In this document: positions 1 to 64,000 of the stretch, piece by piece
Layout: each line of letters starts with the position of its first letter
Position numbering within the stretch: position 1 is the stretch's first letter
NCBI GenBank assembly: GCA_910576125.1
Contig: CAJTHM010000022.1
Span: 1-64,000 of the forward strand
Length of the DNA stretch: 64,000 nt
From: Lachnospiraceae bacterium
GTDB taxonomy: Bacteria; Bacillota; Clostridia; Lachnospirales; Lachnospiraceae
Direction of reading: 5' to 3'
Made by a program: the position numbers and the translations under genes
The notes under the pieces: model-generated
What the model was told of the DNA's origin: nothing
Databases searched by the model: none
The model's input: the letters and a program-made list of their open reading frames with translations, nothing else

Positions 1-690
1 TTAGTGTCTGCTGATTAAGTCTGGTTAAATGCAAGGGATTCTGTAAAATGTATATTTATTATCCAAAAGTCGATACACGCACAAAATGGCAGAAAGTATT
101 CGTTTCTGAATCTTGAAAAGATTCATCACGAATACAGACAGCGCAATCGATGTCAATTGGGTCTCTTCCAGCTTGGTCACAATAAGCCCCATCCCATAGC
201 ATCTCTTGCATAAGCTGAATGCCCGTTCCACTCCGATCCTGTCTACATTGTCCTGATATTCTTTCTTTTTGTCCTGCTTTGCCGTCTCACTGGGTCTGCC
301 CAGCTTCGGCCCGGACAGGCGGATCCCGCGCTCCTTGCAGAACCTGCGGTTGTCCCTTGTCCGGTAGATCTGGTCCGCAAGGATCCTCATCGGATAGTGC
401 CCGGTGCGCTTCCTGTAGCGCTCTGCGGCATCTTCCAGGGAGCCGCACTCGTTGTAGGCATCAAAGGATATCTTTTCAATCCTCCCATAGCCGGATCCAT
501 CGATGCTCAGGTCCAGTTTGGCCCCAAACTCTACAGGCGTCTTCGCCTTGCCCCTGACGATTGGCCTGATCCAGGGCTGGCTGATGCTCACGATCCGGTC
601 TGCCACCGAATGTGTCCTGTTCCTGTACATGTACTCCTGCTGCTCATATACTTTTTCAATCGTCCCCAGCAGCTGTGCTTCCTTTTTATA
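1..690 (-). mobile_element. IS5-type transposase remnant (C-terminal part)
   Basis: The reading frame 630 to 25 encodes 201 residues resembling the C-terminal half of DDE transposases annotated as IS5 family in Clostridia. Visible motifs are RIEKISFDAYNE, ILADQIYRTR (catalytic Asp region) and VERAFSLCKR (catalytic Glu region). The same frame stays open upstream to about 680-690 (EAQLLGTIEKVYEQQ), so the ATG at 630 is internal. The N-terminal half with its DNA-binding region is missing, so the element cannot transpose by itself. The right edge is fused to the 3' part of the ABC ATPase gene, whose frame runs into transposase DNA and stops at 588. The left end is at the window edge, so terminal repeats cannot be judged. 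The exact junction is uncertain by about 15 bases. Confidence 0.8.
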
Positions 691-1739
691 GCTTCTTTTA
701 TTATATTTCTTTGTTTTTTCAATTCCAATATCGTCTTATCATTAATTGTATATTGATTAAATGATATTGTACTATCAAGTTCGTTAACTAACTGCTTTAA
801 TGGCTCTACCAAGTATTTGAACGATGCATTTTCAGCTATTAAATGTTCTAAACTTTCTAACAATTTTTTTCTATTTATGTTTTCATTCTCAAATTGTTTT
901 GCATCAGATATTGAATTCTCATAAACTTTAATCTGCTCAGATAAGTTATTATACATAACTTCTAACTCAGATATATTTCTATCTTTCCCTTTCTTTTTTG
1001 GTTCTTCCATATTTTTTATATCTGCTATGTTCTTTCTAATATCTTCCACATTTTTTCCGTCAAACCATACGTTTGAGCCCAATTTTTCAATATTTTTATT
1101 TACCTGTTTGCAAATAAAATCATATCTTGAATATGCCATTTCTGCCTTTCTTAATTCATCTTGTAATTTCTCCAATTCTTTTTGCAAAAGATAAATTTTT
1201 TCAAGATTATTATTAAAAATAAAATTTAAAATCGGTGCTAGTTTTACAGAATATTTAATATTACTACATTTATCAAAAAAATCATGAATAATTCCCTGTC
1301 TCTTTTCTCCTAAAAAATTAAATATTGTAAATGTTCTATATGTTAATTCTTCGTCAGTAAAATCTCGAATTCTCTTTAATAATTCTGTGTCTCTTGCAAA
1401 AATAGCATTTAATCTATTTTTATATTCTCTTAAATCAAGAATCTCCTTTTCTTTCTCCCCTGCATAATAAAGATAATTTCGCGAAGGGTCATCAAATCGT
1501 GTTAAAATGTATGTAATGTCGCCTACTTGTACTTCCATTGTTGCCTTTTTTAATGTATCTCTATACCATGATTTGTTTCTAATATCTTCTGAAGAGCCAA
1601 ACATAAAATCCAAAAAATTATAAAATTCTGTTTTTCCTGAACTATTGCTACCTCTAAAATAATTCAAACCCGCAGTAAAATGATAGGTATATTCCTTGTT
1701 ATCAAAACTATACATTGTTAATCTTATTATTCTAAACAC
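588..1739 (-). pseudogene. ABC-three-component-like ATPase, 3' end lost to IS remnant
   Basis: This is the N-terminal part of an SMC/ABC-like ATPase. It has a Walker A motif GSNSSGKT near residue 31 and then a long coiled-coil region rich in Lys, Glu and Asn. The GTG at 1739 is preferred over a TTG at 1745 because AGAGGTG lies seven bases upstream of it. The frame overlaps the end of the preceding gene, implying translational coupling. Authentic sequence ends near 690; the last roughly 30 codons to 588 read transposase DNA out of frame. No second coiled-coil arm, ABC signature or Walker B follows, so the ATPase head cannot close. Together with the two upstream genes it looks like the ATPase of an ABC-3C system; the assignment rests on gene order and motifs, not on a database match. 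Confidence 0.65.
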
Positions 1740-2175
1740 TAGCAATCACCTCTTTCATAAATTGTCTATCTGACATTCTTTTACTTTCTTCAATCGCTTT
1801 TTCCATAAACAAAGACTCTGGATATACACATTTATCCACTTCTATTTCTGTAATTGAATGTAACATAGAGTTTTTTAAACTGATTTTATTATTAATAATC
1901 AACAAATGAATCGCTTCTATAATAAATTTTATACTTTCACAATAATCTAAATATTCCCCATTTATCATAGAGATTGCCTTATATACAACGTCCTGTGTAT
2001 TGTTTGCTGTATAAATTTTTCCTGGTACAAACTTTTCTTTCTTAATCAAATATGTAAAAAGCAACATCTTATTTACCGACAACTCTTTATGTTTTTTTAA
2101 AGTATTTAATATAATATTTATATATATACTCACTTGGACATTTTCAACATCCAATTCAAGATTCTGCATTATCAT
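1732..2175 (-). CDS. ABC-three-component-like middle component
   Basis: This is a 147-residue protein with no motif I recognise by itself. It is mostly helical, Ile/Lys/Asn-rich and has no signal peptide or membrane segment. It sits between a nuclease-like effector gene (20-bp overlap) and an SMC-like ATPase gene (overlapping start), which is the position of the small 'middle component' in ABC-3C systems. In those systems this subunit is thought to link the ATPase to the effector. Two in-frame ATGs (2175 and 2169) follow GGGAGGACG; 2169 has the better spacing. The high AT content matches its two partners and contrasts with the GC-richer genes to the right, which suggests the three arrived together. 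Confidence 0.55.
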   Translation of the reverse strand: MIMQNLELDVENVQVSIYINIILNTLKKHKELSVNKMLLFTYLIKKEKFVPGKIYTANNTQDVVYKAISMINGEYLDYCESIKFIIEAIHLLIINNKISLKNSMLHSITEIEVDKCVYPESLFMEKAIEESKRMSDRQFMKEVIASV

Positions 2176-3334
2176 CGTCCTCCCATGATATTTGACGTTC
2201 TTTCTCCTCTTCCCTTGTCAGATATATCCCTGATCCATATTTTATTTGATCATTATTGGCATAAGAGTTAGGACACTTATTGGTTTCTTTAAGCCGATTA
2301 AATGGAGTATCCTGTCCTTCATTTTGAAGTATAAATTTAACATTCTCAAAATTTTCATATGTAGTCTCTTCAATATCTTGAATTATGCTGGTTTTATTTA
2401 ATTCTAAATACTTATAACAAACATCTTGATAATAGTTGCGGTATTGTAAATGCATCTCTATTAATTTTTGTGGCATTTTACATGCTAATAATTGCTTATA
2501 TTCTCTTGACTTTGCAATTTTCAAATCAGTAAAATCAATCTTATTTAAGCGTTTAAATTCTGAATATGCTGGATACATGAATTTATCTGTTATTCTACAA
2601 CATATATCTTCTGAACAGGCCATTAACTCTTCATATTTCATTCTATAAGGTTCTTTCTCATTAACACATTTCATAATTTCAAATGTTATATGTTTCAATA
2701 GCTCTGATATCCGATTATAATATGTAATAGTAGTTACCCCTGTTTTTCTAAATAGCAATTTACACTTCTCATCAATCTTATTATCAATCATATCTACTGC
2801 AACAAAAGTGTATTTATCTTTAATTGATTTATAAATCCTTATAAACTCAGTCTTATTCTTTTTAAACTTATCTTTTATTTTGGCCACTGTTGCTTTTGAA
2901 GTTCTTTTTGTATTTAGAACTTCTTCATATAAATCTTCTACTGAATTTTTAAAAATAATATCTTTATTCTTATAAGAACTATCCGTAAATAAAATATAAT
3001 CTGTTATCTGCTCTTTTGAGCTTTCCAATAATATCCAATTAAATAGTATCTGTTTAGCATCATCTTTAGAAATAGAAGTTCTTTTTACCTGTATTGCCTT
3101 AACTAATTCACAAGAATATATCGAACTTCTAAATTTATCCTCATTATCATCAATTGTTTCAGGAGTCAATTTTTTTATAGAGACATCATCTATGACTTCA
3201 AATCCAACCTGCATATCGTCATTTATAGATAATATACACAACACAAACACTTTAATTTGATATGCATATCCCCTCAAACTATTTATTCCACTTTCATCTA
3301 TATTATAAGTATCCAAAGCATTTATCGAGTACAA
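2156..3334 (-). CDS. ABC-three-component-like effector with PD-(D/E)XK nuclease domain
   Basis: This is a 392-residue protein. The N-terminal 90 residues have the pattern of Cap4/DUF4297-type restriction nucleases: GYAYQ at 22-26, an acidic pair E46/D49-D50 and QVK at 82-84, which fits a PD-(D/E)XK active site. The rest is a helical region of the kind that joins ABC-3C effectors to their partners. Proposed role: DNA cleavage released or directed by the ABC ATPase during phage or plasmid attack. The first usable start in this frame is a TTG (3334) lying about 14 bases after AAGGAGG; an ATT is a closer alternative, so the start is unusual. The downstream ATPase is truncated, so this nuclease may now be unregulated or inert. 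Function is inferred from motifs and gene order. Confidence 0.6.
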   Translation of the reverse strand: MYSINALDTYNIDESGINSLRGYAYQIKVFVLCILSINDDMQVGFEVIDDVSIKKLTPETIDDNEDKFRSSIYSCELVKAIQVKRTSISKDDAKQILFNWILLESSKEQITDYILFTDSSYKNKDIIFKNSVEDLYEEVLNTKRTSKATVAKIKDKFKKNKTEFIRIYKSIKDKYTFVAVDMIDNKIDEKCKLLFRKTGVTTITYYNRISELLKHITFEIMKCVNEKEPYRMKYEELMACSEDICCRITDKFMYPAYSEFKRLNKIDFTDLKIAKSREYKQLLACKMPQKLIEMHLQYRNYYQDVCYKYLELNKTSIIQDIEETTYENFENVKFILQNEGQDTPFNRLKETNKCPNSYANNDQIKYGSGIYLTREEEKERQISWEDDDNAES

Positions 3335-3451
3335 AATTATCTCGACATCCTCCTTTCAACTATATAACTTCTCAGAATCGCGATTATTCCACCTATCAGG
3401 ATACTTTCATATCCATATTTCTTAATCTTTCTCCTGTTTCCCTTACGCTGT

Positions 3452-5944
3452 TTATTTATTTTTTAAAGGACTAATATACCTTTTCCTATAATACTCAACA
3501 GTCCGATATTCAATAATATCTTTCATCTGCTCCCGCATAACCCGACTGCCAATCACCGTTTCCAAACCCTGCCTGATTCCAACGGCATACCCCGGCATGT
3601 CAATAAAAAACCCTTTCCCTGAAGCCTTCAAATACCGTATTGGCATAGTTTTTGCCTTAAACAAATGTTGCTTGTCTGTAATCTTCAAAAACTTCTCATA
3701 AGTCATATCCTCCCCCAAATCCTTCCAATTTGTCCCATCAGAAAAAAACTTTTTCCAAACCCGCAGAACTTCCTCGTCCGTCACAGCCATGCGGATATCC
3801 CCATCATTATAAAAGCTGTATAGAACAGGCATCTTATACACCTTCTGCATATCCGTGGTCTCCAATAAATTGAGGAATTCACGCCCCAGTCCATCATACA
3901 CCACCTTTTCATCCATAGACAACTCACCCAGTTCATGAAGAAAGTCCATATATCTGCGGAATGGGTTAACCTTGGCATTTCTCACGCACATCTGGTAAAT
4001 GTCATCCTCCATGTGTGTGAATAATTCCATTCGTGTAGGCACCTTTCCATCCAGCAATTCCTTTACCCGGAAATATTCCCTTCTGATAATCTCCCGAATG
4101 GTCAGCCCTTTCTTTTCCATCTCCCTGAACAAATCAATCAGGCGCATCTCGAAATCTACGATGCAATCATCCGGATATTCTATCTCGTCTGTCCGTTTAT
4201 CTCCCTTATCCGTATAAACTACTTCCCCGCCAAGGAAGAACGGAATCCTGCCTGCCTTTTCATAATTTCCGATAAAGTCAAGCACATTAAGATATTCTTT
4301 CCCTTTACTTTTACGCAGGCCACGACCTAATTGCTGCAGAAACACCACCGGGGACTCTGTGGGGCGCAAAAATAATACCATGTCAACCTCTGGAAGGTCC
4401 ACGCCTTCATTAAACATATCTATCGAAAAGATTACTTTAATTTCCTCTTTTTTCAGCTTTTCCAAGGCGATATCCCTGTCCTCTGAAAATGCTCCGTCAG
4501 CATTGCTGTATACCGCAACAGAAGGGATTCCCCGTCGGCAAAATTCCTGTGCCATGTCCTCCGCATGCTTTTTAGAACAGCAGAACCCAAAAGCTCTCTG
4601 CGAACGATATTTCATATAATGCTTATATATCAAATCATATCTTCTGACATTTCCAATATAAGCGATATTCAGGTCTTTTTCTTCATAATGCCCCCGAACC
4701 GGGCGTAAAACGGAATAATCCGTCTCATCATATATCCCATAATAATGAAAAGGAACCAGCATACCTTTGTTGATGGCATCCTTTAAGGAAATTTCATAGG
4801 GCACATTGTAATCGCAGATTTCATAAATATTCCTGTTATCCATCCTCTCCGGCGTAGCCGTCAGGCCTAGCAGAAATTTAGGACAAAAATAATTGATAAT
4901 CTGTCGGTATTGCTCATTTACGGCATGATGAAACTCATCAATTACTATATAGTCAAAATAATCCCGCGAAAAATACTCCTCCCGCAGATACTCCTCTTTT
5001 CCCAGGGTAGCCACAGACGCAAATATGACACTCTTGTCAGTCTGTTTGTATTTCCCATAGAAAAATCCATAGTCCTCCGAATCCCTGACATTCCGAAAAG
5101 ATACTGCAGCCTGCTTCAGAATCTCTTCCCGATGCGCCACAAACAGGACATGCTCATACTTTGCAGAGTCAAATGCCGCAAGATAGGTCTTTCCTATTCC
5201 TGTCGCCGCCTGCACCAGAGCCTTGACAGCCCCTTCCGCCCTGCTGTCCTCCAGCGCGTACAGCGCCTCTATCTGCGCCCCTCTGGGCTGAAACAGCGGC
5301 TCCACCTTCGTGTCCGGATAGTCCTCAAGGTTGTCATACTTTTCCAAATCCTTAGCCACTGCTGGTTTGTGCCAACTCTTGGAGTAACGCTTTAGTTCTG
5401 CATCATCAATGATGATGGAATGATGCTCAAACAAATCAGTAAAGGTGGAATAAAACAGATTAAAATTTCCCTTATCCTTATGACTGCTGAACCTGTAATT
5501 CCACTCAATGCCGGAAGTCAGTGCACTTTTAGACACATTAGAAGACCCTATGTAGATTTCACTTCCGCTTTCATAATGGAAAATGTAAGCTTTTGGATGA
5601 AAAGAACGTCCTTTCTGATTATAAAAGCGCAAATCGATTTGATTCCCCAATTCCTTCTTAATCAGGTACAATGCCGATGGCTGTGTAATTCCGAGATAAT
5701 TCCCGGTCAGCATACGAATAACTGCACCCCTCCCCAACGCAGCCTTTAAATCCTCCAGAATCAGCCTCACACCGGATTCCATCAGAAATGATACGATGAT
5801 ATCTATTTTCTTCGCCTGTCGGATGCTCATTTTCAACTGATAGTACAAAAAACGGCTCTGATTCCTGTCACCGGTCATAACGTCCGTTGTCTCTATCTGG
5901 AGCAATTCATCATCTACTTTTTCCGCAATATGATATTCAGCCAT
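3452..5944 (-). CDS. PLD-family nuclease / SF2 DEAD-DEAH helicase fusion
   Basis: This is an 830-residue multidomain protein. The N-terminal domain (about 30-180) is phospholipase D-like with an HxK motif (HPK at 116-118) followed by GSSN at 133-136. A superfamily 2 helicase follows: Walker A ATGIGKT at 247-253, DEFH at 336-339, LTATPER at 361-367 and a later QLGRGLRKS (motif VI). A C-terminal region beyond about residue 600 resembles the DUF3427-type tail of such helicases. Only one HxK motif is evident, so a dimer would be needed for a complete PLD active site. The family is common in defence islands as a DNA translocase plus nuclease. The gene overlaps the methyltransferase upstream by 31 bases, so the two are probably co-translated. 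Confidence 0.85.
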   Translation of the reverse strand: MAEYHIAEKVDDELLQIETTDVMTGDRNQSRFLYYQLKMSIRQAKKIDIIVSFLMESGVRLILEDLKAALGRGAVIRMLTGNYLGITQPSALYLIKKELGNQIDLRFYNQKGRSFHPKAYIFHYESGSEIYIGSSNVSKSALTSGIEWNYRFSSHKDKGNFNLFYSTFTDLFEHHSIIIDDAELKRYSKSWHKPAVAKDLEKYDNLEDYPDTKVEPLFQPRGAQIEALYALEDSRAEGAVKALVQAATGIGKTYLAAFDSAKYEHVLFVAHREEILKQAAVSFRNVRDSEDYGFFYGKYKQTDKSVIFASVATLGKEEYLREEYFSRDYFDYIVIDEFHHAVNEQYRQIINYFCPKFLLGLTATPERMDNRNIYEICDYNVPYEISLKDAINKGMLVPFHYYGIYDETDYSVLRPVRGHYEEKDLNIAYIGNVRRYDLIYKHYMKYRSQRAFGFCCSKKHAEDMAQEFCRRGIPSVAVYSNADGAFSEDRDIALEKLKKEEIKVIFSIDMFNEGVDLPEVDMVLFLRPTESPVVFLQQLGRGLRKSKGKEYLNVLDFIGNYEKAGRIPFFLGGEVVYTDKGDKRTDEIEYPDDCIVDFEMRLIDLFREMEKKGLTIREIIRREYFRVKELLDGKVPTRMELFTHMEDDIYQMCVRNAKVNPFRRYMDFLHELGELSMDEKVVYDGLGREFLNLLETTDMQKVYKMPVLYSFYNDGDIRMAVTDEEVLRVWKKFFSDGTNWKDLGEDMTYEKFLKITDKQHLFKAKTMPIRYLKASGKGFFIDMPGYAVGIRQGLETVIGSRVMREQMKDIIEYRTVEYYRKRYISPLKNK

Positions 5945-6525
5945 TTCTCATCGCCTCTCCCCGTCCTTACATCCGAAGTAACCCATTGTTCTTCCAACTG
6001 CAATCCCTGTATATTTTTCAGGAAATCAGAGAACCTGTCCTCTGTCATATCCGTAAAATATCTACCATTACGTTCTCCCTCATAATTTCCATACTTAAAA
6101 GAGGTATAGAGGACTCCCTCCTTCTTCAATGCACCCACTATCCGGCAGAAAACATCATATAATTCCGGCAATGGCAAATGCAGGATAGAAGAGCAGGCCC
6201 AGATTCCATCATAAATTTCTCTTTCATCCAATTCCTGGAACATCATGTGCTTTACCGGGATTCCCGTATACTTACTGGCCAGTTTGCATAACTCAGCAGA
6301 GCCATCCATTGCAGTGACCTGGTAGCCATGTTCCAGAAAATATCTTGCATCTCGGCCTGATCCACAACCAAAATCAAGAATATGGAAACCCTTTCCTAAT
6401 TTTGACAGAAAACGAGTCTGCGTTGCCGTGAAATCAACTGCCACCGTACTGCTGATGAAGTCTTTCGCATTTTTATCATAATACTGAATCGTACTCTGAA
6501 TGCTCCCTTTATCCCTATCCCTCAT
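5914..6525 (-). CDS. Class I SAM-dependent methyltransferase
   Basis: This is a 203-residue protein with a Rossmann-type methyltransferase fold. Motif I is DFGCGSG at 51-57, and an acidic residue follows in AMDGS near 73. The overall pattern is that of the small-molecule TehB/UbiE-like group (Methyltransf_11/25). No DPPY or NPPY motif is present, so it is unlikely to be an N6-adenine or N4-cytosine DNA methylase. It lies between a PD-(D/E)XK nuclease gene (60 bases upstream) and the PLD-helicase gene (31-base overlap), which suggests one transcript. Whether it modifies DNA, RNA, a protein or a small molecule cannot be read from the sequence. Confidence 0.75.
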   Translation of the reverse strand: MRDRDKGSIQSTIQYYDKNAKDFISSTVAVDFTATQTRFLSKLGKGFHILDFGCGSGRDARYFLEHGYQVTAMDGSAELCKLASKYTGIPVKHMMFQELDEREIYDGIWACSSILHLPLPELYDVFCRIVGALKKEGVLYTSFKYGNYEGERNGRYFTDMTEDRFSDFLKNIQGLQLEEQWVTSDVRTGRGDEKWLNIILRKK

Positions 6526-6584
6526 AGCGCTTCACCTTTTCATTCATCCTTATCTACCGCTTTACCTCTGATACTCCATAAGTT

Positions 6585-7568
6585 CTAATCAAACCCCCAT
6601 CCATCCTTAATTCCTTCATACCACTCTATAAACCGTTCCCTACTACCATTCTCCTCAAACCACTCCTTCGTAATAAATACCTCAGCATCCCCAAACCGAA
6701 AACAATCAACCCAATATCGCCCATATCCCCCTGCATCACGCAGCCGAGTCTCCCCCTCCGCCGACTTCCTCTTCATGAACGGATACCTTATTTTAAAAGT
6801 CTTTTTACTCCACGCCCTATCACAGAGTTTTTCAAGCTGAGCTTCCGAAAACACATACCCACTACTGCTCAATCTCTCCATCGCCGTATGGATAAACCTC
6901 CCAACCTTCAGACTCCTGTCCGGCAATTCCGGAATAACCACATCCTGATTACAATCACCGACCAGATTTGGAATATCCCTGTCCGCCACCCCAACAGGAC
7001 TCACTACCCCGGCAGAATCCGCCAGCCCACCCTCCGCCTGGGGGAATACCAGCTCTACCAAATTATCCAACTGCATGAAATCATGAGGCTTTAGCAGCTC
7101 CATAATCTGCCCTTTAACCACCGGCACCCGATTCCTGTCATATATCTTTAACAGCTCAAACAAAGCCCCGGTACTGATAATCCTGATATTCTGCGAATAA
7201 TTCGAACCTCTTATCAGGCTGGGAAACGTCCCTCTGTCCGCCCGCCCCAGCACAATCAGGATAGAGCTGTTTTTCCTCTCCATAGCCCTGGCCTCAATCA
7301 ACTCTTCCCGATATCCCACAATCGCTTCCAAATCCAGCGTATACGCATCCGAAGTCTTTGACTCCATGATAATGCACGAGCCGTCCGGGCATCTCCACAA
7401 TCCGTCATATCCGTTCTCATTATTCCGCTTGCCCCGGTACAGGCCGTTCGTCACCCTGTAGCCAAGCCTGCTGCCTATCTCATTCACCATATCCTGAAGC
7501 ACATATCCTCGCTCATCGAATTTGTCTTCCTTATTTGACGATAACGCGTCCTCTATGTATCCGGACAT
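6585..7568 (-). CDS. PD-(D/E)XK nuclease-like protein
   Basis: This is a 327-residue protein starting at ATG 7568; the TTG at 7577 is a less likely start. Residues 53-71 hold a plausible restriction-type active site: D55 in GYDGLW, then MESK with E69 and K71. A segment that looks like a regulatory or recognition half follows, with RGSNYSQNIRIIST and a hydrophobic core near 120-150. The C-terminal 100 residues (from SLKVGRFIHTAMERL) form a separate basic domain that may bind DNA. No dedicated DNA methylase lies next to it; the neighbouring methyltransferase is of the small-molecule type. It overlaps the small upstream ORF by 16 bases. The role is probably in defence, with the specificity unknown. 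Confidence 0.6.
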   Translation of the reverse strand: MSGYIEDALSSNKEDKFDERGYVLQDMVNEIGSRLGYRVTNGLYRGKRNNENGYDGLWRCPDGSCIIMESKTSDAYTLDLEAIVGYREELIEARAMERKNSSILIVLGRADRGTFPSLIRGSNYSQNIRIISTGALFELLKIYDRNRVPVVKGQIMELLKPHDFMQLDNLVELVFPQAEGGLADSAGVVSPVGVADRDIPNLVGDCNQDVVIPELPDRSLKVGRFIHTAMERLSSSGYVFSEAQLEKLCDRAWSKKTFKIRYPFMKRKSAEGETRLRDAGGYGRYWVDCFRFGDAEVFITKEWFEENGSRERFIEWYEGIKDGWGFD

Positions 7569-7789
7569 CGTCCCCAAATCAATTTTTGAAAAAACTGCCT
7601 TAAATCCTGCGCTGTCTCCTCTTTAAAAATATTTCCGTCTCCGGCTAAAACAAGGATCTGCTTCAATTTCAAATTTGAAACATAGACAGGGTCAGTGTCC
7701 CACAGATTGCTAATCACGCTTTTCATCTCCCTGGTAAAAACCATCCGTTTTATATGATTGCGGCATAGTAACAGCTTAACACAAAACAT
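7553..7789 (-). CDS. Small protein upstream of the nuclease, unrecognised
   Basis: This is an ORF of up to 78 codons. Internal ATGs at codons 15 and 22 are possible starts, and neither has a strong ribosome binding site. The C-terminal half (LKLKQILVLAGDGNIFKEE) looks like real protein sequence and the stop overlaps the nuclease start. The first ATG lies inside an imperfect 18-bp palindrome (7785-7802), which would make sense if the palindrome is an operator and translation starts further in. It could be a small regulator, an immunity partner or the tail of a decayed gene. I do not recognise the family. Confidence 0.4.
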   Translation of the reverse strand: MFCVKLLLCRNHIKRMVFTREMKSVISNLWDTDPVYVSNLKLKQILVLAGDGNIFKEETAQDLRQFFQKLIWGRCPDT

Positions 7790-8086
7790 ATGCTTTGTCT
7801 AACGGTTTGGTAGTCAATTACCGGAAACCGGGCATCCCTATCACCGAACCCGCTGTCTGTCACAAAGAAATGTATAAAAAGAGCCAGAGCGTAAAACCTC
7901 TGACTCCAGGCCACCTCATATCATACCAAAATCAATCCCTCCAAGAAACCTTACTCACAGCTCAACCCCAACCGCCAGTCCCATAAGGCGTCACAATCCC
8001 CGAACCAACTCCCTCCTCCCCCAAAACCACCGAAACCACCTCCTGCTCCATCTTCACCCCCAATCCCTTCCGTCTCCGCAGCCGGC
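7790..8086. other. Intergenic stretch behind the jetD stub
   Basis: No convincing gene lies in these roughly 300 bases. Minus-strand frames behind the jetD stub stay open for 30-45 codons but are Gly-rich and carry no motif, which fits decayed coding sequence. An imperfect palindrome (acaaaacatatgctttgt, 7785-7802) at the right end of the nuclease cassette could be an operator. This looks like the deletion scar left by loss of jetD. Confidence 0.4.
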
Positions 8087-8164
8087 TTACCCAGAGCCTC
8101 CCGGATAATGCTTCTTCAACAGCCTCCCCAAAATCTCAGTGATGTACCGCTCCCTTTCGCTCAT
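8087..8164 (-). pseudogene. jetD 5' stub (25 codons)
   Basis: An ATG at 8164 lies 29 bases inside the end of jetC and opens a frame that reads MSERERYITEILG and stops at TAA 8087-8089 after 25 residues. The position, the overlap with jetC, and the helix with an I-x-x-I-L-x-x-L-L pattern are what the start of a JetD protein would look like (inference). The remainder, including the TOPRIM domain that cuts DNA in Wadjet complexes, is absent. If the assignment is right, the operon has lost its nuclease subunit by deletion. Confidence 0.5.
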
Positions 8165-11100
8165 GGAATTCCACGCTTCCTATCTGCATATTATCGTTCC
8201 TGACCTTCAGCACCGGGATCACCGTATCGCAGGCGAACCCGATGGAATCCGTCTTGTTGGGCGGCGCGCAGAAAATCACCTGGAAGTCCTGATTCTGGAA
8301 GAATTCCAGCATCAGCTTGATATTGTGGTCGCTCATCTTCTCAAAAGGCTCGTCGATGAAGATAAGCCTGGTGGAATTGACCCTGGCATTGTAGAGCATG
8401 GACAGAGCCGCCGACAAGATCAGGGTGTAGGGAATCTGGGTTCCGGCGCCGGAGCTGTACCCCGCCTGTCTGGAAAGCTTCCCGTCCTTCACGTCCGCAT
8501 TGTTGATTACGATCTCATAGCTCATATAATTCCGGTAATCCGCGAAGTCCTGGATCGCCCCCATATCGTTTTTGTCTATGATGCGGTTGATGATCTCCCG
8601 GATCTCCTTTTCCCGCTGCTCAATCTCGTCCTCCTCATAACCGTAGAGGCTGGCGAACACCATCTGTCCGTCGTCCACCTTGTTGACCTTTTTCAGGTAT
8701 TCCGCGTACCGCAATATTTTGGCATAGTCAGATTTGTCATCCAGGAGATTCACGTCGAACTGGTATCTGGTGGAGAATTTCAGCTTCCGCAGCTCCTTGT
8801 TGATCCCGGCGATATCCTCTCTGGCCCCCAGGGCAGTCTGGTACACAGAGAGCACGAACTCATTCTTAAAGATGGATTCATACCGCCTGGTCTGCTCCGC
8901 CATTTTCGCGTGGATCTCCTGCAGGTCATCCACCCAGATTTTGTTCTTCCGGGCAAGGTATCTGCTTTCCTGCCCCAGGCCTTCCGGCAGCTGATCCTCC
9001 TGGTTCTTCTTCATGTTATAGGATTTCTGCCCGCCTAAAATGTTGGCCTCCAGGCTCTGCTTCTCCCCCTCCCGCTTCCTTCTGGATTCCGGCAGCATCA
9101 CGTCCCCTGTCCGGGAAATCCCCGCCAGAAAGCCATCGTATTCCTCCATGGCCATCTTTGTCTCCGTGCCGTGGAGGAGCCTCAGCTCTTCCAGCCGCTC
9201 TTCCCTGTCCTTCAGCGCCAGCCGGTCCTGGGTCAGTTTCGTCTCATGGCTCTGATTCTCCAGCTCCAGGCTCCTTTTCCTGTCCTTTGCCTGATCCAGC
9301 CCCTTCCTCACCTTTTCAAGCTGCTTTTCCAGCTCCTGCACCTGCAGGAACAGGGTCTGGTATTCCAGGTTGTTCTTCTGGGCTTCCGTCAGTTCATGCA
9401 GCTTCTCCGCCGACCGGTTCAGCTCCCCCGCCGCCTGGTCATATTTGGCAAAAGCGTCAAAGTCATAGGCCTTGAAGCAATCCAGCTGTTCCGTGATCCG
9501 TTGGATCCCATCCTGCACCTGCTGCTGCTCCCGCCCCAGGGCCTGTTCCTGCTGTTCCAGCTCCTGGATCTGTCTTTCCGCATGCTTTCTGTTCAGTTCT
9601 ATGGCCTCCTGCCCCAGGCAGAAGGTTTTGTTCTTCCTGGTATTGATATAGGTCACCGCCATATTTCTGGCAAGTTTTCCGCTCCTGGACATGGCGTTCT
9701 CATACCGGGGCACCTGCTCCTCGGGCACCGCGTGGATCCCACCCAGCCAGTAATCGAAATACTTCTGGGCAATTTCGTTCTTGATCAGGAGCTTATTCAC
9801 CACGGCGTCCTCGTAATGCTTGACCTTCTTCCCCGCCAGCAGCCGGGTGTTCACCAGCTCCACGTATTTGTGGGAAGATCTGTCCAGCACCTGGTCAGCG
9901 ATATCGAACCACTCCGGCTCCACCAGGATGCTGTATCTGTGGATTCCCAGGAAGGTCTCGATCACGGCCCTCCACTCCTCGTCCTCCACCTTCACCACAT
10001 ACTCACAGGAAAACATGGCCCGGGCAGGGATGTTCCGGTTCTGGAATTCCCGGTTGATCTCCCGGATCAGTTCCGCCTGTTCCGGCACATGGGAATAATC
10101 CAGCCTGTTCTTCTCGCAGTCCTCCGCCACTTTTTTATAATGGATCAGCTCTTCCTGCACCGCCTTCAGCCTGCCCCGGATCTCCACCCTCTGCTCCGTC
10201 AGGCCGTCCCTCTGGGCGGACAGCGCCCTCTTCAGCCTGTCCGAAGCGTTCTTTTTCTCCCCGTAGGAAAAATCCGCCAGGGTAAGCCCCGTCAGGATCT
10301 CCTCATCCCCGGTCTCCGCCCCCAGGCTGCCCAATGTGCGGAGCATCTCCTTCACCTGTTCCTGAAAGGCGGACAGCTCTCCCCTGGCCTGCTCCAGCCC
10401 GTCCAGTTTCGCCTGCAGCCTTCTCCGGTTCTCTTCCTCTTCCTCGATGGCCTTTGAGCAGTCCAGCTCGTTGAGGTTGCTCTTGGCCTTCAAAAGCCCG
10501 GTCTCCGCCCGGTCTTTCTCCCTTTCCTTTTCCCCGATGGTCTCCTCCAGGTGCCCGATCTCCCCTTTCTTTCCGGCAATCTGATCCTGGGTCTCCCCGA
10601 TGGATTTTTTGAGTCTCAAAATATTTTTATAGATCTGCTTTCCATCGTCCACGATCAGCCTGGTCTTCACGGCTTCGTATCTCTCAAAATCCCTCAGGAT
10701 ACCCTCCAGGGCTTCCAGCTCCACTTTGATCAGTTCCAGGGTCTGGTTCATCTTCTCTATGTAATTTTTGGCGTCCCGGAGCTTGTCGAAATTGATGTCT
10801 TTGGCTTCCAGCACGGATTCCTTGATGAACTGCTGGATCTTGGCCGCGGGATTGTAGGTCATGATGCTGCGGAGCTTTCTCTGGAATTTCCTGATCTCCC
10901 CGGAGGACAGCTTCAGGCCTGTCATGTTCATGAATTTCACCATGGCCTCCCTCTGGGACATGACCGGTATCCTGTGGGCGCGCTGGAACCCCTGGTAATC
11001 ATAGGGCTTCACCACGCCCTCTTCCCGGTACACATACTGCATCTGTTCCATGGAGGTATGTTCCGCCGCATACCAGTAGGAGGACACATTATTGCTGGAA

Positions 11101-11468
11101 TTGGTCTCCAGCACCACTCCCAGCACAAAGAAATCCTCATTCAGCTCGTCATGGTATTCCAGCGAGATATGGCTGTACACATTCGGCATCCGCTCCGCCG
11201 GCCTGGAATAGATCCCGGCGCTGGGGTCTATCAGACAGCGGGTGTAGGAGGACAGCGTCCTTCTGCTGCCGCCCACATTTTGGGAGCTGGAGGATTTATT
11301 GAACTCCACGTCCCCGGTAAAGGCATATTTCATTGCGTCCAGGATCGTGGACTTCCCGCACTCGTTCTCCCCCGTAATCAAAGTAAGATCCCGCCCAATG
11401 GGGATCTTCGTATTGATAAAGCCGTACCAGTTCACCAGATATATATTCGTCAGCGCTACCTTTGCCAT
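8136..11468 (-). CDS. jetC: Wadjet SMC-like ATPase JetC
   Basis: This is a 1110-residue SMC/MukB-like ATPase. Walker A is GENECGKST at 33-41. Two long coiled-coil arms flank a hinge-like region, and the C-terminal head has SSGAGTQIPY as the signature and FIDEPFEKM as Walker B near 1037-1045. In Wadjet (JetABCD) systems the JetC dimer with JetA and JetB extrudes DNA loops on closed circular plasmids, and JetD then cuts. ATG 11468 is chosen because the frame's extension to 11591 runs through a dispersed repeat and the conserved head begins right after this ATG. It is the last intact gene of the jetABC operon; a jetD stub follows. Confidence 0.88.
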   Translation of the reverse strand: MAKVALTNIYLVNWYGFINTKIPIGRDLTLITGENECGKSTILDAMKYAFTGDVEFNKSSSSQNVGGSRRTLSSYTRCLIDPSAGIYSRPAERMPNVYSHISLEYHDELNEDFFVLGVVLETNSSNNVSSYWYAAEHTSMEQMQYVYREEGVVKPYDYQGFQRAHRIPVMSQREAMVKFMNMTGLKLSSGEIRKFQRKLRSIMTYNPAAKIQQFIKESVLEAKDINFDKLRDAKNYIEKMNQTLELIKVELEALEGILRDFERYEAVKTRLIVDDGKQIYKNILRLKKSIGETQDQIAGKKGEIGHLEETIGEKEREKDRAETGLLKAKSNLNELDCSKAIEEEEENRRRLQAKLDGLEQARGELSAFQEQVKEMLRTLGSLGAETGDEEILTGLTLADFSYGEKKNASDRLKRALSAQRDGLTEQRVEIRGRLKAVQEELIHYKKVAEDCEKNRLDYSHVPEQAELIREINREFQNRNIPARAMFSCEYVVKVEDEEWRAVIETFLGIHRYSILVEPEWFDIADQVLDRSSHKYVELVNTRLLAGKKVKHYEDAVVNKLLIKNEIAQKYFDYWLGGIHAVPEEQVPRYENAMSRSGKLARNMAVTYINTRKNKTFCLGQEAIELNRKHAERQIQELEQQEQALGREQQQVQDGIQRITEQLDCFKAYDFDAFAKYDQAAGELNRSAEKLHELTEAQKNNLEYQTLFLQVQELEKQLEKVRKGLDQAKDRKRSLELENQSHETKLTQDRLALKDREERLEELRLLHGTETKMAMEEYDGFLAGISRTGDVMLPESRRKREGEKQSLEANILGGQKSYNMKKNQEDQLPEGLGQESRYLARKNKIWVDDLQEIHAKMAEQTRRYESIFKNEFVLSVYQTALGAREDIAGINKELRKLKFSTRYQFDVNLLDDKSDYAKILRYAEYLKKVNKVDDGQMVFASLYGYEEDEIEQREKEIREIINRIIDKNDMGAIQDFADYRNYMSYEIVINNADVKDGKLSRQAGYSSGAGTQIPYTLILSAALSMLYNARVNSTRLIFIDEPFEKMSDHNIKLMLEFFQNQDFQVIFCAPPNKTDSIGFACDTVIPVLKVRNDNMQIGSVEFHERKGAVHH

Positions 11469-11504
11469 CCTGCTACCCTCTTGCCGTATTTCTCCGTATT
11501 TTCC

Positions 11505-11590
11505 ATCCTGGTATCCTCTCGGACTCTCCAGGCCGCATATCCCGCTGTTTTCAGGAACTCTTTTAGAGCGGTTCCATGCTCCTCCGCCCA
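11505..11590. repeat. Dispersed repeat family B copy in the jetB-jetC gap
   Basis: The 129-base gap between jetB and jetC contains a stretch sharing the core ctccaggccgcatatc and downstream similarity with copies at about 15870-16020 and 18170-18315. Jet genes usually abut or overlap, as jetA and jetB nearly do here (9-base gap), so this looks like an insertion. It creates an in-frame upstream extension of jetC that should not be mistaken for coding sequence. Confidence 0.55.
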
Positions 11591-11597
11591 ATCCTTT

Positions 11598-12284
11598 TCA
11601 GTCGAAGGCTTCCTGAAAATCCTCCGCATCCCTTTCCGCGTCGTCCGCATCCTCCGCGTCCTCTCCCTCTTCCCCGGCTTCCGTTTCCGCCGGGTCGAAT
11701 CTGCCCTCCGGAAGATACTCCCGCATCACCTGCTTCAGCTGGGGGATATCCATGCAGAACTGCAGGGAGGGATAGAGCTTCACCTTGCTGTCCTCCTTTG
11801 TGTCGTTCTCATCCCAGGCCAGTAGGCTGAACCGCTTGAACAGCTTGAACGCCGCCCGGAACTCCGTGGGCGCCGGTTCTATCCCGTACACCTTACACTT
11901 ATCGATCACGTCCCCCACTGTCACATAGATTTCCTCCGAAAAGCCCACCTTCTCCAGATAGAGCAGCCACAGCGCCAGAAGCATCTGCACCTGTTTTCCG
12001 TCGAAGACCACCAGATTGCTGCGCTTGATCCCCACCGTATCCAGATCCGCCTCGTTCTGCACCAGCATGGCCACCTTCAGCTTGTCCTCCACCACCACGT
12101 CATACCCTATCTTGCGCAGGAACGCAGAGACGTCATAGCAGTTGGACTCCACCGAAAGATACTGGTACAGCCTTTCGTCCCTGTCCTCTATGATAAAAGT
12201 GGCGTCCAGCAGCTTCCGGATGCATCTCTTAAACAGAAGCTCTTCCTCGTCCTTCATGTTCTCCAGAAAGTCAAATTCCCCCAT
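11598..12284 (-). CDS. jetB: Wadjet JetB (DUF4194, MukE-like)
   Basis: This is a 228-residue protein with the size and position of JetB, the MukE/kite-like subunit that binds JetA and the SMC heads. The body (about 10-190) is winged-helix-like with LLLALWLLYLEKVGF-type hydrophobic helices. The last 35 residues are a very acidic, probably disordered tail (repeated Glu, Asp and Ala). It starts nine bases after jetA ends and is followed by a repeat-containing gap before jetC. Assignment rests on order, length and domain pattern. Confidence 0.85.
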   Translation of the reverse strand: MGEFDFLENMKDEEELLFKRCIRKLLDATFIIEDRDERLYQYLSVESNCYDVSAFLRKIGYDVVVEDKLKVAMLVQNEADLDTVGIKRSNLVVFDGKQVQMLLALWLLYLEKVGFSEEIYVTVGDVIDKCKVYGIEPAPTEFRAAFKLFKRFSLLAWDENDTKEDSKVKLYPSLQFCMDIPQLKQVMREYLPEGRFDPAETEAGEEGEDAEDADDAERDAEDFQEAFD

Positions 12285-12293
12285 ATGATACCT

Positions 12294-13697
12294 CTATCGT
12301 CTCCTGATCTTCAGATTGGTCATCCTGGCGATGTCCGTCTCCACATAGCCATCCATCAATTCCACCGTGTAAGGAAATTCCTCGATGCCGGAATACATCA
12401 CAGCCGCGGCAAAGAGCATGGCTTCCTCCCTGTCCGCCACCCTCTGCTCCCGGAGCTCCAGCTCCTTTCTCCCGGCCATCCTCCCGTCCAGGAAACGCCT
12501 GGCGCCGTCTATGGAAAAACGGTTTTTCGTACCGGACATCACCGCCTGGGTCAGCAGCTCCTTCTCCTCCCGGGAAATGTCGCAGAGCGGAAGGCCGATC
12601 TCCCCGCGATCCCGCTCCCTGGGCTTCCGTCTCTCATAAGACTTCCTGCCGATGTACTTTTGGGAAGAGACCCTCATGCAGCCTGCCGCCCGCTCCAGCG
12701 CCTGCTGCCTTTCCTCCTGTCCCATCCCTTTCAGGGCGCTGAGAAATCCGTCCAGAAGGGACTCCATCTCCACGCCGTTTCCCATCACCAGCATCATCCG
12801 GATGTTGGCCAGACGATAATAGGTATTGATCCTGGCGTCAATCAGCTCCATGTTCTCCTGGTATTCCACGCTGAGGAAATAGGAGAGCCTCGCCAGGACG
12901 GCCTGCACCTTCTCTCTGGCCTGTGCGCCCTCTATCTGGTGCACGGCGGCGCATTCCGCGGCCATTTTTTCAAATATCCGCCCCTCTTCTATGACGCGGA
13001 GCTTGTTCCGGATGAAGGAAAGCTGGCTTGGAATCAGGCCGTTATTTTTCAGGAAGAAATAATCGTTGAAAAATTTGTCCAGCAGTTCGTCCTTCATCAA
13101 AAACTTTCCCACGCTGTTGGCGTCCTGGAGCTCCATCACCATCCGCATGATATTGGCGATGCTGTCTTTTAAGTCCAGCAGCTCGTTCTTCAATTCCTCC
13201 ACATGGTCTGACAGGGGGTTCAGGATCGTGGAATAAGGCCGTTCCGCCCGGGCGGAATCCTCCTCAAAGCTTGCCTTCAGGATCTCGTACATGGAAAAAA
13301 TGTGATTGGAAAGCGTCCCCTGATTCCCCTTCTCACACATTTTCCGGAAAAATTCCATGATCCTCCGGCAGCTCATAGACACATTGGCCACATTTTCCCC
13401 GTTCCGCCCGATCTCCCGGGGGGTGACCCAGCCGCATTCCCGCAGATAGGCCATGATGGCGGAGGCGCTTCTGTCCGGCGCCTGCTGCTCCTGCCCTTCC
13501 CCCTGCTCATCCTGGAACACATATTTGCTGTTCCTCAGGTAGAGCGCCACGCAGTTCCTGGCATCGGAATCGTACAGCACAGGGACTTCCCTGGACTTCT
13601 CGATCAGGGAAAGGATGCATTCATAATAGATCCTCCGGTTCTGGCTGCTCAGAGGATGGAAGAATTTCTCGTTGTCTACCAGTTCAAATATATCCAT
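12294..13697 (-). CDS. jetA: Wadjet JetA (DUF5716, MukF/kleisin-like)
   Basis: This is a 467-residue, mainly helical protein with the size and position of the kleisin-like JetA. The N-terminal part (FELVDNEKFFHPLSSQNRR) forms a winged-helix domain, and a central helical section is rich in coiled-coil heptads. The C-terminal RKPRERDRGEIGLPL region precedes a second winged helix ending in the YVETDIARMTNLKIRRR tail. JetA bridges the two JetC heads and recruits JetB. The gene follows the Panacea toxin gene by 28 bases, so all six genes from 15662 to 8136 may be one transcript. I do not assign a Wadjet subtype. Confidence 0.85.
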   Translation of the reverse strand: MDIFELVDNEKFFHPLSSQNRRIYYECILSLIEKSREVPVLYDSDARNCVALYLRNSKYVFQDEQGEGQEQQAPDRSASAIMAYLRECGWVTPREIGRNGENVANVSMSCRRIMEFFRKMCEKGNQGTLSNHIFSMYEILKASFEEDSARAERPYSTILNPLSDHVEELKNELLDLKDSIANIMRMVMELQDANSVGKFLMKDELLDKFFNDYFFLKNNGLIPSQLSFIRNKLRVIEEGRIFEKMAAECAAVHQIEGAQAREKVQAVLARLSYFLSVEYQENMELIDARINTYYRLANIRMMLVMGNGVEMESLLDGFLSALKGMGQEERQQALERAAGCMRVSSQKYIGRKSYERRKPRERDRGEIGLPLCDISREEKELLTQAVMSGTKNRFSIDGARRFLDGRMAGRKELELREQRVADREEAMLFAAAVMYSGIEEFPYTVELMDGYVETDIARMTNLKIRRR

Positions 13698-13725
13698 GTG
13701 GGTTCTTTTCCTTAGTTAGTGGTTT

Positions 13726-14049
13726 CTAACTTCTATGCACCTTATGTCTCGGATCCAACCGGATGACCTTATAATACCCGGCCTCAATGACCACATGTAT
13801 CCTAAATACTTCCGTCACCTCATAATGATACACCTGCATTCCCCTGTAAGTGTCATCCGTATCCGGTTTACGCGCAAATGCCCTGTCCACCTGGGTTACC
13901 GTCATCTGCGATATCTTATTCAAAAAGGCCTGAAATTGTCTTACATTTTCCGGGGTCAGCTCCTTAAACGTATACCCGTTCTCCAAAGGGTACTTGAAAC
14001 ATAATTCAAAAGGCACCTCCCGGTTTTGTTTTTGTGTTAATTTCGCCAT
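13726..14049 (-). CDS. Probable toxin partner of the Panacea antitoxin
   Basis: This is a 107-residue protein that begins one base after the antitoxin stop (TGATATG). The C-terminal half (YEVTEVFRIHVVIEAG then YYKVIRLDPRHKVHR) looks like a compact beta-sheet fold with conserved Arg and His, as in small RNase or ribosome-targeting toxins. I cannot assign it to a named toxin family. The tight coupling with a Panacea-domain gene is the main evidence: these antitoxins are known to neutralise many unrelated toxin folds. It could instead be a non-toxic companion protein. Confidence 0.5.
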   Translation of the reverse strand: MAKLTQKQNREVPFELCFKYPLENGYTFKELTPENVRQFQAFLNKISQMTVTQVDRAFARKPDTDDTYRGMQVYHYEVTEVFRIHVVIEAGYYKVIRLDPRHKVHRS

Positions 14050-14050
14050 A

Positions 14051-14647
14051 TCAATCGCCGCAATGGATAGACTTATAATAGGATGCCATGGTGTGGGGAG
14101 AAATCACAACCGTACATCTTTCAGCCGGTTCATATCCCCTCCTTGCCTCCATCCAGGGCAATTCCCGATGTGACAGGGCTTCCAGGGCATTTCCCGTACT
14201 GTCGCCATAAGTTTCCCATACATCTTCCAATAACCGTATATCCTCAGGGTCAAAATGAGCCTTATTCCCACTTTTCATGCAGATGGTATCGTATCCAAAT
14301 GCCTTGAACCGCTCCCACAGCGCAGGTGAAACCGGCCCATGTACCCATGCCTGGTAATCCGTATCCTCCAGGCGATACCCCTTCAATGCATATGCCCAGG
14401 CCTGGGCATAATAACAGAGTTTCTGAAGCTTTTTATGGGTCATATCGCTTTTGGATAAAAACCAGTTCGCAACATCAAAGATGGAATATTTCCCGGTTTC
14501 CTCCACTTCAATATTCTCTATTTCCTCGGGATCTATAAAAACATACCTGTCTGTATTCGTCGGAATCGCTGATGTCATGTAGGAACGATATGCATCATAT
14601 GGCCATGGAGACATGGTGTTAAGTCTGATATCCTGAACCACGCTCAT
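14051..14647 (-). CDS. Panacea/SocA-type antitoxin (DUF4065)
   Basis: This is a 198-residue protein with a Panacea domain from about residue 53. Typical features are DVANWFLSK, THKKLQKLCYYAQAWA and a following AWVHGPVSPALW. In characterised systems this domain neutralises toxins of several folds; in Caulobacter SocA it also delivers the toxin to ClpXP. The first 50 residues are an extension with no match I recognise. The start at 14647 is supported by AGGAGG six bases before the ATG, and it overlaps the upstream protease gene by 29 bases. The coupled downstream ORF is the likely toxin. Confidence 0.85.
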   Translation of the reverse strand: MSVVQDIRLNTMSPWPYDAYRSYMTSAIPTNTDRYVFIDPEEIENIEVEETGKYSIFDVANWFLSKSDMTHKKLQKLCYYAQAWAYALKGYRLEDTDYQAWVHGPVSPALWERFKAFGYDTICMKSGNKAHFDPEDIRLLEDVWETYGDSTGNALEALSHRELPWMEARRGYEPAERCTVVISPHTMASYYKSIHCGD

Positions 14648-15662
14648 ATATTACCTCCTCCTCTCCATTCCTCACCGAGACCTGGCCTCCCTCCGAGGCA
14701 TGGTCATGCCTCCATCCCTCATAGCTTATGCTGTTCTGTATCGCCGTCTGGCCGTCCGGCATTTTTCCTCTCACCACGACCCCTTCTGTGGAAAAATAAT
14801 CCGCGCCCCCGACCACGCTCTCCAGTATGCACCTGCGGACAGCATAAGCGCCATTTACTTCCGTAATCAAAAACGGCTTGCCGAACAGCAGCTCTTCATT
14901 TATGTCGTCATATATTCTCTTTATCAGTTCATATTGAAAAGCAGTGGGATTGACAATCTGAAGCCCTAACTCGTTCTTGGCTTCCCGCCTGTTGATGGTA
15001 TAATCATGGCTCCCCGATTCACTGCATAAAAAGTCAATGATCTTCTTGATCTTTTCCGGCTCAGTGACCTGGTTCTGAAGCAGCTTTTCCGCCATCATCT
15101 GAATCTGGGCTTTTGAGCGATATACCTCGCCCAGCACAAGCGGATGCACAAAATCCGTCAGCTTTTCGAATATGCTTGCCAGCGATGCCTCATCCTGAAT
15201 TTCCAACTCATTTTTAGCGAACTCCAGATAGCCCTTTACAGCCTCCACGCTTACCGGAAAAATCCCTCCCTCAGGCCTTCTGGGATTCAAAGCGGTATAC
15301 AGGCTTGGATCGATCGGCCCCAGCGTAGCCTGCTTGGTCATCACAATTTCATTCGCTCCCAAACTGATAATCGTACCCGCGCTGTGCGCCTTGTGGGGTA
15401 TTATGACTTGAAGAAAATCCCCATACATCCTGAGCAGATTTACGATATTCCTTGCAGTTGAAGTATCCCCGCCCCGGGTATATAATAAAAGCGAAATCCT
15501 CCCGCATGGCTTTATTTTATCTAAATGATCGATAAAATAATCAATTACATCGGGAGAGATCTGAGCGGCCATGTTCGGCCTGTCGCTTGTCACATAAACG
15601 AGAATCTTGCTGTGAAACTCTTTTTCAAGTTCTCTATAAAGTGCAACCCTGTCCCTATACAT
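14619..15662 (-). CDS. SDH-type Clp-fold serine protease
   Basis: This is a 347-residue protein of the serine dehydrogenase proteinase family (PF01972), a membrane-free Clp/SppA fold. YTRGGDT at 61-67 forms the oxyanion region, AHSAG at 92-96 places the nucleophile at S94, and ATLGPIDP follows. The GAGGGG ribosome site precedes ATG 15662. It heads a run of minus-strand genes and overlaps the Panacea antitoxin gene. A protease beside an antitoxin is suggestive because antitoxin turnover triggers many toxin systems; a link to defence is inference. The promoter may lie near or within the repeat at 15711-15812. Confidence 0.8.
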   Translation of the reverse strand: MYRDRVALYRELEKEFHSKILVYVTSDRPNMAAQISPDVIDYFIDHLDKIKPCGRISLLLYTRGGDTSTARNIVNLLRMYGDFLQVIIPHKAHSAGTIISLGANEIVMTKQATLGPIDPSLYTALNPRRPEGGIFPVSVEAVKGYLEFAKNELEIQDEASLASIFEKLTDFVHPLVLGEVYRSKAQIQMMAEKLLQNQVTEPEKIKKIIDFLCSESGSHDYTINRREAKNELGLQIVNPTAFQYELIKRIYDDINEELLFGKPFLITEVNGAYAVRRCILESVVGGADYFSTEGVVVRGKMPDGQTAIQNSISYEGWRHDHASEGGQVSVRNGEEEVIYERGSGYQT

Positions 15663-15710
15663 CCAATCCTATCCCCTCTTTTCCACACCTTCTCTGTCCC
15701 ATGCCCTATT

Positions 15711-15812
15711 TATACTGCTTAACGATTTCACTTGCCGTGAAACCAGACTGCATAACGCTGACTGATTCAATCGCATGATTACATTAGGCAGCATTCAGCG
15801 TTATGCAGTATA
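15711..15812. repeat. Palindromic intergenic repeat family A, full copy
   Basis: This 102-bp unit begins TATACTGCTTAACG and ends CGTTATGCAGTATA, so the outer ends are inverted repeats. It contains two internal hairpins: one around TTTCACTTGCCGTGAAA and one pairing TGCATAACGCTGA with TCAGCGTTATGCA across the right half. A nearly identical copy lies at 55205-55306 and variants at 18325, 28701 and 45740. It has no coding capacity and resembles a MITE or REP-type element. Confidence 0.85.
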
Positions 15813-15869
15813 TGGACAGCGGCATCCACAGAAACCCCCGCCTTTCATCCATGGTGGTGCTGTCTGTGG

Positions 15870-16020
15870 CAGGAGGGTTTCTGAAAGCCTTCGCCGGATG
15901 CGCCAGACCACATATCACGCGGCTTTCCGGAACTCCTTTGAAACGGTTCCCCCACTTTTCCAGGTGCCGTCCTGCCCCAATGCCCGATTCTGCTTCCTGA
16001 AATTCCGAGAACCTATCCTT
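15870..16020. repeat. Dispersed repeat family B copy
   Basis: A stretch of about 150 bases is alignable by eye to 18170-18315 and, over a shorter core, to 11505-11590. Shared blocks include catatcacg, a ggaactcct-like block and tcctgccccaatgcc. Here and at 18.2 kb it lies within about 60 bases of a family A repeat, so the two may travel or accumulate together. No gene is present. Confidence 0.5.
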
Positions 16021-16157
16021 CTCTATGTTATGCGGTCACCAACCTTCATTCCCTCTTTCCATGTGCTTCCTGTGGATATTTTAGCATGCCCCCACAAATA
16101 CCGCAATCGTTTTTTACAGCCGCTATTCCACAAAAGCCCGGGGAGGAGTATATCCCG

Positions 16158-16322
16158 AACCTGACAGACACCCCGGGACATATGGACTTCAACTATGAAG
16201 TCAGCCGCTCCCCGGCAGCCTGCGACGTTGCCATATTGGTGGACGCGGTGCAGGGCATCAAGACCCAGACCCTGGCCAATGTATACCTGCCCCTGAACCA
16301 TGACCTGGACGTGATTCCCTCC
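16158..16322 (+). pseudogene. lepA (elongation factor 4) internal fragment
   Basis: The plus-strand frame reads [20 protein letters not shown], then about 35 more residues ending [12 protein letters not shown]. This matches the G3 motif region (DTPGH) of LepA/EF4, including the LANVYLAL-type stretch that distinguishes LepA from EF-G. Only about 55 codons remain. There is no start region, no earlier P-loop and no downstream domains, so it is a fragment. Its last part is the template of the tandem repeats that follow. Confidence 0.8.
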
Positions 16323-16597
16323 GCAATGCCAGAAAAAGGCAATCCACCTTACAACAGATGAAACAACCGCATCAAACCCCAGACCCTGACCAATGTATAA
16401 CTAATCCTGAATCATGACCTGGACGTGATTCCCTCCGCGACGCCCGAAAAAAACAATCCACCTCACAGCAGATGTAACAACCGCATCAAGTCCCAGACCA
16501 TGGCCAATGTATACCTAATTCTGAATCATGACCTGGACATTATCCCCTCCGCAATGCCAGAAAAAGACAATCCGCCTCACAACAGATGAAACAACCG
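16256..16597. repeat. Three tandem 114-bp repeats derived from lepA
   Basis: Three head-to-tail units begin at 16256, 16370 and 16484 with an exact period of 114 bases (38 codons). Each carries catcaa, ccagacc, ccaatgtata, catgacctggac and a shared gatg-aacaaccg end. Unit 1 still reads as LepA ([14 protein letters not shown]); units 2 and 3 have substitutions, including a stop in place of the Tyr-Leu stretch in unit 2. The third unit supplies the last codons and stop of the phosphoribosyltransferase gene on the minus strand. There are no spacers, so it is not CRISPR. Confidence 0.9.
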
Positions 16598-17089
16598 CAA
16601 AGTCGTATCCGGCCCCACGCTCCCCACCTGCCTGGCAACTTCCCCTCCCACAAACGAATTCCCCGAAACCCGCACGGCGAACAGCCTCTCCCCGAACATC
16701 GGCACAGCCCGCTCATTCACCACGCAGCAGGCCGCGTAAACCCCCGAATCCCACACCTCCGTCAACGTCCTCCCGGTATTGATCACCGAATCCACCAAAA
16801 TCACATGCCTCGTCCCCGGCCGCGCGAACTTCTCATGCTTCGGATCATACAGCCCGAACCTGCACCCCATAGCCAGATACATCCCCTCCGCGAAAAATAT
16901 CCCCCCGCGCAGCACCGCCACAACCGTAGTCTCCTCCGGCTCAAACTGCCCAAGCTGCCCTATCTGCGCCCCCAACGACCTTCCCAGCTCCCTGTGGGCT
17001 TCCACCAGCCTCGGCCCGCAGACCCCCGAGTCGGATTTCGTCATGGCAATCAGTCTCTCCACCTCTTCATTCCTCTTCAATTCATACAT
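16577..17089 (-). CDS. Phosphoribosyltransferase-domain protein
   Basis: This is a 170-residue type I PRTase-like protein. The PRPP-binding loop HVILVDSVINTGRTL occupies 95-109, and VAVLRGGIFFAEG near 57-69 is the usual PPi-loop strand. It resembles the uracil/xanthine PRTase group in outline, but the base specificity cannot be read. The start overlaps the end of the kinase/HAD gene by eight bases, so the two products are probably made together. The final residues (about RLFHLL and the stop) come from the third lepA-derived repeat, so the natural C-terminus may have been replaced. Confidence 0.75.
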   Translation of the reverse strand: MYELKRNEEVERLIAMTKSDSGVCGPRLVEAHRELGRSLGAQIGQLGQFEPEETTVVAVLRGGIFFAEGMYLAMGCRFGLYDPKHEKFARPGTRHVILVDSVINTGRTLTEVWDSGVYAACCVVNERAVPMFGERLFAVRVSGNSFVGGEVARQVGSVGPDTTLRLFHLL

Positions 17090-18143
17090 AAATCAACCCC
17101 TCCATATCCTTTCCCCTGAGGCTCCCGCTCACCGAGCCGTCCGGCCTCCTCACAAGGTACCCCACATCCGCCTGCCGCAGCATATAGTAATCATTCATGC
17201 TGTCCCCATAAGCGATGACCCTCTTCCCGGCCCTCTGCAGCATCTTCGCGATGAAGAACTTGGTCTCCGCGGCCATCTCCCTCCCGCCATAGAACGGAAT
17301 CTGCAGCTCTCCCGCGATGAAGCGCCATATCCGCTCATGCCCGGATGTCAGCAGGAAAGCGTCGCCCGCAATGCCATCCACGATCCTTTCATTCAGCCGG
17401 ACAGGCATCTCCTTCAATTCCGGAACCGGATACCCCTCAAATTCCCTGTTCTGCTTCCACACCTGATATCCGGTGTAAAACTCTCCGTCAAAGACATGGG
17501 TTCTGTAGCCAAAGACCGCCTTGCTGCTGTCCTCCACGGCCAGCGTCCTGTCCCCGTCCAGCAATGTGACCGTATCCGTTCTGCTCCTCCCAAGAATCTC
17601 CTCCACACACCTTGCCGCAAAGGACACGCAGCTATAGCCCTCCCCAATCTCCCGGATGAATCCGATCACATCCGATATGTCCCCGAAAACATCCTCCGGC
17701 GGATTGTCAAGGACATAGAAATCCTTATCATGCTCATGGCAATACTGCCGCAGGCCGGCAATCTCCCTGTCCTGCCATGCCCCTATATCGTACTGCAGAT
17801 AGTTCCGGTTCTTCCCGGAACCCTCCATCCTCGCCCGCAGGACAGCAGGCGACAGATACAGGTACAGGAAAACGTCATACAACTGTCCGTCCTCCTCCGT
17901 GAACACGGTCTGTTCGCCGAAGGCATAATGCCCGTCCATGATGAAATCCTCTCCCCCATGCCGCTCCCGCAGCCCGCGAGCCAGCGCTTTCCTGGCTTTC
18001 TCCCTGCCCCTCTCGTCCAGACTGTCAAATTCCGGATTCCCTTCCCGCAGCAGACGGCTTCCGGCCAGGGTCTGCAGGAAGGGAATCCTGTCCAGAATAT
18101 AGGTCTTCCCCGATGCGGGCATTCCGTACAATCCAATTTTCAT
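17082..18143 (-). CDS. P-loop kinase / HAD phosphatase fusion
   Basis: This is a 353-residue two-domain protein. The N-terminal domain (1-190) is a P-loop kinase with Walker A GMPASGKT at 7-14 and a likely substrate region around DFIMDGHYAFGEQT. The C-terminal domain is HAD-like: motif I LLDGDRTLA near 195-205 and the last motif YGDSMNDYYML near 318. ATG 18143 is chosen over GTG 18149 because AAGGAG lies five bases before it. Fusion of a kinase and a phosphatase with a co-translated PRTase points to synthesis or recycling of a phosphorylated nucleoside or sugar; related combinations occur in predicted nucleoside-like metabolite pathways. The substrate is unknown. Confidence 0.7.
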   Translation of the reverse strand: MKIGLYGMPASGKTYILDRIPFLQTLAGSRLLREGNPEFDSLDERGREKARKALARGLRERHGGEDFIMDGHYAFGEQTVFTEEDGQLYDVFLYLYLSPAVLRARMEGSGKNRNYLQYDIGAWQDREIAGLRQYCHEHDKDFYVLDNPPEDVFGDISDVIGFIREIGEGYSCVSFAARCVEEILGRSRTDTVTLLDGDRTLAVEDSSKAVFGYRTHVFDGEFYTGYQVWKQNREFEGYPVPELKEMPVRLNERIVDGIAGDAFLLTSGHERIWRFIAGELQIPFYGGREMAAETKFFIAKMLQRAGKRVIAYGDSMNDYYMLRQADVGYLVRRPDGSVSGSLRGKDMEGLIYV

Positions 18144-18169
18144 AGCCACTCCTTATACCACAATATGCT

Positions 18170-18315
18170 CCAGGAATCTCCAGGCCGCATATCACGGAGC
18201 TTACCGAAGCTCCTCTGAGCCGATTCCCCCCACTGTTCCGGTTTTGTCCTGCTCCGATGCCAGGTTCCGCCTCCAAAGATTCCGTGAGCCTGTCACATGC
18301 TCCCGGAATCGCAAG
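18170..18315. repeat. Dispersed repeat family B copy
   Basis: This copy follows the start side of the kinase/HAD gene and directly adjoins a family A repeat. It shares ctccaggccgcatatc with the copy in the jetB-jetC gap and longer similarity with 15870-16020. No ORF in it looks real. Confidence 0.5.
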
Positions 18316-18324
18316 CCTGTGGGT

Positions 18325-18494
18325 TATACTGCATAACGCTGAATGCTGCCTAAGGAATTGTCAAAAAATTATTTTTGACAATTCCGGCAAATTGCTTCGC
18401 AGTTTGCCGGAACCAGAAATAACTCTTGAAGAGTTATTTCTGGACGGTACCTAATGTAATCATGGGATTGAACCAGTCAGCGTTAGGCAGTATA
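18325..18494. repeat. Family A repeat interrupted by a 96-bp insert
   Basis: The ends (TATACTGCATAACGCTGA on the left, its complement with one change on the right) and the internal taatgtaatcatg block match family A. The copy is inverted relative to the one at 15711 and lacks its outer hairpin. A 96-base element splits it. The right end also supplies the last residues (CYTA) and TAA stop of the radical SAM gene, so that repeat copy is partly coding. Confidence 0.8.
18354..18449. mobile_element. 96-bp triple-hairpin mini-element with 5-bp target duplication
   Basis: The insert is flanked on both sides by CCTAA (18349-18353 and 18450-18454), while uninterrupted family A copies have this sequence once. 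Nearly all of it folds into three adjacent hairpins: GGAATTGTCAAAAA with its complement (18354-18385), GGCAAA-TGC with its complement (about 18386-18408) and CCAGAAATAACTC with its complement (18412-18442). It has no coding capacity. This looks like a very small non-autonomous mobile element. Confidence 0.7.
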
Positions 18495-19319
18495 ACATCC
18501 CAGAAACTCCTTATAACAACAGCTTCGGTCGAATGTCAGCGAAATCTTTTCCAGCTCTTCCAGGGATATCCCGCTGTCCCCCACCGGCGGCAGGTCGATG
18601 CAGTTCCCGCAGTAATACGTTTTACCGTTTGCAAAGAAATAATTATTCGTACCAGCCCCGCACAGGCCGCCGTACATCGTACAGTCCAATCCGCCCCGCC
18701 TGACCGGAAGCTCCTTTCCCGCCCTGTCCATGAAATCCCGGTATTCCCCCAGGGAAATCCCATATTTTCCAATCATCCGGGAAAAGGTCACTTTGGTTCC
18801 AAAAGGCTGGAAAAAGGAAATCACCTCTTCCGCGTTTCTCAGACTTTCCCTGCCCACAGTGGCGTTGAAGGTAGGATAATGCCCTGTCGCCTGTCTATAG
18901 CGCTCCACATTCTCCATGGCCCGGTCAAAGGAATTGCACCGATACTTGTCGTGCAGCTCCTTGTATCCGTCAATGGAAAACCCCACATTGACCCTGTGTT
19001 CCTCCAGGAACGCCAGGTCTTCCTCCGGAAGCCTGACGGTTCCGTTGGTTATGGTATAGATTCTGACTCCCGGAGCGTCCTCTAAGTAGGCGATATAGGA
19101 TTTCAGCGCCTGCCAGTCCAGGAAGCATTCTCCGTTTCCCACGAACCCGATCTTAAATCCCTTCTCCGGGCATTTCTTTTCCGTATATTTTTTAACGTTA
19201 TTCAGTATTTCATATACATCCATTTCCGCAGCCTCGATTTTCCCCTTTTCATGGAAATGACAGTAGCTGCAGGCAAGGTTGCATCGGTTATTGATGGAGA
19301 TGCATATCCTGTCGATCAT
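18483..19319 (-). CDS. Radical SAM protein with SPASM-like C-terminus
   Basis: This is a 278-residue radical SAM enzyme. CNLACSYC at 13-20 provides the CxxxCxxC cluster ligands, and VGNGECFLDW near 59 stands where the GGE-type SAM motif is expected. The C-terminal Cys residues (LDCTMYGGLCG, YYCGNC, SCCYKE, LGC) suggest an auxiliary Fe-S cluster of SPASM or twitch type, as in peptide-modifying enzymes and anaerobic sulfatase maturases. The ATG overlaps the stop of the HTH-PIN-ankyrin gene (ATGA), so the two are translationally coupled. The last codons and stop come from a family A repeat. No small precursor peptide gene is obvious next to it. Confidence 0.8.
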   Translation of the reverse strand: MIDRICISINNRCNLACSYCHFHEKGKIEAAEMDVYEILNNVKKYTEKKCPEKGFKIGFVGNGECFLDWQALKSYIAYLEDAPGVRIYTITNGTVRLPEEDLAFLEEHRVNVGFSIDGYKELHDKYRCNSFDRAMENVERYRQATGHYPTFNATVGRESLRNAEEVISFFQPFGTKVTFSRMIGKYGISLGEYRDFMDRAGKELPVRRGGLDCTMYGGLCGAGTNNYFFANGKTYYCGNCIDLPPVGDSGISLEELEKISLTFDRSCCYKEFLGCYTA

Positions 19320-20779
19320 GGCCTTCCGCGCTTCCTTCCCTCATTCTGGTTTTTCTGCCAGGTACGGTTCTTGCTCCTTCCGGTCTCCAGGTATTCACGG
19401 TAATGGTCTTCCGCGGTGTAGCCGTTCCTGTCCACGATCCTTTCATCCGCCCCGGCCGCCCGGATGATGTCCCGGCATTCCAGCCATCCCCAGTGGCACG
19501 CCTTCATCAGCGCCGTGTAGCCGTTCCCGTCCTGCTGGTTCAGGCTAATCCGCGGATCCGCGCACAGCTCTCTGACGAATTCCACCCGGTTGTCCCAGGC
19601 CGCGATCATCAGGGGCATGTTTCCGTCATTCTTCTGCCGTATCTTTCCGGCGTCATAGGGGTTCCTGCTGCCCACGTTGGGGTTGGCTCTGCACTCATGG
19701 AGCAGAAATCTGAACATCTCGAAATCCCGGTTCTGGATGGCGTGGGACAGGGGCGGAAAATAGTATTTCCCGCAGTCTCTTCTGTCCACGTCTGCGCCGT
19801 GCCCAATCAGCCACCGGATTTTCTCTTTCCTCTGGTTCATGGGCTTTTTCCGGCTCCTTACCACAGAGATAATCAGGGTGTTGCCCTCCGGCAGGTAGGC
19901 GTTGATGTCCTCCCGGTTCGGAATCGTCACCCCCAGCGCGCTCTCCATGCCCTCATAGGAATCCGCGTAGTAGGCGTTGATTTTCTTAAGGCTCTGGATG
20001 TCCATCAGGTTCTGTTTCGTGACCATGTATTCCTCAAGGTACAGGGCCTTGACTGTGGCATGTCCGCTCAACCGCGCCGCGAATCCCGCGTCATAGGTAA
20101 TGATGTCCACCTGGCAGTGGAACTCTTCGGCGGCCTTCTCCGCCACCTTTACAATCTGAGCGTCAGGATTGCCGGTTCTTCCCTTCCCTGGCGGATTCCT
20201 CCCAGCACCTTCCGCCGCTTTTACATCCTGCCCGTCAGGATTGCCGGTTCTCCCCTTCCCTGGCGGATTCCTCCCAGCACCTTGCGCTACCTTTACAGCC
20301 TGCCCGTCATAGCTACCGGCTTTCCTTTCTCCCGCGGGATTCCCTGTGGTCACGTTGGAGCCGGAACCAATGCTCTTCAGAATCTGCCAGGCCTTTTTGG
20401 CCAGCTTCGGATTGTGGTCTTTGATGAAATCAAGCTCCTCCACCACCATATCCGGCACGATGACTCTGCTGTACTCTCTGCTCAGTTCATCTATCAGCTG
20501 AATGTTCTTCAACAGCGCCGACGTGTCTGTTACTACGACTCTGTCTCCGCGTAGGAACTGGTCTTTCTGTCGGGATGTGAGCCCCAGTTTGTCGCAGTAA
20601 TCATGGGCAAACCCCAGGACGGTCTTGTAGCTGGTGTCGCCGCCGATTTTTTCCGCTCTTGATAAGGTGGATTTGTTGCATCCGATCAGCTCTGCCATGT
20701 GGGACTGGGTCTTGTGGTTCTTCTCCCGAAGCTCAATCATCCGCTTTCTCAGAAAATCCTTCTGTATCTGGTCATCCAT
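19316..20779 (-). CDS. HTH-PIN-ankyrin protein
   Basis: This is a 487-residue three-part protein. An XRE-type helix-turn-helix occupies about 10-62 (TQSHMAELIGCNKSTLSRAE). A PIN-type RNase domain spans about 80-245 with acidic residues D85 (VTDTSALL), E114/E115 and D230 (ITYDAGF). Ankyrin repeats run from about 318 to 470 (DGNGYTALMKACHWG is typical). A 24-residue tandem repeat is inserted at about 163-210 between the PIN glutamate and its last aspartate. It probably binds its own promoter and cuts RNA under control of the ankyrin part. It leads the radical SAM gene with an ATGA overlap. The combination is unusual. Confidence 0.75.
   Translation of the reverse strand: MDDQIQKDFLRKRMIELREKNHKTQSHMAELIGCNKSTLSRAEKIGGDTSYKTVLGFAHDYCDKLGLTSRQKDQFLRGDRVVVTDTSALLKNIQLIDELSREYSRVIVPDMVVEELDFIKDHNPKLAKKAWQILKSIGSGSNVTTGNPAGERKAGSYDGQAVKVAQGAGRNPPGKGRTGNPDGQDVKAAEGAGRNPPGKGRTGNPDAQIVKVAEKAAEEFHCQVDIITYDAGFAARLSGHATVKALYLEEYMVTKQNLMDIQSLKKINAYYADSYEGMESALGVTIPNREDINAYLPEGNTLIISVVRSRKKPMNQRKEKIRWLIGHGADVDRRDCGKYYFPPLSHAIQNRDFEMFRFLLHECRANPNVGSRNPYDAGKIRQKNDGNMPLMIAAWDNRVEFVRELCADPRISLNQQDGNGYTALMKACHWGWLECRDIIRAAGADERIVDRNGYTAEDHYREYLETGRSKNRTWQKNQNEGRKRGRP
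20150..20320. repeat. In-frame 72-bp tandem repeat within the PIN gene
   Basis: Two nearly identical 72-base units start at 20161 and 20233, followed by a degenerate third. They encode 24-residue units with the core GAGRNPPGKGRTGNPD. The period keeps the frame, so unit number can vary without breaking the gene. The insert falls in a surface loop of the PIN domain. Confidence 0.85.
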
Positions 20780-20830
20780 GTGTACATCCCCCTGTCTCCT
20801 CTGCGTCCCATGTCTGTAGAATCTAGGAAA

Positions 20831-20859
20831 AGCATAGCACCCGGTTGCATTTTTATCAA
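20831..20859 (-). promoter_or_regulatory. Promoter of the HTH-PIN-ankyrin gene
   Basis: On the minus strand TTGATA (20859-20854) and TATGCT (20836-20831) are separated by 17 bases. It lies about 50 bases upstream of the ATG at 20779. A TGCAAC motif sits between the two boxes, a position where bound repressor would block RNA polymerase. Confidence 0.65.
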
Positions 20860-21000
20860 TATATTGCCTTACTTTTGCAACCGAATCACCATGATTGCAA
20901 CAGGCCCTTCCGTATCCGGCATTTCCGCAACCGGAGCGGGGTTTTTACAACGATTGCACTATCCTATAAATAACTGCAACACTTTCGATTTGATTGCAAC
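20844..21000. promoter_or_regulatory. Cluster of TTGCAAC-type operator candidates
   Basis: TTGCAA(C) or close forms occur at 20844 (inverted), 20875, 20894, about 20926 (CGCAAC), 20953, 20974 (CTGCAAC) and 20993. Seven sites in under 160 bases upstream of a gene for an XRE-type regulator suggests autoregulation. Direct-repeat orientation predominates. Confidence 0.5.
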
Positions 21001-21193
21001 AAAAAAGGAACTCGATTTCGCTTAACAGAGCGCTTCTTGCCAACTCTTCAGGCATTCCTTTCAAAGTTTTTTCAGTCATTTATGTATTTCATTATCAGGA
21101 ATACTTCTCATACAGAGCGCCTTTGACAGAATCAGATAGTAGATATGAGCAAATTCATAAAAATACATAATGATAAAAAGGAGAAACAAGACA

Positions 21194-21400
21194 ATGATTC
21201 GAAATCATAAAAAGCCTCTGACGCGCACCAGAGGGCAGGCCCGGCGGAACTTGCCCTGGAGCAGTACCGTACCATCGTCAGCCAGGCCGCCGATACACTA
21301 TCAGAGGCAGAGGGGTCGGCAGCGCCGGCGGCCTCTCCGCCGCGGGGCAAAGTCCCGCGGCCCAAAATCATATCCTCGCCAGCGCACTCTGGCACCAACG
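21194..21400 (+). pseudogene. Internally deleted copy of the FecR-lipoprotein gene
   Basis: ATGATTCGAAATCATAAAAA resembles the start of the intact gene at 27082. It is followed directly by pieces matching its codons for LTRTSGQ, then ELALEQYRAIISQA, then AADTLSEG and the SLSAAG region. Large blocks between these pieces are missing and the frame is lost. A Shine-Dalgarno (aaaggag) precedes the ATG. This is a dead paralogue made by several internal deletions. Its end overlaps the 3' end of the nucleotidyltransferase gene on the other strand. Confidence 0.75.
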
Positions 21401-22033
21401 AAACAATAACGAAAAAGCTCTGTCAAAATCATAGCCGTCATCATTCCGCAATGAAACGCTCAATTCCAGAACAGCTTTATCCTCATCCTGCACACATTCC
21501 AGCAATTCCCGTTTTGTCGGAACAAAATTACCGGTATGCAGATAATGCAAATGCTGCACAATGTAAAATACCGATTTACAGGTTACCGGCAGCCTTGAAA
21601 TATTATGCTCCCTGTCAGCGTGTATATAACGGTGGCAAATTTCGTGATAGAGATTGTTCAAACTGAACTTGACATAGTTCCTTTCATCCTCCATGGTATA
21701 TGCCGGAACAAGATTCTTCAATTCTCCGTAATAATCTTTTGTCGTGTTCAATAAATGGCATAGTTCCAAGGGGTTCCAATGGCTTAAATCAGCCCTGCCG
21801 CAGATAAATCCACAGGACTTGTCAAAATTACCGATTGAAACAAGGGCTTGTCGATAGGTGTCCAAATCTTCCACCGAAATATCATCAATCACGGCCATGA
21901 TATCAATATCACTGTTTTCCGTCGCTTCATTCCGAAGATAACTGCCCTGCAATCCTATGTACACCAGTCTCTCGCCAAATGCGTCTGCCAATATATCTGT
22001 CAGTTCATCAATATATTCCTCTATTCGAATCAT
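21368..22033 (-). CDS. Nucleotidyltransferase-domain protein
   Basis: This is a 221-residue protein of the Pol beta-like nucleotidyltransferase superfamily. GSYLR at 30-34 and the metal-binding SDIDIM (D42, D44) are the core motif. The C-terminal 120 residues are helical, with conserved HEICHRYIH, and resemble substrate domains of aminoglycoside-type adenylyltransferases, though the drug or target is unknown. It has a strong GGAGG site seven bases before ATG 22033. It is isolated: a FecR pseudogene lies on one side and an unrelated operon end on the other. A role in resistance or as a toxin-type nucleotidyltransferase is possible. Confidence 0.7.
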   Translation of the reverse strand: MIRIEEYIDELTDILADAFGERLVYIGLQGSYLRNEATENSDIDIMAVIDDISVEDLDTYRQALVSIGNFDKSCGFICGRADLSHWNPLELCHLLNTTKDYYGELKNLVPAYTMEDERNYVKFSLNNLYHEICHRYIHADREHNISRLPVTCKSVFYIVQHLHYLHTGNFVPTKRELLECVQDEDKAVLELSVSLRNDDGYDFDRAFSLLFRWCQSALARI

Positions 22034-22083
22034 TTAGAGCACCTCCTCTTCATTTTCAGGATACTTTTCCTGCTACAAAGCTA

Positions 22084-22203
22084 CAATGTGCAATCCCCCA
22101 AAAAAGCCGCCACCCCCACGTCATACCGCATAATCTTCCGCCCATGCATCTCCCTCTGCACACCGAACATGAATTCCGGTTCGTCCTCCGGCTCCCATTA
22201 CGC
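22084..22203 (-). other. Short protein-like orphan segment
   Basis: Between two stops the minus frame reads WEPEDEPEFMFGVQREMHG and about 20 more residues ending GDCTL. Codon use and composition look like coding DNA, but there is no start signal or family match. It may be the tail of a gene whose front was deleted. Confidence 0.25.
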
Positions 22204-22230
22204 CATTCTCCTACCTGTCAAAAACCCCCG

Positions 22231-23052
22231 CTAAGAATCCATAAAAAGCCCCCGATGCTTCTCAAAAAACGCAAAAAAGTACCGTACATTTTTAAGCTCC
22301 GTCCACCCCACCACTTCCAGATCCCTGGAGTCCAGATTATAAATCTTTGCCTGCAGCGTCCCCAGCATGAAAGGCGAATGGGTCGATATGATGAACTGGC
22401 AGCCCAGGAACCTGGCCATCCGGTTCAGCTTCTCCGCCAGCTTCGTCTGGTTTTCCGGAGACAGCGACACCTCCGGCTCGTCCAGCAGATACAGGGCATC
22501 CGGCTCCATATAGTCGTCCAGCATCTGTAGGGTGGTCTCTCCGTTGGAGTATTTTTCCTGGGCATATTTCAGGATTTCCAGTTTCTGTTCTGTGGCATAG
22601 GAGTTCCGGAATTCTTCTCTCTGCTCTTTCGCCAGCCCTCTCCGCACATGCTCGTACACATACCCGTCCTCCAGAATCTGCTCCTGTTGTATCTTCTTGA
22701 TTTCGTACAGAATATCCTCGCTCTTGATATATCTGCTGCCCTGGGGAATCCGGCGCAGCGCCTTTCCGTTCTCCTCTTCCCCCAGAGCGTAGCTGCATCC
22801 CTTTATGAAGTTCAGGAAATAGGGAACTCTCCCATACTGGTTGCTGGTGGCATACTCCAGGCCCTCCAGCCGCAGTTTATTCGCCATGATGTTCAGCATG
22901 GTGGACTTCCCCGAAGCATTCTCGCCATACAGGACGGTAATCGGGGCAAACAGCAACAGCCTTTCCGCCTTGTCTGCGAACACATTATAAGGGTAAATAT
23001 TTGGGTCGATGACCTTTTCATCCGAAAATAGAAAGCTGCTTAAATATATCAT
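22231..23052 (-). CDS. AAA/ABC-type ATPase (SMC-like)
   Basis: This is a 273-residue ATPase with Walker A GENASGKST at 43-51, a Walker B YLLDEPEVSLSP and a following H-loop STHSPFM. This short ABC-type arrangement is close to OLD/RecF-like stand-alone ATPases in which the head occupies the whole protein. The start at 23052 makes a 4-base ATGA overlap with the end of tag, so the longer 23118 start is rejected. The role is unknown. As a cytosolic AAA_21-type protein it could be a defence ATPase lacking its partner nuclease. Confidence 0.75.
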   Translation of the reverse strand: MIYLSSFLFSDEKVIDPNIYPYNVFADKAERLLLFAPITVLYGENASGKSTMLNIMANKLRLEGLEYATSNQYGRVPYFLNFIKGCSYALGEEENGKALRRIPQGSRYIKSEDILYEIKKIQQEQILEDGYVYEHVRRGLAKEQREEFRNSYATEQKLEILKYAQEKYSNGETTLQMLDDYMEPDALYLLDEPEVSLSPENQTKLAEKLNRMARFLGCQFIISTHSPFMLGTLQAKIYNLDSRDLEVVGWTELKNVRYFFAFFEKHRGLFMDS

Positions 23053-23651
23053 GATTCTATATCCCGTCTCTTCCGCGCCGTCTCCGCCCCGTCCATCACC
23101 TCCAGGTACCGGAAGCATCCCTCCACATGGTCATTCACCATCCCGCAGGACTGCAGATGGGCGTAAACTGTCACCGACCCCAGATACTTGAATCCTCTCT
23201 TCTTCAGATCCTTCGCTATTCTGTCCGACAGCCCGTTCCTCGCCGGAATCTGCCCTTTCTGGTGCCCCATATACAGAATCATCTTACCCTTAGAGAACCC
23301 CCACAGATACTCGGAAAACGTGCCGAATTCCTCCCGCACTTTCAGGAAGCGCCGGGCGTTGTGAATCACTGCTTCCACCTTGCGTCTCGACCGAATCATC
23401 CCCTCCGTATCCAGAATCCGCCGGATGTCCTCCTCCCCATAGGCCGCCACCTTCTGAAAGTCGAATCCGTCAAAACACTCCCGGAATATCTCCCGCTTCT
23501 GGATCATCATATTCCAGTTCAGCCCGCACTGCATGGCCTCCATCATCATGTACTCGAACTGCTTTCGGTCGTCATGCACCGGCACGCCCCACTCCTCGTC
23601 ATGGTACTTCACCATTTTCTCATTGCACAGACACCATCCGCACCGTTCCAT
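23049..23651 (-). CDS. tag: DNA-3-methyladenine glycosylase I
   Basis: This is a 200-residue enzyme that removes 3-methyladenine from alkylated DNA. MERCGWC with C4, YHDEEWGVP with H17, and the C-terminal NDHVEGC supply the zinc ligands typical of Tag, and the helical core matches the family length. ATG 23651 is preferred to 23672 because GGAGG lies six bases upstream of it. It sits third in an operon with a sugar symporter, a lipase and an AAA ATPase; this does not suggest a shared pathway. Confidence 0.93.
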   Translation of the reverse strand: MERCGWCLCNEKMVKYHDEEWGVPVHDDRKQFEYMMMEAMQCGLNWNMMIQKREIFRECFDGFDFQKVAAYGEEDIRRILDTEGMIRSRRKVEAVIHNARRFLKVREEFGTFSEYLWGFSKGKMILYMGHQKGQIPARNGLSDRIAKDLKKRGFKYLGSVTVYAHLQSCGMVNDHVEGCFRYLEVMDGAETARKRRDIES

Positions 23652-23702
23652 ATCTGTCCTCCTCTCTGGCATCTAAAAGCTTGCCATCTTTACATCTCAC
23701 CC

Positions 23703-24665
23703 TCATTTTTCCAGAAAATCCAGAATCTCCTCCACATACACCCTCATATGGCTGTCATCGCTCATATAAATCTCATGCTTCGTCCCTGGCATCGGCACCA
23801 TCCGGGCGCTTTTTACCTGTCCTGTGAAGATTTCCTGAGCCTCTTTGTCCACATAGTCCTCCTGTTCGGCCTGGAACACCAGCACCTTCCCCACGATTTT
23901 CCCGCAGTTTTCCTTATTCAATATGTATTTCGACATTCTGGCGGCCTCCCGAAGCCAGGAATAGGAAGCGCCGTTGGTCTGGAAGTTCGGCTGGCTGCGC
24001 CTTTTTCCGGCATAATATTCATACCGTTCCGCAGAGGTGGCGGCGCTGGTTTCGAAGGTCTCGTCCCCCCGATAAGCGTGATGCCCCGGAACGTAGGTTG
24101 CTCCCTTTCCCAACATGACCTGGATTTCGGCAATCCCCCGGGCTATGCCCAGGGGAATCCCTCCCGTCAGCGGCCGTATCATAGGCGAGCTCAACACTGC
24201 GCCCTCGAAGACAGAAGGATGCCATTCCATGAATGCCGCGCCTATCCCACCGCCCATGGAATGGGCGTACAGATACCTGGGGAGCCCCTTGTCTTCCCGG
24301 TCTGCCACCTCTGCCGCCAGATAGTCCAGATCGGAGAGATACTGTTCAAAGCGGTCGATGTGCACCAGCGACAGATCCTCCTGTCCCCTGGCAGAGCGCC
24401 CATGCCCCCGCTGATCCATGATGTACACCTGATATCCGGCCTGAAAGAAATAATATATCATCTCAACGTATTTCTCGGCGGATTCAGAGAACCCATGAAC
24501 CATTGCGATGACCCCTTTTGCATCCTCCCTCCGGTAGCTTTCATAATAGATTTTATCCTGACCATTATCAGGACAGAAGAAGCCGCTGTGTCGGTGTTTT
24601 TTTAGAAAAGGGACCACTTCCTTCTCCATCCTGTCCCGGTAGTCTGTCTCTTTGATAATTTCCAT
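23703..24665 (-). CDS. Alpha/beta hydrolase, lysophospholipase/monoacylglycerol lipase type
   Basis: This is a 320-residue serine hydrolase. MVHGFSESA forms the oxyanion HG motif, the nucleophile elbow is AHSMGG, and the acid and base are likely in QAEQEDYVD and GTKHEIY. DQRGHGRS is typical of Hydrolase_4 (PldB/YtpA) proteins, which act on lysophospholipids or monoglycerides. There is no signal peptide, so it is cytoplasmic. It follows the symporter gene by 19 bases. Confidence 0.88.
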   Translation of the reverse strand: MEIIKETDYRDRMEKEVVPFLKKHRHSGFFCPDNGQDKIYYESYRREDAKGVIAMVHGFSESAEKYVEMIYYFFQAGYQVYIMDQRGHGRSARGQEDLSLVHIDRFEQYLSDLDYLAAEVADREDKGLPRYLYAHSMGGGIGAAFMEWHPSVFEGAVLSSPMIRPLTGGIPLGIARGIAEIQVMLGKGATYVPGHHAYRGDETFETSAATSAERYEYYAGKRRSQPNFQTNGASYSWLREAARMSKYILNKENCGKIVGKVLVFQAEQEDYVDKEAQEIFTGQVKSARMVPMPGTKHEIYMSDDSHMRVYVEEILDFLEK

Positions 24666-24684
24666 ACGGTTTTTCGTCTCCTTA

Positions 24685-26049
24685 TTAAGTTTGGCATCTC
24701 AGAGCTTCCCCGATTTCTTCCATTTTTTCATCTGTCAGCCGGAATTTTTTACCAAAGAACAAAGCCGCGGCCGCCAGGCCGATTACCGGCAGCACCGTCA
24801 TGGTCAGCCGCAGCCCCATCACAGACTGTACAGCAGCCACCGCTTCCGCTTCTGTATTGTCACTGATCTGGAACACCGCCAGGCAGACGGACGCCAATAG
24901 CGCCGCCACGCCGGAGGCCAGCTTCACCACAAAGGTCTGCATGGAGAAAATCACGCTCTCATCCCTGCTGCCGTTCTTCCACTCCCCGTAATCCACGCTG
25001 TTCGCCAGAAACACGGTGGTCAATATGGTCAGGAGCCCATTGGCCCCAAAGATGAAAAAGCCAGGGAGGAACAGCAGGAACACATTGGACATGTTCGTAC
25101 AGGCCAGAATCAACAGCACCACATACCCCAATACCGCCATGCCCAGTCCGGTGCGGAATACCTGGACGGTGGACAGAAATTTCCGGATCAGGGGATACAG
25201 CAGCATCATGGACAGAATCTGCACCCCGCCGCCAAAGGTATTGAACAGGGTATAGGCATTCTGCCAGCCCTCGCCGCCGAAATCATATTTAAAGAAATAA
25301 ATCACCAGATTGCTTGTGAGGTAAATGGAACAGTTGATCAGCACAATGGAAATCACCACAGTCATGGCCTGGTCATTGCGGATCAGCGCCCGGAACATGT
25401 CCCCGATGGAATTTACCGGCATGTCCACTGTGGATTTCTCCTTGATGCACAGGCACATCAGTACTGCCGTAAAGGCAAAGAAGACCGCCACAATCAGCGC
25501 GAACCATTTGAACCCGATCCTTTCGTTCCCCTTTCCCAGGAGATACACCGCCTGCATGGTAATCACCGTCACCAGCGCGCTGCCCAGCCCCGCACATGTC
25601 CTCCCCAGGGTGGAAAGGCCCTCCCGTTCCCTGCTGTCCCTGGCAAAGGCCGGAATCATGGACCAGTAAGGGATATCCATCATGGTGTAGGTCACGCCCC
25701 ACAGGATGTAGGCGGCGGAAATATAGACCAGAAGGGGATTCCCCTCCAGCTCCTCCGGCACCGCGAACATGGCGTAAAGCACCAGCGCATTGACGATCGT
25801 CCCGCTGAAAAGCCACGGCCTGAACCTGCCGAACCTGCTCTTCGTCCTGGCCACCAATATCCCCATCACCGGGTCGTTAGCCGCATCGAATACCCTGGCC
25901 GCCAGCAGCAGAATGCCGGTGAACACCGCGCTGACTCCCAGGATATCTTCATAAAAATACAGAATATAGCTGGCTGTCAGCATGTAGACCATATCCTTCC
26001 CCACTGCCCCGATGCCGTATGAAACCTTTTCTTTCGCTGTTAAGTTCAT
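24685..26049 (-). CDS. GPH-family sugar:cation symporter
   Basis: This is a 454-residue, twelve-helix transporter of the glycoside-pentoside-hexuronide family (MelB-like, MFS_2). The N-terminal YGIGAVGKDMVYML, the cation-site region FDAANDPVMGILV and the loop KSRFGRFRPW are diagnostic. It would import a glycoside with Na+ or H+. It is first in the operon leading to the lipase, tag and AAA genes, and its promoter candidate is at 26117-26146. The substrate cannot be inferred; the glycosidase locus 3 kb away is a possible client. Confidence 0.92.
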   Translation of the reverse strand: MNLTAKEKVSYGIGAVGKDMVYMLTASYILYFYEDILGVSAVFTGILLLAARVFDAANDPVMGILVARTKSRFGRFRPWLFSGTIVNALVLYAMFAVPEELEGNPLLVYISAAYILWGVTYTMMDIPYWSMIPAFARDSREREGLSTLGRTCAGLGSALVTVITMQAVYLLGKGNERIGFKWFALIVAVFFAFTAVLMCLCIKEKSTVDMPVNSIGDMFRALIRNDQAMTVVISIVLINCSIYLTSNLVIYFFKYDFGGEGWQNAYTLFNTFGGGVQILSMMLLYPLIRKFLSTVQVFRTGLGMAVLGYVVLLILACTNMSNVFLLFLPGFFIFGANGLLTILTTVFLANSVDYGEWKNGSRDESVIFSMQTFVVKLASGVAALLASVCLAVFQISDNTEAEAVAAVQSVMGLRLTMTVLPVIGLAAAALFFGKKFRLTDEKMEEIGEALRCQT

Positions 26050-26116
26050 TTCATGCCTTCCTTTCTACTTTATTTTTTAGTGATAGATGAAATCTGTCCT
26101 GTGTTTTCCATCTTCT

Positions 26117-26146
26117 ATCATATCATTTTCTACTGATATTTGTCCA
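26117..26146 (-). promoter_or_regulatory. Promoter candidate of the symporter operon
   Basis: TGGACA and TATGAT are separated by 18 bases on the minus strand, about 70 bases upstream of ATG 26049. The IS relic begins just upstream, so the element may have replaced the upstream control region. Confidence 0.5.
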
Positions 26147-26163
26147 TAAACAGAAAAGTCAAA

Positions 26164-26978
26164 CAGCTTTGACGCTCAAAAAAATGAACTCCCATACTGG
26201 GAGGCCATCGACCACTATCTGAAGCGGATGGACCCATGTGGGCTACAGGAGGCCATAAACAGCCTGTGCCGCAGCCTGCTGCGCAGCCGTGCCTTTGAGG
26301 ACATGCGCATCAGGGGAAGTACTGGCAGGTCATCATCGACGGGACGCAGCTGTACAACACGCGGGGGGAGCTGGATGGAAAGAGCCTGTACCGCATCCAC
26401 CAGAAAGGGACGGAGGACGAGTACCAGGAAAGAGATGGAAAAGCAGGACTGTGAAAGGAAGGCCTGCTGGAGGCTGATGGAAAAGATAGCGGAGGCGTTC
26501 CCGAGGCTGCCCATCTGCCTGTGCGGGGACAGCCTGTATGCTGGTGCAAAGAGGAAGGATGCGGTGGAAGATAGAGAACGAGGGGTTCAACACGCAGAAG
26601 AGGCAGGGGTACCATCTGGAGCATCAGTACAGTAAAGACTACCAGGCGATGAAGAACCATTATTACCTGACGCAGATCGGCCACATGGTGGCGCAGGCTA
26701 TGGAAGCATGGGAGAAGCTGTGGAGCCAAAGCAGACAGAGCAGGGAGCAGAGGCATCAGAGGGTGCTGGAATCATTCAAGAAAGTGCGACTGAAAGAAAA
26801 CAGGGAAGAGATTGCAAGAAGGATCCGGATCGGGCTGGAGCCAGAGTAAGGCAGAGTGTTGGAAGGGGGTGATGGCAGGACGGAAGGGAACAGATAAAGA
26901 AGCATATCGGGCAGAGTGGGGAAAACAAAAAATCCTGATGCTCTAAGAGAAGATATAAAAGTTTAAGCGTCAAAGCTG
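26164..26978 (+). mobile_element. IS relic with terminal inverted repeats, transposase decayed
   Basis: The element is bounded by CAGCTTTGACGCTCAAA (26164-26180) and its inverted form TTTAAGCGTCAAAGCTG (26962-26978) with one mismatch. Between them, pieces of a DDE transposase appear in several frames: KYWQVIIDGTQLYNTRGE (first Asp), LPICLCGDSLYAG (second Asp), and RWKIENEGFNTQK plus GYHLEHQYS (Glu region). Frameshifts separate the pieces, so no active protein is made. It also lacks most of the N-terminal region. At 815 bp it is a shortened, dead copy. Confidence 0.8.
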
Positions 26979-26997
26979 CCCACACACAGAAGCAGAT

Positions 26998-27026
26998 TTG
27001 ACAATCACAGACCCGGATGCTATACT
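26998..27026 (+). promoter_or_regulatory. Promoter of the FecR-domain lipoprotein gene
   Basis: TTGACA (26998-27003), 17 bases, TATACT (27021-27026). The first base of the -35 box was also available as a TTG start, which shows that the longer reading frame is not the gene. The IS end lies 20 bases upstream. Confidence 0.75.
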
Positions 27027-27081
27027 TTATCACGAATGCCATACAAATAAACACATCATAACGCAAAGGAGCGACACCCCA

Positions 27082-28698
27082 ATGATCCGAAAACATAAAA
27101 AATCCCTGCTTGCCAGACAGGGAACCGTTCTGCTTCTGATACTGTCCCAACTGGCGGCCCTCACCGCCTGCGGCGGCAACAGCGCAAAAGCCACCACCAT
27201 GCATCTGACGCGCACCAGCGGACAGGTAGCCGTCTCCGACGGTGACGGGGAGGACGTGGCTCTGCTGGAGAATCTGGGGCTGTACAGCGGTTACGGAGTG
27301 GACACCCGCCGGGAGAGCTTCGCCTGGATCGACCTGGACAGCGTGAAGCTGACCAAAATGGACCAGAACAGCGAGATTGCCATCCAGAAAGAGGACAAGC
27401 AGCTGGAAATCGAAGTCAAGTCCGGCTCCCTGTTCTTCCATGTCACCGAACCCCTGGCTGAGAATGAGACCATGGATATCCGCTCCTCCAGCATGGTGGT
27501 GGGCATCCGCGGCACCTGCGGCTGGGTGGAGGTGCCGGACGAAAGCCATATGAACCTCTATCTGCTGGAGGGAAAGGCGGAATGTTCCGCCGGGAGCCAG
27601 GCTTCTCAGGTGTCCCCCGGGGAGATGGCTTCCATGACCGAAAACGGACAGATTGAGGTGCAGCCCTTCACCGCGAAGGATGTCCCCGCCTTCATCGTGG
27701 AAGAGGTGGAACAGGACAGCGCCCTTGCCCAGGCCATCCTGGACGTCTCCGGCCTGGACATCCTCCATCCGGCAGGTCCGGTGGAACTGGCCCTGGAACA
27801 GTACCGTGCCATCATCAGCCAGGCAGATACGTATGACTACGATTCCGTGGATGAACCTACCGGCGCTTATCGGTACGCGTTGGTGCCCATGACGCCGGAT
27901 GCAGACGCGCCCGCCCTCCTCCTGGAGCAGGACACTGCCTTCGGAATCAGCTCCATTCTGGTATTCCAGTACGACACAGACAGCGACAGCGTCCTCCAGG
28001 CCGCCGATACGCTGTCAGAGGGAGTGGGCGGCGTCGGAGGGTATCGGGGCAGCCTCTCCGCCGCAGGGGATGGGAACGGCCTTCTGAGCACAGAGTTCAG
28101 CAGCGGGACTGGCATGGGCTCCACCTCGCGCACCACCCTGGACGGTGACAGGCTCCGGAGCGAAGTTATCTGGGAGGGCAATATCTTTGACGATACGGAC
28201 ACGGCTGCGGATGAAATCGGCTTTCTGGACATAGACTGGCACGACATCGGCGACACCGCTGCCCTGGACAGTTGGACGCCGGGCTCTGCGCCTGTTGAAC
28301 CCGCACCTACAGAGCCGGAGGACGCGCAGGACACCGAACCCGCACAGCCCACAGACGGAGACCGGATCGTGTTCACAGGGACGCTCGGGGCCTACAGCTA
28401 CAGCGATGTCCTTGCGCTTCAGGAAATATCAGATCCCAATCCCGGCAGCGACCAGGGAGAGACATACTGGCTGATTGTGCTGGATACGCCCCAGGGCATG
28501 ACGCTGCGCAGTGGGGACGGATCGGGCAGTCATGAGGGAGAGGTCAGTCTGATTGACGTCACCGGAGCCGACGGCCTGGAGCAGTACATCGGACAGAGCC
28601 TCACCGTCAGCATCGATGCCGACGATACCTGGTGGCCCAGCGACACGTCACTTCCTATAGGACAGCCCCACACATCCGATGTCCATGTGTTGCAGTAA
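27082..28698 (+). CDS. FecR-domain lipoprotein
   Basis: This is a 538-residue exported protein. A basic N-terminus, a hydrophobic stretch and the lipobox LTAC predict a lipid anchor at the outer face of the membrane. A FecR-type domain follows (about 45-215: GDGEDVALLENLGLYSG, then GIRGTCGWVEV and LYLLEGKAE). A Pro/Glu-rich linker (about 395-430) leads to a C-terminal domain of about 110 residues that I do not recognise. FecR-domain lipoproteins in Firmicutes are poorly known and are not tied to iron regulation. AAGGAG lies 11 bases before the ATG. A deleted paralogue lies at 21194. Confidence 0.82.
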   Translation: MIRKHKKSLLARQGTVLLLILSQLAALTACGGNSAKATTMHLTRTSGQVAVSDGDGEDVALLENLGLYSGYGVDTRRESFAWIDLDSVKLTKMDQNSEIAIQKEDKQLEIEVKSGSLFFHVTEPLAENETMDIRSSSMVVGIRGTCGWVEVPDESHMNLYLLEGKAECSAGSQASQVSPGEMASMTENGQIEVQPFTAKDVPAFIVEEVEQDSALAQAILDVSGLDILHPAGPVELALEQYRAIISQADTYDYDSVDEPTGAYRYALVPMTPDADAPALLLEQDTAFGISSILVFQYDTDSDSVLQAADTLSEGVGGVGGYRGSLSAAGDGNGLLSTEFSSGTGMGSTSRTTLDGDRLRSEVIWEGNIFDDTDTAADEIGFLDIDWHDIGDTAALDSWTPGSAPVEPAPTEPEDAQDTEPAQPTDGDRIVFTGTLGAYSYSDVLALQEISDPNPGSDQGETYWLIVLDTPQGMTLRSGDGSGSHEGEVSLIDVTGADGLEQYIGQSLTVSIDADDTWWPSDTSLPIGQPHTSDVHVLQ

Positions 28699-28700
28699 GA

Positions 28701-28806
28701 TATACTGCTTAACAGTTAAAATTTCCCAGTAATCTGACTACATAACGCCAGATTTGCCATATACGTCTAACCTGAAATATGGCAAATTCTGGCGTTATGT
28801 AGTATA
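28701..28806. repeat. Palindromic repeat family A, divergent copy
   Basis: This 106-bp copy keeps the ends TATACTGCTTAAC and GTTATGTAGTATA. Its central palindrome is different: TACATAACGCCAGA with TGCCATAT pairs with its complement on the right. It begins two bases after the FecR gene stop, so it may serve as a transcript end or processing signal. Confidence 0.75.
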
Positions 28807-28897
28807 AATATTTGCGCACATTCCAGCAATTCCTCTTTGTCGAAATAAAATCATTTTCTTCCGCTGCGGGACAGTCATCTCCTCTTGCGGAAAGCTA

Positions 28898-28927
28898 TTG
28901 CAATCCATGCAGGTTACTTGCTATAAT
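28898..28927 (+). promoter_or_regulatory. Promoter of the fucosidase gene
   Basis: TTGCAA (28898-28903), 18 bases, TATAAT (28922-28927), with a TG one base before the -10 box (extended -10). The start codon is 75 bases further on. Confidence 0.7.
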
Positions 28928-29001
28928 GAATAAGCCCTGGAATCTCAGGAGAAAAATCATCTCTCGGACCAGCCAGACAAGCAAAAAGAGGAGGAATCCA
29001 C

Positions 29002-30273
29002 ATGAAAGCAAAACCGACACAAAAACAGCTGGAGTTCATGGAATGGGAGTTCGGGCTGTTCTTCCATTTCGGCATCCGCACCTTCTATCCCGGCCATCAG
29101 GACTGGGACGGCAACGAGGCGGAGATGACTCCGGAGGGCTTCAATCCGCCCAATCTGGACTGCAGGCAATGGATCCGCACCGCGAAAGAAGCCGGAGCCG
29201 CCTACGCGGTGATGACCTGCAAGCACCACGACGGCTTCGCCAACTGGCCCTCCGCCCACACTTCCTACAATATCTCCAGGACCCCCTGGAAAGACGGCAG
29301 GGGGGACGTGGTGGCGGACTATGTGGCGGCATGCAGAGAATACGGGCTGAAAGTGGGCCTGTATTTTTCCCCGGCGGACGCCAATATCATCGGAAAGAAA
29401 CTCACCGCAGCGGAATATGACCAGAACTTCATCGACCAGATATCGGAGCTGCTGACCAATTATGGGAAAATCGATTATCTTTGGTTCGACGGCTGCGGCT
29501 CAGAGGGGCACGAGTACGACAAGGAGAGAATCATCCGGGTCATCCGCACCCTGCAGCCGGAAATCCTGATTTTCAATATGTGGGATCCGGACACCCGCTG
29601 GATTGGGAATGAGGAGGGAATCGCGCCCATCCGCAGCTACAATGAAGTGGAGAATCTGGATTTCTCCGTGCGCACGGACAGGAAGGATTCCCTGGAAAGC
29701 CGCAGGTTCCTTCCCGCGGAATGCGGGATGCGGATGCGCCGGGATACGTGGTTTAGCAGCGAGCAGGATCAGGACACAATCAAGACCCTGGATGAACTGA
29801 TGGGCATCTACGACTATACGGTGGGAAGAGGAATCAATCTGCTGCTGAATATCGGGCCCGATGCCTCCGGGCAGCTGCCGGAAGCGGATACGAAGCGGGC
29901 GCTGGAATTCGGACAGGCGCTGCGGGAGCGTTTTTCCCATCCGCTGCTGGTGCTGGAGAATCCGGTTCTGGAGGAGAGTACGGAAGAGTTGATCATCGAC
30001 TTGCCGAAAGATACCGTCGTTAACTGCATGGTGCTCTCCGAGCATTTGGAGGAAGGGGAGCATATCCAAAGCTTCCAGATTTATTCCCAGCCAGTGCTGT
30101 CGGGAAGGCGGCTGCTTTTCTACGAGGGATACCAGGTAGGACATAAGGCAATCTGCACTTTTCCGGCGGTGAAGTCCAAACGGTTCATTCTGACTTTCAA
30201 GGCAGAGGGGAAAAAGGACTGCCTGCGGGATGTAAAGCTGTTTTATACGAAAAATCAGTACGGTTTTTCGTAG
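29002..30273 (+). CDS. Alpha-L-fucosidase, GH29
   Basis: This is a 423-residue glycoside hydrolase of family 29. EFGLFFHFG, KHHDGFANW at 74-82 and the nucleophile YLWFDGCG with D163 are characteristic. A short C-terminal beta domain follows residue 320. There is no signal peptide, so it acts on imported oligosaccharides, releasing L-fucose. GAGGAGG precedes the ATG by eight bases. It is the only plus-strand gene of the locus and shares a bidirectional terminator with the GH130 gene. The acid/base residue is not conserved in position in this family and was not assigned. Confidence 0.93.
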   Translation: MKAKPTQKQLEFMEWEFGLFFHFGIRTFYPGHQDWDGNEAEMTPEGFNPPNLDCRQWIRTAKEAGAAYAVMTCKHHDGFANWPSAHTSYNISRTPWKDGRGDVVADYVAACREYGLKVGLYFSPADANIIGKKLTAAEYDQNFIDQISELLTNYGKIDYLWFDGCGSEGHEYDKERIIRVIRTLQPEILIFNMWDPDTRWIGNEEGIAPIRSYNEVENLDFSVRTDRKDSLESRRFLPAECGMRMRRDTWFSSEQDQDTIKTLDELMGIYDYTVGRGINLLLNIGPDASGQLPEADTKRALEFGQALRERFSHPLLVLENPVLEESTEELIIDLPKDTVVNCMVLSEHLEEGEHIQSFQIYSQPVLSGRRLLFYEGYQVGHKAICTFPAVKSKRFILTFKAEGKKDCLRDVKLFYTKNQYGFS

Positions 30274-30345
30274 ACTGATTATCTGTGCCGGACACAGCAG
30301 CTTCACCTGGACGGAAACCCGAAAATTAAAACCATATATCGAATC

Positions 30346-30391
30346 AAAAAATGCGGCCTCCCGGTCATTGCCGGAATCTGCCGCATTTTTT
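30346..30391. terminator. Bidirectional terminator between GH29 and GH130 genes
   Basis: AAAAAATGCGGC and GCCGCATTTTTT form a long stem with A-tract and T-tract on the two sides, so it can end transcripts from both convergent genes. Confidence 0.9.
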
Positions 30392-30402
30392 ATTCTGTCT
30401 CT

Positions 30403-31395
30403 TTACTGCATGGAATATTTCTTCATCCACCCCATCAGCTCATCTATGGTGGTGAACGCCAGGCCTGTCACGGTGTCCGCGCAGCCATAATAAATCGCGA
30501 TACGCCCGGTATCCGCATCGGTCAGAGCCGCGCAGGGGAAGACCACATTCGGCACATCGCCTGTCTGCTCATAGAGCATCTCCGGCGCCAGCACATAGTA
30601 CCTGGAGCGCTGCTTCACTTTCCAGGGCTCCTCCAGATCCAGCAAAGCGCATCCCATACGGTACACATAGCCGCTGCAGGTCCGGAGCACTCCGTGATAA
30701 ATCAGAAGCCACCCCTCATCCGTCTCAATGGGGCAGGGCCCGGGGCCGATTTTCATGGACTGCCATGCGGAGAAATCCCCGTCACAGGTACCCATGACGA
30801 ATCTGTGATGTCCCCAGTACTCCATATCCGGGCTCTGGCTCAGGAAGATGTCCCCGAAAGGAGTATGTCCCGTATCGCTGGGCCTGGACAGCATCATATA
30901 CTTGCCGCCTATTTTTCTGGGGAACAGCACACCGTTCCTGTTGTACGGTAAAAAGGCATTTTCCAGCTGATAAAACGTCTTGAAGTCATAGGTGTAACCG
31001 ATTCCGATGGTAGGGCCGTGGTACCCATTGCACCATGTGACGTAATAGCGGTCCTCAATCCACACCACTCTCGGGTCATAGCGGTACTCCCTGTTCGTCA
31101 CTTCCGGATCCTCTCCCTTGAATGTAACGGGCTCATGGTTGATGTCCCAGTGGACGGCATCTTTGCTGAAGCCGGCAAAGATATCCATGCTCACGGACAG
31201 ACTGTCGCAGCGGAACACGCCCGCATAGCCATCCTCAAACGGAACTACCGCGCTGTTGAAGATGCTGTTGGAAGTGGGAATCTCATGTCTGCCGATGATG
31301 GGATTTTCCGTATAGCGCCATACAGGCTTGTCAAATCCTTTCGGTTTCTCCTGCCAGGGCATCCCGGCCAATGCTTTTCCGATGATTTTGCTCAT
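30403..31395 (-). CDS. GH130 beta-mannoside phosphorylase-like enzyme
   Basis: This is a 330-residue five-bladed beta-propeller protein of family GH130. [22 protein letters not shown] and [15 protein letters not shown] hold the conserved sites, with the Asp of YDPRV in the region of the catalytic acid. [16 protein letters not shown] and WLLIYHGV are further family landmarks. Known members phosphorolyse beta-mannosides or mannosyl-N-acetylglucosamine, so alpha-mannose 1-phosphate is a likely product; some are hydrolases, and the phosphate-binding residues were not verified. AAGGAGG precedes the ATG. A promoter candidate lies at 31452-31480. Confidence 0.9.
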
Positions 31396-31451
31396 TTCTG
31401 ACTTCCTCCTTACTGAAATCTCTGCAATCTGTATTTGGTGCTGCTACCTAT

Positions 31452-31480
31452 TTTATACCGCGAACCGCCGGAATTTGCAA
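31452..31480 (-). promoter_or_regulatory. Promoter of the GH130 gene
   Basis: On the minus strand TTGCAA (31480-31475), 17 bases, TATAAA (31457-31452), in the 150-base gap after the beta-galactosidase gene. It would give independent expression of the phosphorylase. Confidence 0.65.
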
Positions 31481-31545
31481 TCAGGAAATTAACAAAGGCA
31501 TCTTGCCGGCGGTCTGCAGCCGGTATTCGGGGCAAGTTTTATGCG

Positions 31546-34656
<3,111 letters not shown>

Positions 34657-34856
34657 CTACCTCACCTTTCTACTACATTATTGCAATACAATATTTCACA
34701 AGTATACTACCTAAACCCTATATGAAATCAAGTACAGATTCTATTATCTAAAATCCATTATAAACGATGTAACAGGCATTAGGCAACAGATTTTATCATT
34801 TTCATTAAAGCATTTTCATTGTGTATTCATTCAATACGTACCGGAAACGGAAACCT

Positions 34857-34887
34857 GAAAAATACAGGCACATAAATGCACCTGTAT
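34857..34887 (-). terminator. Terminator after the transporter operon
   Basis: On the minus strand ATACAGG and CCTGTAT pair with an inner partial stem and are followed by TTTTT. It lies 50-80 bases after the small membrane protein gene. The rest of 34651-34936 holds only AT-rich upstream DNA of lacZ; no clear -35/-10 pair with 16-18 base spacing is evident. Confidence 0.65.
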
Positions 34888-34936
34888 CATTCTTCAAGGC
34901 TATATAGATTGTATTTCATCGTGGTTCCGCGCCCAT

Positions 34937-35344
34937 TCACAGCATGGCAATCAGAGCCGCTCCCAGGAACAGGAGCCCGGACAGCAGATTCGCCGCCAAA
35001 ATGCAGGCTGTCTGCTCTTCCGGCTCCAGCTCGTCAAAAGAGACCACATGCTCGTCTACAAAGTCCACGATATCGCCCCTGCTCCCCTGTCTGGATTTCC
35101 TGTCTTTCTCTTTCCCGGGCAGGCGGCTGATTCTCACTCCGTCCAGTTTCAGATAGGAAATCCATCCCATCAGGAACAGGACCACAGCCGCAGCAGCGGA
35201 GCCGTCCCGGGCCGCGCTTAAGGGGCTCTCCACGAAGCGGTCCCACAGCAGTATCACTGCCAGCGCCACGGCGCATCTGGTGACGCCCTTGTACAGCACA
35301 GGGCGTATCATATAAGGTTTATACAGTCTCCAGATTTTCTTCAT
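34937..35344 (-). CDS. Small membrane protein, unrecognised
   Basis: This is a 135-residue protein with three likely membrane segments: about 24-35, 48-64 and a C-terminal [16 protein letters not shown]. The part between residues 70 and 115 is charged and cytoplasmic or external ([13 protein letters not shown], then EELEPEE-like acids). Its start overlaps the end of the ABC ATPase gene by 26 bases, which makes co-translation likely. It may be an accessory subunit of the importer; I do not recognise a family. Confidence 0.6.
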
Positions 35345-36269
35345 CCTGCTTCAGATACTCTTCCATTTCTCTCTCGTTGGCCCACACGAAATGTCCGGGG
35401 CGCAGTTCTTTCCAGAAAGGCTTGTCCACGCTGTAGTCATGCATCGACGGATCGTACACCAGAAGCTTCTTCTTCTTCTCCCGCTGAGGATCCGGAATGG
35501 GCACAGCGGACTGGAGCGCCTTTGTGTATGGATGCAGAGGATGTTCGAACAGCTCCTCCGTCTCCGCCAGCTCTACGATCCTGCCCCGGTGAATGACCCC
35601 GATACGGTCGGAAATAAAACGTACCACCGACAAATCATGTGCAATGAACAGATAAGTCAGCCCTCTCTCCTTTTTCAGGCGGTTCAGGAGGTTCAGCACC
35701 TGGGCGCGGATGGACACATCCAGGGCGGAGATGGGTTCATCCGCCACCACGAATTCCGGCTCCATGATCAGGGCCCTTGCGATGCCGATTCTCTGCCGCT
35801 GGCCGCCGGAGAACTCATGGGGGAACCGGGAGGCGAATTCCGGCAGGAGCCCCACTTCCCGCAGGGCATCCTCTACCTTTTTCCTGCGGTCCTCCTCGTC
35901 CTTGTAGAGATGGAAGTTCAGAAGACCCTCCGACACGATGTAATCCACTTTGGCCCGCTCGTTCAGGGAGGCCATGGGATCCTGGAATATCATCTGGCAT
36001 TTCCGGATGACCTCCTTGTCCATCTCTTTGGAAATCTTACCGCTGATGCGCTGCCCCTTGAACAGAATCTCGCCGGATGACACGGGATTGATCCTGGTGA
36101 TGGCCCGGCCGATGGTGGTCTTACCTGAGCCGGACTCCCCTACCAGGGAAAAAGTCTCCCCTTTATAGATGTCGAAATTCACGTCATCTACCGCCACGAA
36201 TTTCTTCCGTCCGCTTCCGAAGGTAATCTGCACATCTTTAAGCTCAATCAGTTTTTCTCTTTCCGACAT
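35319..36269 (-). CDS. oppF: Oligopeptide/oligosaccharide ABC importer ATPase, OppF type
   Basis: This is a 316-residue ABC ATPase with Walker [10 protein letters not shown] near 39-47, signature [10 protein letters not shown] and Walker [13 protein letters not shown]. The C-terminal oligo_HPY region includes [14 protein letters not shown]. It energises import with OppD. The gene follows oppD by 14 bases. Family 5 importers carry peptides, nickel, or oligosaccharides; the surrounding glycosidases favour a glycan substrate. Confidence 0.92.
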
Positions 36270-36283
36270 AGTGCGCTACCTCC

Positions 36284-37312
36284 TTACTTTGTCCTGCGCA
36301 GCTTCTGGATGATCTCCGGCTGCTCGATCTTCGGCGCCCTGGGGTCCAGGTACCAGGATTTCACCTTATGGCTCTCGGTTATCTCGAATAAAGGCGGTTC
36401 TTTCTCAAAATCGATTTCCAGTGCCCTCTTGTTCCGGGGGGCGAAAGCGTCGCCCTTCACCTCGTTGAACAGGTTCGGCGGCGTTCCCTCGATGGTGGGC
36501 AGCTCCTCGCCCTTTACGCCCAGCTGGGGGAGAGAAGACAACAGCGCCCAGGTATAAGGATGCCAGGCGTCATAGAATATTTCCTCCACCGTGCCGTACT
36601 CCACAATCTGCCCTGCGTACATGACGGCCACTCTGTCCGCCACATTGGCCACCACCCCCAGGTCGTGGGTGATGTAGATGACTGTCATGTTCAGCTCTTT
36701 CTGGAGATTGCGGATCAGCTCCAGAATCTGGGCCTGTATGGTCACATCCAGAGCAGTGGTGGGCTCATCGCATATGAGTATCTGGGGATGGCAGGCGGTG
36801 GCGATGGCGATGACCACCCTCTGGCGCATGCCGCCGGAGAATTCATGGGGATACTGGTTGGCCCGCCGTTCCGCGTCAGTGATGCCTACCATCTCCATCA
36901 TCTCGATGGCTTTCTTTCTGGCTTCCTCCCCCTTGATGCCCTGATTGATTTCGATACTCTCCTGAATCTGCTTCCCGATCTTCTTTAAGGGATTCAGGGA
37001 TGTCATGGGATCTTGCATGACCATGGAAATCTTCCTGCCCCGGATGCCCATCCATTCTTTCTCAGTTTTGTACTTTGAAATATCCACGCCGCCGTACGTA
37101 ATGGAGCCGCCGGTGATGCTCCCATTGGCGTCCAGCATGCCCAGGAAAGATTTGGTGAAAACGGATTTACCGGAGCCGGATTCCCCCACGATGGCGATGG
37201 TCTCGCCCTCATACACATCCAGGGAACATTTCCGGATGGCTTTCAGCACCTTTCCCCGCAGCGTGAACTCTATCTCGATGTCCTTGGCGGACAGCAACAA
37301 TTCTCTATCCAT
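36284..37312 (-). CDS. oppD: Oligopeptide/oligosaccharide ABC importer ATPase, OppD type
   Basis: This is a 342-residue ABC ATPase. Walker A is GESGSGKS, the signature FSGGMRQRV and Walker B LICDEPTTALD. The C-terminal oligo_HPY segment includes HPYTWALLSSLPQ and the Cys-free EGTPPNLFNEVKGDAFAPR. ATG 37312 fits the conserved N-terminus and GGGGGG lies upstream of it; the extension to 37354 overlaps the permease gene and is rejected. Confidence 0.92.
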   Translation of the reverse strand: MDRELLLSAKDIEIEFTLRGKVLKAIRKCSLDVYEGETIAIVGESGSGKSVFTKSFLGMLDANGSITGGSITYGGVDISKYKTEKEWMGIRGRKISMVMQDPMTSLNPLKKIGKQIQESIEINQGIKGEEARKKAIEMMEMVGITDAERRANQYPHEFSGGMRQRVVIAIATACHPQILICDEPTTALDVTIQAQILELIRNLQKELNMTVIYITHDLGVVANVADRVAVMYAGQIVEYGTVEEIFYDAWHPYTWALLSSLPQLGVKGEELPTIEGTPPNLFNEVKGDAFAPRNKRALEIDFEKEPPLFEITESHKVKSWYLDPRAPKIEQPEIIQKLRRTK

Positions 37313-37325
37313 ATGTAAGCCCCCC

Positions 37326-38252
37326 TTATACATGATTCCTGGGATCCGCCGCATCCGAGAACGCGTTACCCACCAGATAGAAGGTAATCGTGATCAGAGA
37401 GACGATGACCGCAGGACATACCAGCAGATACGGATACTGCAGGAAAAAGCTGCGCGCGTTCCGCAGCAGAAGTCCCAGGGACGGCGTGTTCACATCCAGG
37501 CCCAGCCCCAGGTAAGACAGAGTCGTCTCCGTAGCGATGGTGGAGGGGATGGACAGCGCCAGGCGCAGTATGATCATGCTGATCAGGTACGGGAAGATGT
37601 TCTTCACCAGCACCCGCCATATCGGAGTACCCAGGCACCTGGAGGCCAGATTGTACTCCCGGTCCCTGTACATCATCACCAGGTTCCTGACATTCCTGGC
37701 CATGCCCAGCCATCCGAAAGCTATCAGGGATACCGCCATGATGAGGAAACTCTGTCCCACCATCAGCGCAATCAGGGTCATATAGATAATCGTGGGCACA
37801 TTGCCGATGATATTATATATTTCCGTCAATATTCTGTCAGCCTGCCGCACATATCCCCAGATACAGCCGATGATGATGCCCACCACGCACTCTCCCACGG
37901 CCACCAGCAATGCCAGCTTGATAGAGACCTGCGCCGCGTACCAGACCTGGCACCAGTAGTCCCTGCCCAGATTGTCCGTGCCGAACCAGTATTCGCCGTT
38001 GGGCGAGGTGAACGCCTCCAGCATGCTGGACTTCAGCTCGGCGTAATCGTACCTTCCGATGGCAGTGGCCACAAAGGAGAACACCACGATGAGGATGAAT
38101 ATGACCGACATCACCACCGCGCTCTTCTTCTTCAGGAAATTGCGGAAGACAGATCTCCAATAGGAATAATTGGAATATCCCACCCGCTCCGCTGCCTCAG
38201 CGGAATATTCCGCGAAACGGAACATTTCATCCTCTTTCTTATGAGCTTTCAT
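37326..38252 (-). CDS. oppC: ABC importer permease, OppC type
   Basis: This is a 308-residue inner-membrane permease. A cytoplasmic N-terminus is followed by about six helices and the EAA loop GWLGMARNVRNLVMM. HWFGTDNLGRD-type sequence (YWFGTDNLGRDYW) is the OppC-N landmark. The start at 38252 overlaps the oppB stop as ATGA. The longer frame to 38360 lies inside oppB and is rejected. Confidence 0.92.
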   Translation of the reverse strand: MKAHKKEDEMFRFAEYSAEAAERVGYSNYSYWRSVFRNFLKKKSAVVMSVIFILIVVFSFVATAIGRYDYAELKSSMLEAFTSPNGEYWFGTDNLGRDYWCQVWYAAQVSIKLALLVAVGECVVGIIIGCIWGYVRQADRILTEIYNIIGNVPTIIYMTLIALMVGQSFLIMAVSLIAFGWLGMARNVRNLVMMYRDREYNLASRCLGTPIWRVLVKNIFPYLISMIILRLALSIPSTIATETTLSYLGLGLDVNTPSLGLLLRNARSFFLQYPYLLVCPAVIVSLITITFYLVGNAFSDAADPRNHV

Positions 38253-39199
38253 CTCGTCTCCCCCCTCCCTGTAAGCTTGATTCTGGGATCGAAGATCATC
38301 ATCATGATATCTCCCAGGAACACGCCGATAATCCCCAGGCCCGCATAGACGATGACACATCCCTGTACTACGCTGGCGTCATACCGTCCGATAGCATCCG
38401 TCAGCAGAGGGCCCATGCCGGGAATGGAAAAGAACCTCTCCACCAGAAGCGATCCGCCTATGGTCAAAAGCAGGGACGCCGGCACATAGGCAATCAGCGG
38501 AACGAAAGCGTTCTTCAGCACATGCTTTACCATGATATCTTTCGAGGACATACCCTTAATCCGCGCCAGCCGTATGTAGTCCTTGTTCAGCTCATCTACC
38601 ATGTAACGCCTGGTCCACAGGGCATAGTATGCGATGGAGCCGATGGAGAGACATACGATGGGCAGCACACTTGTACGCGCCACATCATTGGTAGAATACA
38701 GAGAGGGCAGCTTGAATATCCTGGTGCCGAATACCAGTATCAGGGAATAGGAGACAAGGGCCGGGACCGCGTTCACAAAAATGATGTACACTGTGCCCAG
38801 ATGGTCAAAGAACTTGTCTTTGTGCAGGGTCTGGATAATTCCCATGGCAATGCCTATCACAAGAGAGACACCCATGGATATCAGCCCCATTTTCATGGAA
38901 ACCGCAAATCTGCTGGTCATGATTTCCGTCACTTCCAAGCCTGCCTGGACTCTGCTGGAAGTCCCCAGGTCAAGCCGGACAAGCTCCCCATAGAACCGGC
39001 CAAGCTGTACCAGAATCGGATCCGTCAGACCTGCCGCCATGAGACGGTCTTGTTTCTCCTCCTCCGAAAGCTTTATCAACTCTTCCTCTGTGAAATAATA
39101 GTCCGTCGGAAGCATCCGCAGCAGAAGAAACACGACAGTCACAATAATCAGCACGGTCAGAACAGACTGCAGCAGTCTCTTAACCGTATACTTTGCCAT
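38249..39199 (-). CDS. oppB: ABC importer permease, OppB type
   Basis: This is a 316-residue permease with an N-terminal helix (VLTVLIIVTVVFLLLRMLP), a periplasm-type loop and a core of five helices containing the EAA loop RLARIKGMSSKDIMVKHVL. ATG 39199 is chosen because AGGAGG lies seven bases upstream; the TTG at 39205 would be too close. It is the second gene of the transporter operon. Confidence 0.92.
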   Translation of the reverse strand: MAKYTVKRLLQSVLTVLIIVTVVFLLLRMLPTDYYFTEEELIKLSEEEKQDRLMAAGLTDPILVQLGRFYGELVRLDLGTSSRVQAGLEVTEIMTSRFAVSMKMGLISMGVSLVIGIAMGIIQTLHKDKFFDHLGTVYIIFVNAVPALVSYSLILVFGTRIFKLPSLYSTNDVARTSVLPIVCLSIGSIAYYALWTRRYMVDELNKDYIRLARIKGMSSKDIMVKHVLKNAFVPLIAYVPASLLLTIGGSLLVERFFSIPGMGPLLTDAIGRYDASVVQGCVIVYAGLGIIGVFLGDIMMMIFDPRIKLTGRGETR

Positions 39200-39253
39200 A
39201 CTCAAACCTCCTCGCTTCGTATCGAGCCTAAATTTTGCCCCCTGTATAGTTTT

Positions 39254-39305
39254 GTAGCCGCCCTCCCGGCACGCAAAAGAAAATGCATGCCTGTCGGGCG
39301 GCTAC
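39254..39305 (-). promoter_or_regulatory. Intercistronic hairpin between the binding protein and permease genes
   Basis: GTAGCCGCCC and GGGCGGCTAC form a strong stem without a T-tract. Such structures after substrate-binding protein genes usually protect the upstream mRNA and allow more binding protein than permease to be made. Confidence 0.7.
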
Positions 39306-39346
39306 TGTTTCAGAATTCCAATCTACGGTATTTCAACATACGGAGA

Positions 39347-41392
39347 TTACTTGCCGCCGGCCTCATATTCAGCCTTGAAGCGCTCATAATCCTCTGTCGT
39401 ATAGGGAACTGTGGATGTCTCCCAGTTCTTGTATACGATATCGCTGTTACCGTATGCGGCATACATCTTGGAATAATCATTGACCTTGGTCAGCTGCCAT
39501 TTCACATTGTAGTTCCAGGGAATGACCATGGCATTGTTCACCAGATAAGCCTCTGCCTGGGCGAAAGCCTCCAGCCTCTTGTCCTTGTCGCCTGTCTCAG
39601 CGTTGGCAAGTCTGCCCAGCCTTGTATATTCCTCCCACTGCTCAATTACATGCTCATCCGTCACATCGTCCAGATTGAAACGCTCCACCGAATAGATGGC
39701 CGCATCGTCATTGTAGAAGCCCTGGTTGACGAAGTTGCTGACATCACCAAAGTCCGCGCCCCATCCGATGACGTCAAAGGACTGAAGCTGAGGCTTACGC
39801 ACCTCATCTGCGGCGCTGGATACATAGGTGTTGATATTGAAGTTCACATAGTCCGTTCCAAGGGCCTCAAATGTCTCCTTGTAGATTGTGGCGGAGTCAA
39901 GAGAGGTCTGGTCGCCGGCCTTGATGAAGTAGTCGATCTGGATAGGGAATGTCACGCCCTCAGCGCCCAGCTCCTCCATGGCCTGCTGCTTGTACTGCTC
40001 ACCCTTCTCCTGGTTGTAGCGTCTGGGCTTTGTGCCGTCTCCCTCCGGGATATCCAGAAGTTCGATGACGCGGTTCACATAATCTTTGCCGTCAGAGAAC
40101 ACGCCCAGGTTCTGGCTGGTATATGCAAGGTTCTCCAGGCTCATGGGGTTCACCTGGTTGGTGAGATACCAGATGTTCGACAAATCCAGGCCCCAGTACA
40201 GGGACAGACGGAAAGCGTCGTTGGCTACAGCCTTGTTCCAGTTCTCGTCAGGATTCCCGTCCTTGTCCAGCTTGAAATAGTTGAACAAAAGCGCATAGGA
40301 GAATTTTGCCACGCGGGTCTCGGCCAGGTTGCCGTACCACTGGTTACTGGGATCGTTGATGATGGTGGTCAGCTTGGCAGTGCTCAGCTCTGTGTGATCC
40401 ACTTCCCCTGTCTCCCACAGCTCGTCGTCGCGGTCGCCGCTCTCGATCATCTTTACCGTAACGGTATCGAACAGGGTGCAGTCCTTATCCCAATAGGATT
40501 CGTTCCTGGTGTATACTCTCTCGTTATTGGGCACGAAAGTAGTCAGCCTGTAGGGGCCGCTGTACCAGTAGTCCTCATTGCTGATTCCCACTACGCCGTC
40601 CACGCCTACCTTGTCAATCATGCCCTGGGGCATGGGATACAGGCAGGAACCGGTAGCCAGAGTATCGAAATAGGCCACCTTGTCCAGGCAATGGTAAATC
40701 AGGGTGTAATCGTCAGGAGCTTCGATGCCTACCATCTCCAGGAACTTGCTGTTGTCCATGGTCTTAGCCTCTTCCTCGGAAAGACCCTTGGTATAGTCAT
40801 AGTATTCCTGGGCGCCGGCAATAGTGGATACCGGCATGGAGGTGTTCAGTCCGGCGTTCTTATGGAAGTTCAGAATCCATTCCAGGGAAGTAATCCAGTC
40901 CTGAGCGGTACATTTTCCAATCTCATTTCCGTTCACGTCCACGTAGATGATATCATCGCGCAGATGGAATGTCCATGTCAAGCCTTCGTCCTCTGTGCCC
41001 CACTCGGTGGCCACGGCCGGAACAAGGCTGCCGTAATTGTCGAACTCAAGCAGAGGAGACAGGCAGTTGGCGCCTACAGTGCCCACATCGGTACCCTCGC
41101 TGTGCTGGCAAATCAGGGTGCTCAGGTCTCCGCCGCTGACGGAAGCCCATGTCTTAAAGTCCTTGATGGGCTCGCCTGCCGTGGCTTCGCCGCCCTCGTC
41201 GGCAGGGGTAGATTCCTCTCCGCCCTCCGCCTCCTCGCTTCCGCTCTCCTCGGAAACCGCGGCGCTCTCGCTGCCGCTATCTACGGCTTCTGAAGCGCTG
41301 CTGCTCTCTGTGCCGCCGTTGCCGCAGCCAGTCGCCAGCATGGCAGCCGCCAGCAGAATAGCGAGAATCTTCGCTACTTTCTTCTTTTTCAT
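39347..41392 (-). CDS. Family 5 substrate-binding lipoprotein of the importer
   Basis: This is a 681-residue extracytoplasmic solute-binding protein (SBP_bac_5). The signal peptide ends in the lipobox LATGC with Cys23. A Ser/Glu/Gly-rich linker (about 28-70) then leads to the binding lobes, with WTFHLRDDIIYVD-type landmarks. It is longer than the usual roughly 540 residues, partly from the linker. It captures the substrate for the permease. It is first in the operon after the promoter at 41549-41577. The neighbours suggest an oligosaccharide, but a peptide remains possible. Confidence 0.92.
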   Translation of the reverse strand: MKKKKVAKILAILLAAAMLATGCGNGGTESSSASEAVDSGSESAAVSEESGSEEAEGGEESTPADEGGEATAGEPIKDFKTWASVSGGDLSTLICQHSEGTDVGTVGANCLSPLLEFDNYGSLVPAVATEWGTEDEGLTWTFHLRDDIIYVDVNGNEIGKCTAQDWITSLEWILNFHKNAGLNTSMPVSTIAGAQEYYDYTKGLSEEEAKTMDNSKFLEMVGIEAPDDYTLIYHCLDKVAYFDTLATGSCLYPMPQGMIDKVGVDGVVGISNEDYWYSGPYRLTTFVPNNERVYTRNESYWDKDCTLFDTVTVKMIESGDRDDELWETGEVDHTELSTAKLTTIINDPSNQWYGNLAETRVAKFSYALLFNYFKLDKDGNPDENWNKAVANDAFRLSLYWGLDLSNIWYLTNQVNPMSLENLAYTSQNLGVFSDGKDYVNRVIELLDIPEGDGTKPRRYNQEKGEQYKQQAMEELGAEGVTFPIQIDYFIKAGDQTSLDSATIYKETFEALGTDYVNFNINTYVSSAADEVRKPQLQSFDVIGWGADFGDVSNFVNQGFYNDDAAIYSVERFNLDDVTDEHVIEQWEEYTRLGRLANAETGDKDKRLEAFAQAEAYLVNNAMVIPWNYNVKWQLTKVNDYSKMYAAYGNSDIVYKNWETSTVPYTTEDYERFKAEYEAGGK

Positions 41393-41506
41393 AATACTCT
41401 CCTTTCTTTTCAGCCATTTTATGTATGCTTTCGGAAAAGCATCAAAACCCGCCTGGCCGGCGGAGGTTTTGCATTGTGGGAAAATAGCTTTCCTAGTCCC
41501 ATAAAG

Positions 41507-41667
41507 TACACTTTTTGGGAATAGGATTTACTAATAAATTTTGTACCTATTTTACATCATCAATGTATAAATATCAAGGAATTCTTATATCTTTTTTAAT
41601 TTTTTTTAATATATATGAAAGTTTATTCTTTTTTCTTCCCCTTTCAATACTCACTCCAAAAAGTGTA
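41507..41667. promoter_or_regulatory. Perfect 12-bp inverted repeat flanking the transporter promoter
   Basis: TACACTTTTTGG (41507-41518) and CCAAAAAGTGTA (41656-41667) are exact complements, 137 bases apart, with the promoter between them. This arrangement fits two operator sites for one regulator that could loop the DNA. The DNA between is very AT-rich. No regulator gene lies nearby. Confidence 0.5.
41549..41577 (-). promoter_or_regulatory. Promoter of the importer operon
   Basis: On the minus strand TTGATA (41577-41572), 17 bases, TAAAAT (41554-41549). It lies about 160 bases before the binding-protein gene, leaving a long leader. Confidence 0.7.
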
Positions 41668-41888
41668 GGTTTTGAAACTGATATAATATCTCTTTTGAGC
41701 TGATTTTCTATTATATATAATAAAAAGGAATCACTAAGGAACACTTCATATATCGAAATGTCCCTTACGACATATCAAAGAAATTCCTATTCTTGTTGAT
41801 TTTGAAAGCGGCATTGGCACAAAGCTGATGCCGCTAAGAGAGTGAACTGTCTGAATATATTTAATGTGTCATTTGTTTATTTTAAAGA

Positions 41889-41921
41889 AGAAAAACGGTA
41901 TAGCCGCAAAGACTATACCGT
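41889..41921 (-). terminator. Terminator after the lysyl-tRNA synthetase gene
   Basis: On the minus strand ACGGTATAG and CTATACCGT pair around TCTTTGCGG and are followed by TTTTC. It lies about 130 bases after the lysK stop. The rest of the gap 41700-42048 holds one more hairpin (AGCGGCAT with its complement at 41807-41835) and no gene that I can support. Confidence 0.75.
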
Positions 41922-42048
41922 AATCTGATACAAAGATGCCCTGATACCTTTCACATAATCCGTGTTCTGTGACTCCTTTGTCCTCTTTTGATAAAATCTG
42001 GTCCTATTCTGCATCAGCAGTACCAGAAATAAAAAATGCAGGTCATTC

Positions 42049-44061
42049 TCAGCAGATTCTCGTCCCCTCCGGCACGATGTCGTCCACGATTACCACCTGG
42101 CAGCCGCAGGCGTTGTTCGTCCCGGCTAACAGCATACCCTCACTCTTGACCCCAACGAACCGGGTAGGCTGGAGATTGGCTACCACGATGATTTTCTTGC
42201 CGATCAGCTGCTCCGGCTTGTAGTACTGCTTGATACTGGACACGATGACCCTCTCCTTCAGCCCGTCGAACAGGGTCAGCTTGTAGCAGCTGTGGGACTT
42301 CCTGATCTCGGCGCATTTCAGCACCTTGCAGACCCGCAGGTCGATCTTCCGGAATTCCTCGATGTCGATTTCCTCCCCTATGGGCGCCACTTCGTCAGGC
42401 TCGCCGTATTCCACTGCAGGCTCCTCTTCCACGGGCTCCTGCGCAGGAGCCGTCAGCGCCTTCTCCTCCTCTTCCGTCTTCGGTGTGGAGAAATCAAGCA
42501 GTGACAGGAACTTGTCCTTCTCGATGGCGTACAGGAACAGGTAGAGCCTGGGGCCCTTTTCCTTATTTAAAAGGAGCCTGTACACATTCTTGAAGAAGGT
42601 GCCCTGGAGGGCTTTCAGGTTCTCCGCCTCATAGCCGTAAATCCGCTTGGGAATCTCGTAGAGCTCCTTGTTCAGCTCATCCAGCGTATACTCGTTGCCG
42701 GACAGGTAGACGTGGAGCATCTTCACCGCATCCCTCTCCTTCTCGTCCAGGCCCTCGTACACAGGCCAGTTCCGCACCGGGCAGAGCCTGTTCACATTCT
42801 CCGGAGAGCAGTTCTCCAGCCAGTACTTCGCAAGGCCTAAGCGTTCCTTGAAATCTTCATATTTATAAGGCGTCCCTATCTTCTCGAACACCGTCTCCAG
42901 CATCTCCACGTTGAAGTCCACGATGGAGCCCAGCTGCACCAGGTGGGACATGGGCACTGTCTTAATCTTCTCATCGAACATGAGACAGTTGTTCATGATA
43001 TCACGTATATAATCATCCGCCGTACCGTCCAGGAAGCTGTTGTACTGCTTGTCGAACTCGAAATACTGCCGCAGGATACCGTCGTCAAAGCAGAAATCAA
43101 AGGCCTTGTTGGGCTCCGCCTTGGCGTAGAGCCAGAGGATGACTTCCGGCTGGTAGATGTTAAGCAGGGTATCCGGCGTCAGGTTCAGGCCTGTGGAGCC
43201 GGACATCTTCCCCGCCACGCCCTTGATGCCGATGAACTCATAGCCCTCGAACAGGGGCGCTTCGTAATCGAAAATCTTCCTGGAGATGACTTTGCTGGTG
43301 TCATAGCTGCCCCCGGGGCTGGCGTGATCCTTCCCGCCGGGTTCGAAGTCCACCTGCTCATATTTCCAGCGCATGGGCCAGTCTATCTTCCAGGCCAGCT
43401 TGCAGTTGAAGTCCTTCGTGAAGTCATGCTCCCCCTCATGGCCGCAGACGCAGACGTACTTCGCTTTGGTGCAGTCCTGGGAGAGTTCCGTAATCTTCGT
43501 GGTGTCCCTGCCGCACTCCGGGCAATAGATTGCCACAGGATAATAGGCCTCCCGCTCGCCCTCCCGGGCGTCCTGAGTCCGGAAGCTGTCCAGGATATCG
43601 AATATTTCTCCACGTTTTTTCAACGCTTCGATGACATAGTCCTTGTACTTGCCGCTCTTGTTCATCTTGGCCTGGTATCTGTAATCCATCTTGATGCCGA
43701 ATCTTTTTATGGCAGCCTCAAATTCCTTTTCAAAATATTCCGCGTAGGTCTTCTCCTCTGTGTCGAAAGGGTTGGGGACATCCGCGTAGGGCGCCCCGAT
43801 ATATTTCTCCATGTCGTTCCTGACTTTCGCCACGTTCACAGGTATCTTCCTGACTCTGTCATATTCATCCCAGGAGAAAAGCAGCTTCGCCTTTTTGCCT
43901 TTTCGCTCCAGGGCTTTCACCACGAACAGGCTGGTGGCGATGTCCCTGAAATTGCCGATATGGATAGAGCCGGAGGGGCTTATCCCGGCGGCGCATACAT
44001 ATTCTTCCTTGTCCGGATTCCTTTTAATGATTTTCTCCGCAATTCTGTCTGACCAATGCAT
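42049..44061 (-). CDS. lysK: Class I lysyl-tRNA synthetase with C-terminal tRNA-binding domain
   Basis: This is a 670-residue enzyme that charges tRNA-Lys. Class I features are SGSIHIGNFRD with HIGN at 34-37 and the KMSKS-like KMSGS. The central Cys clusters (CPECG, CVCGHEG) are plausible zinc ligands. After an acidic linker (about 500-555) comes a domain of about 110 residues (FRKIDLRVCKVLKCAEI, then KIIVVANLQPTRF and SEGMLLAG) of the EMAP/MetRS-C type that binds tRNA. Most bacteria have the unrelated class II LysS, so this form is notable. ATG 44061 follows GGAG by ten bases; the TTG upstream is rejected. No T-box leader is seen. Confidence 0.93.
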   Translation of the reverse strand: MHWSDRIAEKIIKRNPDKEEYVCAAGISPSGSIHIGNFRDIATSLFVVKALERKGKKAKLLFSWDEYDRVRKIPVNVAKVRNDMEKYIGAPYADVPNPFDTEEKTYAEYFEKEFEAAIKRFGIKMDYRYQAKMNKSGKYKDYVIEALKKRGEIFDILDSFRTQDAREGEREAYYPVAIYCPECGRDTTKITELSQDCTKAKYVCVCGHEGEHDFTKDFNCKLAWKIDWPMRWKYEQVDFEPGGKDHASPGGSYDTSKVISRKIFDYEAPLFEGYEFIGIKGVAGKMSGSTGLNLTPDTLLNIYQPEVILWLYAKAEPNKAFDFCFDDGILRQYFEFDKQYNSFLDGTADDYIRDIMNNCLMFDEKIKTVPMSHLVQLGSIVDFNVEMLETVFEKIGTPYKYEDFKERLGLAKYWLENCSPENVNRLCPVRNWPVYEGLDEKERDAVKMLHVYLSGNEYTLDELNKELYEIPKRIYGYEAENLKALQGTFFKNVYRLLLNKEKGPRLYLFLYAIEKDKFLSLLDFSTPKTEEEEKALTAPAQEPVEEEPAVEYGEPDEVAPIGEEIDIEEFRKIDLRVCKVLKCAEIRKSHSCYKLTLFDGLKERVIVSSIKQYYKPEQLIGKKIIVVANLQPTRFVGVKSEGMLLAGTNNACGCQVVIVDDIVPEGTRIC

Positions 44062-44169
44062 ATCTTGTCCGCTCCTTTGCAATTATGGTGGTAATTATAC
44101 AATATGGGCCGCGTAAAGTCAAACATTTCGCATCTTACACGGAACTCTTTCATGGAGAATCCATAGGAC

Positions 44170-45719
44170 TCATAAAATCCCATAGGGATATCTGTACTGA
44201 TATATGGGTGTAAGGTCTCTTTTCGCTACTATCAGAAATGTCAAATCGCACAAAGGACGGTCTATCTTATTCCATTCCAAACATAGCGTAAAATCGTAAA
44301 AATGTGCATTTGAATCATGCATCCATTTGGGACATGGCTGCTCCAGGGCAAGGAACATCTGCTTTCCCCCCGCCTTTCCTTTCGCTGTGGCAAACAAAAG
44401 GAAATCCCCGGAAATTTCGGGAGTTTGAATCCATCCCTCTAAATGCAGGTACACCGGATTCGACCTCATTGCGTAAAACATCACCCGCGCAGATATTTCC
44501 CTGGCGTCCTCAGCTTTAAAAGAAGCAAAGACCACATCCGGCATCAGAAAAGCCTCTGCTCTTCGCCTATACAGACGCGTCAGCCTGTTTTTGAAGAAGC
44601 CGCAGCTGTCCTCCGTATTTGCAATACAGGCGTTCTCCCCTGCTGTACCAGGGATGCACAGACCGGATGGATGGAACCGAAGAAACAGAAATTCCTTGTC
44701 CATGCAAAGCCGCATTTCTTCCAGCTTCTTCGCAATAGATTCCCGATTCTGCGCCGTATCTTCCGCTGCGGCGTCTGTCTCTTCCGCCCGGGCGTCTGCC
44801 TCGTTTCTATGGGAAAACAGTTCTTCTTTTGAATGAATGTCCAGCGTGATGGGAAGATGCAGTTTAGCCAGCTCCCGGGACACCTGCCCGCATTCTGTCT
44901 CATCCATGAACTGTCCCCTATTCCAATCCGCGTTATTCGCTGTGTCACTGATATAAGGTGTGCGAAAATCATGTCTCGCCGCTTTGAGCTTTTCGCCGCA
45001 GAATTTTCCAATCGCGGAAAGTTCATCCCTGTTTTCTTTCAATACCATTGTGATGCAGTACAGTTTTGCCCAGTGCGTTCCTAAGCGGCGTTCCGCATTT
45101 ACCTTTGCAATTTTTTCAAGATTATGATAAAAGCTTTCGAACTGGACGGATGAGCAGATTTCGCGGTATCTCTCAGGCTTTAGCGTCTCTACCGACAGAT
45201 TCACATGACGGATATTTGCCGAAAAAATGGTACGGATTTCCTCTTCTGTCATGGTTCTGCAGAAATTGGAAGTGAAAAAGACATTCTTTCTGCCGGATTT
45301 CGGCAGCAATTTTAAAAATTTCAGAAAATTCGGGGCTATGGACGGCTCATAAAGGCATGAAAAAAGGATTCCCGCCCCCCCAAACTTTTCAGAGGTCTGA
45401 TCAAAGGAAAAAGGCTCAGTATCTTCCGATATACCTCCTCTGACATATAACATGCTTTCTGTTCAAAGTCGTTAAAGCAGAACCTGCAGCGCAAGTTGCA
45501 TGTATTATTGATATCGAAAGTCATGGCATCATAAAACGGCTCCTCATAGCGGGGCTTCTGCATCCATTTTCCATCCTTTTTTACGATACGAAAAGACGTA
45601 TAATATTTTACATATGTCAGAATCTTTTTTATGTTTCCTTTATAGTTTGCCATGGACCATAGGATTATCTTCTTCAATGGCTGACCTCCTGTTTTTATTA
45701 TCTTAGTTCCATTATACAT
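44170..45719 (-). pseudogene. Radical SAM protein gene broken in a poly-G tract
   Basis: The first part (45719 to about 45382) has the cluster motif CNLRCRFC preceded by DAMTFDINNT. The second part (about 45375 to 44170) continues as GAGILFSCLYEPSI in another frame, with later SNFCRTMTEEEIR and NIRHVNLSVETL, as expected for one radical SAM protein of about 515 residues. The frames meet at seven G on the minus strand (45375-45381); eight would join them as KSLGGAGILF. The C-terminal half has extra Cys residues. Either it is a phase-variable or decayed gene, or one base is missing from the assembly. The substrate is unknown. Confidence 0.8.
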
Positions 45720-45739
45720 TTCTTACCCGATAATGTAAT

Positions 45740-45806
45740 TATGCTGCATAACGCTGAATACTGCCTAATGCAATCATACAATCGAACCAGTCAGCGTTAT
45801 GCAGTC
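45740..45806. repeat. Palindromic repeat family A, partial copy
   Basis: Only the main palindrome is present: tgcataacgctgaata at the left pairs with cagcgttatgca at the right, around ctgcctaatgcaatca. The outer hairpin is missing. It is upstream of the broken radical SAM gene and of the next gene pair. Confidence 0.75.
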
Positions 45807-45931
45807 TGTTTTGAATCAAATGTAGTCATATCTCCATGATAATATGGCCTGATGAAAATGTCAAACAATCGCATCCAAAAAAACTAAAATAAATCGTATT
45901 CAATTTAATTAGATATATATAAAATTAATTA

Positions 45932-45960
45932 TTGACATATTTATATTATTAATATATAAT
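45932..45960 (+). promoter_or_regulatory. Consensus promoter of the small-protein/ArsR operon
   Basis: TTGACA (45932-45937), 17 bases, TATAAT (45955-45960) is a perfect sigma-A consensus in very AT-rich DNA. The first start codon is 36 bases downstream. Since the second gene encodes a repressor-like protein, strong expression is probably held back by it. Confidence 0.85.
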
Positions 45961-45995
45961 CAAATAAAAATATTAAATTAGAAAGGAGTAAAACT

Positions 45996-46364
45996 ATGGA
46001 AAGCGAAAAAATCCAGACATTCATTAACTACCTTGACCAGCGAACCTCCTCCGTACAGGAAGATACTCTCCGCCTGATAGCGGACAATCGGAGAGACGAG
46101 GCCAACTTTGAGAAAATCCGGACGAATATCTTCCAAATCGTCAAGACAATCTTCCAGGCCTCCGTCCGGGTATCACAGGAGGAAAGCGAACGCGTCAGAT
46201 TCTTAGACACAAAACTCACCTTATTTCAAGAGACCTGGGAAAGCCATCTCACGGAAGCAAAGGAACACGGCGACGACCTGAAGATAGTGCAGGAGCAGAC
46301 CAGACTGGAAGCCCTGGCCGAGATTCGGGATACTTTTCAAAAGATATGGGGGGAATCATTATGA
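45996..46364 (+). CDS. Small helical protein co-transcribed with the ArsR/DUF2087 regulator
   Basis: This is a 122-residue, highly charged protein predicted to be almost entirely helical with coiled-coil heptads (TLRLIADNRRDEANFEKI, VQEQTRLEALAEI). It has no membrane segment and no motif that I recognise. GAAAGGAG lies before the ATG. Its stop overlaps the start of the ArsR-family gene as ATGA. It may be a ligand sensor or anti-repressor for that regulator, which is inference. Confidence 0.7.
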   Translation: MESEKIQTFINYLDQRTSSVQEDTLRLIADNRRDEANFEKIRTNIFQIVKTIFQASVRVSQEESERVRFLDTKLTLFQETWESHLTEAKEHGDDLKIVQEQTRLEALAEIRDTFQKIWGESL

Positions 46365-46912
46365 CAGAAGAAAACGCAATCAGGCTGTTCAAATGCCTGG
46401 CAGACAAGTCCAGGCTGCAGATATTGAAGTCCCTGGCCGTGGAGGATATGTATGTGGAACTGCTGGCGGAGCGGCTGAACCTGACCCCTGCCACTATTTC
46501 CTTCCATCTGCGCAAGCTGTCGGAGATCGATGCCGTCAGGTCCTATAAGACCCAGTATTATACCATGTATTCCCTGCGCCAGGACACCTTTGCCGTGAAG
46601 ATTCTGGATATCCTGAAAGAACAGTCGGATGAGGCAGATTTGCAGGCAAGGCGGGAGCAGGCCTACCGCCAGAAAGTGATAGACGCTTTCTTCCAGTACG
46701 GAAAGCTGAAATCCATTCCCGCCCAGCGCAAGAAGGAGCGAATCGTTCTGGAAGAAATCGCGAAAGCTTTCGAGCCGGGCAGAATCTATTCCGAGCGGGA
46801 AGTCAACATCCTCATCGCGGATTTCCATGATGATTTCTGTACTATCCGGCGGGATATGATTTCCGAGCAGCTGATGGACAGGGACGAGCGGGGATATTGG
46901 CGGCTTGTTTAA
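46361..46912 (+). CDS. ArsR-family regulator with DUF2087 domain
   Basis: This is a 183-residue protein. Residues 1-75 form a winged helix of the ArsR type (LFKCLADKSRLQILKSL, LTPATISFHLRKLSEI). No metal-binding CxC motif is present in the recognition helix, so metal sensing is unlikely. Residues about 110-183 are DUF2087 (FFQYGKLKSIPAQRKKERIV), a domain often attached to such repressors. The start at 46361 is the ATGA overlap; the MGGI extension is rejected. It probably represses its own promoter and the 45932 promoter. Confidence 0.85.
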   Translation: MTEENAIRLFKCLADKSRLQILKSLAVEDMYVELLAERLNLTPATISFHLRKLSEIDAVRSYKTQYYTMYSLRQDTFAVKILDILKEQSDEADLQARREQAYRQKVIDAFFQYGKLKSIPAQRKKERIVLEEIAKAFEPGRIYSEREVNILIADFHDDFCTIRRDMISEQLMDRDERGYWRLV

Positions 46913-47294
46913 CCCCCCGCGCTCTGGTACTTCCCCGTCCCATACCGCCAGAACAGCGCAGCCGCCGTCACCGCCAGAGCCGCGGCCACCACAGGCCCAA
47001 TCCAGTAGATGGGCCTGTTTTCCATGCCCAGCAGGAATCCGGCCGGATAATAGCTGGAAAAAGAAAGCGCCCCTGCATCCATCCCGGCATCATGGCTATG
47101 GGCACCAGCTCCACAATCAGGTCAGAAGAACTGACACGGCTGTCATGTTGTATTCTTACATGAAGGCCCTCCCTCTGCAGCAAACAATGCCCCTCCAGCT
47201 CCTCAATGTCCTGCAGATTGCGGGTGGTCAGCAGGATGGTCACGCCCCGCTCTCTGTTGATTTTCTTCACGAACTCCCGAAGCAGATTCAGCAT
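46912..47294 (-). pseudogene. ABC-2 type exporter remnant (ATPase tail and permease tail)
   Basis: On the minus strand the right part reads MLNLLREFVKKINRERGVTI then LLTTRNLQDIEELEG, the D-loop to H-loop region of an ABC-2 exporter ATPase (with Arg in place of the H-loop His). The left part, in another frame, reads SSYYPAGFLLGMENRPIYWI and ends in a transmembrane stretch with GTGKYQSAGG, the tail of an ABC-2 permease. The sequence between the two is missing. This is a collapsed two-gene exporter, left by large deletions. Confidence 0.7.
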
Positions 47295-47295
47295 A

Positions 47296-47699
47296 TGGTG
47301 AGCACGGCATCCATGCGCAGCCTTGTCTGCAATGTCTGTATGATGGTCACGGAACTATTTTCCGATATCGGAGAGGATGTGCTGATTCAGCTGATCAAAA
47401 ATTATGTCGAAGCCCATTACGCGGAGAATATCTATCTGAAGACTGTGGCGGAAGAGACCGGGTTGTCCTACGCCTATATATCCCATTATTTCAGCGAAAA
47501 GCAAGGGATGGGCTTCGCGGATTACCTGAATTCCGTGCGGATTGAAAAAGCCTGTGAACTGTTAAAGGATTGGAAGATTCCTTTAAAGGAGATAGGGGAA
47601 TCCGTGGGTTTCGGTTCCATGAATACTTTTGTGCGGAATATGAAGAAGTTCAGGGGCATGACCCCCGACGCCTACCGGAAAGCGAACAGTGATATATAA
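47296..47699 (+). pseudogene. AraC-family regulator fragment (C-terminal HTH)
   Basis: The plus frame from about 47296 encodes the two helix-turn-helices of AraC/XylS regulators: LKTVAEETGLSYAYISHYFS and IGESVGFGSMNTFVRNMKKF with the ending RGMTPDAYRKAN. The long upstream extension to 46905 is antisense to the exporter remnant and is not real. The N-terminal sensor domain is missing, so it is a 5'-truncated gene. A translation start for the remaining part is not evident. Confidence 0.75.
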
Positions 47700-47730
47700 A
47701 CAGGGCAGCGGAACATTTCCTCTGCCCTGT
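47700..47730. terminator. Terminator between the AraC fragment and the S1 gene
   Basis: ACAGGGCAG and CTGCCCTGT form a nine-base-pair stem with a 13-base loop. The T-rich tail is modest on both sides. It is placed to end both convergent units. Confidence 0.6.
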
Positions 47731-47760
47731 CATCTTTTCAAATTTATATCGTATTTTCTA

Positions 47761-48750
47761 TCAAAGCTTGATACCTTTCAGCAAATCTCCAAGGGAAGTA
47801 CCGATGGATTCCTTTGAGCTGTACTTGGCGGCCACCTTTTCATCCACCACATCAACATCCTGAGCGGTATCCGCCACTGCCTTGATGCTCAGGCTTATCT
47901 TGTTATTGTTGGTATTCAGCACCTTCACCCTGACGGTATCCCCTACGCTCAGCACCTCAGAAGGAGTCTTCACTCTCTTCTGGCTGATCTGAGAGATATG
48001 CACAAGGCCGCTTAAGCCCTCGCCCAAATCCACGAACGCGCCGTAAGGCATGATGCTCTCCACCTTTCCTTCCAACACGGTGCCGGGCACTACCATGGCA
48101 ATCCTGTGATTCAGGGCCTCCGCCTCTTTCTCTTTCAACACCTCTCTGGCGGAAAGAACCAGTTTCTTCTTTTCCTTCTCAACAGTGATGACATGAACCT
48201 CAAGTTCCCTGCCGACGAAAGTGTTCAAATCCTCCACATAGCTTAAGGAAAGATGGGAGGCCGGGATGAATCCCCTGATACCCTCTAAGAACGCCACCAC
48301 TCCCTTATTCACGGTTTCCGCCACCTTTACGGTGACCACGGTCTTCTCATCCAGATATTTCTTTACCTTGTCCCATCCCAGCACATCGGCAGCCTCTACC
48401 CTGGAGAGCTGGATATTGCCCGCGCCGTCGTCTCTCTTTACCACAGTCGCCTCAATGACGTCACCCGCATGGACATCAGCCATGATAGAAAAAGAGGGAT
48501 CCTTGCTCATATCGGCAGCCTTGATGACGCCGGAAGCATAGTAATTCAGATCCAGCGTAACGCCCTCTTCGTTTACATCAATCACGGAACCGGAAATGAT
48601 ATCCCCCTCCTTGATGGTACGGAAAGATGCCTCCAGCTCCTTGCTGTAATCTTCCATGGTCTCTGTGGTGCCGATTTTTTCTGCCTTAACCTCCTCTACC
48701 GCCGCGGTCTCTTCTTTAACTTCCGCAGCTTCGTTCCTGATTTCTTCCAT
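47761..48750 (-). CDS. S1-domain RNA-binding protein (ribosomal protein S1-like)
   Basis: This is a 329-residue protein with three S1 OB-fold repeats: about 49-115 (EGDIISGSVIDVNEEGVTLD), 135-205 (GVVAFLEGIRGFIPASHLS) and 220-295 (GKVESIMPYGAFVDLGEGLS). The third repeat is the best match to the consensus. Firmicute S1-like proteins bind mRNA or the ribosome; an essential role is not certain. The start at 48750 is fixed by AAGGAGG ten bases before it; the frame extension to 48885 overlaps the gyrA stop. Acidic N-terminus and a short Lys-rich tail. Confidence 0.85.
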   Translation of the reverse strand: MEEIRNEAAEVKEETAAVEEVKAEKIGTTETMEDYSKELEASFRTIKEGDIISGSVIDVNEEGVTLDLNYYASGVIKAADMSKDPSFSIMADVHAGDVIEATVVKRDDGAGNIQLSRVEAADVLGWDKVKKYLDEKTVVTVKVAETVNKGVVAFLEGIRGFIPASHLSLSYVEDLNTFVGRELEVHVITVEKEKKKLVLSAREVLKEKEAEALNHRIAMVVPGTVLEGKVESIMPYGAFVDLGEGLSGLVHISQISQKRVKTPSEVLSVGDTVRVKVLNTNNNKISLSIKAVADTAQDVDVVDEKVAAKYSSKESIGTSLGDLLKGIKL

Positions 48751-48881
48751 AACTGAAAATACCTCCTTATTTATCTCCCGCAAGCCGCCCCGCACAGGCT
48801 TTCGCCAGTCCGGGGCAGCTCCCATTCCAATTACGATTCTACCACGTATTTCCAATAAATTCCACTGTTTAGAGCATTTTT

Positions 48882-51464
48882 TCATTCATCTTCCGACGTA
48901 TTTTCTTCCGAAATGCCGTCTTCCAATGCCTCCTCTGCGGTTTCAGAACTGTTATTTTCCTTCAGGGCGTCCTCCACATTGTCGAATTCCTGCTCCCCGT
49001 CGGAAATCTTCTCCCTGACCTTGGCAATCTTGGCAATCTTGACGCCGTCCTCTAAATCCATCAGCTTTACTCCGGAAGTAATCCTGCCTAAAGTGGACAC
49101 ATCCTGCATCCGAAGCTGGATGATGATTCCCTCTGTGGTAATCATCATGATTTCATTCTCATCACCAACAGCCTTGACGCCTACCACATTTCCTGTCTTC
49201 TCGGTAATCTTATAGCATTTCACACCCTTGCCGCCCCGGTTCTGTACGGTAAATTCGTTCAGAAAAGTACGTTTTCCCATACCATTTTCAGAAGCGATCA
49301 ACAGGGAATCTCCCTGGCTCTGAAGCTGCATCCCTATAATTTCATCTCCATCCGACAGATTCATGCCGATGACGCCCATGGAACTTCTGCCGGTGGCCCG
49401 CAGGTCCGTCTCCTTAAAGCGGATGCACATGCCAAGCTTGGTCACAAGGAAGATTTCGCTGTCCTTGTCCGTGCTCTTTACCTCTATCAGCTCATCGTCG
49501 TCTTTCAGGATGATAGCCGTCAGGCCCTTTTTCCTGATATTGGAAAACTCCATCATGGAAGTCTTCTTCACGATACCCTTCTTTGTCACCATGAAGAGAT
49601 TCTTGTCACCCTCATATTCCTCGATAGGAATCATGGCTGTAATCTTCTCCTCCGGCGCCAGCTGCAGGAGATTTACGATAGCCGTCCCTCTGGCAGTTCT
49701 GCCGGCCTCCGGTATCTCATAGGCCTTAAGGCGGTAGACCCGCCCCAGGCTGGTGAAGAAATTCAGGTAATGATGGGTTGTGGTCATCAGCAGATCCTCG
49801 ATATAATCATCCTCAATGGTCTGCATTCCTTTGATGCCCTTGCCCCCGCGGTTCTGGGACTTGAAATTGTCCACGGTCATGCGTTTGATATAGCCTAAAT
49901 CCGTAATCGCTATTACGGTATTCTCCTTGGGAACCAGATCCTCTATGGAGAAATCGACTTCATCATAGCCGATTTTGCTGCGCCTGTCATCGCCGTATTT
50001 ATCGGAAATCTCCACTATTTCTTTCTTGATGACGCCCAGCAGGAGCTTTTCGTCCGCCAGAATCCTCTTCAGTTCCTGAATGCGCATCTGCAGTTCATTG
50101 TGCTCATTTTCCAGCTTCTCCCGCTCCAGACCTGTCAGAGCCCGCAGACGCATGTCCACGATGGCCTGGGCCTGGACGTCGGAGAGTTCAAAGCGTTCCA
50201 TGAGCCTTTCCTTTGCCATCTGGGCATTCTGGCTGCCGCGTATGATGGATATCACTTCATCTATGAAATCAAGGGCCTTTAAGAGTCCCTGTAAGATATG
50301 GTCCCTCTCTTCGGCTTTGTTCAAATCGTATTTCGTTCTTCTGGTGACTACCTCTTCCTGATGCTGCAGGTAATAGGTGAGCATATCCAGTAGATTCATG
50401 ATCTTCGGCTGCTGGTTCACCAGGGCCAGCATGATGACGCCGAAAGTGTCCTGCAGCTGGGTATGTTTGTACAGCTGATTCAGGATGACATTGGCATTGG
50501 CGTCCTTTCGCAGCTCTATGACCACCCTGATGCCCTCTCTGTTGGACTCGTCGCGGATATCCGTAATACCGTCTATCTTCTTCAGCTTCACCAGCTCCGC
50601 GATCTTGATAATCAAATTGGCCTTATTCACCATATAAGGCAACTCCGTGGCGATAATCTGGCTCTTGCCGTTGGACAGAGTCTCTATATTGGTGACAGCC
50701 CGCACAACCACCTTGCCTCTTCCGGTCCTGTAGGCCTCATTGCAGCCCCTGGTACCCAGTATCAGCCCTCCGGTGGGGAAATCCGGGGCCTTTACGATGG
50801 GAAGTATCTCATCGATGGAGGTCTCCCTGTTCTCCTCTGTCTTATTGTCAATAATCTTTACGATTGCGTTCACTACCTCCCGCAGATTGTGGGGCGGGAT
50901 ATTGGTGGCCATGCCCACCGCGATGCCGGTGGTGCCGTTCACCAGCAGGTTCGGATACCGGCTGGGCAGCACTGTGGGCTCTTTCTCCGTATCGTCAAAG
51001 TTGGGGTCGAAATCCACGGTATCCTTATTGATGTCCGCCAACAGCTCCATGGAAATCTTGGAGAGCCTGGCCTCCGTATAACGCATGGCCGCAGCCCCGT
51101 CCCCGTCCATGGAGCCGAAATTCCCATGCCCGTCCACAAGAGGATATCTGGTGGACCACTCCTGGGCCATGTTCACAAGCGCACCGTAAATCGAACTGTC
51201 TCCGTGGGGATGATACTTACCCATGGTATCGCCTACGATACGGGCGCTCTTTCTGTGGGGCTTATCGGGACCGTTGTTCAGTTCAATCATGGAATAGAGC
51301 ACGCGGCGCTGGACCGGTTTCAGTCCGTCCCTCACATCCGGAAGCGCTCTGGAGGCGATGACGCTCATGGCGTAGTCAATATAGAAAGCCTCCATCCTCT
51401 CTTTCAGATCCACCTCATGGATTTTATCTATTTCCGGAACATTATCAAAAATATCGTCCTTCAT
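48882..51464 (-). CDS. gyrA: DNA gyrase subunit A
   Basis: This is an 860-residue type II topoisomerase subunit that cuts and reseals DNA; with GyrB it makes negative supercoils. The active Tyr lies in [12 protein letters not shown]. The quinolone-resistance region reads [18 protein letters not shown]: Ser83 (E. coli numbering) is kept while position 87 is Gly. The C-terminal beta-pinwheel has repeated blades and the GyrA-box-like QNRGGKGV. An acidic tail ends the protein. It follows gyrB in the usual order. Confidence 0.97.
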
Positions 51465-51587
51465 GTTTTATACCCCCTGCACGCTTTGGCGTGCATACCA
51501 ATCAAAAGTCTGAAAGCTCACTTCTTTCAAACTTCCCTCTTCTGCACTGCGTCAAAAAAATTTCATTATATCACGGCAGCCGGCACA

Positions 51588-53684
<2,097 letters not shown>

Positions 53685-53764
53685 CTAGTCTTCACCATCA
53701 GACGCTGCACATATTTACCACCATGCTGTCTGCGGCAATCATGTCATCAAGCATGACCGGACAA

Positions 53765-54874
53765 TCACTGAACCTCCTCCTGCGTTTCCGTACTCATACA
53801 TGTGACTGTCCCTTCTGATACTTTATAAACCCTATTTATCTCAAACCTGTGATTCACGAACTCCTCCAGACCGGTACAGGTGATGATAGTCTGGATTTCT
53901 CCTATGCAGTTCAAAAGGTAATTCTGCCTGTTGGAATCCAGCTCGGAAAGCACGTCGTCCAACAGCAATATAGGCGTATCTGCGGCAATCTTCTTCACAA
54001 GCTCTATCTCCGAAAGCTTCAGGGACAATGCCGCGGTGCGCTGCTGTCCCTGGGAACCATATCTCCTGATATCGATATCACCGATGACAAATGAAAAATC
54101 GTCTCTGTGCGGACCTACCGATGTCATTTTCGACTTGATGTCCCTCTCCTGATTCATCCGCAGCCTTTTTTCAAAATCCTCTATCTCCACATCCGGCTCA
54201 TAATGAATCACAAGTTCTTCCTTATCACCGGAAAGTTTCTTGTGGATGCCGAAGATGATTTCATTCAGCTGCTCCTCAAAGAGCTTTCTCCGCTCTATGA
54301 TTTTGCTGCCAAAGGACACCAGCTGCATATCCCAGATGCCAAGGGTCTCCCTTAAATCCGGGTTCATGTACATATCTTTCAGAAGCTTGTTCCTCTGATT
54401 GACTATCTTGTTGTAATGATTCAGATTATAGAGGTAAAAGCTGTCCAGCTGGCAAAGCTCCATATCCACGAATCTTCTTCTCTCCCCCGGGCCGTTCTTG
54501 ATTATCCCTAAGTCCTCCGGCGAGAAGAATACCACATTGCACAGTCCCATCAGATCCGCCGCTTTCTTGATCTTCTGCCCATCGATGGCGATGCCCTTGG
54601 ATTTATTCTTCCTCAGGTGCATGTCCACCCTGGTCTCCACGCCCTCTTTTTCCAGACAGGTGCGGATATGGGCCTCTTCTTTCCCAAAATTAACGATTTC
54701 CCTATCCTTTGCCCCCTTGTGCGATTTTGTGGTGGCCGCTACGAAAATAGCCTCAAGGATATTTGTCTTGCCCTGGGCATTGTCCCCGTACAGGATATTG
54801 GTACCCCTGTCGAACTGCAGGGAAAGACAGCCGTAATTCCTGTAATCTGCCAGCTCTATCGATTTTATGATCAT
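53765..54874 (-). CDS. recF: DNA replication and repair protein RecF
   Basis: This is a 369-residue SMC-like ATPase that loads RecA at gaps. Walker A is GDNAQGKTN near 31-39, the signature YGSQGQQRTAALSLK, and Walker B LLLDDVLSELD. The start at 54874 lies 15 bases after the S4-protein gene. It is the canonical member of the dnaA-dnaN-recF-gyrB cluster. Confidence 0.96.
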   Translation of the reverse strand: MIIKSIELADYRNYGCLSLQFDRGTNILYGDNAQGKTNILEAIFVAATTKSHKGAKDREIVNFGKEEAHIRTCLEKEGVETRVDMHLRKNKSKGIAIDGQKIKKAADLMGLCNVVFFSPEDLGIIKNGPGERRRFVDMELCQLDSFYLYNLNHYNKIVNQRNKLLKDMYMNPDLRETLGIWDMQLVSFGSKIIERRKLFEEQLNEIIFGIHKKLSGDKEELVIHYEPDVEIEDFEKRLRMNQERDIKSKMTSVGPHRDDFSFVIGDIDIRRYGSQGQQRTAALSLKLSEIELVKKIAADTPILLLDDVLSELDSNRQNYLLNCIGEIQTIITCTGLEEFVNHRFEINRVYKVSEGTVTCMSTETQEEVQ

Positions 54875-54889
54875 CTCTGTGCCCGTTCT

Positions 54890-55099
54890 CTACGCTTCTA
54901 TTTTGACCGTCTTGCCGTTGTATTCCACTATATCTCCGGCCACCAGCTTTTTCCCCCGCCGGACTTCCGTCTCGCCGTTCACCCTGACCAGACCGTCCTG
55001 AACCATTATCTTCGCCTCAGCGCCGGAATCTGCCAGATTCGCCACTTTCAGGGCCTGGCCCAGCTTGATGAACTCATCGTTCAGATGTATGATTTCCAT
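54890..55099 (-). CDS. yaaA: S4-domain RNA-binding protein, YaaA type
   Basis: This is a 69-residue single S4 domain (EFIKLGQALKVANLADSGAE, VRRGKKLVAGD). Family members between dnaN and recF bind RNA, probably ribosomal. The start at 55099 follows GGGAGGG; the extension to 55288 runs through a family A repeat and a hairpin and is rejected. Confidence 0.92.
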   Translation of the reverse strand: MEIIHLNDEFIKLGQALKVANLADSGAEAKIMVQDGLVRVNGETEVRRGKKLVAGDIVEYNGKTVKIEA

Positions 55100-55165
55100 G
55101 CATATCCCTCCCCGCACACTTCTAAACATACCGACACGGTCGGCACAAACAATCGGTGCAAATCC

Positions 55166-55194
55166 GGAAGAACGCCCGCCCTTGGCGTTCTTCC
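55166..55194 (-). promoter_or_regulatory. Strong hairpin upstream of the S4-protein gene
   Basis: GGAAGAACGCC and GGCGTTCTTCC are perfect complements with a seven-base loop. No T-tract follows in the direction of transcription, so it is more likely an mRNA structure than a terminator. It adjoins a family A repeat. Confidence 0.55.
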
Positions 55195-55204
55195 GTGTGC
55201 AATT

Positions 55205-55306
55205 TATACTGCTTAACGATTTCACTTGCCGTGAAACCAGACTGCATAACGCTGACTGGTTCATTCGCATGATTACATCAGGCAGCATTCAGCGTTATGC
55301 AGTATA
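55205..55306. repeat. Palindromic repeat family A, full copy near oriC
   Basis: This 102-bp copy is almost identical to the one at 15711-15812, 39 kb away, with only a few substitutions. It separates dnaN from the S4-protein gene, which are usually close together. The near identity points to recent spread. Confidence 0.88.
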
Positions 55307-55356
55307 GATTTCCTAAGTCCTCATATTTTGCGGGCTTAGAAAATATTTTCACGCTT

Positions 55357-56472
55357 TTATCTGGAATAATTGGCCACAAGGCTCACGGGAAGTATCAGGT
55401 AGATATAGCTTTCCTCTTCATTCTTGATGAAGCATGGGGCCTTGGGATTTACCATGTAAAGGTCTACCTCCTCATCGTCTATGACACGCAGCGCGTCTAT
55501 GAGGAACTTTGGGTTGAACCCAATCATCAGATCCCTGCCCTGCTTTTCGATATCGATATCCTCATTCATGCTGCCCAGGGCGGAATCAATCTTAAGCTCC
55601 ATGCCGCTATCCGTGATATTGATGACGATGGGCTTTCTGTCCCCCTCTCTGGTAAGCAGAGTGGCCCTGTCGATACAGTTCAAGAGCTCCCTCTTGTTCA
55701 CTTTCACTTTCGTCTCATAATCGCCGGAAAGCATCCTGTCGATGCTGAAGTATTCTCCCTCAATCAACCGGGACACTACCACCGTATTATCGAATTCAAA
55801 CACGATATGCTTGGCGGTAAAATACACTGTCAGGTCACTGTCCGCTCCTCCGGGCAGGATTTTGCTCACCTCGTTCAGGGTCTTGCCGGGCACGATGACT
55901 TTTTTGTGCTCATACACTTCCCTCAGCTGCATCTTGCGGATGGAGATGCGGTGCCCGTCAGAGGACACGATTTTCAATTCATCGCCGTTGATTTCAAACA
56001 GTTCCCCGGTCATGAGCTTGTTGTTGTCATTGTCGGAGATGGAGAATATGGTCTGGCGGACCATCTCTTTTAAGGCGAACTGGCTGATAAGGATGCTCTC
56101 CTCCTTTTCCACCATGGGCAGATAGGAGAAATCTTCCCCTGATTTTCCTACAATGGTGAACTTGGCCTTTTCACAGGTTATCAATGTCTTGTAGGAAGCG
56201 TCTGTATCTATAGTGATATAGCTGTCGGGAAGCTTTCTTACGATTTCAAGGAAAATCTTCGCGTCCAGGGCGATGACGCCGCTTTCCACGATATCTCCCT
56301 CTATGACAGTCTCGATTCCCATATCCATATCATTGGCAGTCAGGGTGATGATGCCGTTAGAGGCATCTATCAGGATACATTCTAGTATGGACATAGTAGT
56401 TTTGTTCGGAACGGCTCTGGATACAATCTGTACACCGTTCAGCAGATTCGATTTGGAACAAACTAATTTCAT
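55357..56472 (-). CDS. dnaN: DNA polymerase III beta clamp
   Basis: This is a 371-residue sliding clamp with three similar domains. MKLVCSKSNLLNGVQ at the start and YIYLILPVSL at the end are typical, and the start at 56472 follows GGGAG by nine bases; the TTG-type extension to 56541 is rejected. It holds DNA polymerases on the template. It lies 340 bases after dnaA, with DnaA-box-like sites in the gap. Confidence 0.96.
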   Translation of the reverse strand: MKLVCSKSNLLNGVQIVSRAVPNKTTMSILECILIDASNGIITLTANDMDMGIETVIEGDIVESGVIALDAKIFLEIVRKLPDSYITIDTDASYKTLITCEKAKFTIVGKSGEDFSYLPMVEKEESILISQFALKEMVRQTIFSISDNDNNKLMTGELFEINGDELKIVSSDGHRISIRKMQLREVYEHKKVIVPGKTLNEVSKILPGGADSDLTVYFTAKHIVFEFDNTVVVSRLIEGEYFSIDRMLSGDYETKVKVNKRELLNCIDRATLLTREGDRKPIVINITDSGMELKIDSALGSMNEDIDIEKQGRDLMIGFNPKFLIDALRVIDDEEVDLYMVNPKAPCFIKNEEESYIYLILPVSLVANYSR

Positions 56473-56544
56473 ATGGACAACTCCCTTCCCGGCTTTTGGA
56501 TTTGCAAAACATATTAATATATAATAGAAATTAATAATCATATT

Positions 56545-56808
56545 AATAAAGACTGTTGATAAGTGAATAACTTCATCTATTATACTATTTTTCAGGGAAA
56601 AAGGGAATGGATAACTTGCGATTATTTTCAGAATAACCTAAGAAAAAGCTTTAAGTTATTCACAGGCGATCCATTCCGCTCAGATTCTCTCTGAACCTTT
56701 GCCTGAAATATCAACATCCCGCCCACAGGGCTATGTGTTCAACTTGTGGATAGTATTGGGAAGAATGCCTTGCATTCTTCCATGTGCCGCTTTCTTGCGG
56801 CACATTTT
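56545..56808. other. DnaA-box-containing region between dnaA and dnaN (second oriC part)
   Basis: TTATTCACA occurs at 56656-56664 and TGTGGATAG (inverse of CTATCCACA) at 56745-56753, plus weaker sites such as gtgaataac near 56570. Two hairpins follow at 56759-56781 and 56782-56805. No gene is present. DnaA-box clusters on both sides of dnaA form a bipartite origin in Bacillus and relatives, which this resembles. Confidence 0.6.
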
Positions 56809-56814
56809 TATCTT

Positions 56815-58149
56815 TTAAGAAGGATTTATCTTCTTTATTATAATATCCACCTTATTCTTAAGTTCTTCATTTACCTCCATCTCGGAGGTAATCTTGTTGA
56901 CTCCGTGAATGATGGTGGTGTGATCCTTTTTCCCGAGGAGCTTCCCGATGTTCACATAGGAGGCATCGGTCAGCGTCCTGCACAGATACATCACAATCTG
57001 TCTGGGCAGCACGAACTCGGAATTCCGCTTCTTGGAGGTGATGTCCTCGGGCTTTACGCCGCAATGTTCCGCCACCATGTTGATGATCAGAGGCGGCGTG
57101 ATTTCCTTGGACTTGTCCGGATAGATGATGTCTTTCAAGGCCTCTTCCGCCAGATCCAGCGTCACATCCACCTTATTCAGCTTGCCCGCGGCCACGATTT
57201 TGTTGAAAGCCCCCTCCAGCTCACGGATATTGGACTTGACATTGGTAGCGATGTACTTGATGATTTCCTCGTTGATCTTGCGGCTGCAGGTCTCCGATTT
57301 CCTCCGCAGGATAGCCATCCTGGTCTCATAGTCCGGGGGCTGGATGTCGGCAATCAGTCCGCACTCGAAACGGGAGCGGAGGCGGTCGTCCAGATTATCG
57401 ATATCCTTGGGAGGCTTGTCCGAGGAAAGGATGATCTGTTTTCCGGCGGAGTGGAGCACATTGAAAGTATGGAAGAATTCTTCCTGGGTACTTTCCTTGC
57501 CGATGATGAACTGTACATCGTCTACCATCAGCGCGTCCACCGTCCTGTATTTGTCCCGCAGCTTCGTCATGGAGGCGGCGTTTCCGCTTCGGATGGACTC
57601 GATGACTTCATTGGTGAATTCCTCACTGGTCACATAGAGGACTTTATTCCCCGGATTCTGTTTCAGGATGAAATGTCCGATGGAATGCATGAGGTGGGTC
57701 TTTCCAAGTCCGGGATTTCCGTAGAGATACAAAGGATTGTAGATTTCCCCGGGGGATTCCGCCACTGCCAGGGAGGCGGAATGGGCGAAGCGGTTGCTGC
57801 TTCCCACTACGAAAGTGTCGAACTGGTACTTGGGATTCAGGTGAGCGTGGTCATGCGACGCGCTGCTGTCCTGGAGCTCCTTTTCCGCCTCTGTCTTGAG
57901 AATGAACTTTACGGAATAGTCATGATTGAACAGCTCCGTGATGGTCACCTGAAAGAAGCTGGTGTACCTGGAGGAGATATAGTTGATCATATGGGACTGT
58001 TCGGCTGGAATGACAATGCTTACAACGTCATTTACCACATTCAGGTATTCCAGCGGCTCCACCCAGGTCTTATAGGAGATGTCAGTGAGCTCATACTCTT
58101 TTTTAATACTTTCCTTTATGGCAGTCCAACTGCCCTTGATATCATCCAT
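56815..58149 (-). CDS. dnaA: Chromosomal replication initiator DnaA
   Basis: This is a 444-residue AAA+ initiator. The N-terminal domain (1-80) precedes a short linker; Walker A is GNPGLGKTH, Walker B LMVDDVQF, and the DNA-binding domain ends with the signature DHTTIIHGVNKI. It binds DnaA boxes on either side of its gene. The start at 58149 lies 35 bases after the end of the promoter at 58196-58224. Auto-repression through nearby boxes is likely. Confidence 0.97.
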   Translation of the reverse strand: MDDIKGSWTAIKESIKKEYELTDISYKTWVEPLEYLNVVNDVVSIVIPAEQSHMINYISSRYTSFFQVTITELFNHDYSVKFILKTEAEKELQDSSASHDHAHLNPKYQFDTFVVGSSNRFAHSASLAVAESPGEIYNPLYLYGNPGLGKTHLMHSIGHFILKQNPGNKVLYVTSEEFTNEVIESIRSGNAASMTKLRDKYRTVDALMVDDVQFIIGKESTQEEFFHTFNVLHSAGKQIILSSDKPPKDIDNLDDRLRSRFECGLIADIQPPDYETRMAILRRKSETCSRKINEEIIKYIATNVKSNIRELEGAFNKIVAAGKLNKVDVTLDLAEEALKDIIYPDKSKEITPPLIINMVAEHCGVKPEDITSKKRNSEFVLPRQIVMYLCRTLTDASYVNIGKLLGKKDHTTIIHGVNKITSEMEVNEELKNKVDIIIKKINPS

Positions 58150-58195
58150 CTTGATTATCCTTTCTGAGAATTCCTGTCAAATCCGGCATTTTATC

Positions 58196-58224
58196 ATTGT
58201 AATATAGATTCGGAAAGATTTCAA
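58196..58224 (-). promoter_or_regulatory. Promoter of dnaA
   Basis: On the minus strand TTGAAA (58224-58219), 17 bases, TACAAT (58201-58196). It abuts the DnaA-box cluster, so DnaA bound there could control its own gene. Confidence 0.7.
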
Positions 58225-58550
58225 ATATTAGTTATGAACATACTTAAGGATAAAGTTATCCACATGCTGTGAATAACTATGTTCATAAAGAGTTTGTACA
58301 TAGGGGGATGTGGATAGGAATGTGAATAAGTGGATAACTGTGAAAAATTCAAAAAGCCTGATATTTGTTGGCTTCCAGGAGGATTTGATTCGGAAAGTAC
58401 ACAGGATATCTCCCGTCTGTCCATAATTTTCCACAAGTAATCAACAGGATGTGCATAACCCTTTTCCACTGTTTTTCTGTGGATATCTCTGTGGAAAACT
58501 GATTCGAAAAAAATTTTGCAGGGAAAATAATGATTTTTACTGAATTTTCC
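58225..58550. other. oriC: Replication origin region with DnaA boxes
   Basis: At least eight DnaA-box-like sites are visible: TTATCCACA 58256, TGTGAATAA 58268 and 58321, TGTGGATAG 58309, AGTGGATAA 58329, TTTTCCACA 58427, TGTGCATAA 58450, TGTGGATAT 58478 and TGTGGAAAA 58490. The AT-rich stretch 58500-58550 could be the unwinding element. Gene strand switches here, supporting a bidirectional origin between dnaA and rpmH. Confidence 0.88.
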
Positions 58551-58579
58551 TTGACATTGCCCCGATTTTTTTATACAAT
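58551..58579 (+). promoter_or_regulatory. Promoter of the rpmH-rnpA operon
   Basis: TTGACA (58551-58556), 17 bases, TACAAT (58574-58579), 90 bases before the rpmH start. Confidence 0.8.
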
Positions 58580-58668
58580 CAATATGCTATTTTCCTAAAA
58601 AATAAGTGAAAAAATAATCAGTTGCCTTTCAACGATAAAGGTTCATGAGGAAAAGGAGGTGGCTTTCC

Positions 58669-58803
58669 ATGAAAATGACATATCAGCCCAAAAAGCGTTC
58701 ACGCAAAAAGGTTCACGGCTTCAGAGCGAGGATGAGCACTCGCGCCGGAAGAAAAGTATTAGCGGCCAGACGTGCAAAAGGAAGAAAAAGATTGTCCGCT
58801 TAG
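58669..58803 (+). CDS. rpmH: 50S ribosomal protein L34
   Basis: This is a 44-residue, very basic protein ([18 protein letters not shown] at the start, RKGRKRLSA-type end) with the full L34 signature. AAGGAGG lies nine bases before ATG 58669. It is a structural part of the large ribosomal subunit and heads the operon to the right of oriC. Confidence 0.97.
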
Positions 58804-58829
58804 GTCACAGAAATGTGACCTTTTTCTTT
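58803..58829 (+). terminator. Terminator-like hairpin between rpmH and rnpA
   Basis: GGTCACA and TGTGACC pair around GAAA and are followed by TTTTTCTTT. It starts at the last base of the rpmH stop codon. A leaky terminator here would lower rnpA relative to rpmH. Confidence 0.75.
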
Positions 58830-58845
58830 GGAGGATGGCGTTCCA

Positions 58846-59184
58846 ATGATTTTTTCTGAAAGCCTTAAAAAGTATCGGCAATTCCAATTCGTTTACAGGA
58901 ACGGTAAATCATATGCGGACAAATATCTGGTCATGTATGTTAAGGAAAATGGCACCGACAGGAACAGAATTGGAGTCAGTGTGAGCAAAAAAGTAGGCAA
59001 CAGCGTCGTGAGACACCGGGTCACGAGACTGGTGCGGGAAAGTTACAGACTGCAGGAAGCGGTGTTCAATAGTGGTTTGGACATTGTAGTCGTGGCAAGG
59101 AAGACGGCAGCCTCGGTGAGGTATTTTGAGATAGAGGAAGCGCTGCTGCACCTTGGGAAGCTTCATCGTATCATTAAGGTGTAA
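58846..59184 (+). CDS. rnpA: Ribonuclease P protein component
   Basis: This is a 112-residue basic protein that assists the RNase P RNA in trimming tRNA 5' ends. The RNR-type motif is [17 protein letters not shown] (Arg-rich helix), with [18 protein letters not shown] as the central strand. The start at 58846 follows GGAGG by 11 bases; the upstream in-frame ATG at 58828 is rejected. Confidence 0.95.
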
Positions 59185-59192
59185 TATATATT

Positions 59193-59402
59193 ATGAAAAA
59201 AATTTTGATTGCCGGTATTCGGTTTTACCAAAAATACCTGTCTCCTATGAAAAGGACGAGATGCCCCTATATCCCTACCTGTTCTCAGTACGGATTGGAG
59301 GCCATTGAAAAGCACGGTGCGATTAAGGGGAGCTTTCTTGCGCTGTGGAGGGTATTGCGCTGCAATCCTTTTTCACATGGAGGATATGATCCTGTCCCGT
59401 AA
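59193..59402 (+). CDS. yidD: Membrane protein insertion efficiency factor YidD
   Basis: This is a 69-residue protein with the invariant pattern [20 protein letters not shown], then [15 protein letters not shown]. It assists YidC in membrane insertion and is held to the inner face by an amphipathic helix. It is placed as usual between rnpA and yidC. Confidence 0.95.
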
Positions 59403-59433
59403 CCGGCGAACCTGACTGAGAGGATACGAATAA

Positions 59434-60798
59434 ATGAATTTAATTTTATTGACTCAAAGCACTACCCCTGTCATAGGGCAGGTGGCGTGGGTGCTCGGTA
59501 TGATCATGAACGGAATTTTCTATGTGATTGATTTCATCGGGCTTCCGAACATCGGTCTCGCCATCATACTGTTCACTATCGTGGTGAACCTGTTGATGAC
59601 GCCTCTGAACATTAAGCAGCAGAAGTTCTCCAAGCTCCAGGCAAAGATGAGTCCCGAGCTGCAGGCCATCGAGGCCAAGTACAAGGGCAAGACAGATCAG
59701 AATTCCGCCATGGCAAAAAATCAGGAAATCCAGATGGTCTATGCCAAATACGGCGTGTCCGCCACCGGAAGCTGTGTACAGCTGCTGATTCAGATGCCTA
59801 TTCTGTTCGCCCTGTACCAGGTCATTCAGCGTATGCCGGCCTATGTGACGAAAATAGGCGGCACGTTCAAGGTGCTGGCGGACAAAATCATCGACCTGGA
59901 CGGCGGAGGGTTTCTGCAGGATTCCGGCGTGGAGACGATTACCAGGATGGTGAGCATGTACGGGAAGTCCATGACGGACGGCGATTTGACCAACGGCGTA
60001 ATCGATGTGCTGAATAGATTGTCTTCGGCGGATCTGGCCACGGTTGCGGAGCATTATGATCTGACGCAGCTGACCTATCAGGGAAAGCTGATTCTCAGCA
60101 ATGGAACTACCAGAGGCCTGATTGATGTATACAACAATTTCCTCGGACTGCATATGGGCGATTCCCCCAGCGACTTGATAAAGGCGGGAATGGCGGCAGG
60201 CGCCTGGGGCATTGTGATAGGCGCTGTGCTGATTCCGGTCCTGTCCGCGGTGACGCAGTGGATCAATGTGAAACTGATGCCCCAGCAGCCTAAGAGCGAT
60301 AATGAAAAGGCAAATTCCATGGCGGCTTCCATGAAGACCATGAATATGTTCATGCCTCTGATGTCCGCCTGGTTCTGCTTTACGCTTCCTGCCGGGATGG
60401 GCCTTTACTGGGTGGCCGGCAGCGTAGTGAGGAGCATACAGCAGGTAGTCATCAACAAGCATATCGACAAGATGGACTTTGACGAGGTCATCAGGAAGAA
60501 CTCCGCCAAGAGCGCCAAGAAGCTTGAAAAGATGAAACAGACGCAGGAACGTATGAATGCATACGCAAACATGAATACGAGAAACATTCAGGGCGGCAAG
60601 GGGAACGGACAGCAGGGCAGGCCGAATACCAACGCGAACACAAATACAAGTGCGAACTCAGGCGGAAAGAGCATGGCGGACAAGGCTTCCGTGAGCTCAG
60701 GGGCCGGAAGCGTGAAGACCGGAACTGCAAAGCCCGGAAGCATGTTGGAAAAGGCTAACATGGTCAAAGACTATAACGAGAGGAACAACAGGAACTAA
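59434..60798 (+). CDS. yidC: Membrane protein insertase YidC/OxaI
   Basis: This is a 454-residue insertase. The 60KD_IMP domain has segments at about 30-55, 112-135 (QLLIQMPILFALYQVIQRMP), 245-265 and 305-325 (GMGLYWVAGSVV). A periplasm-side insert of about 90 residues separates two of the helices, which is longer than in the Bacillus proteins. The C-terminal 110 residues are Lys, Asn and Gly-rich and probably disordered. The N-terminus lacks a lipobox. Confidence 0.93.
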   Translation: MNLILLTQSTTPVIGQVAWVLGMIMNGIFYVIDFIGLPNIGLAIILFTIVVNLLMTPLNIKQQKFSKLQAKMSPELQAIEAKYKGKTDQNSAMAKNQEIQMVYAKYGVSATGSCVQLLIQMPILFALYQVIQRMPAYVTKIGGTFKVLADKIIDLDGGGFLQDSGVETITRMVSMYGKSMTDGDLTNGVIDVLNRLSSADLATVAEHYDLTQLTYQGKLILSNGTTRGLIDVYNNFLGLHMGDSPSDLIKAGMAAGAWGIVIGAVLIPVLSAVTQWINVKLMPQQPKSDNEKANSMAASMKTMNMFMPLMSAWFCFTLPAGMGLYWVAGSVVRSIQQVVINKHIDKMDFDEVIRKNSAKSAKKLEKMKQTQERMNAYANMNTRNIQGGKGNGQQGRPNTNANTNTSANSGGKSMADKASVSSGAGSVKTGTAKPGSMLEKANMVKDYNERNNRN

Positions 60799-60826
60799 TA
60801 CAGTTTTGGAGGGGTAAGGAATAAGT

Positions 60827-61471
60827 ATGGAGAACCAGGAATATATCGAAGTAAGTGCTAAGACTGTAAGCGAGGCGATTACGGAAGCCTGTCGGAAATT
60901 CGGCGTGACGAGCGATAAGCTTGATTACCAGATTGTGGAAGAGGGGTCCGCCGGATTCCTTGGAATCGGATCCAAGCCTGCTGTCATCAAGGCCGCGGTG
61001 AAAGTAGAAGAGATTTCCGTGGAAGAGGTGGCGAAGAATTTCCTGCGGGATGTGTTTGAAGCCATGAATATGGAAGTGGCAGTGGACGTGAAGTATGACG
61101 AGGAAGGCAGGAAGATGGATATCGACCTTGCCGGAGACGAGATGGGCGTGCTGATAGGCAAGAGAGGGCAGACGCTTGATTCCCTGCAGTATCTGGTGTC
61201 CCTGGTGGTGAATAAGGAATCAGACGAGTATGTCAGGGTCAAGGTGGATACGGAGGATTACAGACAGAGGCGGAAAGAGACTCTGGAGAATCTGGCCAAA
61301 AATATAGCCTATAAGGTAAAGAAGACCAGAAGGCCGGTGTCCCTGGAGCCTATGAATCCTTATGAGAGGAGAATCATTCATTCGGCGCTGCAGAATGATA
61401 AGTATATCTCTACCCACAGTGAGGGGGATGAGCCGTTCCGTAAAGTTGTGGTTACTTATAAGAGACAATAG
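60827..61471 (+). CDS. khpB: RNA-binding protein KhpB (Jag)
   Basis: This is a 214-residue protein with Jag_N (about 1-52: YIEVSAKTVSEAITEAC), a KH domain (IGKRGQTLDSLQYLVSLVVN near 108) and an R3H domain (EPMNPYERRIIHSAL). It binds RNA with KhpA and influences cell wall growth and small RNAs in Firmicutes. It follows yidC by 28 bases. Confidence 0.94.
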   Translation: MENQEYIEVSAKTVSEAITEACRKFGVTSDKLDYQIVEEGSAGFLGIGSKPAVIKAAVKVEEISVEEVAKNFLRDVFEAMNMEVAVDVKYDEEGRKMDIDLAGDEMGVLIGKRGQTLDSLQYLVSLVVNKESDEYVRVKVDTEDYRQRRKETLENLAKNIAYKVKKTRRPVSLEPMNPYERRIIHSALQNDKYISTHSEGDEPFRKVVVTYKRQ

Positions 61472-61482
61472 TTTTTTGAAAA

Positions 61483-61512
61483 ACCGGATATCTGCGAAAT
61501 ATCCGGTTTTTT
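61483..61512 (+). terminator. Terminator after khpB
   Basis: ACCGGATAT and ATATCCGGT pair around CTGCGAA and are followed by TTTTTT. It separates the rpmH-khpB operon from mnmE. Confidence 0.88.
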
Positions 61513-61570
61513 GCAGTTTGAGCGGGTATGGGCTTTTCGGGCAGATGCAGCGGATTGTGCGGGAGGGATT

Positions 61571-63016
61571 ATGGAGAAAGGGGATACGATTGCAGCGATT
61601 GCCACGGGGATGACAGATTCCGGAATCGGAATAGTGAGAATCAGCGGGAGAGAGGCAGCGGCAGTGGGGGATAGGTTATTCCGGTCCCCTTCCGGTAAGA
61701 GAATTCTATGTAAGTCAGAGAGCCATAGATTTTATTATGGATTCCTAACGGAGCCAGAGAAGAATTTCGTAATCGATGAGGTAATGGCCGTGGTGATGAG
61801 AGCGCCCAGAAGCTTTACCGGGGAGGATACGGTGGAGATTCAGTGCCATGGCGGCGTGCTTGTGATGCGGAAGATTCTGGAGGCGGCCCTGAAGTGCGGG
61901 GCCAGGCTGGCGGAGCCGGGGGAATTCACGAAAAGGGCTTTTCTGAACGGGAGGATGGATCTGTCCCGGGCTGAGGCCGTAATGGACGTGATTGGGGCTC
62001 AGAATGAATATGCGCTGGCATCTTCGATAAGCCAGCTTAAGGGAAAGCTTTCGGAGGAAGTGAAGAGGCTTCGGGCTGAGATTCTTTATGAGGTGGCTTT
62101 CATTGAATCCGCCATCGATGATCCGGAGCATTTTGATTTGGAGAGATATGGGGAAAAGTTATCTGACAAGTTGGTCTGTGTAATCGGTGATTTGCGGAGA
62201 CTGATAGATACGGCTGACAATGGAAGGATGTTGAAAGAAGGCGTTCGGACAGTCATCGTGGGGAAGCCGAATGTAGGCAAATCTTCGCTTTTGAATTGTC
62301 TTCTCGGGGAGGAGAGGGCAATCGTGACTGATGTGGCTGGGACTACCAGGGATGTGCTGGAGGAGTCTCTGAGATTGGGAGAGCTTTCATTCAATATCGT
62401 GGATACGGCGGGAATCCGGGATACGGAAGATATCGTGGAGAAGATAGGTGTGGAGAAAGCTTATGAATATGCAAAGGAGGCAGATTTAATTGTATATGTT
62501 GCGGACGCTTCGATGGAGCTGGATGAGAATGACAGGGAGATTGTCTCTTTTATTCAGGATAAAAATACGATAGTGCTGTTGAATAAAAGTGATTTGGAGA
62601 ATGTGACGACGGAAGAGAATATCATGGAACTGTTCCGGGAAGCCGCCTATGAGGATGTTTCAGAGGGATATCCGGAAGATTCATCAAAGGGCGGCTGTAT
62701 CCGCATCGTGCGCACCTCTGCTCTGGAGGGAGAGGGCATGGAGGAATTTGAACAGGCAGTGAAAGGGATGTTCTTCCATGGAGAAATCAAAAGCAGCAGT
62801 GAAATAGTCATAACGAACCTCCGGCATAAGGAGGCGCTGGAAGAGGCTTGCAGTTCTCTTAAGATGGTAGAGAAGAGCATAGAGGACGGCATGCCGGAGG
62901 ATTTCTATTCCATCGATCTGATGAATGCCTACGCTTCTCTGGGCCGAATTATAGGGGAGGAAGTGGATGATGATTTGGTGGAGGAGATTTTCTCGAAGTT
63001 CTGTATGGGGAAATAA
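61571..63016 (+). CDS. mnmE: tRNA modification GTPase MnmE
   Basis: This is a 481-residue GTPase that, with MnmG, modifies U34 in tRNAs. The N-terminal folate-binding domain (1-120) has [20 protein letters not shown]. The G domain (about 225-385) has [23 protein letters not shown] and NKSD. The C-terminus ends with the catalytic CMGK. ATG 61571 follows GGGAGGG; the extension to 61511 is rejected because the conserved start is at MEKGDTI. Residues about 370-385 ([11 protein letters not shown]) look like a small insert. Confidence 0.96.
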
Positions 63017-63060
63017 TTTGTATCGGACATATATGGAAGTGAGTATGGGGAAGTAAATAT

Positions 63061-64000
63061 ATGACTGAATTTCGTGAAAAAGTAGATGTATGTGTGATAG
63101 GCGCCGGACATGCGGGCTGCGAAGCCGCATTGGCCTGTGCCAGGCTTGGGCTGGAGACTGTGATTTTCACGGTGTCAGTGGACAGCATTGCACTGATGCC
63201 CTGCAATCCAAACGTGGGCGGCTCATCCAAGGGACATCTGGTGAGGGAACTGGATGCCCTGGGCGGCGAGATGGGCAAAAATACAGACAAGACTTTCATC
63301 CAGTCCAAAATGCTGAATCTGTCCAAAGGCCCCGCAGTCCATTCCCTGCGGGCACAGGCGGACAAGGCGGAATATTCCAGAGCTATGAGGAAAGTGCTGG
63401 AGAACCAGGAGAATCTCACCATAAAGCAGGCGGAGGTCTGCGGGCTTTTATGGGAAGACATAGAAAAGGACAGACGGGCAGGCGAAATGTCCGGCCGGTC
63501 TTTGGAAAATACAGAAGATAAGAAAGAGAGAAAAAGATACCAGAAAAAGGTCACAGGCGTAAAGACCTTTACAGGCATGGTCTACGAATGTAAAGCAGTA
63601 GTCCTGTGCACAGGAACCTATCTGGGAGCCAGATGCCTCTGCGGAGAGTCCATCACTTACACAGGCCCGAACGGGCTCCAGGCGGCGAACTATCTGACCC
63701 AGTCTCTGAAAGATATGGGCATAGAACTCCGCCGTTTCAAGACGGGGACACCTGCCAGGATGGACAGGCGCAGCATAGACTTTTCCAAAATGGAAGAGCA
63801 GTTCGGCGATGAGAGGATAGTGCCATTTTCCTTTTCCACAGACCCGGACAGTATACAGAAAGAGCAGGTCTCCTGTTTCCTGACCTACACCAATGAAAAG
63901 ACCCATGAAATCATCCGCGGGAATCTGGACAGATCCCCTATCTACGCAGGCATCATAGAGGGCACAGGGCCAAGATATTGTCCGTCTATTGAAGACAAGG
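63061..64000 (+). CDS. mnmG: tRNA uridine-5-carboxymethylaminomethyl modification enzyme MnmG, partial
   Basis: The first 313 codons are present; the rest lies outside the window. The FAD-binding motif is [12 protein letters not shown] and the family landmarks [31 protein letters not shown] and VLCTGTYL are intact. Canonical proteins have only a few residues between the QAEV strand and VTGV; here about 25 charged residues (around 140-170, [17 protein letters not shown]) are inserted. ATG 63061 lies 44 bases after the mnmE stop. Confidence 0.95.

What the first reader, a model, noticed from the sequence alone, without database searches (positions are those of the whole stretch)
16577..20779. 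Four-gene set: HTH-PIN-ankyrin, radical SAM, kinase/HAD and PRTase
The first two genes overlap by ATGA, and so nearly do the last two. The enzymes (P-loop kinase, HAD phosphatase, PRTase, radical SAM) could build or modify a nucleotide-like molecule, and the PIN RNase with ankyrin repeats could be the sensor-effector. I do not recognise this combination as a named system. It lies beside a defence island and has its own operator-rich promoter.
Basis: inference. Interest (0 to 1): 0.6.

Follow-up and report, generated by a model that had tools for sequence, protein, structure and literature searches.

The report
Mobile ankyrin-RNase and nucleotide-enzyme operon
Four neighbouring genes in a gut bacterium (an RNA-cutting protein with a DNA-binding head and ankyrin repeats, plus three enzymes that look able to make an unusual nucleotide) turn out to be a conserved unit carried by phages and gut bacteria that matches no named system found here; it looks like an undescribed phage-defence or competition system, but nothing about its function has been tested.

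Summary
The four minus-strand genes (HTH-PIN-ankyrin, SPASM-type radical SAM, kinase-HAD, UPRTase-like PRTase) occur together in 39 of 48 fetched loci. Of the other nine, three end at a contig edge and six look decayed. In relatives the genes mostly overlap, and kinase-HAD and PRTase are one protein in 15 loci. The repeat-rich gap is a 348-bp insertion with a 10-bp target duplication; closing it restores the ATGA overlap. Baits for radical SAM, kinase-HAD and an optional fifth gene (NERD nuclease) each retrieve the same four IMG/VR contigs. The PIN-ankyrin bait adds one with all four genes at 25-39% identity, between phage portal and terminase genes. Predicted folds: archaeal-type NMP kinase, phosphoserine-phosphatase-like HAD, uracil PRTase, anSME/ChlB-like radical SAM. 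PIN catalytic acids are conserved. The enzymes diverge together while PIN-ankyrin proteins are exchanged, two HTH clades having different upstream repeats. Best reading: a mobile, autoregulated conflict module whose enzymes make a nucleotide-like compound controlling a PIN RNase through ankyrin repeats. Product, trigger and defence role are inferred. No description was found in PADLOC, NCBIfam, PHROGs or the searched papers.

The parts
19316..20779 (-). HTH-PIN-ankyrin protein, 487 aa: N-terminal XRE-like HTH, PIN_4 RNase (D85, E115, D206, D230), C-terminal ankyrin repeats; putative regulator and effector
   Evidence: PIN acids kept in 41, 41, 39 and 43 of 43 aligned rows
18483..19319 (-). Radical SAM protein with SPASM/twitch-like C-terminal part (CX3CX2C plus C213, C220, C237, C240, C268); its last codons run into the insertion
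17082..18149 (-). P-loop NMP-kinase-like domain fused to a HAD phosphatase (D198-G-D200-x-T, K297, D316, D320); by comparison with relatives the start is probably the ATG at 18143
16577..17089 (-). UPRTase-like phosphoribosyltransferase (LRGG loop, VDSVINTG PRPP loop, GPDTTxRLF tail)
   Evidence: fused to the kinase-HAD protein in 15 relatives
18158..18505 (.). 348-bp insertion between copies of TATAAGGAGT (18148-18157 and 18506-18515); holds a dispersed repeat split by about 96 bp
20844..21000 (.). Operator-like array upstream of the PIN-ankyrin gene: five TGCAAC/GTTGCA sites
20139..20343 (-). 72-bp tandem duplication inside the PIN-coding part (2.4-2.8 copies), seen in none of the other rows displayed (one row in two was shown)

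Best explanation
It is a mobile four-gene conflict system, in relatives often five with a NERD nuclease. The HTH-PIN-ankyrin protein binds a repeated operator in front of its own operon and represses it (inferred from the matching of HTH clade and upstream motif). The three enzymes act on one small molecule: the UPRTase-like enzyme joins a base to PRPP to give a nucleotide, the NMP-kinase-like and PSP-like phosphatase domains set its phosphorylation state, and the radical SAM enzyme carries out an oxidation or rearrangement (inferred from folds and intact active sites). The ankyrin repeats bind that product or the enzyme complex, and this switches the PIN RNase on or off, so that phage attack (or loss of the system) leads to RNA cleavage and growth arrest. 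Shown: gene set, coupling, predicted domain folds, intact catalytic motifs, operator pattern, mobility. Inferred: the product, its sensing, and the anti-phage role. Not known: whether the product activates or restrains the RNase.
For: All four genes in 39 of 48 loci; of the other nine, three end at a contig edge (L016, L035, L043) and six look decayed or truncated (L020, L033, L040, L051, L053, L055). Of the 48, 44 were found with a kinase-HAD bait and 4 with a radical SAM bait. Start codons chosen by comparison with the window: radical SAM and kinase-HAD overlap in 29 of 29 unfused pairs, kinase-HAD and PRTase in 29 of 29, PIN-ankyrin and radical SAM in 33 of 41. Kinase-HAD-PRTase in one frame in 15 loci. 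In 200 same-family genomes kinase-HAD is in 4 (window included), radical SAM in the same 4, PIN-ankyrin in those 4 plus one genome with a short HTH-PIN ORF only. IMG/VR: three independent baits give the same four contigs. A distant four-gene copy, L110, at 25-39% identity. Folds: UPRTase Z 19.0 (162 aa, 2.1 A), archaeal adenylate kinase Z 18.6 (165 aa, 2.6 A), SerB Z 13.2 (163 aa, 3.9 A). Catalytic residues conserved. Pairwise identities: radical SAM vs kinase-HAD r=0.79, radical SAM vs PIN-ankyrin 0.17, kinase-HAD vs PIN-ankyrin 0.14 (27 loci, 351 pairs). TGCAAC (2 or more in the 250 bp upstream) in 20 of 24 clade-A and 0 of 14 clade-B loci; TGCACA (3 or more) in 0 of 24 and 6 of 14. Prophage-type position after holin and amidase genes and before a serine recombinase in L060.
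Against: No product, activity or phage phenotype has been measured. The radical SAM enzyme is structurally closest to peptide/protein maturases (ChlB Z 22.5, anSME Z 22.3; viperin about 19). The PRTase, kinase and phosphatase domains are only 11-21% identical to the solved proteins they match, so substrates may differ. The ankyrin repeats could bind a protein. In fused loci the radical SAM gene is less tightly joined to the kinase-HAD-PRTase gene: 3 of 8 adjacent pairs overlap, the others lie 4-457 bp apart, and in L049 the gene order differs. Four of 24 clade-A and eight of 14 clade-B loci show neither motif at the cut-offs used. No control was run for how often such repeats stand before unrelated XRE genes. 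The flank scan for defence genes had only a small control.
Confidence: 0.45

Rival explanations
1. The radical SAM protein is a post-translational maturase of the PIN-ankyrin protein (or of a host or phage protein), and the kinase-HAD and PRTase supply or regulate a cofactor. The modification, not a diffusible nucleotide, controls the RNase.
For: Closest sequence and structure relatives are SPASM protein/peptide maturases (anSME profile hit 2e-16; ChlB and anSME Z about 22 over 260-268 residues). The radical SAM gene follows the PIN-ankyrin gene, overlapping in 33 of 41 pairs.
Against: No invariant Cys, Ser or Tyr in 43 PIN-ankyrin proteins; among columns kept by 38 or more rows there is no Cys and the only Ser or Tyr are S371 and Y251; T86 and T301 are the invariant Thr. 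Radical SAM and PIN-ankyrin sequences do not co-diverge (r=0.17). It gives no clear role to a UPRTase and an NMP kinase.
Confidence: 0.2
2. A viperin-like arm: the enzymes make an antiviral nucleotide analogue (a chain terminator or polymerase poison) that acts directly on phage, while the PIN-ankyrin protein is regulator and second arm.
For: Viperins are the next structural neighbours (Z about 19) and pVip is the only PADLOC name matched by the radical SAM protein (8.5e-13). UPRTase plus NMP kinase would give a pyrimidine nucleotide.
Against: The viperin equivalog NF038283 scores 39.6 bits against a cut-off of 180. A SPASM-like part with five invariant extra cysteines is present. The kinase carries a phosphatase domain, odd for making a triphosphate.
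Confidence: 0.13
3. Toxin with enzymatic antidote acting on RNA: PIN cleaves a tRNA or other RNA, and the enzymes modify or repair that RNA to protect it.
For: PIN proteins are typical toxins; a kinase-phosphatase pair recalls T4 polynucleotide kinase-phosphatase (recalled); a radical SAM enzyme and a PRTase could modify a base.
Against: The kinase aligns best with archaeal adenylate kinases and the HAD with SerB. PIN products carry 5'-phosphate and 3'-OH ends that need no healing (recalled). No ligase or RNA-binding domain in the Pfam scan.
Confidence: 0.1
4. An ordinary nucleobase-salvage or stress operon with an HTH regulator, not a conflict system.
For: UPRTase-like and NMP-kinase-like folds.
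Against: Rare (4 of 200 genomes of the family), mobile, found in phage contigs, with an intact RNase domain and an optional NERD nuclease.
Confidence: 0.07

Closest known systems
Ter-type systems with a predicted nucleoside-like metabolite (Anantharaman, Iyer and Aravind 2012, not held; a passage of PMC7824862 was read)
   Same: PRTases and HAD phosphatases proposed to make a nucleoside-like signal, with separate sensor and response proteins
   Different: The PRTase here is UPRTase-like; the Ter PRTase models (names recalled) were not among its Pfam matches at E up to 1. A radical SAM enzyme, an NMP-kinase domain and a PIN-ankyrin effector are present
Prokaryotic viperins (pVip) with kinases
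   Same: Radical SAM enzyme beside a nucleotide-kinase-like protein, in a defence-type location
   Different: Radical SAM scores far below the viperin cut-off and has a SPASM-like part; kinase fused to a phosphatase; UPRTase and PIN-ankyrin genes
OAS-RNase L and signal-activated RNases (logic only)
   Same: An RNase carrying ankyrin repeats next to nucleotide-making enzymes. RNase L is among 379 PDB sequences matched by the PIN-ankyrin profile, through the ankyrin part (1wdy 9.4e-27); its use of ankyrin repeats to bind 2-5A is recalled
   Different: No OAS or cyclase; PIN rather than KEN RNase; the ankyrin match is generic (designed ankyrins score better)
PIN-domain anti-phage systems DS-3 and DS-5 (DefensePredictor, PMC13092281; passages read)
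   Same: A PIN RNase needed for phage defence without a classic antitoxin
   Different: One- and two-gene systems; the passages read name no ankyrin repeats, radical SAM enzyme or kinase-HAD protein
PRTase-bearing conflict modules (ShosTA, PsyrTA, retron-associated PRTases; recalled)
   Same: A PRTase in a mobile conflict module
   Different: The PRTase has no PADLOC match at E up to 0.01; different partners

Membership tests
Prokaryotic viperin (pVip) | Radical SAM protein above the NF038283 cut-off (180 bits) | tested here: not met
   39.6 bits; PADLOC pVip 46.4 bits, residues 5-177 only
Known SPASM peptide maturase families (HxsB, anSME, PapB and others) | Score above an equivalog cut-off | tested here: not met
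   Best is HxsB, 79.1 bits against 370; none of the 25 families shown (of 71 matched) reaches its cut-off
RiPP system | Precursor peptide gene in the operon | tested here: inconclusive
   In relatives most genes overlap, leaving no room between them; short ORFs outside the operon were not examined for a peptide
Ter metabolite system | Ter-type PRTase families | tested here: not met
   Only PF00156, PF14681 and PF04143 at E up to 1; the Ter model names are recalled
Ter metabolite system | TerB, TerC or TerD genes nearby | not tested
   -
CBASS or other cyclase-based signalling | Nucleotide cyclase in the conserved unit | tested here: not met
   None of the four proteins matches a cyclase model. 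The weak cyclase hits (1.7e-3 and 8.2e-3) belong to the separate gene at 21368-22033
Type II toxin-antitoxin | Toxin with a dedicated protein antitoxin that neutralises it | not testable with these tools
   The HTH lies inside the PIN protein; neutralisation needs an experiment
T4 Pnkp-like RNA repair | Polynucleotide kinase and 3'-phosphatase domains | tested here: inconclusive
   Best matches are archaeal adenylate kinase and SerB; a family not listed is not excluded
UPRTase family | Uracil PRTase fold | tested here: met
   1xtt Z 19.0, rmsd 2.1, 162 residues, on the fused relative's model; PF14681 above its cut-off in L054 (30.7 bits) and L110 (41.2), below it in the window protein (22.8 against 27)
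UPRTase family | Uses uracil and PRPP | not testable with these tools
   -
Any PADLOC (2023) defence system | Matches to the system's models | tested here: not met
   Kinase-HAD and PRTase: none at E up to 0.01; radical SAM: pVip only; PIN-ankyrin: weak hits to PDC-M72A, PDC-S70 and CARF_PIN

The most novel reading that the evidence does not exclude
A dedicated pathway (UPRTase-like enzyme, NMP kinase fused to a PSP-type phosphatase, SPASM radical SAM enzyme) makes a nucleotide messenger not yet described, and bacterial ankyrin repeats read it to control a PIN RNase: the logic of OAS-RNase L built from unrelated parts, carried by phages and gut bacteria as immunity against other phages.
Probability: 0.28. 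Interest if true: 0.92.

Novelty: new variant of a known kind. Interest (0 to 1): 0.72.

Why it matters
If the reading holds, it adds a new biosynthetic route to nucleotide-based immunity (radical SAM chemistry plus nucleobase PRTase rather than a cyclase) and a bacterial RNase controlled through ankyrin repeats. Compact natural copies exist without the insertion seen here, so the question of the product can be put directly to mass spectrometry. Even without the mechanism, a four- or five-gene unit kept together down to 25-39% identity in phages and gut bacteria, and named by none of the defence, NCBI or phage family libraries used, is a good candidate for testing.

Tried and rejected
Two unrelated gene pairs split by the gap: rejected. 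Closing the insertion restores the radical SAM/kinase ATGA overlap as in L017 and L061, and the pairs are linked in relatives.

RNA end-healing by a Pnkp-like kinase-phosphatase: considered because of the domain order. The kinase domain matched archaeal adenylate kinases and the HAD matched SerB/PSP. Pnkp is not among the 50 rows shown, which by the tool's own note does not exclude it.

Viperin membership: rejected on score. Named phages and plasmids: the window kinase-HAD has no match in 50,697 phage or 72,556 plasmid records; the fused protein, the PIN-ankyrin protein and the distant L110 kinase-HAD have none in phages; L110 kinase-HAD has none in plasmids. The window radical SAM protein matches 32 phage records (25 Vibrio, 7 'Bacteriophage'), none over 80% of its length; the 20 listed are at 27-29% identity. 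One plasmid hit of the L110 radical SAM protein is a sactipeptide locus, unrelated. A phylum-wide sample of 398 genomes held only the window's own copy, so the system is rare.

The single motif GATTGCAAC with one mismatch is not enriched over the whole window (14 found, 17.3 expected). Enrichment shows only for the TGCAAC core in the promoter. In 1000 random 250-bp stretches of the window, 7 held some 6-mer five times. For the clade counts I left out the five rows of the third, most distant PIN-ankyrin clade, the second gene of two tandem pairs, ORFs under 330 aa and rows with under 150 bp upstream.

Defence-gene enrichment in the flanks: weakly supported. PADLOC families with hits at E up to 1e-15: 17 for 89 upstream ORFs, 36 for 101 downstream ORFs, 6 for 101 control ORFs; one protein can match several families, and generic ATPase models occur both downstream and in the control. 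Recombinases are clearer: Resolvase in 5 of 89 and 7 of 101 flank ORFs; in the control it is not among the 25 families shown, so at most 1 of 101. Before these counts I left out two near-duplicate loci (L023, L026) and dropped ORFs by hand, mostly short or overlapping ones: 98 to 89, 104 to 101, control 115 to 101.

Papers: six searches for the combination or its parts gave no description of the system. Passages were read in PMC7824862, PMC9503650 and PMC13092281; of the others only listings and starts of abstracts were seen. Two further searches, on viperin kinases and prophage hotspots, were for context (listings only). Subscription papers and preprints are not held.

Full report
1. What is there. 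Four minus-strand ORFs fill 16577-20779: HTH-PIN-ankyrin (19316-20779), radical SAM (18483-19319), kinase-HAD (17082-18149) and PRTase (16577-17089). Pfam confirms the domains, the HTH only weakly. PIN-ankyrin and radical SAM overlap by ATGA; kinase-HAD and PRTase overlap by 8 bp. None of the NCBIfam models shown reaches its cut-off for the four proteins (for radical SAM the best 25 of 71 were shown). PADLOC gives only a viperin hit for the radical SAM protein and weak hits for PIN and ankyrin. PHROGs gives radical SAM, PhoH-like, regulator and unknown-function matches for these two and nothing for kinase-HAD and PRTase.

2. The unit is conserved. A kinase-HAD profile found 44 loci in genome contigs (kinase-HAD is present there by construction) and a radical SAM profile found four in IMG/VR. 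By tblastn all four components are present in 39 of these 48. Three of the rest end at a contig edge (L016, L035, L043). Six look decayed: L020 lacks radical SAM, L033 lacks PIN-ankyrin and radical SAM, L051 lacks PIN-ankyrin and half of radical SAM, L053 has a broken kinase-HAD, L055 is a chimera, and in L040 the PRTase part stops early. The loci are not all independent: L023/L060 and L025/L026 are near duplicates, and L017, L028 and L054 are the contigs also met as L012-L014. In the unfused loci radical SAM and kinase-HAD overlap by 4 or 10 bp in 29 of 29 pairs, and kinase-HAD and PRTase by 8 or 14 bp in 29 of 29 (starts chosen by comparison with the window proteins). PIN-ankyrin and radical SAM overlap in 33 of 41 pairs. 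Kinase-HAD and PRTase are one protein in 15 loci, mostly Ruminococcus-type genomes and Anaerobium; there the radical SAM gene overlaps the fused gene in only 3 of 8 adjacent pairs, and in L049 the order is changed. One copy, L040, is in a gammaproteobacterium, Anaerobiospirillum.

3. Independent baits. In IMG/VR the radical SAM, kinase-HAD and NERD profiles each return the same four contigs. The PIN-ankyrin profile returns these four plus two. One ends inside its PIN-ankyrin gene. The other, L110, carries all four genes in the same order at 25% (PIN-ankyrin), 39% (radical SAM), 26% (kinase-HAD) and 25% (PRTase) identity to the window proteins, between phage portal and terminase genes. In 200 genomes of the family kinase-HAD and radical SAM occur in the same four, the window's own included; PIN-ankyrin occurs in those and in one genome with a short HTH-PIN ORF and no enzymes in the 15 kb fetched around it. 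In a phylum sample of 398 only the window copy is found.

4. The gap. The 333-bp gap stands against 29 of 29 overlapping pairs. It is a 348-bp insertion flanked by TATAAGGAGT, a 10-bp direct repeat that covers what looks like the kinase gene's ribosome-binding site; the repeat occurs nowhere else in the window. Joining the flanks in a script gives a 273-aa radical SAM protein ending CYKEWL and overlapping the kinase ATG by 4 bp, as in L017 and L061. Part of the insert matches 36 other places in the genome, two of them in the window.

5. The enzymes. AlphaFold models are confident (radical SAM of the window, pLDDT 88.6; fused kinase-HAD-PRTase of L054, 91.5). The fused model's three domains match Sulfolobus UPRTase (Z 19.0, 2.1 A, 162 aa), Odinarchaeota adenylate kinase (Z 18.6, 2.6 A, 165 aa) and SerB/phosphoserine phosphatase (Z 13.2, 3.9 A, 163 aa). 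The radical SAM model matches ChlB (Z 22.5, 268 aa) and anSME (Z 22.3, 260 aa), then viperin (Z about 19), MoaA (17.4), BlsE (16.0) and BtrN (13.7). P-loop, HAD and PRPP motifs are conserved in the aligned sets (35 and 37 rows), and the cluster cysteines in 41 rows except that L052 lacks four residues including one of them. The active sites are therefore probably functional; substrates are not known.

6. The PIN-ankyrin protein. D85, E115, D206 and D230 are kept in 41, 41, 39 and 43 of 43 rows. The ankyrin part is the most conserved region (mean pairwise identity 0.51, against 0.43 and 0.36 for the two PIN parts and 0.33 for the HTH). Over 27 loci with one aligned PIN-ankyrin gene and rows in all three alignments (of 48 plus the window), identities of radical SAM and kinase-HAD correlate (r=0.79), but neither correlates with PIN-ankyrin (0.17, 0.14). 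PIN-ankyrin proteins are thus exchanged between enzyme sets, and five loci hold two ORFs of this family, one of them a fragment. Upstream of the first PIN-ankyrin gene, clade A shows TGCAAC repeats (20 of 24 loci with two or more) and clade B none of 14; clade B shows TGCACA (6 of 14 with three or more) and clade A none of 24. The rows are related, so I give counts and no probability. The pattern suggests that each HTH type reads its own operator.

7. Fifth gene and place. A NERD-domain protein with a D-x12-E-V-K-type motif lies beside the operon in 18 of 48 loci. It is not detected in the window's genome, though that search had no positive control. In L060 the operon sits after phage holin and amidase genes and before a serine recombinase (Pfam); L062 also has a phage amidase before it, and L034 has ORFs that look alike by eye. 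Flank ORFs hold recombinases in 12 of 190 against at most 1 of 101 controls. In the window it lies 3 kb from Wadjet genes. This fits a mobile conflict system; it does not prove defence.

8. Mechanism. Shown: co-inheritance, overlap, fusion, predicted folds, conserved catalytic motifs, operator pattern, mobility. Inferred: the UPRTase-like, kinase and phosphatase domains act on one nucleotide-like compound which the radical SAM enzyme modifies; the ankyrin repeats read it; the PIN domain cuts RNA; the HTH represses the operon. The effector-exchange pattern resembles that of signal-based immunity, where effectors swap and enzymes stay (recalled). RNase L is a precedent for ankyrin repeats that bind a nucleotide and control an RNase (recalled; its ankyrin part is among many matches). 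The main counter-argument is the radical SAM enzyme's nearness to protein maturases, kept as a rival.

9. Novelty. No description was found in the libraries or in six paper searches. A passage of PMC7824862 summarises the Ter idea of a nucleoside-like signal made by PRTases and HAD phosphatases, which is the nearest published logic seen. I rate it a new variant of a known kind (a conflict system with a small-molecule-making enzyme set and an RNase effector), with a more novel reading given separately.

Noticed in passing
L110:4025-8049: Highly diverged four-gene copy on a viral contig between portal and terminase genes; suggests a wider, older family not sampled by the baits used.
   Followed up: partly
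window 16086-16599: Short ORF resembling part of translation factor LepA (recalled motif) running into three tandem copies of a 114-bp unit (16255-16599) next to the PRTase gene end; looks like genomic debris.
   Followed up: partly
window 21368-22033 and 22231-23118: Nucleotidyltransferase-like gene and AAA_21 ATPase gene on the same strand just upstream of the operon; a possible separate defence pair.
   Followed up: no
window 14051-15662: SocA/Panacea-domain protein next to an SDH-family ClpP-like protease, beside Wadjet genes; a possible two-gene module.
   Followed up: no
L023 and L060: Tandem PIN-ankyrin genes; in L060 the second (7955-8983) starts directly at the PIN domain, without the HTH.
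   Followed up: partly
L055:6769-9339: N-terminal kinase part joined in frame to an unrelated repeat-rich protein; a decayed copy.
   Followed up: partly
L040:9001-10356: Kinase-HAD followed by an alanine-rich stretch and the first residues of the PRTase, then a stop; a truncated copy in Anaerobiospirillum.
   Followed up: partly
L015:6882-7556: Short HTH-PIN protein without ankyrin repeats or neighbouring enzymes in the 15 kb fetched from a same-family genome.
   Followed up: no
window 15747-15812 and 55241-55306: Further copies of the dispersed repeat found in the insertion; 36 other places in the genome match its right-hand part.
   Followed up: partly
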